Shown here: piece after piece, positions 1 to 35,000 of the stretch
Layout of the letters: every line of letters begins with the position of its first letter
Numbering within the stretch: position 1 is the first letter of the stretch
NCBI GenBank assembly: GCA_013178415.1
Contig: JABLXA010000022.1
Span: 1 to 35,000 of the forward strand
Source of the DNA: Bacillota bacterium
GTDB taxonomy: Bacteria > Bacillota > SHA-98 > Ch115
Reading direction: 5' to 3'
DNA length: 35,000 nucleotides
The notes under the pieces: model-generated
The model's input: the letters and a program-made list of their open reading frames with translations, nothing else
Database searches by the model: none
What the model was told of the DNA's origin: nothing
Program-made: the position numbers and the translations under genes

Positions 1-1
1 A

Positions 2-91
2 GTAATGTTCAAGCTGGCTACAGCAAAAGAGTTATATGATCCATCCAAGGTTTTAGGTCACTATCGAGAGGCACAACTTAAGGCCGCCTAG
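2..91 (+). CDS. C-terminal tail of an unknown protein (partial, left edge)
   Basis: An open frame enters from the left edge and stops at TAG 89-91, giving about 29 residues ending in YREAQLKAA. No motif is long enough to assign a family. It lies on the far side of the breakpoint that truncates gatD, so it may be the end of a transposase or of another gene carried by the inserted or rearranged DNA. That is inference from position only. An internal ATG at 5 is just a codon of this frame, with no ribosome binding site visible in the window. Confidence 0.45.
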   Translation, partial: VMFKLATAKELYDPSKVLGHYREAQLKAA

Positions 92-546
92 AAGAGAAAA
101 AGGTTTAACGTCTTGGGTGGGGGAAGCCGTTTCATCCCATTAGGGCAATGACCCTGTAACAGAGTAAAGCATGCCCCACCCGCCCTCAGAAGGCAGAACG
201 AAGGACTGTAAGGCCATGAGCCAGTGAGACATGATAGGGTAAGCCGAGGGTATGTATATGGGTTGGGGATCCTCCCAAGGCGTTGAATTTGAGGAAATAA
301 GGAAGGCTGTGGATATGACGCAGCTGTGGACTTATGGATAACCCCTTTGGGGTTACCCACAGGGTCCACAGCCGCTTGGACAACGCTTCGCGTTGCCCAC
401 ATATCCACAGCCCCGACGACTACGCCGGTTTAATCTATTGAAAAATGGAGAGAAGGCGAGATCGAGAGAGCTAACTTTAAAACATTGAGATAGGGATGAA
501 AATCCCCCAAAGTTGGCGCCGCTATTTTCGGGGCAGAGGCGCAATG
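92..546. other. Non-coding, structured DNA between the left-edge gene and the gatD breakpoint; putative end of an inserted element
   Basis: No convincing gene is seen here. The stretch holds a nested palindrome at 305-412, and near its right end a GCGCC/GGCGC pair (516-520 with 538-542) and an ACATTG/CAATGT pair. The right border is placed near 546 because the gatD reading frame matches its family up to the leucine codon at 547-549 and then diverges. The region behaves like the end of an insertion element or a rearrangement joint. The other end lies outside the window, so neither terminal repeats nor a target duplication can be tested. Confidence 0.4.
305..412. repeat. Nested inverted repeats able to form a three-way junction
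   Basis: The outer arms GGCTGTGGATATG (305-317) and CATATCCACAGCC (400-412) are perfect complements over 13 bp. They enclose two hairpins. One has stem GCTGTGGAC/GTCCACAGC (323-331 with 364-372) and an inner TAACCCC-TTT-GGGGTTA stem. The other is CAACGC-TTC-GCGTTG (381-395). The motif GCTGTGGA occurs in both outer and inner arms. It could be a folded ssDNA or RNA element, or a strong bidirectional terminator. Function is unknown. Confidence 0.8.
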
Positions 547-987
547 TAAGGTGGAAGAGTCATATATGGGCAGACTCATTTCTATTACAACATTCCCGAT
601 AAATCTCTCTTTTCCTGCCTCTGTCCTGATATCTAGCGCCCCTGCGCCAGGCAGCTTTTCGCCAGTTCCGGTCCGATAGTACTCGCCAAGTAGCTGATAG
701 CCGCCACATATGGCGAGGACAACTACGCCGTTCTCGATGGCATCGATCAGGGAGTCCTTCTTCAGTGCCACAAGATCCTGGCAAACGAGTCTCTGCTCCT
801 TGTCCTGGCCGCCGCCGAAGAAAATTAGATCGAAGGCGCGGAAATCAACCTTGTCCCCAATAGATACAGGATGTATCTCGATCTCAATTCCCCGCCAGGA
901 TGCCCTCTTGCAAAGAGTGAGTATATTCCCCCTATCGCCATATGTATTCATAAGATCAGGATAAAGATGACATATGACGAGCTTCAT
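430..987 (-). pseudogene. gatD: Truncated lipid II isoglutaminyl synthase glutaminase subunit
   Basis: GatD is a class I glutamine amidotransferase that supplies ammonia to MurT for amidation of D-Glu in lipid II. The start MKLVICHLYPDLMNTYGDRGN (ATG 985-987, GGGGA upstream) and the nucleophile motif AICGGYQLLGEYY are present. The frame follows the family to about GNVVIEMSLPIYDSSTL. The family then continues with a VGFENHGGRT-type segment and, further on, the catalytic histidine. Here the frame runs instead into unrelated residues, stopping at 430. Only about 147 residues are native, against roughly 240 in the family, so glutaminase activity should be lost unless another copy exists. It lies 57 bp after murT in the usual murT-gatD order. 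The break is probably an insertion or rearrangement near 546; an assembly join is the alternative. Confidence 0.8.
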
Positions 988-1044
988 ATCGCTATTCCCC
1001 ATTTCTTCATTTACCCATCGCTTCATTATCAGGGCTTCCGGATA

Positions 1045-2523
1045 TCATGCCCTCCAGAATTCCCGGGCATGAGCCTTGTGCCGTATATGTTCTCTCATTT
1101 CAAGCATGGCTGTATATGTGGGAAGGATATAGAGCGTCTCTCCAGGCAATAATCCTTGTAGGCCCAGCTCCAGCGCTTTCCCGAGACTACCTTCGACTAT
1201 TATCTTCTCTGGATCGACCCCTGCATATTTGAGCCGGATCGCAAGATCCTCCGCCCTAGTGCCTGATGCGATTATGCTCTTTATCAGGGAAGGATTCTTT
1301 GCCAGAAGCTCCATATCTACATCCCAAATCCATGATATATCTCTTCCGTCCGCGAAATTGTCATTCAGGCACGCCACGATGGTCTTCCCAGCACCTTCTG
1401 CGGCTATAGTCTTGATTACCTCATTGAACCCCACCGGGTTCTTTACAAGCGCGATCAGGATGTTCTTCTCTCCGATCTTTAGATTCTCCATCCTGCCGAA
1501 AGCGCTAGACGTGCTGGCGATCCCTTTCTCTATGGTTTCTCTTGGGACATCGAGCACAAGACAGCATGAAATAGCGGCAAGACAATTGTAGACATTGTAA
1601 AGACCTGGAAGACTGAGGGATACCTTTATGAAATCATATTCGCCACCTCGGTTGAAGCCGACAGTAAAAGTGGCCCCGTGGTTTCCTTGCATTTCTATAT
1701 TGAAAGCGCTAAAATCTGGCACTGGTCGAGAAAGACCACAAACAGGGCAGAGATATTTGCCCAGGTGGCCATAGGTGACTGAGGAATATTTATAATATGC
1801 TCCGCAGTTTGTGCAGCTTCGTGCGTCCTGTGGCCTATATTCCGATATGTCATTAGGTTCGATGCTGTCTACGCCTGTGTCTGTGCGGCGGCCCGACTCC
1901 AAAGGCGCATTTTCATGGGGAGCTGATCCTGCAGCCGGATCCTCGATACCGTAGAATACGGCGCTGCATACGCTCGCCGTGGCGAGGCTTGCAACCAGGG
2001 GATCGTCGGCATTCAATATGAGAGTGCTTCCGGCGGGAACATCCTCGAGCGCCATGCGAATCAGCGCAAGGGCGGTATCTACTTCCCCGTAGCGGTCGAG
2101 TTGGTCCCTGAAGCAATTGGTCACCAGCACAACTAGCGGTTTTATATCACTCATTATATATCTTAGGTTGGCCTCATCGACCTCAAATACCGCAGCGTCC
2201 GCATGAAGCTCCCCTAAGAGACTGCACTTTTCAATGACGGCCGATATGATCCCGCTTATCATGTTTGCCCCTGATCTATTCCATATGATGCGCAGGCCGT
2301 GATGCCTCAGGCATTCCGCTATCATCCGGGCGGTGGTAGTCTTCCCATTGGAGCCCGTGATGATAATGGAAGTTAGATTGGCCTTATCCAGGAGCCGCTT
2401 CAGTATATGCGGTTCTATGCGGCGCGCTAGAGCCCCGGGTAGAGAAGAACCTCCTCCCCGCCCAAAGAACCTGCTTGCAAATGCGCATATTTTGCCAGTG
2501 ATTATTGCAATCCATATTCGCAT
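1045..2523 (-). CDS. murT: Lipid II isoglutaminyl synthase, Mur ligase-like subunit MurT
   Basis: MurT activates the D-Glu carboxylate of lipid II with ATP for amidation, using ammonia from GatD. Visible are the Mur ligase P-loop TGSNGKTT near residue 55, the NADDPL segment, and an inserted four-cysteine ribbon (CTNCGAYYKYSS...YLCPVCG) typical of MurT. A C-terminal DUF1727-type domain contains ALVKNPVGFNEV and ends near LPTYTAMLEMR. I chose the ATG at 2521-2523 because AAGGGAG lies about 9 bases upstream; a TTG 12 codons earlier lacks such a site. The protein is about 492 residues, slightly longer than typical. It should form a complex with GatD, but its partner gene here is cut short. Confidence 0.92.
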   Translation of the reverse strand: MRIWIAIITGKICAFASRFFGRGGGSSLPGALARRIEPHILKRLLDKANLTSIIITGSNGKTTTARMIAECLRHHGLRIIWNRSGANMISGIISAVIEKCSLLGELHADAAVFEVDEANLRYIMSDIKPLVVLVTNCFRDQLDRYGEVDTALALIRMALEDVPAGSTLILNADDPLVASLATASVCSAVFYGIEDPAAGSAPHENAPLESGRRTDTGVDSIEPNDISEYRPQDARSCTNCGAYYKYSSVTYGHLGKYLCPVCGLSRPVPDFSAFNIEMQGNHGATFTVGFNRGGEYDFIKVSLSLPGLYNVYNCLAAISCCLVLDVPRETIEKGIASTSSAFGRMENLKIGEKNILIALVKNPVGFNEVIKTIAAEGAGKTIVACLNDNFADGRDISWIWDVDMELLAKNPSLIKSIIASGTRAEDLAIRLKYAGVDPEKIIVEGSLGKALELGLQGLLPGETLYILPTYTAMLEMREHIRHKAHAREFWRA

Positions 2524-2712
2524 ATCGACGGACTCCCTTGCTGTTTTCGCCACTATCAAAGACTGTCAATTGGTGCTATTCCCAATCATATGATCCCCTA
2601 TATACGGGTATAACTCTATGTCTGTCTTAATCTACCAGGGATAGATTAAAGCAGCATTAAAGGGGCAAAATAACTATTTTAAGGCGAGCAAGCGGGAAAC
2701 TAATCTCTAGCT

Positions 2713-2741
2713 TTTACGTTTATAGTCTTAGATCGTATTTT
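2713..2741 (+). promoter_or_regulatory. Candidate promoter for the polysaccharide deacetylase gene
   Basis: TTTACG (2713-2718), a 17-bp spacer and TATTTT (2736-2741) give a 4/6 plus 4/6 match to sigma-A boxes about 50 bases upstream of the gene. The 2524-2792 gap is otherwise AT-rich and without a gene. It must also hold the divergent murT promoter, which I could not place. Confidence 0.35.
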
Positions 2742-2792
2742 GTCAAATCTGACCATAATAAAAATGCAGACCGGCTGGAGGGGGATCCAAAA

Positions 2793-3848
2793 ATGAGACG
2801 TTTCAACGCCCTAACACATTCATTGGCGGTTTTGTCCTTTCTCTTGCTACTTCTTTGTGCTGGATTTTCCTCCGACATCCATGCAAGGAGGCTATCTGAT
2901 GAAGCCATGACAGCCTCCCCCGGCATGCCGGATATATTCCCCCCTAGGTACCACGATCGCGTCATTGTCTTGATGTACCACCAGATTGGCTTTCAACATC
3001 AGAGACGGGGAGTCATCCCGCCTGAATTATTTGATGCTCATATGTTATATCTCAAACAAATGGGTTTTAAACCCATCTCCCGTAGCCTGTTCGAGGATTT
3101 TCTGGACCGGAAGGCCAAGGTACCCAATAACGCCATTCTCATAACTTTTGATGATGGATATGAAAGCTTTTACAAATATGCCTATCCTATTCTCAAGAAG
3201 TATCGATTTCCTGCCATTGACTTCGTCATTGTAGGATATACTCCAAATTTTGGTATCGCCCTAGCCCGGAAAGTGAGTGTTCCACATCTTTCATGGGCTG
3301 AAATGGAGGAAATGGAGAGAAGTGGACTTGTTTCTATAGAGTCGCATACCTTCGACTCACATTACTATGCCCCTGTCGATAAGCTTGGGCGCAAGCGGCC
3401 GGTCCTTATATCGCGTGTCTATGATCCAAAGATTGGGAAGCAGGAGAGCGAGGATGAATATGAAAGGCGTGTATGGTGTGATCTATGGCTTGCAAAAAGC
3501 CTTTTAGAAGAACATCTTCATAAACAGATAACATCTCTTTGTTTTCCCTATGGCGCATATAATTCAACTGTAATAAAGCTCGCCCGCGATGTGGGGTACC
3601 GATATTTCTATACGGTCAGAAGCGGTGTAAATAGGCCAGGTCGGGGAATTGCGCTCATAAAAAGGATCTCCGCCGGCGACTCATATATCACGATCCCAGA
3701 ACTCAACCGGCGGATCATACAGGTATTGTCGCCAGCTCCCCCTCTTTTGAATATAACCGCAAGAATAAAGGCGGTATCCGCCCGTATGAACCTTACAAGG
3801 GCTGCGCGCCGTGTTAACGCGGCAGAATCGAAAAATCACAGGCCATGA
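2793..3848 (+). CDS. Exported polysaccharide deacetylase (CE4/NodB family)
   Basis: CE4 enzymes remove N-acetyl groups from peptidoglycan or surface poly-N-acetylglucosamine using a metal centre. An N-terminal signal or anchor segment (about residues 9-27) is followed by LMYHQIG near 60, the metal-binding TFDDGY near 117, an SHTFDSHYY motif near 182 (histidine ligands) and CFPYGAYN near 250. Length (351) and the LMYHQ motif resemble IcaB/PgaB-type or sporulation deacetylases more than small chitooligosaccharide deacetylases. GGAGGGGG lies just before the ATG. The basic C-terminal tail has no recognised domain. The gene ends by overlapping the convergent PAP2 gene by 13 bp. Confidence 0.88.
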   Translation: MRRFNALTHSLAVLSFLLLLLCAGFSSDIHARRLSDEAMTASPGMPDIFPPRYHDRVIVLMYHQIGFQHQRRGVIPPELFDAHMLYLKQMGFKPISRSLFEDFLDRKAKVPNNAILITFDDGYESFYKYAYPILKKYRFPAIDFVIVGYTPNFGIALARKVSVPHLSWAEMEEMERSGLVSIESHTFDSHYYAPVDKLGRKRPVLISRVYDPKIGKQESEDEYERRVWCDLWLAKSLLEEHLHKQITSLCFPYGAYNSTVIKLARDVGYRYFYTVRSGVNRPGRGIALIKRISAGDSYITIPELNRRIIQVLSPAPPLLNITARIKAVSARMNLTRAARRVNAAESKNHRP

Positions 3849-4387
3849 TCGACATGGGTCGTTTTGGGATGCTCCTTTTGCTCCCTAACGGACTTATCGC
3901 GGGCTGAAAGAGCGGTTGCTATCGCGATTCCCATGGCCGCGCCTGCCAGGACATCCATGGGATAGTGCATTCCAACATATAGGCGGGAGAAACCTGCGAT
4001 CGCTGCAAGCACCAGCAAGAATGGCCTGAGCTTTCTATATTCAAGTCCGTATACTTGCGCCAGGGCGAAGAGCACGGCGGCGTGGCCGGAAGGGAATGAG
4101 TCGGATGAACCGCCGAAAGGCCGGGGCCTTTCAATCAGATGCTTAGCAATTTGAACAGCTATGCCAGAAAGGATCAGTGCCTTGACTGCGCTGACAGCCA
4201 CGTTTTTGCCATGCTTATCTCCCAAAAGGTATGTCGCAAGGCACAGGATGAGCAGCACCAGGCCATCTCCGAGGTAGGTGACCCAGGGCATGGTTAGGTC
4301 AAAGAACCTGCAATGGGTATAGGCGCGAAGAGCCGTAAGCAGCCGGGAATCCATCCCGAGGGCGAGGTCAATGTAATGATGAAGCAT
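3836..4387 (-). CDS. PAP2 superfamily membrane phosphatase
   Basis: This family dephosphorylates lipid phosphates such as undecaprenyl pyrophosphate or phosphatidyl substrates at the outer face of the membrane. The three signature blocks are visible: KHLIERPRP near residue 82, PSGHAAV near 100, and SRLYVGMHYPMDVLAG near 135. They are embedded in five or six hydrophobic segments. The 183-residue length is typical. The start at 4387 lies inside the end of the kinase gene (20-bp overlap), with GGAAAGGGG about 7 bases upstream. The gene is therefore very likely co-translated with the kinase and regulator and may be an envelope-stress effector. The exact substrate cannot be read from sequence. Confidence 0.88.
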   Translation of the reverse strand: MLHHYIDLALGMDSRLLTALRAYTHCRFFDLTMPWVTYLGDGLVLLILCLATYLLGDKHGKNVAVSAVKALILSGIAVQIAKHLIERPRPFGGSSDSFPSGHAAVLFALAQVYGLEYRKLRPFLLVLAAIAGFSRLYVGMHYPMDVLAGAAMGIAIATALSARDKSVREQKEHPKTTHVDHGL

Positions 4388-5810
4388 CTTTCGACCCCTT
4401 TCCTGCCAGCACGCGCGGGCTGTGCGGATTAATAGGGAGTTTTACCACAAAGGTGCTACCCTCGCCAGGTTTGCTCGCCACTTCTATGACGCCATCATGA
4501 ATCTGAACTATGTTTTTTGCTATGGCAAGACCAAGCCCGCTGCCGCCCTGGCTTCTTGAACGAGCCTTATCCACCCGGTAAAATCGTTCAAAGATGTGAG
4601 GAATATGTTCCGGGCCGATTCCGGGGCCCGTGTCTTTTACTGCGATCACTGCATTCGAGCTATCTCTCCCCACCGTGATGGACACTTCCCCACCATGGGG
4701 CGTATATTTGACTGCATTATCAAGGAGGTTTAGGAACAGGCGCACGAGTTGATCCTGATCCCCGGTGAGGATGAGAGTGTCGGGTCCGCTGAGGTTCACG
4801 GATATGCCCTTTGAACAAGCAATGGACCAGATTTGCTCTGTCAGCCCCTTCAGCAGCGCCATTATATCCAGCTGCTCGGGATGAAATGTTATTTTGCCTA
4901 TATCGCTTCGCGCCAGGGTAAGGAGATTCTCTGAAAGATGAGCCAGCCTATCCACCTGGATTTCCAGTTCCCCCAAGACTTTTCTGTATTCATCCGCTTT
5001 TCGCGGCTTTGTCAGGGCGACATCAATACTACCTTTCATTATGGTAAGAGGGGTGCGTAGCTCATGGGCCGCGTCTGCCGTAAATTGGCGTTCTCGACGA
5101 AATGCGGCTTCCAGCCTTTCCAGCATGTCGTTGAATGTACTGGCGAGTCTTCCAACTTCATCATTTGGCAGCTTCATATCCAACCGCCGTGTGAGGTCCT
5201 CTGCGCTTATGGATTGGGCCAGTCTTGTGAGGCGGTCAATGGGACCGAGCGCCCGACCTGACAAAAATAGACCCCCGAGAGTGGCTATAACCGCGACCAG
5301 CGGGATGCCCAGGAGCAAAAGCGCCCCCACTCGTTTAAGGGTATTTTCTACCCTATCCAGAGGCTCGGCCACCTGGAGGATGTATCTCGGCCCCGAGCCA
5401 TGATTGTAGCCACCTGGTAAGGGAAGGGTGTATACCCTCCATGGCCTGCCTGAAATCTGCTTAGTCTCGAAGCCCTCCACGACATTGGGACGCGGAAGCA
5501 CAGGGTAATGACCGAATCCATCCAATGTATTTCCGTAGGCGTCGGTGAGGCGCATGGTAAAACCCCGGCCTTCCATGCGGCTGGCAATATTCCCATGTTC
5601 ATCAGCATTTTGGAAGGACGGTTTTCCGTTTTCATTGTCAACGCCGCGGAGGGCCTGCGTAGCCACCAGTTGAAGGGTCGAGTCAACTTCAGCATAAAGT
5701 CCTCTTGCGAGATTAAAATAGAAAAAGCCCCCGAATGCTGCAAGTGTAACTCCTACCAGGAGCACATACCATAATGTAAGACGAATGCGTATGGGCACGG
5801 AATTTCTCAT
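4368..5810 (-). CDS. Two-component sensor histidine kinase
   Basis: This is a membrane kinase that phosphorylates the adjacent regulator. Order of parts: TM1 (about residues 12-32), an extracellular sensor of about 130 residues with no recognised fold, TM2 near 163-185, HAMP, a HisKA box FTADAAHELRTPLT (phospho-acceptor His near 245), an N box NLLDNAVKYTPHGG, a G1 box DTGPGIG, an F box FERFYRVDKARSR and a G2 box GGSGLGLAIAK. Architecture and length (480) match the CusS/ArlS/QseC-type class. The ATG overlaps the regulator stop by 4 bp (ATGA), so translation is probably coupled. The signal sensed is unknown; the downstream PAP2 gene hints at cell-envelope stress. Confidence 0.93.
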   Translation of the reverse strand: MRNSVPIRIRLTLWYVLLVGVTLAAFGGFFYFNLARGLYAEVDSTLQLVATQALRGVDNENGKPSFQNADEHGNIASRMEGRGFTMRLTDAYGNTLDGFGHYPVLPRPNVVEGFETKQISGRPWRVYTLPLPGGYNHGSGPRYILQVAEPLDRVENTLKRVGALLLLGIPLVAVIATLGGLFLSGRALGPIDRLTRLAQSISAEDLTRRLDMKLPNDEVGRLASTFNDMLERLEAAFRRERQFTADAAHELRTPLTIMKGSIDVALTKPRKADEYRKVLGELEIQVDRLAHLSENLLTLARSDIGKITFHPEQLDIMALLKGLTEQIWSIACSKGISVNLSGPDTLILTGDQDQLVRLFLNLLDNAVKYTPHGGEVSITVGRDSSNAVIAVKDTGPGIGPEHIPHIFERFYRVDKARSRSQGGSGLGLAIAKNIVQIHDGVIEVASKPGEGSTFVVKLPINPHSPRVLAGKGSKDASSLH

Positions 5811-6535
5811 CTTTTCTCTCCGATCCTTTTCTCCTCGATCCTGTTTTCAAGCCTTTTTACTTCTCCGTCGTCGATTTTGTATCCTACCCCACGCACTGTC
5901 TGAATGAGTTTTGGCTGGAAGTCAGCGTCAATCTTCTGGCGAAGATAGCGAATATAGACATCAACGATATTAGACTCGCTGTAAAAGTCAAAATTCCATA
6001 CATGCTCGGCGATCTGGGTGCGACTCAGAACCTGACCTTTATGGCGCATCAGAAGCTCAAGCAAGGCATATTCCCTCAGGGTGAGATCGATGACACGGCC
6101 CCCTCGTTCCGCGCGGCGGGTCGCGGTATCAAGTATGAGATCCCCTGCCTGTAGGCGCGCTGGCGTGACTTCCCGCGGGCGGCGCAGAAGTGCACGTAAA
6201 CGCGCAAGTAGCTCCCTGAAGGCAAAAGGTTTTACCAGGTAATCATCAGCCCCTGCATCAAGCCCTTCAACACGATCATCTATTGTATCCCTGGCCGTGA
6301 GCATGAGGATTGGGGTCTTGATTCCCCTTTTACGTAATTCCTGGCATACGCTTATCCCGTCTTTTTTCGGCAGCATTATGTCCAGTATAAGAAGATCATA
6401 TTGAGCGCTCTCAGCGTAATCGAGCGCAGATTCCCCATCTTGGGCCACATCCACCGCGTAACCTTCCTCCTCAAGACCCTGCTTAATGAAAGCTGCGATC
6501 TTTGGCTCATCTTCTACTATGAGAACCCGCAACAT
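5807..6535 (-). CDS. OmpR/PhoB-family response regulator
   Basis: The receiver domain shows the acidic pair in LIVEDEPKI, the phospho-acceptor Asp in LLILDIMLPKKDG near residue 52, the Thr in MLTARD and the Lys in YLVKPFAF. A C-terminal winged helix follows, with LTLREYALLELLMRHKGQVLSR, SNIVDVYIRYLRQKID and TVRGVGYKI. I chose the ATG at 6533-6535 because GGGGGTGA sits 5 bases upstream; a GTG two codons earlier lies inside that site. It is the first gene of the regulator-kinase-PAP2 operon. A promoter-like pair and twin palindromes lie just upstream, so autoregulation is plausible. Confidence 0.94.
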   Translation of the reverse strand: MLRVLIVEDEPKIAAFIKQGLEEEGYAVDVAQDGESALDYAESAQYDLLILDIMLPKKDGISVCQELRKRGIKTPILMLTARDTIDDRVEGLDAGADDYLVKPFAFRELLARLRALLRRPREVTPARLQAGDLILDTATRRAERGGRVIDLTLREYALLELLMRHKGQVLSRTQIAEHVWNFDFYSESNIVDVYIRYLRQKIDADFQPKLIQTVRGVGYKIDDGEVKRLENRIEEKRIGEKR

Positions 6536-6605
6536 GGTCACCCCCGGATCTGACTATTTCTAACGCCTCTCTCCCTGCAAATGCCATCCGGCGCCTATCA
6601 TAAAC

Positions 6606-6673
6606 AGGATAGTAGATTGATGCAGAGAACGCAACAAAGAGGTGCACGCGTGCAAAAGAAGTGCACGCGTGCA
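6606..6673 (-). promoter_or_regulatory. Promoter plus twin palindromic operators of the two-component operon
   Basis: On the minus strand TTGCGT (6629-6634), a 17-bp spacer and TATCCT (6606-6611) form a moderate promoter. Immediately upstream of the -35 are two copies of the perfect 12-bp palindrome TGCACGCGTGCA (6643-6654 and 6662-6673), 19 bp apart. Their place upstream of the -35 suits an activator site, perhaps for the regulator encoded by this operon. Confidence 0.5.
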
Positions 6674-6915
6674 CGCGGCAGCGAAGATGGGTACCCCTCG
6701 CCATCGGATGCGGCGGTGGGAGTGGATACTCCATCAGCATCTCGCAGTAGGGCCACGGCTAAAAGCGGCCGGGAGGACCTCCCATACCCTTTGAGTGGCT
6801 TGGCCTTGGATCAATGCCGCGGCGCGCCGGGGGTATGGTGCCATTAACCATCTGCCTTCAAAGTGTAGCGGATTTTGCACCCTCACTTATCCAGGGCGCA
6901 ATTGTTTCGGTAGGA
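6674..6915. other. Intergenic stretch without a recognised gene
   Basis: Between the palindromes and the small exported-protein gene I see no gene with a ribosome binding site. A near-palindrome GGGAGGACCTCCC (6771-6783) is the only notable structure and may belong to transcription termination of the minus-strand gene ending at 6916. No U-run follows it, so I do not call a terminator. Confidence 0.4.
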
Positions 6916-7248
6916 TTAGAACTCATGCTGTCCGTCGAAATTCCCCTCTTCATATCCAGGCGTGCCAGGAGCTTCTATTGGATCCTGGCCCGAGGCCTCT
7001 TCAGATTCTGATTCATTCTCTTTCTCGGCAGCTACCTTCTCATCATCGGCTCCTGCCTGAGATTGGCCGGATGCCATCTGGGTTGGAGCAGGGGCCTGGG
7101 TTGGGGCAGAGACTACTGGGGCTCCCTGTTGGGCCGGGCTCCCCGCATCGGAGGCGCTGGTCCCTGCTTTTGCATATGCAAGAAGCGAGATAGAGAGCGC
7201 AACGCAAAACACCAGGAGTATCCCTATTGCTTTTACCTTCCGTGACAT
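6916..7248 (-). CDS. Small exported, Pro/Gln/Ala-rich acidic protein of unknown function
   Basis: A perfect ribosome binding site GGAGGTGA lies 5 bases before the ATG (7246-7248), which fixes the start. The 110-residue product opens with MSRKVKAIGILLVFC and a hydrophobic core ending near AYAKAG, a good signal peptide. The rest is low complexity: an Ala/Pro/Gln/Ser stretch (about 30-70), then an acidic Glu-rich tail. There is no cysteine lipobox directly after the core. I do not recognise a family. It is preceded by a short ORF whose stop lies in this gene's ribosome binding site. Confidence 0.65.
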   Translation of the reverse strand: MSRKVKAIGILLVFCVALSISLLAYAKAGTSASDAGSPAQQGAPVVSAPTQAPAPTQMASGQSQAGADDEKVAAEKENESESEEASGQDPIEAPGTPGYEEGNFDGQHEF

Positions 7249-7253
7249 AGATG

Positions 7254-7307
7254 TCACCTCCATGAAATTATCGACGCCGGGGATTTTATCCTCACATCGT
7301 TGAGCAT
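7254..7307 (-). CDS. 17-codon upstream ORF (leader peptide candidate)
   Basis: ATG at 7305-7307 is preceded by a strong AGGAGGT site 7 bases upstream. The frame encodes MLNDVRIKSPASIISWR and ends with TGA at 7254-7256, inside the GGAGGTGA site of the next gene. This is the geometry of translational coupling or leader-peptide control. Nothing in the peptide (no run of one amino acid) shows what would be sensed. Confidence 0.5.
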   Translation of the reverse strand: MLNDVRIKSPASIISWR

Positions 7308-7533
7308 TATGTATACCTCCTGCTCTTAGATTTTGGATCATTCCCCCGACTGCTTTTAAGTCTATCCGCACATAGTGAAAAATCCATGAGAACTGCATTA
7401 GAATTTTCTAATCTACGCTGAAGCGCCAGATTCGTCTCCCACCCTATAATGACTGCAAAGTAGAAGTTTCGTGCCACGCATAGCCTCTTTTCAGGGTAGA
7501 CCCCCATGCCGCTGAGGCGTCACCACCAGAGAA

Positions 7534-7929
7534 ATGGAAATGCCTCCGGCGGACGGACCTATTTTCAAGCCATTGGACAGCATCCGAGCGGTGTCGAAAA
7601 TCATGAGCGAAGCAGAACAGACGACCCTCCTGGCGCTCAACGCTGCCATAGAAGCGGCGAGAGCAGGGGAACATGGCAGGGGGTTTGCCGTGGTCGCTGA
7701 CGAAGTCCGGAAACTTGAGGTTGAGGCCGGGACTCTTGTAGCTCAAGAAGCCGGGAATGCGCTAAGTGAGATATTCGATGGGGCAAATGGCGCTGAAAAA
7801 GTCATGAGGGACCTGGCATCCTCGGCCAGGGCGCTTAAAGAGGCCAGTCTCAATGTAGGCCTACTTTTATGGTTTCGGAGGATCGATTTTCAATGTTGTG
7901 ATCAGCACTGCGGTGGTTTTTACAGTTGA
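7534..7929 (+). pseudogene. Remnant of a methyl-accepting chemotaxis protein
   Basis: The frame contains the hallmark hairpin tip of chemoreceptor signalling domains, [30 protein letters not shown], which binds CheA and CheW. Everything N-terminal (sensor, membrane segments, HAMP) is missing. After VRKL the sequence jumps to [20 protein letters not shown], which normally follows after an additional stretch, so there is also an internal deletion. The C-terminus after SLNVG is unrelated. No ribosome binding site precedes the open frame. It is the first of three consecutive gene relics. Confidence 0.85.
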
Positions 7930-8051
7930 GACTCATAAGCACAACTTGATTTGGGAGATTTCATATCTAGCAACGGGTGTATGTAGCTTTCGTAGGTAAA
8001 TGAAGCCGGAAATCTTGGTAATGCTTTACTATTAAGGGCCAGATAGATGAC

Positions 8052-8138
8052 CACTTGCCGCCGGGTGGCAAATATTTTATCACCTTGGCCGGCAAGTGAT
8101 GTACATCAGGTATTGGCTCAGACGCGTGATGTACATCA
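8052..8138. promoter_or_regulatory. Cluster of inverted repeats with two TGATGTACATCA palindromes
   Basis: Two identical perfect 12-bp palindromes, TGATGTACATCA, lie at 8097-8108 and 8127-8138, 30 bp apart, close to three helical turns. CACTTGCCG (8052-8060) and CGGCAAGTG (8090-8098) form a further 9-bp inverted repeat. The block directly precedes the MarR relic, and MarR proteins typically bind 12-16 bp palindromes near their own genes, so these may be its operators. A strong promoter is not evident. Confidence 0.5.
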
Positions 8139-8165
8139 CGTGATGGCTTCGAATGGTGGTGTGGG

Positions 8166-8384
8166 GAAGTTGTCACCCTTAGCCTGACGTCCGCCGGGAA
8201 GGCCTCCCTTCATGAATTGGAAACAGTGCGACTCAACGCGCTCATTGAGCTTCTGGCTCCCTTAGATCCTGATGAGAAACGGATTCTCACAGGTCTTATA
8301 CAAAAGATTACCCGCTTTGCAGGGCGCCGGGAAGATGCAGAAAGCGAGGCGACTATACATGAGACAGATGATCGAGACCATTGA
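8166..8384 (+). pseudogene. C-terminal remnant of a MarR-family regulator
   Basis: The frame is open from 8130 to TGA 8382-8384. It encodes VVTLSLTSAGKASLHELE and then a helix [18 protein letters not shown] followed by GLIQKITRF. This matches the end of the winged helix and the dimerisation helix of MarR proteins (LT..G ... L...L...LL..L). The N-terminal dimer arm and recognition helix are missing and no start is visible. It overlaps the following ABC ATPase start by 26 bp, as expected for an original marR-ABC-ABC efflux operon. The palindromes just upstream may be its former operator, brought close by a deletion. Confidence 0.65.
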
Positions 8385-8801
8385 CCTGACCAAGATTTTT
8401 GGCGCCCATAAGGCCGTAGATGGCATATCGTTTGGGGTGGACCAGGGCGAAGTGTTTGGATTGGTGGGGCCCAATGGCGCAGGAAAGACGTTGGCCTCGA
8501 TCCTGTAGCACGCCGAAATGTTTGGAATCACATAAGGAGCCTTCGCGAGACTTATAACACAACGATCCTCCTGACAACCCATTATATGGATGAAGCAGAG
8601 AGCATGTGCAGCAGGCTTGTCATTATGCATCTGGGGCGGATTTCAGCCATTGGGACCCCGGAAGAACTCAAGAGGCAAACTGGTAGGGAAAATGCGACTC
8701 TTGAAGACGCTTTTGCCTATTTTACCGGGACAACCATAGAATCAGGAGGGACTTTGCGTGATACCATCAGAACCAGAAGGACAGCTCGCAGGTTGGGTTG
8801 A
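8359..8801 (+). pseudogene. ABC transporter ATPase with internal deletion and frameshift (DrrA-like)
   Basis: The first part reads [19 protein letters not shown] and reaches Walker A, GPNGAGKT, then stops at TAG 8506-8508. From about 8492 another frame resumes exactly at the D-loop ([12 protein letters not shown]), followed by the switch-histidine region TTHYMDEAE and the regulatory tail GTPEELKR. The Q-loop, LSGGQ signature and Walker B (normally about 100 residues) are gone, and the join also shifts the frame. The product cannot hydrolyse ATP. The family resembles daunorubicin/multidrug ABC-2 exporters. It lies directly before, and overlaps, the permease gene it should have energised. Confidence 0.88.
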
Positions 8802-9606
8802 GGAATCCGGGGACAAACAGGCTGGGAGTTTCTTGAAGGGCATCGGCTCCATAATTTTGAAGTCTTATGCCATGGCGGAAATGGAGGTCCGCAAGTTGAG
8901 GCATGATCCTACCGAGCTCATAACGCGGGCCGTGCAGCCAATCCTGTGGCTTACCATCTTTGGCCAGGCGATGAGCAGGATCCGCGCCGTGCCCACCGGG
9001 GGATTCACATATCTACAGTTTATGACCCCGGGAATTCTGGCGCAGTCTGTCGTTTTTATCTCCATCTTTTATGGACTGTCTATCATATGGGAGCGCGATA
9101 TGGGGGTGCTTCAGAAATTCCTCGTCACTCCCACGCCCCGCGAGGCGCTGGTGCTTGGCAAGATGATCTCCGCAGGCATAAGGGGGATAAGCCAGGCTAT
9201 TATCGTTCTTTTTGTTGCTGCCATTCTCCAGGTTCATCTTCATGTGACCTTCTTGCGGGTATTGGGTGTAATCCTGGTGATCATGCTGGGCGCAGGCTTC
9301 TTTGCAGGATTCTCTATGATCATTGCCTCAATCGTCAAGACCCGAGAAAGATTCATGGGAATGGGACAGATCATAACGATGCCGCTCTTCTTTGCGTCTA
9401 ATGCGCTATACCCAATCAGCATCATGCCATTATGGCTTCGATTTATATCAGTTGCAAACCCTTTGAGCTATATCGTCGAAGCTCTCCGGAGTCTTCTCGT
9501 GGTGGGGGATCTCACTCGCCTGCCTCTGGACATTTGCGTTTTGGCCGTGGCATGTTTGGCGGTGACTGTGATAAGCGCGCTTATGTATCCAAGGGTGGTT
9601 ACCTGA
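8758..9606 (+). CDS. ABC-2 type transporter permease (DrrB-like)
   Basis: This is a membrane subunit of an ABC-2 exporter. The 282 residues contain about six hydrophobic segments and the conserved ERDMGVLQKFLVTPTPR motif near 105 and NPLSYIVEALRSL near 235. The start is GTG 8758, with AGGAGGGA 6 bases upstream, overlapping the ATPase tail by 44 bp. The reading frame is intact although its ATPase is destroyed. It may therefore be newly orphaned, decaying, or served by another ATPase. Its family mostly exports drugs or lipids; the substrate is unknown. Confidence 0.85.
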   Translation: MIPSEPEGQLAGWVEESGDKQAGSFLKGIGSIILKSYAMAEMEVRKLRHDPTELITRAVQPILWLTIFGQAMSRIRAVPTGGFTYLQFMTPGILAQSVVFISIFYGLSIIWERDMGVLQKFLVTPTPREALVLGKMISAGIRGISQAIIVLFVAAILQVHLHVTFLRVLGVILVIMLGAGFFAGFSMIIASIVKTRERFMGMGQIITMPLFFASNALYPISIMPLWLRFISVANPLSYIVEALRSLLVVGDLTRLPLDICVLAVACLAVTVISALMYPRVVT

Positions 9607-9647
9607 GTTCCCCGCAGCTCGCTCCGGCTCAGGACGACCTGTTCCTG

Positions 9648-11069
9648 TCATAATGGCTTACTCCTCATCCTCGCGGTAAAGAGCACAAGGCAAGTAATAG
9701 TGGCAAGACCGGAAAGGACACCGGCGGCGAGATAGGCATTCTTGATGGCGATAAGAAATGGTATCTCCCGTCCGGTGGCAACCTGAAGAGATTCCCTCCA
9801 TGCGAAAATGGCTCCGGCGATGGCGATGCCGGCTACCATGCCCACGTTACGAGTGGTAGCCAGCACTCCTCCTGCTGTGCCCAGGCGGTCTCGAGGAACT
9901 GAGCCCATGACTGCACTATTGTTCGGGGACTGAAAAAGGCCCGTCCCCAGCCCAAATAGAGATAATCGCCAGGCTATGTCAAAGCCTCTCGCGCCTGTAT
10001 TGATGGAAACAAGGGCAAGCGCGGCAAGTGTACATAGTGAGGACCCCAGGAAGGCTGGTATTCTATGCCCAATCCTGTCAGAGAGAATCCCTGCAATTGG
10101 CGCGATCAACAGCACGGTTAGGGGGAAAGCCGTCATGACAATGCCCGCGCGCGCCGCGGGGAAATCCAGCGCCCTTTGCAGCAAGAAAGGGGTGGAGAAA
10201 ACGACAACATATTGCGTCATGAAATTCAGCAATGCAGCTACATTAGCCGTAGAGAAGATCCTATTATTGAAAAGGCTGAGGTCCAGCATGGGTTCTGGCC
10301 TGCTCTTCTCCGCATAAATGAATGAGATCCCAGATACGACCGCAGTCCCGCCCACAAACAGGACCGGCCAGGACCAACCCATAGCCTGGCCTCTGCTAAC
10401 AAACACTAATAGCGAGGTCAGCGAAAGGGCGGCCAGGAGTGATCCAGGCCAGTCAAATGAATGGGAAACTTTTCCGGTTTTGACATCGGGAATTAGATTC
10501 TGGCTCAAAATACAGGCAATCAGGCCGACAGGCACATTAATGTAAAAGATCGACCGCCATCCAAGGCTGCTCACCAATAATCCCCCGAGGCTCGGCCCAA
10601 GGGCAAGCCCCAGAGCAACCGACATGCCATTCATGCCGAGCGCCCTTCCTCGTTCCGCAGGAGGAAAAACTGCCGTGATTATGGCAGGGGCTGTGGCCAT
10701 GGTCATTCCGGCCCCTATTGCCTGAATAGCCCTGAATGCCACCAATGCGCCAAGATTTGGAGCAGCCCCGCAGGCGATCGAGGAGATGGTAAATAGAAGT
10801 AATCCATTTATATACAGCCTTTTGAAGCCAAACATGTCCCCCAGTCGTCCGAAGGAAAGGAGCAGGCTGCTTAGCGCAAGAAGATAAGCCATGGACACCC
10901 AGCCAACCGTGCTGGGTTGCACATGAAAGGCACTTGCTATGGTCGGGAAGGCAATATTAACTACACTGGCGTCGATAGGCCCCATGATACCTCCGATTAA
11001 AATGGCGGCCAGGATGCGCCAACGATTCCCATATTCCTGTTGCCAATCAATTTGCATATGAAAGGCCAT
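9648..11069 (-). CDS. MFS multidrug exporter, DHA2 (EmrB/QacA) family
   Basis: This is a proton-driven exporter in the cytoplasmic membrane. The product has about 14 hydrophobic segments. It shows MGPIDASVVNIAFP in TM1 (family motif D1), GRLGDMFGFKRLY (motif A) between TM2 and TM3, RAIQAIGAG (motif B) and a long ALGLALGPSLGGLL motif C typical of drug/H+ antiporters. I place the start at ATG 11067-11069, 7 bases after GAGGT; an ATG two codons upstream is too close to that site. It is transcribed away from azlC and converges on the ABC-2 permease. Substrates cannot be predicted. Confidence 0.9.
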   Translation of the reverse strand: MAFHMQIDWQQEYGNRWRILAAILIGGIMGPIDASVVNIAFPTIASAFHVQPSTVGWVSMAYLLALSSLLLSFGRLGDMFGFKRLYINGLLLFTISSIACGAAPNLGALVAFRAIQAIGAGMTMATAPAIITAVFPPAERGRALGMNGMSVALGLALGPSLGGLLVSSLGWRSIFYINVPVGLIACILSQNLIPDVKTGKVSHSFDWPGSLLAALSLTSLLVFVSRGQAMGWSWPVLFVGGTAVVSGISFIYAEKSRPEPMLDLSLFNNRIFSTANVAALLNFMTQYVVVFSTPFLLQRALDFPAARAGIVMTAFPLTVLLIAPIAGILSDRIGHRIPAFLGSSLCTLAALALVSINTGARGFDIAWRLSLFGLGTGLFQSPNNSAVMGSVPRDRLGTAGGVLATTRNVGMVAGIAIAGAIFAWRESLQVATGREIPFLIAIKNAYLAAGVLSGLATITCLVLFTARMRSKPL

Positions 11070-11178
11070 GGCCATTACCTCGCATTCGCCAAATGGAGAA
11101 AATATCGCTACCAGTATAGCACACAAGGGGAGGGTCGGAAAAGTCTCTTGACGAGTATACGAGGATATGAAAGGGCTA

Positions 11179-11207
11179 TTCCTTTATTAGCCTGGCTGCG
11201 GTAAAAT
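11179..11207 (+). promoter_or_regulatory. Candidate azlC promoter very close to the start codon
   Basis: TAAAAT (11202-11207) is a good -10 box with a weak TTCCTT -35 box (11179-11184) and a 17-bp spacer. Transcription would begin about 3 bases before the azlC ATG at 11217, where no ribosome binding site is seen. A leaderless message is therefore possible. Confidence 0.3.
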
Positions 11208-11216
11208 CAAGTTAAT

Positions 11217-11951
11217 ATGAGGCCACTGTCATCGATTTTTTCATCCACAATTCTAACCAGGAGCGCTGCCGGCGAATTCTTTGCGGGGATCAGGACGGCC
11301 ATACCCATTATGTTGGGTTATATTCCAATAGGGTTCGCGTATGGAGTGCTGGCCCGCCAGGCAGGGTTATCAGTGACGCAGGCGACTGCCATGTCTCTTG
11401 CAGTATATGCAGGATCGTCTCAATTCATCGCTATTGCCATGCTTACTTCAGGCTCTAGTCCACTCGCCATCATTTCGACGACTTTTCTGGTGAATTTGAG
11501 ACATCTGCTTTTCAGCGTCTCCTTGGTAACTTATCTCCGTCGTTTTTCCATACCAGCTTTAGCAGCGCTTTCGTTTGGAATTACCGATGAGACCTATGCT
11601 GCAGGAATCGGCCGGTACTCACAGGAGGAACCACGATTTCCGATGGTTCTGAGTCTGCATCTGGCATCTTATCTCTCCTGGGCTATTGCTTCACTAGCCG
11701 GGGCATCTGTTTCTTCTATTGTTGGGAATGCGTCAAACCTTGGCTTCGATTTTGCGTTGCCTGCCATGTTTATCGCTCTTCTCATCCCGCAACTGAAAAA
11801 CAGGATTACGATCATTGTAGCGCTATCATCAGCTCTTATTTCTCTGGGGGTTTTGATGACGGGCTGGAGCAGCTGGAACATAATCATAGCCACATTGGTC
11901 AGTGCCACCTTGGGGGTGTTGCTGGATAAATGGACGAAGCGAAATTCCTGA
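11217..11951 (+). CDS. azlC: AzlC-family branched-chain amino acid exporter, large subunit
   Basis: AzlC and AzlD together export branched-chain amino acids or analogues. The 244 residues show the family motifs: GIRTAIPIMLGYIPIGFAYGVLA near 25, MSLAVYAGSSQFIA near 60, NLRHLLFSVSL near 92 and FGITDETYA near 120. There are several membrane segments and the usual length is kept. The ATG at 11217 lacks an obvious ribosome binding site, and no better in-frame start is present before the conserved region. The azlD start overlaps the end of this gene by 22 bp. Confidence 0.92.
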   Translation: MRPLSSIFSSTILTRSAAGEFFAGIRTAIPIMLGYIPIGFAYGVLARQAGLSVTQATAMSLAVYAGSSQFIAIAMLTSGSSPLAIISTTFLVNLRHLLFSVSLVTYLRRFSIPALAALSFGITDETYAAGIGRYSQEEPRFPMVLSLHLASYLSWAIASLAGASVSSIVGNASNLGFDFALPAMFIALLIPQLKNRITIIVALSSALISLGVLMTGWSSWNIIIATLVSATLGVLLDKWTKRNS

Positions 11952-12253
11952 TAATGATCGCGGGAATGTTTGCAGTTACATACATTCCGCGGGCTCTGCC
12001 ACTTATAGCTCTAAGCAGGTCAAAGATGCCTGGTTGGGCTGTACAATGGTTGGGGTTCGTTCCCAGCGCTGTGCTTGCAGCGCTACTTGCGCCGGGCATT
12101 CTTATGCCTCACCAGCATATTGATCTGGGCCTACATAATAATTACCTTATAGCCGCCATTCCCACCATACTTGTCGCCGTAAAGACCAAGAGCCTTGCGG
12201 TGTCTGTTGCGATTGGCGTGGCCATCATGGTTTTCTTGCAGAGATTCTGTTGA
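11930..12253 (+). CDS. azlD: AzlD-family branched-chain amino acid transport partner
   Basis: This is the small membrane partner of AzlC. The 107 residues contain the family opening MFAVTYIPRALPL and about four hydrophobic segments, with GVAIMVFLQRFC at the end. The start at 11930 overlaps azlC by 22 bp. A second ATG at 11954, just after the azlC stop, is an alternative that would keep the family core. Overlap and order match the standard azlCD pair. Confidence 0.9.
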   Translation: MDEAKFLIMIAGMFAVTYIPRALPLIALSRSKMPGWAVQWLGFVPSAVLAALLAPGILMPHQHIDLGLHNNYLIAAIPTILVAVKTKSLAVSVAIGVAIMVFLQRFC

Positions 12254-12277
12254 TCATCATGTCGGCTCAATCTGAAA

Positions 12278-12323
12278 TGGAGCGCCAAATCGGCGCGACA
12301 GGCATAATCACCTTGGCGCTCCA
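12278..12323. repeat. Perfect 11-bp inverted repeat between azlD and the PAP2 gene
   Basis: TGGAGCGCCAA (12278-12288) and TTGGCGCTCCA (12313-12323) are perfect complements separated by 24 bases. There is no T-run after either arm on either strand, so it is not a classical intrinsic terminator. It could be an operator or an RNA hairpin for the gene starting at 12371. Confidence 0.75.
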
Positions 12324-12370
12324 TAGGCATGATCAATCTATGAGCTAGAGCCGCGAAAGGAGAACCCCTA

Positions 12371-12925
12371 ATGAATAGATGGAGATCTTTTGCTATGGCT
12401 GTCTTGATCGCAATGGTGATTTTCCTCCCGGCCCCGGGCACATGGGCGCAGGGGCGAGACCCGCTTGAGCCGGTGGGAGATGCAGGCCAGGTCGTTCTCC
12501 CGGCTGCGGCTCTCATCATGACCTACGCTCATGGAGATGATGATGGGACTGCGCAATTCATCAAGGCATTCGCGCTTGCCCAGTTCGTCACAGGCGCTCT
12601 GAAACTCACTATTGACAGCCGGCGTCCCAATGGCGGCGAATTCTCATTTCCATCGGGGCACACTGCGTCAGCCTTTGCTGGGGCCGCTTTCCTGCATCGT
12701 CGATATGGATGGAGATACGGCGGGCCTGCGTATATGCTCGCGACGGTGGTGGGCATTAGCAGGATAACTTCCAATAACCACTGGCCTGGGGATGTGCTGG
12801 CAGGCGCGGCCATTGGCATCGGGGCGAACTGGATCCTCACCACAGGATATCAACCCCACGGGGCATCCATTGCTCCCGCCATCATAGGCGAGAGCCCTGG
12901 CCTGGCTATTGCGTTGGCGTTTTGA
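12371..12925 (+). CDS. Exported or membrane PAP2-family phosphatase
   Basis: This is a second PAP2 protein, distinct from the one at 3836-4387. An N-terminal signal-like segment (MNRWRSFAMAVLIAMVIFL, cleavage possible after TWAQ) precedes the three motifs: KLTIDSRRPN near 77, FPSGHTASAF near 90 and GISRITSNNHWPGDVLAG near 125. It has fewer strong membrane segments than typical, resembling the periplasmic or acid-phosphatase-like branch. AAAGGAGA lies 7 bases before the ATG. It stands alone after azlD, behind a perfect inverted repeat. Substrate is unknown (lipid phosphate or pyrophosphate likely). Confidence 0.85.
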   Translation: MNRWRSFAMAVLIAMVIFLPAPGTWAQGRDPLEPVGDAGQVVLPAAALIMTYAHGDDDGTAQFIKAFALAQFVTGALKLTIDSRRPNGGEFSFPSGHTASAFAGAAFLHRRYGWRYGGPAYMLATVVGISRITSNNHWPGDVLAGAAIGIGANWILTTGYQPHGASIAPAIIGESPGLAIALAF

Positions 12926-12988
12926 TCAATTGGGAGTGGATAATCCTCTCGGCGGCCTTGGCTAATACTATCTGGCTTGAGTCCCGAT

Positions 12989-15900
12989 TCATGCTAAATG
13001 CAGGGCATGGGATTCGCCAGAATAGAATTCCTGGATGCTCTTGACCTGGAAACCGGCCTTTCGCTGTGCCCGGATGCCTTCTACCGCTGCCAGGGCCCCC
13101 TGTATCGTTGTAATGATAGGCACTCCATTCAGGATGCCAAGCCTTCGCATTTTGTATTCATCATATTTGGGGCCTTTCCCCACGGGGGTATTTATTATGA
13201 GTTGAATCTCCCCATTCCTGATATGATCAAGTATATTGGGCCTGCCCTCTCCAATCTTATTCACCAGGGTTGCGGGGATGCCATGTGCTTCCAGGGCGCC
13301 CAAGGTTCCCTTCGTAGCCAGTATGGTAAATCCGAGCTCATGGATTGCTCTTGCTACAGGCAAAATGTCCCTTTTATCCTTATCTGCTACCGTGATGAGG
13401 ATTGAACCCTGGGAAGGAAGCGGGACTCCTGCGGCGATCTGAGATTTTGCGAAGGCTGCGCCGAAGCTATAGTCTATGCCCATGACTTCTCCAGTAGAAC
13501 GCATCTCAGGCCCTAGGATTATATCTACTCCCGGGAATTTGATGAAAGGCAGCACAGCTTCTTTCACTGCCACATATTCAGGGGTTACCTCCTGTGTAAA
13601 TCCCAGCTCGCGGAGGGACTTCCCGAGCATCACCTTTGTAGCAAGGCGAGGTAGCTGGACCCCAATGGCCTTGCTTACGAAAGGCACCGTGCGGGAGGCA
13701 CGCGGGTTTACCTCGAGGATATAGACATCATTCCCCTTCACCGCGAACTGGATGTTTATGAGCCCGCAGACATTGAGAGCCTCTGCAAGAAGCTGAGTTA
13801 TTCGCCTGATACGCTCGACTATGGCTGGGGCCAGGCTGAAGGCAGGCAGGCTGCAGCAGCTGTCACCTGAATGGATGCCAGCATACTCTATGTGTTCCAT
13901 GATGCCGCCTATCACTGTGATTTCCCCGTCCGAAATGGCATCCACATCTACTTCAGTAGCCCCTTCGATGAATTTGTCTACCAGCACCGGATATTCTGGC
14001 GATACCTGGACAGCCCGGCTCATATAGTCCTCGAGCGAAGGCTCATCATAGACTATCTCCATGGCGCGGCCTCCCAAAACATATGATGGCCTCACCAGCA
14101 CTGGATAGCCTATCCTCCTGGCTACGGCCTTGGCTTCCTCTACCGAACGTCCTGAGCCGTTTTCCGGCTGAAGGAGGTCGAGGCGCCTGACTATCCCGGC
14201 AAACTTCTCGCGGTCTTCGGCAAGGTCGATCATGCTCGGAGATGTCCCCAGGATGGGAACGCCTAGAGCCGCCAGTGGCTGGCTGAGTCTCAGAGGAGTC
14301 TGGCCACCGAACTGAACAATGATGCCCTCGGGCTTTTCCTTGTCATAGATATTTAATACATCCTCGAGTGTCAGCGGCTCAAAATACAGCTTATCCGAGG
14401 TATCATAGTCGGTACTCACAGTCTCGGGATTACAATTCACCATTATGACCTCACAACCCTCTTCTTTCAGGGCAAACGCGGCCTGGACGCAGCAATAATC
14501 GAATTCTATGCCCTGACCGATGCGGTTGGGACCGCCACCAAGGATCATGACCTTACGCCTGGAAGAGGGGCGGAATTCATCTTCGTATTCATAGGTGGAA
14601 TAGTAGTAAGGGGTATGAGCCTCGAATTCCGCTGCGCAGGTATCCACGAGCTTGAATACGGCTTCTATGCCATGGGACTTGCGATAAGTCCTGACCTCTG
14701 CCTCCGTTTTGCCGGAAATGAAGGCAAGCTGGCGATCTGAGAACCCATATCGCTTGGCCTCGCGGATCAATGCGGGATCCCAGAGAGAAATGTCTTGATT
14801 ATTTATGGTTTCCTCAAGTCTTTTCTCCATGTCCACAATCTGCTTGATATTGTAGAGGAACCATTTGTCTATCTTTGTGAGCTCATAGATCCTGTCGACA
14901 GTCATGCCCAGACGTAAGGCATACCGTATGTAGAACAATCTTTCGGCATTTGGGTGGACAAGATGGTTTATCAGATCCTTCTGTATTTCCTCATCCTTCT
15001 GTATTATTGAATTACCCTTTCCCACAGGGGGATCAAAAGCCAATATGTCCTTCCCATCTTTTCCTAGCCCAAAACGGCCTTCCTCCAGGGAACGGATAGC
15101 CTTCTGCAGTGCCTCTTTGAATGTACGCCCGATCGCCATGACTTCTCCCACTGATTTCATTTGCGTGGTTAGCGTGGCATCAACACCAGGGAACTTGGCG
15201 AAGTCCCACCTGGGTATCTTCACCACACAGTAATCTATTGTGGGCTCAAAGCAGGCAGGTGTCTTTTTTGTGATGTCATTGGGTATTTCGTCCAGGGTGT
15301 ATCCTATAGCGAGTTTCGCCGCGATCTTGGCAATGGGAAACCCGGTGGCCTTTGAAGCCAAGGCTGAGGATCTCGAAACCCTTGGGTTCATCTCCACTAC
15401 GATCATTCTTCCTGTCTCGGGGTGGACCGCAAACTGGATGTTTGAACCACCGGTTTCAACGCCTATTTCCCGGATGATGGCAATAGCCGCATCCCGCATG
15501 AGCTGGTATTCTTTATCTGTAAGCGTCTGGGCAGGAGCGACTGTTATGCTGTCGCCTGTATGCACTCCCATCGGATCGAAATTCTCAATGGAACAGATGA
15601 TCACCACATTGTCTTTGCGATCTCTCATTACCTCGAGCTCATATTCCTTCCAGCCTATAAGGGATTCCTCGACCAGCACCTCGCAAATGGGGCTGGCGTC
15701 AAGGCCCGCTTGAACTATATCTCTTAGTTCATCCACATTATAGGCGATTCCGCCTCCGGTCCCACCCAGAGTATAGGACGGCCTTATTATAAGGGGAAAA
15801 CCTGCTTCACCGGCGAACGAAATGGCTTCCTCTACCGAATGGACAAGGGCGCTTCGCGCGTTTTCAAGACCGATCCTTTCCATGGCGGCTTTGAAAAGCT

Positions 15901-16288
15901 CACGTTTTTCGGCCTTTTCAATGGCGTCGAAGCTTGCGCCGATGAGTTTCACGCCATATTTCTCGAGGATACCCCGCCTTACAAGCTCTGTGGCTACATT
16001 TAAGCCGGTTTGGCCTCCGAGGGTCGGCAGGAGCGCGCAGGGCCGGTCACGCTCGATTATCTTCTCAACCATTTCAGGGGTGATCGGCTCGATATAGGTT
16101 TTGTCGGCCATATCTGGATCAGTCATGATGGTAGCAGGATTACTATTTATGAGAATGACCTCATAACCTTCCTCTCTCAATGCTTTACATGCTTGAGAAC
16201 CAGAATAATCGAATTCGCAGGCCTGTCCTATAATGATGGGCCCCGAACCTATAATGAGAATCTTCTTGATATCAGTCCGCTTAGGCAC
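12989..16288 (-). CDS. carB: Carbamoyl phosphate synthase large chain
   Basis: CarB makes carbamoyl phosphate from bicarbonate, ammonia (from CarA) and two ATP, for pyrimidine and arginine synthesis. The two homologous halves are visible: [23 protein letters not shown] at the start and [23 protein letters not shown] near residue 550. Each is followed by an ATP-grasp domain ([28 protein letters not shown]), with an MGS-like allosteric domain at the end ([26 protein letters not shown]). About 1,099 residues is full length. I chose GTG 16286-16288 (MPKRTDIKK) because GGGGAGGTGG lies upstream. It overlaps the carA stop by 8 bases, implying coupled translation. Confidence 0.97.
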
Positions 16289-17381
16289 AGTCTGCCACCT
16301 CCCCACGCATCAGAGAAGCGAATCTCTCAAAAAGGTATCGAGAATCATGGGGCCCGGGCGAGGCTTCTGGATGGTATTGCACAGAAAAGAACCGGAGTTC
16401 GCGGCTTTCCATTCCTTCCAGGGTCCCATCATTGAGGTTGATATGGGTGACCTCCAGGTCCCCGGGGCCCCCGCCATCGGGTATTTCCACGCAGAAACCG
16501 TGGTTTTGCGCGGTGATTTCAACCCTTCCCGTTTTAAGGTCCTTTACTGGCTGGTTACCGCCCCGGTGCCCGAACTTCAACTTGAAGGTATCAAGACCCA
16601 GGGCTCTGCCTAATATCTGATGCCCGAGGCAGATGCCAAAAATGGGCTTCTTACCAAGGAGTTTCCTCACTTCTTCTACGATGCCTGAGAGAGCTGCTGG
16701 ATCGCCGGGGCCATTGGAAAGAAAGATCCCATCAGGGTTCAATGATAAGACCTCGCTGGCAGTTGTTCCTGCAGGGACCACTATGACCCTGCATCCTGCG
16801 GATTTCAGCATTCTCAAAATGTTGAGCTTTACTCCGAAGTCCATGGCCACGACTGTGAATTCGGATTCGCCGCCTTCGTCCCAGATATACATTCTGTCGG
16901 ATGTCACATATTTCACGAGATCACGGCCCACTAATCCCGGAGAGTTTCTAGCTTTTTCCACCAGACTCCCGGGATCGAGATCGATGGTAGAGAGCACGCC
17001 CTTCATGGCGCCAAGTTCACGTATGTGTTTTGTCAAGGCGCGCGTGTCAATTCCCTCCACGCCCAGAGCGCCGCTAGATTCGATGAAGTCTGCGAGGGTA
17101 GCCCTGCACCTGAAATTATGTGGGTAAGGGCTGTATTCCCGCACTATGAGAGCCTCGGCCCGGATAGCAGGCGCTTCCATATCCTCCGGATTAGTCCCAT
17201 AATTCCCGATCAAAGGGTAGGTTAGAGTTACTATCTGCCCTTTATATGAAGGATCGGTAAGTATCTCCTGATAGCCAGTCATGCTTGTATTGAATACTAC
17301 TTCGCCGTAAACCTCGCCCGAGCCTGCAAATGCTCTACCTTCGAGCACAAATCCGTCCTCGAGCGCCAGAAGCGCACGCAT
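16281..17381 (-). CDS. carA: Carbamoyl phosphate synthase small chain (glutaminase)
   Basis: CarA hydrolyses glutamine and channels ammonia to CarB. The N-terminal CPSase domain shows [37 protein letters not shown]. The class I amidotransferase domain shows FLSNGPGDP, the nucleophile elbow [11 protein letters not shown] and the catalytic [13 protein letters not shown]. About 366 residues is normal. ATG 17379-17381 sits 8 bases after AGGAGG; an ATG two codons upstream is too close. Two promoter candidates precede it. I see no PyrR-type binding loop in the leader. Confidence 0.97.
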
Positions 17382-17433
17382 GGTCATTCCCTCCTGAGGC
17401 TATCCCACTTGTTGATTTGGCTTAATTAAAACA

Positions 17434-17462
17434 ACGATAACGAAGGTGAGGCCAAATGTCAA
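17434..17462 (-). promoter_or_regulatory. Candidate proximal carAB promoter
   Basis: On the minus strand a perfect TTGACA (17457-17462), a 17-bp spacer and TATCGT (17434-17439) would start transcription about 45 bases before carA. The -35 box is full consensus; the -10 is 4/6. Confidence 0.5.
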
Positions 17463-17540
17463 GAATATAAATTCGAGAGATCTAAGGATTTGCATAGGAA
17501 CGACACGGGCGATGGGCATTGGCGCCACACGGTGAGGAAT

Positions 17541-17570
17541 ATTATAATCATATAGTGAATAATTATGCAA
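17541..17570 (-). promoter_or_regulatory. Candidate distal carAB promoter
   Basis: A perfect TATAAT (17541-17546, minus strand) lies 18 bp from a weak TTGCAT (17565-17570), just downstream of the hairpin at 17571-17608. The leader from here would be about 150 bases and would include a 39-codon hydrophobic ORF (17400-17519). Confidence 0.4.
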
Positions 17571-17608
17571 TGAGCGGCAGGTCCTTTGATTTAGGGTCCT
17601 GCCGCTCA
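17571..17608 (-). terminator. Strong hairpin between the zinc-ribbon gene and carA
   Basis: TGAGCGGCAGG (17571-17581) pairs with CCTGCCGCTCA (17598-17608), with two further GC pairs inside after one mismatch. On the minus strand it is followed by an AT-rich run (TTGCATAATTATT) rather than a clean U-tract. It probably ends transcription of the zinc-ribbon gene and isolates carAB. Confidence 0.55.
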
Positions 17609-17648
17609 CTTGCGCATTTGATCATTTCTTGCTCACCTGAATCATTTC

Positions 17649-17831
17649 TTAGATGGACTTTAGCATGTTTAGAAGCCTGGTTGTCACCGAACTGGACCTG
17701 GCTTCTTTCCTGGCGCTTTCAGCGCGTACCGCTGCTATTGCCTTCCTTTTTGTCTCCCCTCCACAATAGGGGCAGAAGAGCTCCCAGCTTGATACTTGCC
17801 TTTTGCAATCCGGGCATGTAGTGCTGTGCAT
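17649..17831 (-). CDS. Zinc-ribbon miniprotein
   Basis: The 60 residues begin MHSTTCPDCKRQ and continue with ELFCPYCGGETKRK. The two CxxC pairs 15 residues apart form a typical zinc ribbon, followed by a basic, probably helical tail (AVRAESARKEARS). GGAGG lies 11 bases before the ATG, somewhat far. It is flanked by ytaF upstream and carA downstream on the same strand but separated from carA by a hairpin. Family and partner are unknown; nucleic-acid or protein binding is possible. A GTG- or TTG-type alternative start was not found. Confidence 0.6.
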   Translation of the reverse strand: MHSTTCPDCKRQVSSWELFCPYCGGETKRKAIAAVRAESARKEARSSSVTTRLLNMLKSI

Positions 17832-17954
17832 TGAACATTTCGCCTCCTTTCTCGGGGGTCATCCCCCATCCGTCCTTATAATACTCCCTTTTGAAGCAGA
17901 TTTGGTAAATAACGGGTAAATTCGATGTTAAACTTCGCATCTATCTGTGGTAAT

Positions 17955-17989
17955 AGCGCCTTTAAAGCCAGGCACCCTGGGAAGGCGCT
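17955..17989 (-). terminator. Nested hairpin after ytaF
   Basis: AGCGCCTT (17955-17962) and AAGGCGCT (17982-17989) are perfect complements. An inner CCAGG/CCTGG stem (17968-17972 with 17976-17980) lies inside. It sits just past the ytaF stop on the minus strand. It lacks a following U-run, so termination is likely but not certain. Confidence 0.45.
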
Positions 17990-17996
17990 GTGGAGA

Positions 17997-18590
17997 TCAG
18001 AATAGCTTTACTATCCCCAACATGATGAGAATTCCCCCGGGAAGGAAGGTTGCCGTGGAGGATAGCCTCCGGGCGAGATAAACCCTCCCGGTGAGTGTTC
18101 CAAGGAAAACCAAAACGAATTGGATGGCGCCCACAACAAGGGGGGCGAGATGGCTCCAATATCCTATTACTCCGGCTCCGATGCCAGCGCCGAATGCATC
18201 CATGGCGAGGGCAATCCCAAGGGGAAGGGCCTCAGCCACACTGATGGCTCCCGAATGGTCAACATCAGCCTTTTCTGGCATCTTGAGGAGGTGAATTATG
18301 TGTCTCTTGGGGACCTGCCGGTCCCTTTCCTGTCGTCCATTCAGAATGGCCAATAATCCAAGGATGATGAGTATCCCGCCCCCGAGGATTCGCGATGCGC
18401 GCTGGCCAATGTATATACCTATGTGTCGCCCGAGTGACATCGAGATGTAGATCATGAGAGCTGATGCCGCATTCATGATCAGGAGAGATAAGAGTGGGAT
18501 TTTTATGCCCCGCATCCCATAGACGACTCCCACGACGAATCCATCGATGCTTACTGCGAAAGCTAATAATAGAATGCCCAGGGATTGCAT
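17997..18590 (-). CDS. ytaF: Sporulation membrane protein YtaF (MntP-like family)
   Basis: This is a polytopic membrane protein related to the manganese exporter MntP and conserved in spore formers. It has two homologous hydrophobic halves: one opens LLLAFAVSIDGFVVGVVYGMRGI, the second LPLGIALAMDAFGAGIGAGVIGY. They carry the paired Asp residues in the membrane helices. Between them is the family's DVDHSGAISVAEAL loop, which resembles a calcium-binding motif. About 197 residues from ATG 18588-18590, with GGAGG 7 bases upstream. The transport substrate is not established; a role in sporulation is known only from family naming. Confidence 0.85.
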   Translation of the reverse strand: MQSLGILLLAFAVSIDGFVVGVVYGMRGIKIPLLSLLIMNAASALMIYISMSLGRHIGIYIGQRASRILGGGILIILGLLAILNGRQERDRQVPKRHIIHLLKMPEKADVDHSGAISVAEALPLGIALAMDAFGAGIGAGVIGYWSHLAPLVVGAIQFVLVFLGTLTGRVYLARRLSSTATFLPGGILIMLGIVKLF

Positions 18591-18722
18591 GCCATTGCCT
18601 CCTTTGGACGGTTTCATGGTTATATAGATTGCCGGGTGCTACTTTCTTAGGTTATGGCAAAAGGGCTCGAAGGGTGATTAGGGATTGGCAGGAGGGTGCT
18701 ATGTAGAATTGAAGTGTGGGCA

Positions 18723-18751
18723 TTGAAATAAGTCCGTCGAGACGGCATAAT
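18723..18751 (+). promoter_or_regulatory. Promoter of the GT2 glycosyltransferase with a symmetric spacer
   Basis: TTGAAA (18723-18728), a 17-bp spacer and CATAAT (18746-18751) form a good promoter about 80 bases before the gene. The spacer holds CCGTC-GA-GACGG (18733-18744), a symmetric site that a repressor could occupy. No other feature is seen between 18591 and 18828. Confidence 0.45.
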
Positions 18752-18828
18752 AGGTACGGCGGTTGGGTGTCATGTGGCTGGTTGAACGGCCGGGAGCCTG
18801 CAACGACTGATCCGAGGGGCGTTGTCTT

Positions 18829-19749
18829 ATGGTGGAACTTGCCATTGTGATAGTGACATATCAAACCCGAGAACTCCTGAGGAAATGTCTTGACAGTCTC
18901 AGGATGGAACGAGATGCTCTTTCTGGTGTGTGGAAGATTATCGTCGTGGATAATGCTTCCACAGATGGCACTGTAGATATGCTAAAAAAGGACTTCCCGG
19001 ATGTTGATGTAATCGCAAATTCCGATAACCTCGGCCCTGCCAGAGCTTTTAACATGGGCATCGCAGAAGCTGTGAGGGTTTCGGATCTTATCATTGTAAT
19101 GAACAGTGATGTGATAGCACTTCCCGGAACTATTCGCGAAATGATCTCTTTCATGGAGGAAAATCCGGATGTAGATGGGGTCTCCTGCCCACTTTTCTAT
19201 CCCGATATGACCCCGCAGAAGACCAGAACTCATATAATGAGGCTTCTTCCTGTGAAGAAAAATCGGCCATTTCGTGAAGATTTCGTAGGGACGACCTTTG
19301 CGATGATCAGGAGCAGAGCCTTTCACAAGGTCGGTGGATATGACGAACATTATTATTTCTATAATGAGGATCTTGACTGGGCCGAGAGGGCGAGACGCGC
19401 AGGCTGCAATTTCTTTCACCTGCCTGAAATCGGAGTAATACATGCTCTCGGACAAGGGCGGAAGCAGAATATCCCAAAGATTATAGGTGAACTATACAAG
19501 AGTAATATCTATTATTACAAGAGGCATTATCCAAATCTTGCGCGCATTGCCTTGTTGGCGCTGAGGTTTGAAATCTGGTTTAGAATCCGCGCTCTAAGGA
19601 AAGAGCTCGCTGCGGCTTCAGATGAAAGGAGGGCGTCCGAAATACGCTCTGCCTTAGAGGTCTACACAAGAGCGCGGGCTAAAATGGAAGAGGAATACAT
19701 CAAACCATGTGAGCCGGAGATACCAGAATTTGCTTATGACGGCGCATGA
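18829..19749 (+). CDS. Family 2 glycosyltransferase (rhamnosyltransferase-like)
   Basis: A GT-A enzyme transferring a nucleotide-activated sugar to a glycan or lipid carrier. It shows the GT2 opening LAIVIVTYQTRELLRKCLDSL, the nucleotide-binding VVDNASTDGTVDML near 40, an LGPARAFNMGI motif, the metal-binding region IVMNSDV (a DxD equivalent) near 92 and the acceptor-side NEDLDWAERARRAG near 180. There are no membrane segments. A basic helical tail follows (about residues 225-295). The ATG at 18829 has GAGGGG about 10 bases upstream. It lies next to polymerase/ligase and LpxB-like genes on the opposite strand, suggesting surface-glycan synthesis. Confidence 0.88.
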   Translation: MVELAIVIVTYQTRELLRKCLDSLRMERDALSGVWKIIVVDNASTDGTVDMLKKDFPDVDVIANSDNLGPARAFNMGIAEAVRVSDLIIVMNSDVIALPGTIREMISFMEENPDVDGVSCPLFYPDMTPQKTRTHIMRLLPVKKNRPFREDFVGTTFAMIRSRAFHKVGGYDEHYYFYNEDLDWAERARRAGCNFFHLPEIGVIHALGQGRKQNIPKIIGELYKSNIYYYKRHYPNLARIALLALRFEIWFRIRALRKELAAASDERRASEIRSALEVYTRARAKMEEEYIKPCEPEIPEFAYDGA

Positions 19750-19825
19750 AGTTGGGTTTCGTGCACCCTAGTTGCTACTCACATCATTTCATCCATTGAT
19801 GGCTCCGGCTAGACGCCATGGCGGA

Positions 19826-21076
19826 CTACCTGGCGGCAGCCATCTCCCTCAAAGCTCCGTAGATGATGAAGAAGAGGGGAGCCATATCGATGGAATAGAC
19901 AACTATATCGACCTGCAGGTGCACCAGCAGCGCTATGAAGAGCACGATTCCAACCCAGCCTTGATGACTGTGCCGCGCGGATTTCGCAGCTTTGACCCCA
20001 TTGATCAGTCCGGCGGCGATGACCCACAGGAAAAGGGCAAGGCCGGGTAGCCCGGTGCTTGCGCCCATCTCGAGAAGAATATTATGTGCGAATGGCTGTG
20101 GGTCGTGCATGAATTCGGGATGAGGGTATTTCACATAGATTGAACGGAAATTGTTTACTCCGATGCCTACAAGCGGATTATCCCTGATCATCATGGCGGC
20201 CGTGCGCCAGATTTCTATCCGGTCCTTGAATGAAGAGCCGGGATTGATGAGCGGAAGATAGCGTCCTTTCAGCGGCGGGTAAAATGCCACTGATAATGCA
20301 AGCATTCCGGCCAGGATGGCAATGATGACGGCGAATCGTTTATTGCGGGCGGCTTGGATGACAAGCCCCGCAGCCAGGGCGAGGAGAGCCCCTCTGGACT
20401 GAGTTGCCATGAGAGCGAGAAATTCCAGCAATATGAGGATTCCAAGGCCGAGCTTTTGAGGTGTCCTTGCTTTGCTCATGCAGCCGCTGGCCAGGAGTAT
20501 GGCCAGGGCGAAGAGCGTACCAGCGGCATTGCAGCCAGCAAAGGGTAGCTCTGCTCTTATATACCACCGGTTCATCATCATGTTGGGGATGAACCTCCAT
20601 AATGCATATAGCGCGCCAATGGCCGATCCGGCAAGAAAAGCCGTCAGGATGCGCGGGCCTGCTTTGGCATTCCCGTTTTCTTGTGAATCATGATAGAATA
20701 TCTTATTGACTGCCCATAGCGAGATCCACCCTGTCAGGATGAGGCCGAACGTGCTTCCAAAAGCATTGTCACGCTTGTAGGCAAAAATTGACGAAAATAA
20801 CATCCATGTGGCAAGGATTGAGAGAGGATCCAGCCTCGAGAACGGCTGAAAACCCCGCGACCCGAGCCGGTAGTTCCACCTGCTTGCCAGGAGATCATGA
20901 AAAGCGAATGGTAAGAGGACTAACTGGGCTATGACCGTGTGGCCGAGGGCAAGTCCAAAGGCGCCCAGGTACCATGCGGCCATCTCAAGATATCTGCCGG
21001 ATGATCGGATCCATTTTCCTATTCTTACGATATTTGTAGCTGGTTCAGATTTTACTGCGTCTAGATCCAGGTTCAA
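19826..21076 (-). CDS. O-antigen ligase / polymerase-like membrane protein
   Basis: WaaL/Wzy/TuaE-type proteins join or polymerise lipid-linked glycans outside the membrane. About ten hydrophobic segments are visible, with a conserved Wzy_C-type block: QSRGALLALAAGLVIQ, a large loop with RIEIWRTAAMMIRDNPLVGIGVNNFRSIY, then PHPEFMHDPQPFAHNILLEMGASTGLPGL, all family hallmarks. I prefer TTG 21076, just after the preceding TAG, because GGAGGGGGG lies about 8 bases upstream. An ATG at 21100 inside the upstream gene lacks such a site. It is translationally linked to the LpxB-like gene. The acceptor is unknown. Confidence 0.85.
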   Translation of the reverse strand: MNLDLDAVKSEPATNIVRIGKWIRSSGRYLEMAAWYLGAFGLALGHTVIAQLVLLPFAFHDLLASRWNYRLGSRGFQPFSRLDPLSILATWMLFSSIFAYKRDNAFGSTFGLILTGWISLWAVNKIFYHDSQENGNAKAGPRILTAFLAGSAIGALYALWRFIPNMMMNRWYIRAELPFAGCNAAGTLFALAILLASGCMSKARTPQKLGLGILILLEFLALMATQSRGALLALAAGLVIQAARNKRFAVIIAILAGMLALSVAFYPPLKGRYLPLINPGSSFKDRIEIWRTAAMMIRDNPLVGIGVNNFRSIYVKYPHPEFMHDPQPFAHNILLEMGASTGLPGLALFLWVIAAGLINGVKAAKSARHSHQGWVGIVLFIALLVHLQVDIVVYSIDMAPLFFIIYGALREMAAAR

Positions 21077-21077
21077 A

Positions 21078-22331
21078 CTATAGGCCCCCCTCCAGTACAT
21101 CTACAATTTCTGCTGCTATCCTATGACACGAGCCCTTGCCTTCCAATAGCCGGCGGCCTTCACGGCTCATGGCTTCTCTGCGTTGGGGATCGAGCAAAAG
21201 CCCCTCAATATTCCTCATAATCTCTCCGGGATCACGGCGCACCACACTCAATGCTTCCCCGAGAAGTTTCTTTTGTTTGCGGACGAATCTCTCGGTGATT
21301 TGAGGGCCATCCCCGGGAAAAATGATGATCGGGCATCCCATACCCGCGGCTTGCTCATTTCCTGTTCCGGACAGGCCTATTACTACTGCAGATGTCGCAA
21401 GTATCTCGCCGAATAGATTAGTAGCCATGACAATCTTGGAGCCGCCCTCGAGAGCATATTCCACCGCCCTGTGTGGCTTTTGCCATGATGAGTTTGCGAC
21501 GGGCGCCCCCGAGGTGTTGAGAGATTGGCTGGCTATATCCAGGACCAAATCGAAATCAAGGGTATTCGCCAGAGCAAACGCAAAAGTAATTGGCTTACGG
21601 AATCTCATGGCGAATTCCTTCAAAACCGGGAGCAGGAACTGTATGTGAGAATAGGCCTCTTCCCGGCTTCCCGGGAGAATCCCGATCACAGTTTCTGATT
21701 CCAGAAAATCCGGTATGGTAGTTGACACCTCGAGACAATCCATCATGGGGTTCCCCACATAGGAGGCAGGAACACCCTCCCTATTTAGGGCATCTCGGGT
21801 CTCAGGATCTCTCACAAATACCTTCTTGCACCACTTGCGCATTATATTGCATTCGAGTCTGCTATAGGGATTTCGTCCGTCCTTATAGCGCGCAGATCTC
21901 GCTACTCCCACGAAGACCATGGGTGTCCTGAGGGCGAGGCTATTAAAGAACAGTGGTACATTGTCTCCCACGCCTATCGCCAGGGCAAACCGGGAACGCA
22001 TGGATCTCAAGGATGCCAGCTGCTTTATGGTAAGCCCCACAAGTCCTGAGGCAACATCTCTCACTATATAACCTAAGCTCTGGTAGAGAAAACCTCCGCT
22101 TGGCATTTCACGGGTTGGCCCTGCTATTGCAAAACCATTCTTGGAATATGAGGTTCCCGTCCCTACGATAGGAAAAGCCTCTATCGACAGCTGAGGCGCA
22201 AATTCCCTCAAGGCCAGAGCGATATGAACTCCGACGGTATCTTCGCCATGGCCATTGCTCATGAATAAGACATGCTTCAATTGGTTAAAATGCCTCCGAT
22301 CTTGGCCGGGACTAGTTAACACCTTATGCAT
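21078..22331 (-). CDS. LpxB-related glycosyltransferase-fold protein
   Basis: The protein resembles lipid-A-disaccharide synthase (GT-B fold) and the family of LpxB-related proteins of about 400 residues found outside typical lipid A makers. Visible are the opening HVLFMSNGHGEDTVGVHIALAL, IGVGDNVPLFFN near 130, VGVARSARYKDGRNP, a central VIGILPGSREEAYSHI that binds nucleotide sugar in LpxB, and GLSGTGNEQAAGMGCPIIIFPGDGPQ near 330. No membrane segment is seen. The start is uncertain: ATG 22331 has no ribosome binding site, and a TTG at 22280 with AGG upstream is an alternative. It probably glycosylates a lipid acceptor. Confidence 0.78.
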   Translation of the reverse strand: MHKVLTSPGQDRRHFNQLKHVLFMSNGHGEDTVGVHIALALREFAPQLSIEAFPIVGTGTSYSKNGFAIAGPTREMPSGGFLYQSLGYIVRDVASGLVGLTIKQLASLRSMRSRFALAIGVGDNVPLFFNSLALRTPMVFVGVARSARYKDGRNPYSRLECNIMRKWCKKVFVRDPETRDALNREGVPASYVGNPMMDCLEVSTTIPDFLESETVIGILPGSREEAYSHIQFLLPVLKEFAMRFRKPITFAFALANTLDFDLVLDIASQSLNTSGAPVANSSWQKPHRAVEYALEGGSKIVMATNLFGEILATSAVVIGLSGTGNEQAAGMGCPIIIFPGDGPQITERFVRKQKKLLGEALSVVRRDPGEIMRNIEGLLLDPQRREAMSREGRRLLEGKGSCHRIAAEIVDVLEGGL

Positions 22332-22482
22332 CACACGGTATTCTTTCTATATAAGGGGAATGAAATCCTGCCATAACACCGATGGCACAGAAGTAGCGTC
22401 CGAGATGAGGGCGAAAATCTCGCCACTCCAACGCGAGAGATGGCAGCGGCTTATTTTTCAGGGTGGAGGAATTCGTTATATC

Positions 22483-22511
22483 TTGACGAATTTCTTTTCG
22501 TTAAATATGAT
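22483..22511 (+). promoter_or_regulatory. Promoter of the SDR gene
   Basis: TTGACG (22483-22488), a 17-bp spacer and TATGAT (22506-22511) match sigma-A boxes at 5/6 each. No other feature is seen in the 22335-22566 gap. Confidence 0.6.
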
Positions 22512-22599
22512 TTGAGCGAACGGTTAGGAAAACGTCAATGTCGTCATTTTCGATGGCGACGCGTCGTTGAACTCCGTCAATCGGGGGTCTTGGAATATC

Positions 22600-23454
22600 A
22601 TGGGCCATGGAAGAAGGATTTCCCCATATGGGAAAAATGTTTTGATTACCGGAGCATCATCAGGTATTGGAGCAGCTACTGCCATACTTTTAGCGCGTGA
22701 AGGGTTTTCCGTCTGGGGCACCATACGGGATCGCGGGAGAGTCCCGGGCCTGCCCGAAGAATTGCAGCGTCTTGTACGATTCGTGGAGATGGATGTCACT
22801 GAGCAGACTTCGGTGGATAAGGGTATAGCTGAGGTCATGAGCCAGGCCGGCCATATCGACATTTTGATCAACAATGCAGGTTTTGCTATCTACGGGCCCA
22901 TCGAGGAAGTTCCAATGGAGCTTGCTATAGCCCAATTCGAGACCAATGTCTTTGGGGTTCTTCGCGTAACCCAGGCGGTGGTCCCGTTCATGCGGGAAAG
23001 ACGCAGAGGCCTTATCATCAATATGAGTTCTCTGGCAGGGAAACTAGTGATTCCCTTCCAGGCCCATTATTCAGCAACCAAACACGCCATAGAGGCCCTT
23101 TCCGAGGGACTCAGGCAGGAACTCAGACCATTCAACGTCAAAGTGGCCATCATTGAGCCGGGCGATATCAAGACTAATTTCAATAATGCTACCAGGTTTG
23201 GACACAAAAAGAACTCTCCATATGAAAGATGGACCGCCGCCAGCTGGCATACCATTGATGTCAATCTACAAAAGGCCCCGGATCCGGAAGTGGTTGCCCG
23301 CAAAATCCTGGCCGTTGCGCGGAAAGCAAATCCCGCCACACGATATCCGGCCGGCGATTTCATATCCACGAAATTCCCGTTTCTGGCCCGGTTTATGCCA
23401 GACAGCCTTCGCGAGCTCGCTATACGGATCTTTTATGGCATCAACTTCCGGTAG
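22600..23454 (+). CDS. Short-chain dehydrogenase/reductase
   Basis: An NAD(P)-dependent oxidoreductase with a Rossmann fold. It shows the cofactor motif TGASSGIGAA, then NNAGFAIYGP, the catalytic serine in NMSSLAGKL and the YSATK (Tyr-x3-Lys) pair, followed by IEPGDIKTNF. The C-terminus carries an extended tail (FISTKFPFLARFMPDSL) seen in SDRs related to retinol or ketosphinganine-type reductases. ATG 22600 is my choice; a TTG at 22567 would add 11 residues, and neither has a strong ribosome binding site. The gene overlaps the convergent DUF1638 gene by 14 bp. The substrate is unknown. Confidence 0.88.
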   Translation: MGHGRRISPYGKNVLITGASSGIGAATAILLAREGFSVWGTIRDRGRVPGLPEELQRLVRFVEMDVTEQTSVDKGIAEVMSQAGHIDILINNAGFAIYGPIEEVPMELAIAQFETNVFGVLRVTQAVVPFMRERRRGLIINMSSLAGKLVIPFQAHYSATKHAIEALSEGLRQELRPFNVKVAIIEPGDIKTNFNNATRFGHKKNSPYERWTAASWHTIDVNLQKAPDPEVVARKILAVARKANPATRYPAGDFISTKFPFLARFMPDSLRELAIRIFYGINFR

Positions 23455-24280
23455 GCCCATCCGGTGGAATGGCGGATTCCGGGCAATCATGCCGCGCTTT
23501 CATGGGGCATTCCGCTTCTTTGCGTTGCGAACAGATGATCATGTCATCATAGCTTGGATGTATCTCCTCGCCCGGAGGCGCCAGGAGAACTTCATTACCG
23601 AGAAATCTCCCGTTTATGATGTTCTCCAGGAGTCCTCTATCGCCCTTTAACTCATCATATTGCCATCCGAGGAATTTGGCGCATTGTTTCGTATAGTCTC
23701 TATAGAAAGAAGATCTTGGCAGTCCCCAGTCGATATAGGCGGCGTAATGATAGCTCTTGAACCAGGCTTGTTCCATTTCCATGAGATAATTGGCATTGTC
23801 TTCCCCATATTTCTTGACATAGTGATCATAGATTCTGCGATAGCGTTCTTCTCCCGGTTGGAGTGTCCTTTCGATCCACCCGGCAGAGTACCAGTAGATA
23901 CCCTTGTGTGAGTCAAAGTATTCTCTATATCTCTCTTTAGAACCCAGAAGGATGGTGATGCAATCATGGGCCCTGGGGATAACGAGCGGGATCCTAGCGC
24001 TGGAAAGCCCCGCGATCCCGTTGGAGCATAATCCATACCCAAGCACTATGAAGTCATAGTCAAACAGGCTGAAATCGTCGAGACTGGTCTTTTCTAGATA
24101 CCTCAGGTGAAAACCTTTATTGGCGAGGTCAATTTGCTCCTGTAACGTTCTCCTGAGGAGGTCAGGCTCGTTATGGAGTCCTTGAGGCAAGAATGTCACA
24201 TCCACGAAATGTTCCGACTGGCTGCTTATCATTGATATCTCACGGTTTAAGACATCGCAGGCAATGACTTTTATATTCAT
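23441..24280 (-). CDS. DUF1638-family protein
   Basis: The sequence starts MNIKVIACDVLNREI and contains the DUF1638 core: a conserved FDYDFIVLGYGLCSNGIAGL block, the IPLVIPRAHDCITILLGSKERYREYF block, and a YWYSAGWIER segment. These are typical of this soluble family, found in anaerobes, often near corrinoid or methyltransferase genes. The conserved Cys and His (GLCSNG, RAHDC) could bind a metal; that is inference. There is no methyltransferase gene nearby. The start ATG 24278-24280 is chosen from the family opening; a TTG five codons upstream is closer to a GAGG motif. The tail (CPMKARHDCPESAIPPDGPTGS) carries two extra cysteines and overlaps the SDR gene. Confidence 0.75.
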   Translation of the reverse strand: MNIKVIACDVLNREISMISSQSEHFVDVTFLPQGLHNEPDLLRRTLQEQIDLANKGFHLRYLEKTSLDDFSLFDYDFIVLGYGLCSNGIAGLSSARIPLVIPRAHDCITILLGSKERYREYFDSHKGIYWYSAGWIERTLQPGEERYRRIYDHYVKKYGEDNANYLMEMEQAWFKSYHYAAYIDWGLPRSSFYRDYTKQCAKFLGWQYDELKGDRGLLENIINGRFLGNEVLLAPPGEEIHPSYDDMIICSQRKEAECPMKARHDCPESAIPPDGPTGS

Positions 24281-24435
24281 AGGATGTGGCGTCAATATCC
24301 TCGAAGAAGGAAAGCGCCTCTACCCTCCCTTTTTATCGAATCACTTTGAGATGAGCTAACCATAAGTATATCATAGAAAATGCCCTGGGGGGTTCCGCAT
24401 ATTGGATTGTTCTCCAATAAATATCTCGTCTGCTA

Positions 24436-24465
24436 TTGAGAGGTCCGAGTTCGTGACGGTATAAT
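24436..24465 (+). promoter_or_regulatory. Promoter of the GNAT gene
   Basis: TTGAGA (24436-24441), an 18-bp spacer and a perfect TATAAT (24460-24465) lie 45 bases before the gene. The rest of the 24296-24435 gap shows no gene. Confidence 0.6.
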
Positions 24466-24509
24466 ACTTTTGCGTAGATCAATTCGCGCTTTAGGGAAAG
24501 GGGCTGGGT

Positions 24510-25748
24510 TTGGTGGAAGGACCTCGGGGGATACGTCCAGATGAGCTTTCGTCAGTAATTCAACTTGCTAACAAGGTTTTCCGGGGGCAGGGCGGCTCCA
24601 TGGGAATGGGATTTGAATTTCCCATCTTGTATAGGGAGGAAAATTTGGAAAATCTCAGGGTAATCGTGGAAGACGGGAAGCCCGTTTCCCTCATCGGTAT
24701 ATGGGAGCAGAAGATCTTGGTGTATGGGCATCAAATAACTGCTGGTTGCATCGGCTCAGTATGCACAGACTCCGACTATCGCGGCCGGGGGTATGCAACT
24801 ATCCTACTTCAAGATGTCATGAAGAAACTATATCGCGATGGGATGCATATCATGCTGGTTTCGGGAGGACGGGGCCTTTATCTGCGCCATCAGTGTGTCC
24901 CGGCGGGCGTCTTTCGCGCTTATATGGTAGATAGCGAGGAATCTCGCGCGATAGAAGAAGTCACCGCGGACGTGCGAGGCATCGAGCTTGAGAAGTTCTC
25001 TGAAGAAAACTTCGAAGATTTCGTCAGGATCCATCGTGCGGAGCCTGTGAGGCACTATCGCCCATACTCGGACTTCAAGAAGCTTATCTGGAGACATGAG
25101 GGCCAAAAGAGGATGTTTGGCCATGAATACGCCTTCGTGGTGCGGGATGATGGCGAGAGTCTCGCCTATTTGATCCTGAGGGATCAGCGAAACCCGCAAT
25201 CCGGGGACACGGCCCCAACAATGTTGCTTGAATACGGGGGGCAAAGGGATGCTGCGCTAAAAGGTATAGCCTTTTTCATGAAGCAGGTGAAACCCGGCCC
25301 TGTCACGATGGTCATCCCTGGCCATGACCTGGAGATGCACCGCATTTTGGGTCGAGCAGGAGTGAAGGGATCACCCACGCCACTTCCTGGCCATACCTTA
25401 AGAGTCATCAACTTCCCAGCGCTATTTAGGAAGCTTATGCCATTCTTTGAAGAAATGCTGTCTGGTGAAGAGTTTTCCGCCTTGCGGGCTTGGGACGAGC
25501 CGATGGCCGGTGGATTTGGGGATGATTCTGCTGATGATGAATTCAAGCGGCTTTTCGGTGTATCTCATATTATTGAGTTTTCTGGGGAGAGAATTCAATT
25601 TGATGATGGTGCCCTAACCAGGCTTATTTTTGGCTGTACGCAGGATAATGCCACTAGGCAAGTGAACCTTGCGGCGGAAGGCGAGCCTGCCATCCTGTCC
25701 AAGATCTTCCCGTTACCACTTCCCCTGCCTGGCCTCAATTATGTCTGA
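24510..25748 (+). CDS. Eis-like GNAT N-acetyltransferase with SCP2-like C-terminus
   Basis: An acetyl-CoA-dependent acetyltransferase. The N-terminal GNAT domain has the acceptor-side QLANKVFRG start and the CoA-binding motif A, GSVCTDSDYRGRGYATILLQDVMKKL (about residues 83-110). A second, degenerate GNAT-like region (about 150-290) and a C-terminal domain ending KIFPLPLPLPGLNYV match the three-domain Eis/sterol-carrier layout, as does the length of 412. TTG 24510 is used because AAAGGGG lies 6 bases upstream; GTG at 24513 is an equal alternative. It has its own promoter. Family members acetylate amines, including aminoglycosides in Eis, but the substrate here is unknown. Confidence 0.85.
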   Translation: MVEGPRGIRPDELSSVIQLANKVFRGQGGSMGMGFEFPILYREENLENLRVIVEDGKPVSLIGIWEQKILVYGHQITAGCIGSVCTDSDYRGRGYATILLQDVMKKLYRDGMHIMLVSGGRGLYLRHQCVPAGVFRAYMVDSEESRAIEEVTADVRGIELEKFSEENFEDFVRIHRAEPVRHYRPYSDFKKLIWRHEGQKRMFGHEYAFVVRDDGESLAYLILRDQRNPQSGDTAPTMLLEYGGQRDAALKGIAFFMKQVKPGPVTMVIPGHDLEMHRILGRAGVKGSPTPLPGHTLRVINFPALFRKLMPFFEEMLSGEEFSALRAWDEPMAGGFGDDSADDEFKRLFGVSHIIEFSGERIQFDDGALTRLIFGCTQDNATRQVNLAAEGEPAILSKIFPLPLPLPGLNYV

Positions 25749-25863
25749 GAGAGGACCTTTATATTTCGCCCCTGCATAGAATAGAGGGACGGAAGTGCCT
25801 TGAACAGCCAGATCAATGGCTCAAGAACTCTTATCTGAGGTCTAGAGGCGAGGGGAGGTGTCA

Positions 25864-26151
25864 GTGTTGGTGGAACGTTATCCGGCGCTTAGAATCATCA
25901 TCACTTTCGCCGACATCATGGCTTACGGTTTGTCGGCGCTCATAGTGATCGCAGGGATTTTGTCTTTGCCACAAGGCGGGGCGCTAGCTTTGCTGGGATC
26001 CCTGATCGTGGCTTTTTTCGTTTATCTTGGTGTGAAAGTGTATTCTGAACTGGTGCAGGTCCTTATAAATATTGAAAAGAACACAAGATTATATCAGGAT
26101 ATACTAACTCGGGATAGATCCTCCAAAGAGGCTTCACAATCCGGCAATTGA
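25864..26151 (+). CDS. Small two-helix membrane protein of unknown function
   Basis: The 95-residue product has two hydrophobic segments, FADIMAYGLSALIVIAGILSL and ALALLGSLIVAFFVYLGVKVY. An amphipathic, charged tail (SELVQVLINIEKNTRLYQDILTRDRSS) follows that could form a cytoplasmic coil. GGAGG (25854-25858) sits 5 bases before GTG 25864. An earlier GTG at 25858 lies inside that site; TTG 25867 is also possible. I do not recognise a defined family. It lies between the acetyltransferase and tadA on the same strand. Confidence 0.6.
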   Translation: MLVERYPALRIIITFADIMAYGLSALIVIAGILSLPQGGALALLGSLIVAFFVYLGVKVYSELVQVLINIEKNTRLYQDILTRDRSSKEASQSGN

Positions 26152-26196
26152 TATTACAATCAGTTAAGCGCCGTGCCGAAAGCTGGCTGGAATCAT

Positions 26197-26697
26197 ATGA
26201 ACCTGCAGGAAGAAGGACATTTACATCGGGAAGACTCATCCGGAGAGGCGCGCCATGAGCATTTCATGCGTGAGGCCCTAGTTGAAGCCCGCAGCGCCTT
26301 TGAGAAGGAGGAAGTCCCGGTTGGCGCGGTCATTGTCATGAATGGCACGATAATCGGGCGGGGCCATAATCTGAAGGAGACCTCATCCGACCCTACATGT
26401 CATGCCGAAATGGTGGCCATCCGGGAGGCCGCGAGGTATCTCGGCTCATGGCGGCTTTCCGGCGCTACCATGTACGTGACGTTGGAACCTTGCCCAATGT
26501 GTGCCGGGGCTCTTATTCAGGCGCGTGTCGACAGGCTGGTCTTTGGTTGTTTTGATCCGAAGGCCGGAGCATGTGGATCGCTGCTAAATCTTGCGCAAGA
26601 TCCTCGATTTAATCACAGGTTAGAGGTGATATCCGGGGTGCTGGAGGAAGAATGCAGGTCCCTTCTCAAAGGATTCTTCCAGCGCCTGAGAGAGTAA
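26197..26697 (+). CDS. tadA: tRNA-specific adenosine deaminase
   Basis: TadA deaminates the wobble adenosine of tRNA-Arg(ACG) to inosine. The zinc and catalytic motifs are clear: CHAEMVAIREAARYLGSWRLSGATMYVTLEPCPMCAGALI, split here as HAE near 75 and PCPMC near 103. They are followed by RLVFGCFDPKAGACGSLLNL. The core starts at HFMREALVEARSA. ATG 26197 is one possible start; the ORF continues up to GTG 26173 and no candidate has a good ribosome binding site, so the N-terminus is uncertain. It heads the conserved tadA-SRP RNA-dnaX block known in B. subtilis. Confidence 0.93.
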   Translation: MNLQEEGHLHREDSSGEARHEHFMREALVEARSAFEKEEVPVGAVIVMNGTIIGRGHNLKETSSDPTCHAEMVAIREAARYLGSWRLSGATMYVTLEPCPMCAGALIQARVDRLVFGCFDPKAGACGSLLNLAQDPRFNHRLEVISGVLEEECRSLLKGFFQRLRE

Positions 26698-26749
26698 GAG
26701 ACATTGCGAATGTCCACAATGGGCTCCATAAATGGGCGCTCTATGAGGG

Positions 26750-26778
26750 TTTACACAGCCGCGATTTCCTGCTAGAAT
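26750..26778 (+). promoter_or_regulatory. Promoter of the tRNA-Ser pair
   Basis: TTTACA (26750-26755), a 17-bp spacer and TAGAAT (26773-26778) end about 21 bases before the first tRNA. Both boxes are 5/6 matches. Confidence 0.65.
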
Positions 26779-26799
26779 AGTCATGGAATGACCGGCGGC

Positions 26800-26892
26800 G
26801 GAGAGATGGCTGAGTGGTCTAAAGCGCTCGCCTCGAAAGCGAGTGGGCGGGTAGCCCCTGCCCCGTGAGTTCGAATCTCACTCTCTCCGCCA
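26800..26892 (+). tRNA. tRNA-Ser (CGA anticodon)
   Basis: The acceptor strands GGAGAGA (26800-26806) and TCTCTCC (26882-26888) pair. They are followed by discriminator G and an encoded CCA. A long variable arm and GTTCGAATC T-loop are present. The anticodon stem GCTCGCCT-CGA-AAGCGAG places CGA at 26834-26836, which reads UCG. Confidence 0.95.
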
Positions 26893-26910
26893 TCTGAGAA
26901 AGCATCCATC

Positions 26911-27005
26911 GGAGAGGTGGCTGAGCTTGGTCTAAGGCGCCCGCCTGGAGAGCGGGTAGGCAAGAGATCCTTGCCTCGTGGGTTCGAATCCCACCCTCTC
27001 CGCCA
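26911..27005 (+). tRNA. tRNA-Ser (GGA anticodon)
   Basis: The acceptor GGAGAGG starts at 26911 and pairs with CCTCTCC ending at 27001, followed by G and encoded CCA. The long variable arm, T-loop GTTCGAATC and anticodon GGA (26947-26949, reading UCC/UCU) are clear. It follows the first tRNA-Ser by 18 bases and is probably co-transcribed. Confidence 0.95.
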
Positions 27006-27028
27006 TTATTGATTTTTATGTGAATATT

Positions 27029-27296
27029 GGCCGTGCTAGACGGGGAGGCAGCGGTGCCCTGTACCCGCAATCCGCTATAGCGGGGTTGAATTCCGCCCCG
27101 AGGTCGCCATCCTTAAAGTCTGGCCTCGGTAAGTGGTGACGAAGGCTGGGTCCTGCGCAACGGGTGTCTATGAACCCCGTCAGGACCGGGAGGTAGCAGC
27201 GGTAAGTAGAATTTCCCGTGTGCCGCGGGGGCGCCTGGCTGGAGCTGGCTGCCGCGGTACCGTTTGGGGGCGGCGGTCGAAGGTCGGTGCACGGCC
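27029..27296 (+). ncRNA. ffs: Signal recognition particle RNA (large, B. subtilis type)
   Basis: About 268 bases with pairing ends GGCCGTGC (27029-27036) and GCACGGCC (27289-27296). The 5' region (GCTAGACGGGGAGG, then GCGGTGCCCTGTACCCGC) is typical of the Alu-domain part of long bacterial SRP RNAs. The Ffh-binding helix 8 is seen as GTCAGGACCGGGAGG then TAGCAGC (27179-27200). The RNA works with Ffh in co-translational membrane targeting. Its place between tRNA-Ser and dnaX matches the scr position in B. subtilis. Confidence 0.93.
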
Positions 27297-27363
27297 ACTA
27301 TCTCTTTATTGAGGTGGTTCCGCTGGAACCATATTTTTGTATCTGCAAGCGGGAGATGTTGTC

Positions 27364-29241
27364 ATGCCTTATCTTGCTCTTTACCGGAGATGGCGTCCCC
27401 AGACTTTTAAGGATGTGGTAGGCCAGGAGCATGTGGTAAGGACTCTCAGAAACGCCATTGCCCTTGGACGGGTGGCCCATGCTTACCTTTTTTGCGGGCC
27501 TAGGGGGACCGGCAAGACCAGCATTGCCAAGATCCTGGCCAAGTCTCTGAATTGTGAGGCTGGACCAACACCAGACCCTTGTGATAGGTGCAAAGCTTGC
27601 AGCAGGATCCGCGACGGATATTCGATGGATGTAATTGAGATCGATGCGGCGTCAAATAGAGGCATAGACGAGATCAGGGAGCTCCGGGAGCGGGTGAGGT
27701 ACGCTCCTGCAGAGGAAAGGTATAAGGTCTATATAATCGACGAGGTTCATATGCTCACGACGGAAGCCTTCAATGCGCTTCTGAAAACCCTGGAGGAGCC
27801 GCCCGAATATGTCATTTTCATTCTTGCGACCACTGAACCACATAGGATTCCCGCAACGATCTTGTCGAGGTGTCAAAGGTTCGATTTCAGAAGACTGACC
27901 GTGAAAGAGCTCGCCGCGCAAATAAGTCGTGTTTTATCGTCTGAAGGCAGGACTGCGGATGATGAGGCCATAAGCTTGATAGCCAGGTTTGCCGAGGGCG
28001 GGATGAGGGATGCGCTGAGCCTCCTGGAACAGGCGCTTTCTTTTTCCGGCGAACATGTGACATTTGATCAAGTGGCGGGAGTCCTGGGGATAGCGGGTCC
28101 TCGCGCCCTCGAGAGCTTTGCCGAGGCCGCCTTAAGCCATGATATCTCAGGCGCTATGTCATTATTACATGATATACTAAACGAGGGCAAGGATCTCCGA
28201 CAATTCTTCAGAGACCTAATGGATTATTTCAAGGGCCTTCTAATAGCCCGACAATGTAAGACTCCGGGACAGTTGGCAGGATTAGCCGATGTCTCGGAGG
28301 CACATGCCATGGCTCTCATGGAACAGGCCGGACGATTTCCGGCTGAGCGGCTCATGGATATCATCCAGCAGCTATCTGAAATAGACAGGGATTTGAGATC
28401 ATCTAGCCAACCGAGGATCACTGCCGAAATCGGGGCGCTTAAATTGATTGGACTTCCCGAGTCCAGCGCCGGCGCCGGTGTCGTCACAGAGCCCCACATC
28501 TCTTCGGATGAAGGGGTACCGTCAAAATCACTGATTGCATCTTCGCCCCAGGGAATGGCTTCATCTTCGTCTCAGGCGATGGCTTCAACTCCATCTCGGG
28601 TAATGGCTTCAACTCCGTCTGAGGAAATAGCTTCGACATCAGAGATGGCGGGTGAAGTGTCTGATTCCAGTTATGGTTCGTGTAATACCATCGAGGAAGA
28701 GGATCTTCTCAAAAGAGCGGTCAAATTGCTCAAAGATAGGAGAATAGGGAGCATTTGGTCTATTCTGGAAAAGGCCTGCAAGGCGTATGTACGCGGCACG
28801 GCGATATTCATCGGGTTCAACCAAAACTATCAGATGAATTCTCAGTTGCTTTCTCGTGAAAAGGCTCGAAAAGCTGTGGAGGCAGTTTTTCAGGAATTAT
28901 TAGGGAAACCCGTTGAAATAAGGTTTGAAAATCTTGAGTCATCGGCGGCCTCCAAAAATGGCGATGATGCTAATGAAGGCCCGCGTCTCCAAGCGGCCCC
29001 GGATCCGTCCGCCCGGGAGATGGCTGCTTCTAGTGGACAAAATGCCGTCTCGGCGGGAGCTGGCGCTACAGAGGTGGCCATGGACATTGTTGATGAAGGT
29101 AATTCACAGGAGGATATTGGTGAACAGGGACCGTTGATCGAGAATTCTCCTGAGGTAGCCAATGACCCAATTGTAAGGCAGGTTGCCATGTTTTTCGGGG
29201 GAAGGGTGCTAAAGGCGGTAGGCAACAGGGAAGAGAATTAG
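27364..29241 (+). CDS. dnaX: DNA polymerase III subunits gamma/tau
   Basis: The clamp-loader ATPase of the replicase. The start MPYLALYRRWRPQTFKDVVGQEHVV (ATG 27364, GGGAGAT 8 bases upstream) is followed by Walker A GPRGTGKTS, a zinc-binding set with CDRCKAC, Walker B in YIIDEVHML, sensor 1 in LATTEPHRIP with the SRC arginine motif, and domain III. A low-complexity linker near residue 390-430 consists of 24-bp tandem repeats. The C-terminal tau part (EEEDLLKRAVKLLKDRRIGSIWSILE) would contact the polymerase. About 625 residues. No clear slippery A-run for a gamma frameshift was found. It is followed by ebfC and recR in the usual order. Confidence 0.96.
   Translation: MPYLALYRRWRPQTFKDVVGQEHVVRTLRNAIALGRVAHAYLFCGPRGTGKTSIAKILAKSLNCEAGPTPDPCDRCKACSRIRDGYSMDVIEIDAASNRGIDEIRELRERVRYAPAEERYKVYIIDEVHMLTTEAFNALLKTLEEPPEYVIFILATTEPHRIPATILSRCQRFDFRRLTVKELAAQISRVLSSEGRTADDEAISLIARFAEGGMRDALSLLEQALSFSGEHVTFDQVAGVLGIAGPRALESFAEAALSHDISGAMSLLHDILNEGKDLRQFFRDLMDYFKGLLIARQCKTPGQLAGLADVSEAHAMALMEQAGRFPAERLMDIIQQLSEIDRDLRSSSQPRITAEIGALKLIGLPESSAGAGVVTEPHISSDEGVPSKSLIASSPQGMASSSSQAMASTPSRVMASTPSEEIASTSEMAGEVSDSSYGSCNTIEEEDLLKRAVKLLKDRRIGSIWSILEKACKAYVRGTAIFIGFNQNYQMNSQLLSREKARKAVEAVFQELLGKPVEIRFENLESSAASKNGDDANEGPRLQAAPDPSAREMAASSGQNAVSAGAGATEVAMDIVDEGNSQEDIGEQGPLIENSPEVANDPIVRQVAMFFGGRVLKAVGNREEN
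28537..28647 (+). repeat. In-frame 24-bp tandem repeats in the dnaX linker
   Basis: Five units start at 28537, 28558, 28582, 28606 and 28630; the three middle units are exactly 24 bp. They encode the octapeptide family MASSSSQA, MASTPSRV, MASTPSEE, IASTSE. The repeats sit between the ATPase part and the tau C-terminal domain, so copy number could vary without harming either. Confidence 0.85.
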
Positions 29242-29354
29242 GGGGTATTTGCCTGCTGCGGAGACTGGGGACTACAGTATAATAAGTAGATCCTGGAAGG
29301 AGGGATTTCCGGCAGGGCTGGCGAAAGCCCGGTCCTGTGTGGAGAGTCTTGACA

Positions 29355-29687
29355 ATGAACGGAATGGGCAATATGAACAAGCTGATGAAGCAGGTGCAGA
29401 AGATGCAGGCGGACATTGCGAGGGTTCAGGAACAGCTCAAGGACATGACCTGCGAAGCGACAGCGGGCGGAGGAGTTGTAAGCGTGACCGCCAATGGACA
29501 CCAGGAGATCATCAAGATTCGGATTTCCCCAGAGGCTCTCGACCCGGAGGATGTGACGATGCTAGAAGATTTAGTGCTCGCCGCCGTAAATGAGGCATTG
29601 AGAAAATCACAGGAGTTGGCTGCCTCGGAATTGGGAAAGGTCGCGGGCGGTGTAAACCTTCCGGGTATGCCGGGGTTAATTCGATGA
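29355..29687 (+). CDS. ebfC: YbaB/EbfC family nucleoid-associated protein
   Basis: A small dimeric DNA-binding protein, encoded between dnaX and recR in most bacteria. The 110 residues begin MNGMGNMNKLMKQVQKMQADIARVQEQL and carry the conserved VSVTANGHQEIIKIRISPEAL and DPEDVTMLEDLVLAAVNEAL, ending GGVNLPGMPGL. ATG 29355 lies 8 bases after GGAGAG; an ATG three codons later is also possible. Also known as yaaK in B. subtilis. Confidence 0.95.
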   Translation: MNGMGNMNKLMKQVQKMQADIARVQEQLKDMTCEATAGGGVVSVTANGHQEIIKIRISPEALDPEDVTMLEDLVLAAVNEALRKSQELAASELGKVAGGVNLPGMPGLIR

Positions 29688-29717
29688 TTTTGATTTATAA
29701 AGGAGCTGCATGTATTT

Positions 29718-30314
29718 TTGAGATATGCCCCACCTTTGATGAGGTTGATAAATGAATTCAGGAAACTTCCGGGCATCGGGCCCAAGACGGCGCAAAGGCT
29801 GGCTTTGTTTATACTAGATTCGCCTGATGAGGTGGCAAAGAATCTTGCGGACGCTTTGATCGAGGCAAAGGAAAAGATGACAAGTTGCAGCGTCTGCGGT
29901 AATCTTACCGATACAGATCCCTGCGAGATGTGTTCTAGCCCCGAGCGTGATCGGTCTATAATTTGCGTTGTCGAAGAACCAAAAGACGTCTTGGCCATGG
30001 AGCGGACCCGGGAATTCAAGGGACTCTATCATGTGTTAAACGGAGCTATTTCTCCCATTGAGGGGATAGGGCCTGACGATATCAGGATAAAGGAGCTTGT
30101 GGCCAGGGTCAAGGAAGGGGCTGTAAAGGAGATCATAATGGCCACCGATCCTGATGTCGAAGGCGAAGCCACAGCCATGTACATCTCGAAAATACTGAAA
30201 CCTACGGGAGTGAAAGTATCAAGGATCGCACATGGGGTCCCTGTAGGCGGGGATCTTGAATACACAGATGAAGTGACCCTAGCTAAGGCCCTAGAGGGGA
30301 GACGCGAATTGTAA
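29718..30314 (+). CDS. recR: Recombination mediator RecR
   Basis: RecR works with RecO and RecF to load RecA at gaps. It shows the helix-hairpin-helix [15 protein letters not shown], the four-cysteine zinc finger [16 protein letters not shown] near 57-72, and the Toprim domain ([31 protein letters not shown]), ending in a C-terminal [25 protein letters not shown]. The start is TTG 29718, about 12 bases after GGAGC. An ATG at 29710 is out of frame and stops at once, so TTG is the reasonable choice. Confidence 0.95.
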
Positions 30315-30408
30315 GCATCCTCCGGTATATTTGAGGCAGCTCCGGACAATAATGACAATATAGGAAGATTTGCTGAAAGTCATACTGGAGCTGGGAGATG
30401 TTGATAAG

Positions 30409-30765
30409 ATGCTTACGCCTCAGGCCATGAGCGCGTGGTTTATTACGGCTCTTTCTTTCTGCCGCAAGATGATCTCCCTTTTAAGGAGGCTCTGCGAATT
30501 GCTGGATCTACAGCCCTCTTTTGTGGGTAGATCCTATGCGAAGGAAAGGGCGAAGGTGTCCTCCCGAGGTCGGAAAGACGCTGATCTTGAAGATCTAAGA
30601 ATAGCTATTGATATAGCGTATAAAGAGTGGACGGACGCGGAAAGGTATTTCAATAATGTGACTGACCCCGATTTGGTAGACCATGCTATTTATTCATTGC
30701 GGGCGGCTGAACAGAAATATTCATATTTCCTGAAGAAAGCTCGTAGCCAGATGTCCAGGATGTAG
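30409..30765 (+). CDS. yaaL: YaaL-like (DUF2508) protein
   Basis: A small protein conserved between recR and bofA in spore formers. The C-terminal half shows the family pattern: LEDLRIAIDIAYKEWTDAERYFNNVTDPDLVDHAIYSLRAAEQKYSYFLKKAR. The N-terminal half, with a basic arginine/lysine stretch, is longer than in B. subtilis. ATG 30409 has GGGAGATG 8 bases upstream; a TTG at 30370 would add 13 residues. Function is unknown. Confidence 0.78.
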   Translation: MLTPQAMSAWFITALSFCRKMISLLRRLCELLDLQPSFVGRSYAKERAKVSSRGRKDADLEDLRIAIDIAYKEWTDAERYFNNVTDPDLVDHAIYSLRAAEQKYSYFLKKARSQMSRM

Positions 30766-30827
30766 GCCTGCCTCCATGCCAGTCATATCTGGGCCGGGCC
30801 CGGAATATGATTTGTATGGGGGTTGTC

Positions 30828-31094
30828 ATGCATATCGCCACGATCTTGGCTTACTTGCTGGGCCTTATATTATTGTTCATCATCGCCTTCATCTTATTGG
30901 TCCCGCTCAAGATCCTTGTGAGGCTTGTTTTGAATGGGATATTTGGGGGTGTTCTTTTGTGGTTTTTTAATGTCTTCGCCGCGAGGTTCGGCATCCATGT
31001 CCCAGTCAATCCTATTACTGCATTGATAGCCGGCACCCTTGGAGTCCCGGGAGTCATCCTTTTAGCTGCTCTCCGCTATTTTCTTCTTTCTTAA
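30828..31094 (+). CDS. bofA: BofA-family pro-sigma-K processing inhibitor
   Basis: BofA holds the SpoIVFB protease inactive in the forespore outer membrane until engulfment. The 88-residue product has two hydrophobic segments and the family C-terminal signature NPITALIAGTLGVPGVILLAALRYFL. ATG 30828 follows GGGGGT by 4 bases; an ATG at 30807 is an alternative. Its presence supports a sporulating host and completes the recR-yaaL-bofA order. Confidence 0.92.
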   Translation: MHIATILAYLLGLILLFIIAFILLVPLKILVRLVLNGIFGGVLLWFFNVFAARFGIHVPVNPITALIAGTLGVPGVILLAALRYFLLS

Positions 31095-31258
31095 CCTTGA
31101 AAGGTATTTTATCCCATTATAACTCAATGGTCCCTATTTGATTTCGGCAGGAATAGTGTTACGCTTGTAGAAGTATAGCGGATGGATGCTCATATGTATT
31201 ATATGCTCCGTGAGGGCGAGGCATGCATTGGGGGAAAGCTGCTGTAGGGGGGATGGTT

Positions 31259-32200
31259 GTGATTGAAACAAGAGGTCTTACTAAAGAATTCACTGGGATT
31301 ACCGCAGTGAAGGACCTCAACCTGCACGTAACAAAGGGAGAAATATATGGATTTCTTGGGCCCAATGGCGCTGGGAAGACCACCACTATCATGATGATAC
31401 TGGGTATTGAGAAGCCGACGCGCGGGGAAATCTTGCTTTTTGGGTCCAAACTTCAAGATGACTATTTCGGTCTTAAGCAGAAAATAGGGGTGGCTTCCGA
31501 GTTCCAGCGAGTGTATGAGGATATGACCGCGCAAGAATACCTTCTCTTCTTCGGAGAGCTTTACAGCGTGCCAAAGGCCAAGGCTAGGGCAGAGGAGCTT
31601 CTCCATAAAGTTGATCTCTATGACCGCAGGAATGAACTACTTAGAACATATTCCAAGGGAATGCTGCAGAAAATCAACATCGCCCGCGCGCTGATGCATG
31701 ATCCCGAGCTCCTGGTCTTGGACGAGCCTGTCGCATCTTTGGATCCTTATGGGATAAAACAAGTGCGTGACCTTATCATGGAGGAACACAGCAAGGGCAA
31801 GACATTCTTCATTTCCTCGCACCTACTTTCCGAGGTCGAGCGTACTTGTAATAGGGTCGGGATCTTGAGCAACGGGGTCCTTGTGGCGGAGGATACCATG
31901 CAAAGCCTGAGAGCCAAGCTGGCCTCTGACATTACTCTCATCCTTGAACTGGACCAGGTAAAACAAGAGGTAATAGATGCTCTCAAATCGTTACCCTTTG
32001 TGACCCGGGTCGAGATCGGCGATGGATCCATCGAAGTGCATACCAAACCAGATTCAGATTATCGTCTGGATATATCGCGGGCGGTTACCCAGGCGGGTGG
32101 CATGGTCATGGGCCTGAGGCGCCAGGAAATGTCTCTTGAAGACGCGTTTATAACCATTACAGAAAAACACGTGTCACAATTTGCAGGAGAGGGGGAATAA
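31259..32200 (+). CDS. ABC transporter ATP-binding protein
   Basis: An ATPase for the following permease. It shows Walker [11 protein letters not shown] near 38, a Q-loop with IGVASEFQ, a degenerate signature YSKGMLQK (LSGGQ equivalent), Walker B LLVLDEPVASLD, and the switch His in FFISSHLLSEVERT. A C-terminal regulatory domain (about residues 215-310) follows, as in ABC-2 exporters. GTG 31259 is 6 bases after GGGGGG; an ATG at 31253 abuts that site. The stop is 3 bases before the next start. It is complete, unlike the DrrA-like relic at 8359. Confidence 0.92.
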   Translation: MIETRGLTKEFTGITAVKDLNLHVTKGEIYGFLGPNGAGKTTTIMMILGIEKPTRGEILLFGSKLQDDYFGLKQKIGVASEFQRVYEDMTAQEYLLFFGELYSVPKAKARAEELLHKVDLYDRRNELLRTYSKGMLQKINIARALMHDPELLVLDEPVASLDPYGIKQVRDLIMEEHSKGKTFFISSHLLSEVERTCNRVGILSNGVLVAEDTMQSLRAKLASDITLILELDQVKQEVIDALKSLPFVTRVEIGDGSIEVHTKPDSDYRLDISRAVTQAGGMVMGLRRQEMSLEDAFITITEKHVSQFAGEGE

Positions 32201-32203
32201 GTA

Positions 32204-33040
32204 GTGGAGAATAGAGCCACATCGTACAGACTTCGCGCAATTAGGGCTCTTACCTTGAGAGAGCTAAGGTCCCTCTTCCTCGGCTTCGGAATATATATAG
32301 TGGCGGCTATAGCCCTTCTTGGATCAGCCGGTATGGTCTCGAGTTTCATCGGGGCTGTGAGCGACGCAGGGCTCCAGGTGTCTGCTGAGCCGCTCAGTAT
32401 GCCGTTTCTGCTTGCTATTGTCGCCTTCACGCTATATCTTGGGATCCTTGCGACATTGGCCATATCCCGTGAGAGGGACCGGGGCACACTGGAAGTCCTT
32501 TTTTATGGGCCAGTGGACTCTCTTTCGTATGTAATGGCGAAGTTTGTCCAACATGTCGCAGCATTTGTCATCATCATAATCGGTACGCTCATCGTGTTCG
32601 GACTGATTTCTATGATAAGCGGCCTTGTCTTCACAAGCAGCCTGATCAAGATGGCTTTGCTGTCACTATTCTTCGTCTCTACAGCGATTGCATTTGGGAT
32701 ATTCCTATCCAGCAGCACATCTAAGACCCGAAACTCCATCATTCTGTTCATTCTCATCATGCTGGGCTTCGGACTCTTCTCTCTTCTGGAGGGGTATGTG
32801 AATTCCTTGAGGGGCGATGTTCCGGCCATCGTGGAGAATGCACGGGTAGTTGTCGCATGGTTGAGTCGGGGGCTTGATTGGATATCTCCTGTCGCATACC
32901 TTTCACGGGGAGTCGAGGCAGCCAGGATAGGCGATCCAAAGATGTTGGCGCAAAGCATAGTCGGGCCTATCATCTACACAGGTATCCTCCTGTGGTTGTC
33001 CGTGCAGGCCTTTGATAGGAAGGGGGTACGAGCCAGGTGA
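32204..33040 (+). CDS. ABC-2 type transporter permease
   Basis: A membrane subunit with six hydrophobic segments. It carries the conserved ISRERDRGTLEVLFYGPVDSLSYVMAKF motif near 88 and LSSSTSKTRNSIILFIL near 165, found in permeases of the NosY/GldF and related exporters. GTG 32204 has GGGGGA 7 bases upstream. The end overlaps the next start by 4 bp (GTGA), so the three genes of this cassette are probably translated together. The substrate is unknown. Confidence 0.88.
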   Translation: MENRATSYRLRAIRALTLRELRSLFLGFGIYIVAAIALLGSAGMVSSFIGAVSDAGLQVSAEPLSMPFLLAIVAFTLYLGILATLAISRERDRGTLEVLFYGPVDSLSYVMAKFVQHVAAFVIIIIGTLIVFGLISMISGLVFTSSLIKMALLSLFFVSTAIAFGIFLSSSTSKTRNSIILFILIMLGFGLFSLLEGYVNSLRGDVPAIVENARVVVAWLSRGLDWISPVAYLSRGVEAARIGDPKMLAQSIVGPIIYTGILLWLSVQAFDRKGVRAR

Positions 33041-34482
33041 GAAATTGGCGATTATTACTGATATCCTTCCTGGCAATCGCTCTTTCCGGGATCATCTTTT
33101 CCAGTCTGGTGTTAGCAGCAGCGCCAGATAAGGTACGCGAAAGGGTATATGGGCTCGATCTCTGGGATGGAAAGACATTCCAGGGGACTTTTTGCCCCAA
33201 GGACATCCCGGAGATCTACATGATATCGAATTCCAACAATCTGGTCATGCCATTGATCACAGATGTCTATTATTGGCCTATTACTCAAGAATATATGGGC
33301 TCATGGTTCGACTATAGAAAAGAGCTCAAAGGAGTCCTGGAAATATGGCAAAAAGACAAGAAAATCGCCAGCCTTCCACTTACCAAATACACTTATGTTT
33401 ATCCTGAAGGCGCATATAGCGAGAATATGCAGCTGGTCCTCGGCAAGGAAGCAGAGGACAAGTATAAGGAGTACAAATCAAAGCTAGATAAATACTATAA
33501 TGACCTCTTCAAATACTATGATCAGCAGTCGAAATATGAAGAGGCAGTCGCTCAGTTTTACAAGAATCCAAAGAAATTCAAGGCACCTCCTGTCGCTCCG
33601 GAGCAGCCTATCCCACCAAAGGAATATGTGAGCGAAGTGAGTGAGGCTTTCGTTGTCAATCTGCCTCCGGGTGTATACAACATGCAATTCGTAGAACAAA
33701 AAGAGCCTGCGGCTGACAAGGGCCAGAATGGAACTGACCTGAAGGCGCAGGATCAGAAGGCGGCTAACGCGCAAAAAGAGGAAGGAAAGAAAGAACCAGA
33801 GGTCGAGCCTCAGGGAACCCTTTCCAAAAAGTTGATCGTCTTTGACTCTCGACGAAATGGTATTGGATACGAGATCATCCCAGAGGAAAAATGGACTATG
33901 CCCTCTAGCACGGATGAGCCCCGTGAAGCCCTTTACATGGAGGGCAAAAGAGCTCTCTTCCTCAAGGCATTTGATGAGTCTGAATACAACGCGAAGTATT
34001 ATACCCGACTCAGCAAGCTTCACCAACCTTTTGCCGGCAGAGGACTCGAGAATGTGTATATGTGGGTGCATCTGAAGGACAGAACAGATGTGAAGCTGCA
34101 GCTGCTGGAGGGTGGCAGGGTAGTGAGCACTATCTCTAGAGAGCCATATCTGGTGGAGCAAACTCCCGGATATACTCTGGGATACCATATAGTCAAATTT
34201 ACCGAGAAAGAAAGAGAGGCTGGCAAACAGCCATCCTTTGAGGCATTTAAACTTGAATTAGAAGCAAAGCAAGGTATGCAGATTCGGCTTGTTGATGGCG
34301 ATGGGAATGTAATTCCGGGAAGCCAGCGGATAATAAAGACCGTACAGCCGGCAAATGCCAAGGCAATATATTCGGTCGCAGCATTGCCGTTGATCCTGGG
34401 AGCCCTGGTCACGCTTACAAGACGCCGGAGAGCAGGAGGCGGGGCGAAGGGGACGAGCAAAGACAGGAGCACGGCTGTATAA
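33037..34482 (+). CDS. Exported membrane-anchored protein of unknown function, Tyr/Lys-rich
   Basis: The 481 residues start with a signal or anchor segment (LLLISFLAIALSGIIFSSLVLA) and end in one hydrophobic helix (IYSVAALPLILGALVTL) followed by a basic RRRRAGGG tail. The bulk therefore lies outside the cell. Residues about 137-205 are rich in Tyr, Lys and Glu (KYKEYKSKLDKYYNDLFKYY) and then Pro, suggesting a coiled or charged stalk. Residues about 228-263 are Gln/Lys/Glu low complexity. The flanking regions look beta-rich but match nothing I know. GTG start overlaps the permease stop. It is the last gene of the ABC cassette and is followed by a terminator. Confidence 0.7.
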   Translation: MRNWRLLLISFLAIALSGIIFSSLVLAAAPDKVRERVYGLDLWDGKTFQGTFCPKDIPEIYMISNSNNLVMPLITDVYYWPITQEYMGSWFDYRKELKGVLEIWQKDKKIASLPLTKYTYVYPEGAYSENMQLVLGKEAEDKYKEYKSKLDKYYNDLFKYYDQQSKYEEAVAQFYKNPKKFKAPPVAPEQPIPPKEYVSEVSEAFVVNLPPGVYNMQFVEQKEPAADKGQNGTDLKAQDQKAANAQKEEGKKEPEVEPQGTLSKKLIVFDSRRNGIGYEIIPEEKWTMPSSTDEPREALYMEGKRALFLKAFDESEYNAKYYTRLSKLHQPFAGRGLENVYMWVHLKDRTDVKLQLLEGGRVVSTISREPYLVEQTPGYTLGYHIVKFTEKEREAGKQPSFEAFKLELEAKQGMQIRLVDGDGNVIPGSQRIIKTVQPANAKAIYSVAALPLILGALVTLTRRRRAGGGAKGTSKDRSTAV

Positions 34483-34546
34483 TCGGAGTATAGTCTTAGT
34501 GTTCAATAGCGCTGCATTAGCGCAGGTATATGGTGGGCGCCAAAAT

Positions 34547-34592
34547 GGGGAAATAGTCACATAATCCTTGCGACTATTTCCCCTCTTTGTTT
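34547..34592 (+). terminator. Intrinsic terminator of the ABC cassette
   Basis: GGGGAAATAGTC (34547-34558) pairs perfectly over 12 bp with GACTATTTCCCC (34572-34583), followed by TCTTTGTTT. It lies about 65 bases past the last gene and upstream of the rRNA promoters, so it separates the two units. Confidence 0.85.
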
Positions 34593-34678
34593 CATATAAT
34601 AGATAGAGGCTATTGAAATCCGTATTCATGAGCATAACTTCAAAATAGCAAGCTATTCAACGTGAACGTAACATTTTG

Positions 34679-34707
34679 TTTACATAGATGCTGCAGGGGC
34701 CTATCAT
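34679..34707 (+). promoter_or_regulatory. rRNA operon promoter P1 (candidate)
   Basis: TTTACA (34679-34684), a 17-bp spacer and TATCAT (34702-34707). It is the first of two tandem promoters facing the right edge. Confidence 0.55.
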
Positions 34708-34713
34708 CGCTGT

Positions 34714-34742
34714 TTGAAACCGCCTTAGATGCGTGCTATAGT
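34714..34742 (+). promoter_or_regulatory. rRNA operon promoter P2 (candidate)
   Basis: TTGAAA (34714-34719), a 17-bp spacer and TATAGT (34737-34742). It is the second tandem promoter, 35 bp after P1, as often seen before rRNA operons in Bacillota. Confidence 0.6.
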
Positions 34743-35000
34743 TATTATTGCCACTCGGGACGGCAATGCGGGAAGACAAACCGGCAGCGCCGGAAAGGTG
34801 GCTTTGGACAAAGGATGTCCGCGGGATAAGATTGCTCCTTGAAAACTAAACAGTGTGAAGGACAGAGCAGGTTCAACGAGGTATGAGCGAGGAAATTCTG
34901 GCTAGAGATAGTCAGAGGACCCGAGTCAATATCCTATAGATTTCTATGAGGACAGTCCCGATTGCACTGGGGGGATAGATTCTCTGGTGCGGTAGGGAGG
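34743..35000 (+). other. rRNA operon leader with boxA; 16S gene lies beyond the window
   Basis: The stretch has no gene. TGCTCCTTGAAAACT (34833-34847) closely matches the boxA antitermination signal (TGCTCTTTGAAAACT) found in rRNA leaders of Bacillota. The position after bofA also matches rrnA in B. subtilis. The mature 16S 5' end (GAGTTTGATCCTGG) is not reached by 35000. Confidence 0.7.

Follow-up and report, generated by a model that had tools for sequence, protein, structure and literature searches.

What does a relative of the lipid A disaccharide synthase LpxB do beside an O-antigen-ligase-like membrane protein in an organism presumed to be Gram-positive? This question is raised by two genes in the window analysed here, a stretch of 35,000 nucleotides on contig C22 of the genome G000 (assembly of 3.57 Mb in 57 contigs). 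A preliminary description of this DNA had pointed to the gene pair and considered either an unusual glycolipid or glycan assembly pathway or a double-membrane relative of the clostridia.

Both genes are encoded on the minus strand. The upstream gene (positions 21078 to 22334, 418 amino acids) codes for an LpxB-related GT-B glycosyltransferase that falls into the NCBIfam family TIGR03492, 'lipid-A-disaccharide synthase-related protein': it scored 314.1 bits, against a cut-off of 219.2, over the full length of the profile (positions 1-395 of 396). Among the Pfam families, LpxB (PF02684) was ranked with the lowest E-value (0.011), barely ahead of Glyco_trans_1_2 (0.019), and its score stayed under the cut-off (15.1 versus 22.6 bits). 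The LpxB family TIGR00215 was absent from the NCBIfam matches of this protein at an E-value of 0.1. The downstream gene (positions 19826 to 21100, 424 amino acids) encodes an O-antigen-ligase-like membrane protein with a Wzy_C domain (PF04932; 76.4 bits, cut-off 31.7). Genome searches revealed no second TIGR03492 protein over the cut-off and no second PF04932 match in G000. With its ATG at position 21100, the Wzy_C gene shares its first 23 nucleotides with the 3' part of the upstream gene; an alternative in-frame TTG at position 21076, which is preceded by a GGAGG-like stretch, lies just past the TIGR03492 stop codon. Hence, the two genes are either overlapping or immediately adjacent, depending on the start codon, and the gene pair noted in the preliminary description is borne out, with both open reading frames in place. 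The glycosyltransferase gene that it had mentioned nearby is a GT2 gene (positions 18829 to 19749, plus strand, 306 amino acids; PF00535, 90.3 bits), which is convergent with the pair. Its product matches the TIGR01556 rhamnosyltransferase family with 62 bits, under the cut-off, and could possibly be a core or O-antigen glycosyltransferase.

The same arrangement was found in G001, the one genome of the same family that was searched, with identities to the window proteins of 64% (TIGR03492), 52-56% (Wzy_C) and 67% (GT2). A same-strand TIGR03492-Wzy_C pair is also present in G188, which is a member of another family, and this repetition in two genomes argues that the pair reflects more than chance. 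Furthermore, a contig scan with a single-protein query matched one locus, DUSO01000031.1 ('Bacillota bacterium isolate AS04akNAM_35', a MAG), which is the nearest named relative found.

The presumed Gram-positive nature of the organism did not hold. LpxC was detected on contig C3 of G000 with 282 bits, and the 60 kb around its gene were read for LPS genes. LpxA, FabZ and a true LpxB (TIGR00215, 314 bits) are encoded there with scores over the NCBIfam cut-offs, together with LptC-, LptA- and LptF/G-type as well as SLH domains over the Pfam cut-offs. Scores under the respective cut-offs were obtained for an LpxI-like protein (135.6 versus 400), an MsbA-like protein (538.5 versus 602) and, within the SLH protein, for its porin-like end (20.8 versus 23.7), and an LptB-like open reading frame was named from its place alone. 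Between lpxB and the msbA-like gene lies a second LpxB-like open reading frame (C3:139791-141068), referred to as LpxB2, with 69 bits against TIGR00215 and thus under the cut-off of 190. Judged by its gene content (lpxC, lpxA, lpxB and the Lpt transport genes), the host is an LPS-type diderm member of the Bacillota, in agreement with the double-membrane relative of the clostridia that had been considered. A plain Gram-positive organism with an odd glycan pathway is ruled out by the LPS cluster. Among the genes that had been named for such a diderm, lpxA and lpxC are present and lpxK is absent; with regard to lptD, domains of the LptA/LptD_N type were seen. Searches of the whole genome revealed no match to LpxK or WaaA (PF04413) and no KdsB over the cut-off (best 30.3 bits versus 155.2), the three proteins by which a Kdo2-lipid A pathway was recognised here.

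How the window protein relates to LpxB was analysed with profile comparisons, in which TIGR03492 was aligned to LpxB with a probability of 99.5% (hhalign; E 4e-22, 351 columns), far above the 16% obtained for WaaA. Within the scope of these comparisons, the affinity is to LpxB rather than to an unrelated GT-B family. Compared with solved structures, the TIGR03492 profile matched UDP-GlcNAc 2-epimerases in its C-terminal part (E 3e-5) and Escherichia coli LpxB in its middle part (E 0.003). The motifs LPGSR and GTxxxE are kept in both the TIGR03492 and the LpxB alignments, which suggests that TIGR03492 proteins use a nucleotide-sugar donor. That the window protein is a WaaA homologue is ruled out by the lack of any PF04413 match in the genome and by the profile comparison. 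LpxB2 is closer to LpxB than TIGR03492 is (100%, E 2.5e-41). In a tree of 80 proteins, TIGR03492, LpxB2 and LpxB formed separate groups with support values of 99-100 each (100/100 for TIGR03492). It is therefore highly improbable that the window gene encodes a spare lipid A disaccharide synthase, an isozyme of LpxB. The relationship does extend over nearly the full length of the profiles, and LpxB was ranked first in a Foldseek search (E 3.2e-9, TM 0.31) with a poor model of the window glycosyltransferase (two-sequence input, mean pLDDT 50.4). However, the window protein scores under the Pfam LpxB cut-off, TIGR03492 stands apart in the tree, and a true LpxB is encoded elsewhere in the same genome. 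A literature search under the family names, including TIGR03492 and COG4370, found no paper; TIGR03492 is an unstudied enzyme family.

To describe the distribution of these families, 299 genomes were drawn from the phylum, each at least 90% complete. LpxC was present in 64 of them, TIGR03492 in 37 (36 over the cut-off and G009, in which the gene is split over two contigs) and WaaA (PF04413) over the cut-off in 25, with 24 strong matches. The 25th WaaA match, a weak one with three stops in G306, a genome without LpxC, was left out of the further counts, as were small fragments of TIGR03492 at G082:C50 and G015:C32. All 37 TIGR03492-positive and all 24 WaaA-positive genomes fall within the LpxC-positive set, which comprises 37 genomes with TIGR03492 only, 24 with WaaA only, none with both and three with neither. 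The latter (G097, G154 and G223) carry a lone LpxC-like gene, and ABC-protein cross-matches aside, no other LPS gene of the reference set was detected within 20 kb around it. TIGR03492 and WaaA are mutually exclusive in the sampled genomes, a correlative result with a Fisher's test value of 1.7e-17 for 61 genomes (the three with neither excluded) that is uncorrected for relatedness.

LpxK, KdsB and LpxB2 were searched over the 64 LpxC-positive genomes. LpxK exceeded the cut-off in 23, namely in every WaaA-positive genome but G234 and in none of the 37 TIGR03492-positive ones; G097 carries a trace under the cut-off. KdsB was over the cut-off in 25 genomes, 23 of them WaaA-positive and two TIGR03492-positive (G012 and G027), and the WaaA-positive G078 contains it as two pieces, each under the cut-off. 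The KdsB search matched 11 of 14 controls, four of them over the cut-off, a result that carries no weight either way. Strong LpxB2 matches were obtained in exactly the 37 TIGR03492-positive genomes with alignment A1, which was built from TIGR03492-positive genomes only and applied within this phylum. Five WaaA-positive genomes matched it with 74-80 bits, in the range of cross-matches to true LpxB.

The exclusion was followed at a finer scale in family f22, which comprises 16 genomes, eight of them new and eight already in the phylum sample. TIGR03492 was searched, a prediction was written down, and only then was WaaA searched. Nine genomes contained TIGR03492 only, five WaaA only, two neither (G309 and G312) and none both (p 0.0048), and both kinds occur inside the single genus g24. 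The prediction was correct for seven of the eight new genomes, with WaaA in G307, G308 and G313 and no WaaA in G309, G310, G311 and G314, G310 showing a WaaA trace under the cut-off. G312 went against the prediction, as it contains neither enzyme. The LpxB2 contig of G309 stops beside a Wzy gene, so its TIGR03492 gene may fall in an assembly gap.

These patterns could also arise if TIGR03492 served LPS assembly at a step other than the first core sugar and the exclusion merely reflected the inheritance of two kinds of cluster with many differences in gene content. The counts are uncorrected for relatedness and LpxK, KdsB and LpxB2 vary together with TIGR03492, as would be expected in this case. 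We nevertheless regard this explanation as rather improbable, given that both types occur within one family and one genus without a genome that has both, and that Synechococcus, from another phylum, shows the same combination (see below).

The genomic surroundings were read for 48 TIGR03492 copies outside G000 (41 from the phylum sample, seven from relatives and f22), of which five are type II as defined below and the 43 others were counted as type I. A TAKSxYIxxH-like loop is present in 41 of the 43 type I copies; the exceptions, G252, which reads TAKSELLRGH, and G009, a piece without that region, both adjoin Lpt genes. Likewise, 41 type I copies are located in an LPS cluster, the two others being the G035 copy and a second copy of G188. 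An MsbA or Lpt gene lies at most 2.5 kb from 40 of the 43, counted with strict limits since MsbA and LptB cross-match, and the type I copy of G211, at a contig end, has LpxB2 48 bases away. In G007, the gene order is lpxC-fabZ-lpxA-lpxI-lpxB-lpxB2-msbA-X-lptC-TIGR03492-lptA-lptB-lptFG, where X in class f3 encodes a nucleotidyltransferase that carries a hexapeptide tail (PF00483, scanned in G004). In G176, one of the WaaA genomes, msbA and lptA are separated by an LpxK block. The msbA-lptC-lptA stretch of G000 is contiguous and without a type I TIGR03492 gene; none was found in the assembly, and G000 is the only one of the 37 TIGR03492-positive genomes without type I.

The window gene instead falls into a group of six within TIGR03492 (support 99/91 in the 80-protein tree), together with its G001 homologue, the copy on C25 of G027, the G188 copy at C1:1079136 and two copies of G292. 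None of these six type II copies, from five genomes, has the type I loop, and all are 4-5 residues longer in that region. In the window copy, the loop, which is where type I copies are most alike, is altered to ARSARYKDGRNPYS, 4 residues longer than TAKSxYIxxH. The two G292 copies fell apart from the other type II proteins in a faster tree, which comprised 38 sequences; the definition of type II rests on the careful 80-protein tree together with the loop. By both features, the window copy is classed as a diverged type II paralogue. It has neither the loop nor the genomic place of type I, as it is located on C22 and thus outside the LPS cluster on C3, and the same holds for the other type II copies (0 of 6 in an LPS cluster). 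The other four type II genomes also have a type I copy (G001 C161, G027 C75, G188 C1:388915 and G292 C1:3237779).

A Wzy_C gene follows on the same strand after three of the six type II copies (G000, G001 and G188). In G027, the contig stops 181 bases past the type II copy, and no Wzy_C gene was found within 19 kb of the two G292 copies. In the phylum sample, a Wzy_C gene lies within 1.5 kb of 4 of 42 TIGR03492 copies and within 3 kb of 6 of 42. The direct pair is hence rare, which the preliminary description had held would speak against its proposal, yet it is repeated in G001 and G188, so that this objection applies in part. Family f22 adds three type I copies (G310, G311 and G314) with a homologue of the window Wzy_C gene within 3 kb. 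WaaA, which has no useful sequence relationship to TIGR03492, resembles it in this respect: it occurs in the LPS-positive genomes without TIGR03492, and in 11 of 24 WaaA-positive genomes a Wzy_C gene lies no more than 10 kb away from it. The window Wzy_C protein shares its domain with WaaL (PF04932 family), a likeness by which ligase and polymerase are indistinguishable here. Its residues 339-353 read HN-x9-GxxG, a pattern that is also present in the G001 homologue and is consistent with the ligase motif. Its sequence matched none of the solved structures, and a structure model from a two-sequence input reached a mean pLDDT of 44.1. As the single PF04932 match of the genome, encoded beside TIGR03492, it is by its context probably a WaaL-type ligase.

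The place and the loop of type II leave room for another interpretation, in which the substrate of the type II glycosyltransferase would be a different lipid, such as a separate glycolipid or a repeat unit linked to undecaprenyl, and the Wzy_C protein would polymerise or ligate that glycan, not that of the LPS. This would fit the position of all six type II copies outside the LPS cluster, their lack of the type I loop and the GT2 gene beside the pair. It would also fit the control organism Deinobacterium, which matches TIGR03492 and not LpxC and thus indicates that TIGR03492 is not linked to lipid A in every organism. On the other hand, the pair comprises the sole over-cut-off TIGR03492 and the sole PF04932 protein of an LPS-positive genome, and if the TIGR03492 gene of the window were left out, G000 would stand alone among the 61 genomes in having neither WaaA nor TIGR03492. 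We consider a role on another lipid unlikely, albeit the most serious competitor to a role in LPS assembly.

Besides Deinobacterium, the controls that matched TIGR03492 were Synechococcus and Bacteroides, with two of the three over the cut-off. In Synechococcus elongatus, matches were obtained for LpxC and for TIGR03492, and none for WaaA or LpxK. In passages of the literature, cyanobacteria are described to contain only lpxA, lpxC, lpxD and lpxB of the nine genes, a four-gene pathway, and to have an LPS without Kdo, heptose and phosphate (PMC3087551). For Synechococcus, the distal glucosamine is reported to bear galacturonic acid at C4', the site of a phosphate in other bacteria, and at C6', in the place of Kdo, a chain of glucose; Kdo is reported in Microcystis and Spirulina (excerpts of PMC4515613). 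The titles, abstract openings and passages covered by our literature search name no enzyme for the first core sugar or for the substitute of the 4'-phosphate in Kdo-less LPS. The likeness to the Bacillota studied here lies in the shared combination of LpxC and TIGR03492 without LpxK or WaaA matches; on the Bacillota side the comparison covers genes, with LpxB2 and type II examined within this phylum. If the LPS of the TIGR03492-positive Bacillota resembled that of Synechococcus, two sugars would take the place of the LpxK and WaaA products, and two LpxB-type transferases occur exactly where LpxK and WaaA are missing; on this, a proposal with two enzymes can be based.

Taken together, our preferred interpretation, to which we assign a probability of roughly 55%, is that the window pair functions in the LPS assembly of a diderm Bacillota lineage without Kdo, as a core-sugar transferase (type II TIGR03492) and a WaaL-type ligase, while type I TIGR03492 and LpxB2 replace the WaaA and LpxK steps. 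As a substitute for WaaA, type I TIGR03492, encoded near msbA, would most likely act at the cytoplasmic face and transfer the first core sugar onto the lipid A disaccharide, and LpxB2 would probably add another sugar in place of the LpxK phosphate. Which of the two serves which step is a guess. The type II enzyme of the window would most likely add a core sugar that forms the ligase acceptor, and in G000, where no type I copy was found, it may cover both jobs. The Wzy_C protein would then most likely work on the outer side of the inner membrane, where it would take the polymer off its lipid carrier and join it to this acceptor. In this scheme, we infer the acceptors, donors and linkages, the absence of Kdo from the LPS and the choice of ligase over polymerase. 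What applies to the family may not extend to the window copy with its type II affiliation and changed loop, particularly as the other four type II genomes also have type I, and the step of the window gene itself is less certain than that of the TIGR03492 family. Several observations count against the preferred interpretation: KdsB over the cut-off in G012 and G027, the absence of both enzymes from G312 and G309, the WaaA trace of G310, the two type I copies outside a cluster, the two G292 type II copies without Wzy_C, the TIGR03492 match of Deinobacterium without LpxC, and the Kdo reported for some cyanobacteria.

A more far-reaching version, which we put forward tentatively, would be that the enzymes still missing from the pathway to Kdo-less LPS are two LpxB-related glycosyltransferases, TIGR03492, found also in cyanobacteria, and LpxB2, which would place sugars at the sites that otherwise receive phosphate from LpxK and Kdo from WaaA, and that the window pair is a ligase-coupled branch that replaced type I in G000. 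The exclusion between TIGR03492 with LpxB2 and LpxK with WaaA thus provides two candidates for the sugar steps of Kdo-less LPS. For Negativicutes and Halanaerobiales, the gene set lpxACDIBK/waaM/waaA/kdsABCD is listed in a passage of PMC5007114. Our results suggest that diderm Bacillota are split into a Kdo type, as in these two groups, and a second type that lacks the Kdo genes, and that both can occur in one genus.

In the genome that carries the window, a paralogue of LpxB for which there is no separate name, here called LpxB2, is encoded on contig C3 (139791-141068, corresponding to 14791-16068 of locus L053), between lpxB and an msbA-like gene. Its Pfam assignment is LpxB; despite this, LpxB2 forms a separate group. 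Among the 64 genomes searched, its distribution is exactly that of the set positive for TIGR03492, an LpxB-related GT-B family.

Both a WaaA-type and a TIGR03492-type LPS gene set are present in a single genus (g24, family f22), where msbA is accompanied by WaaA and other genes in one kind and by TIGR03492 in the other. KdsB exceeded the cut-off in two genomes that are devoid of WaaA (G012, contig C144, 7753-8442; G027, contig C4, 2987-3676), which may reflect capsular Kdo, contamination or another use.

LpxC-like genes remote from other LPS genes were detected in three genomes (G097, contig C18; G154, contig C17; G223, contig C6), and their neighbouring ORFs, judged by length alone, are alike in all three loci (L131, L132 and L133). 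A single isolated lpxC is mentioned for Desulfotomaculum acetoxidans in PMC11448272. In the single-contig genome G153, LpxC is split over two frames and contains a stop (C1, 2530119-2530926, within L127).

The window also encodes, in this LPS-gene-bearing genome, a MurT-like protein (1045-2559; 290 bits, under the cut-off of 800) and the sporulation membrane protein YtaF (17997-18617; over the cut-off). A DUF1638 protein, from a family without assigned function (23441-24295), is flanked by an SDR gene on one side and a GNAT gene on the other.

Finally, a nucleotidyltransferase with a hexapeptide tail is encoded between msbA and lptC in an LPS cluster (L045, 7315-8544), and is a possible candidate for supplying the core-sugar donor.
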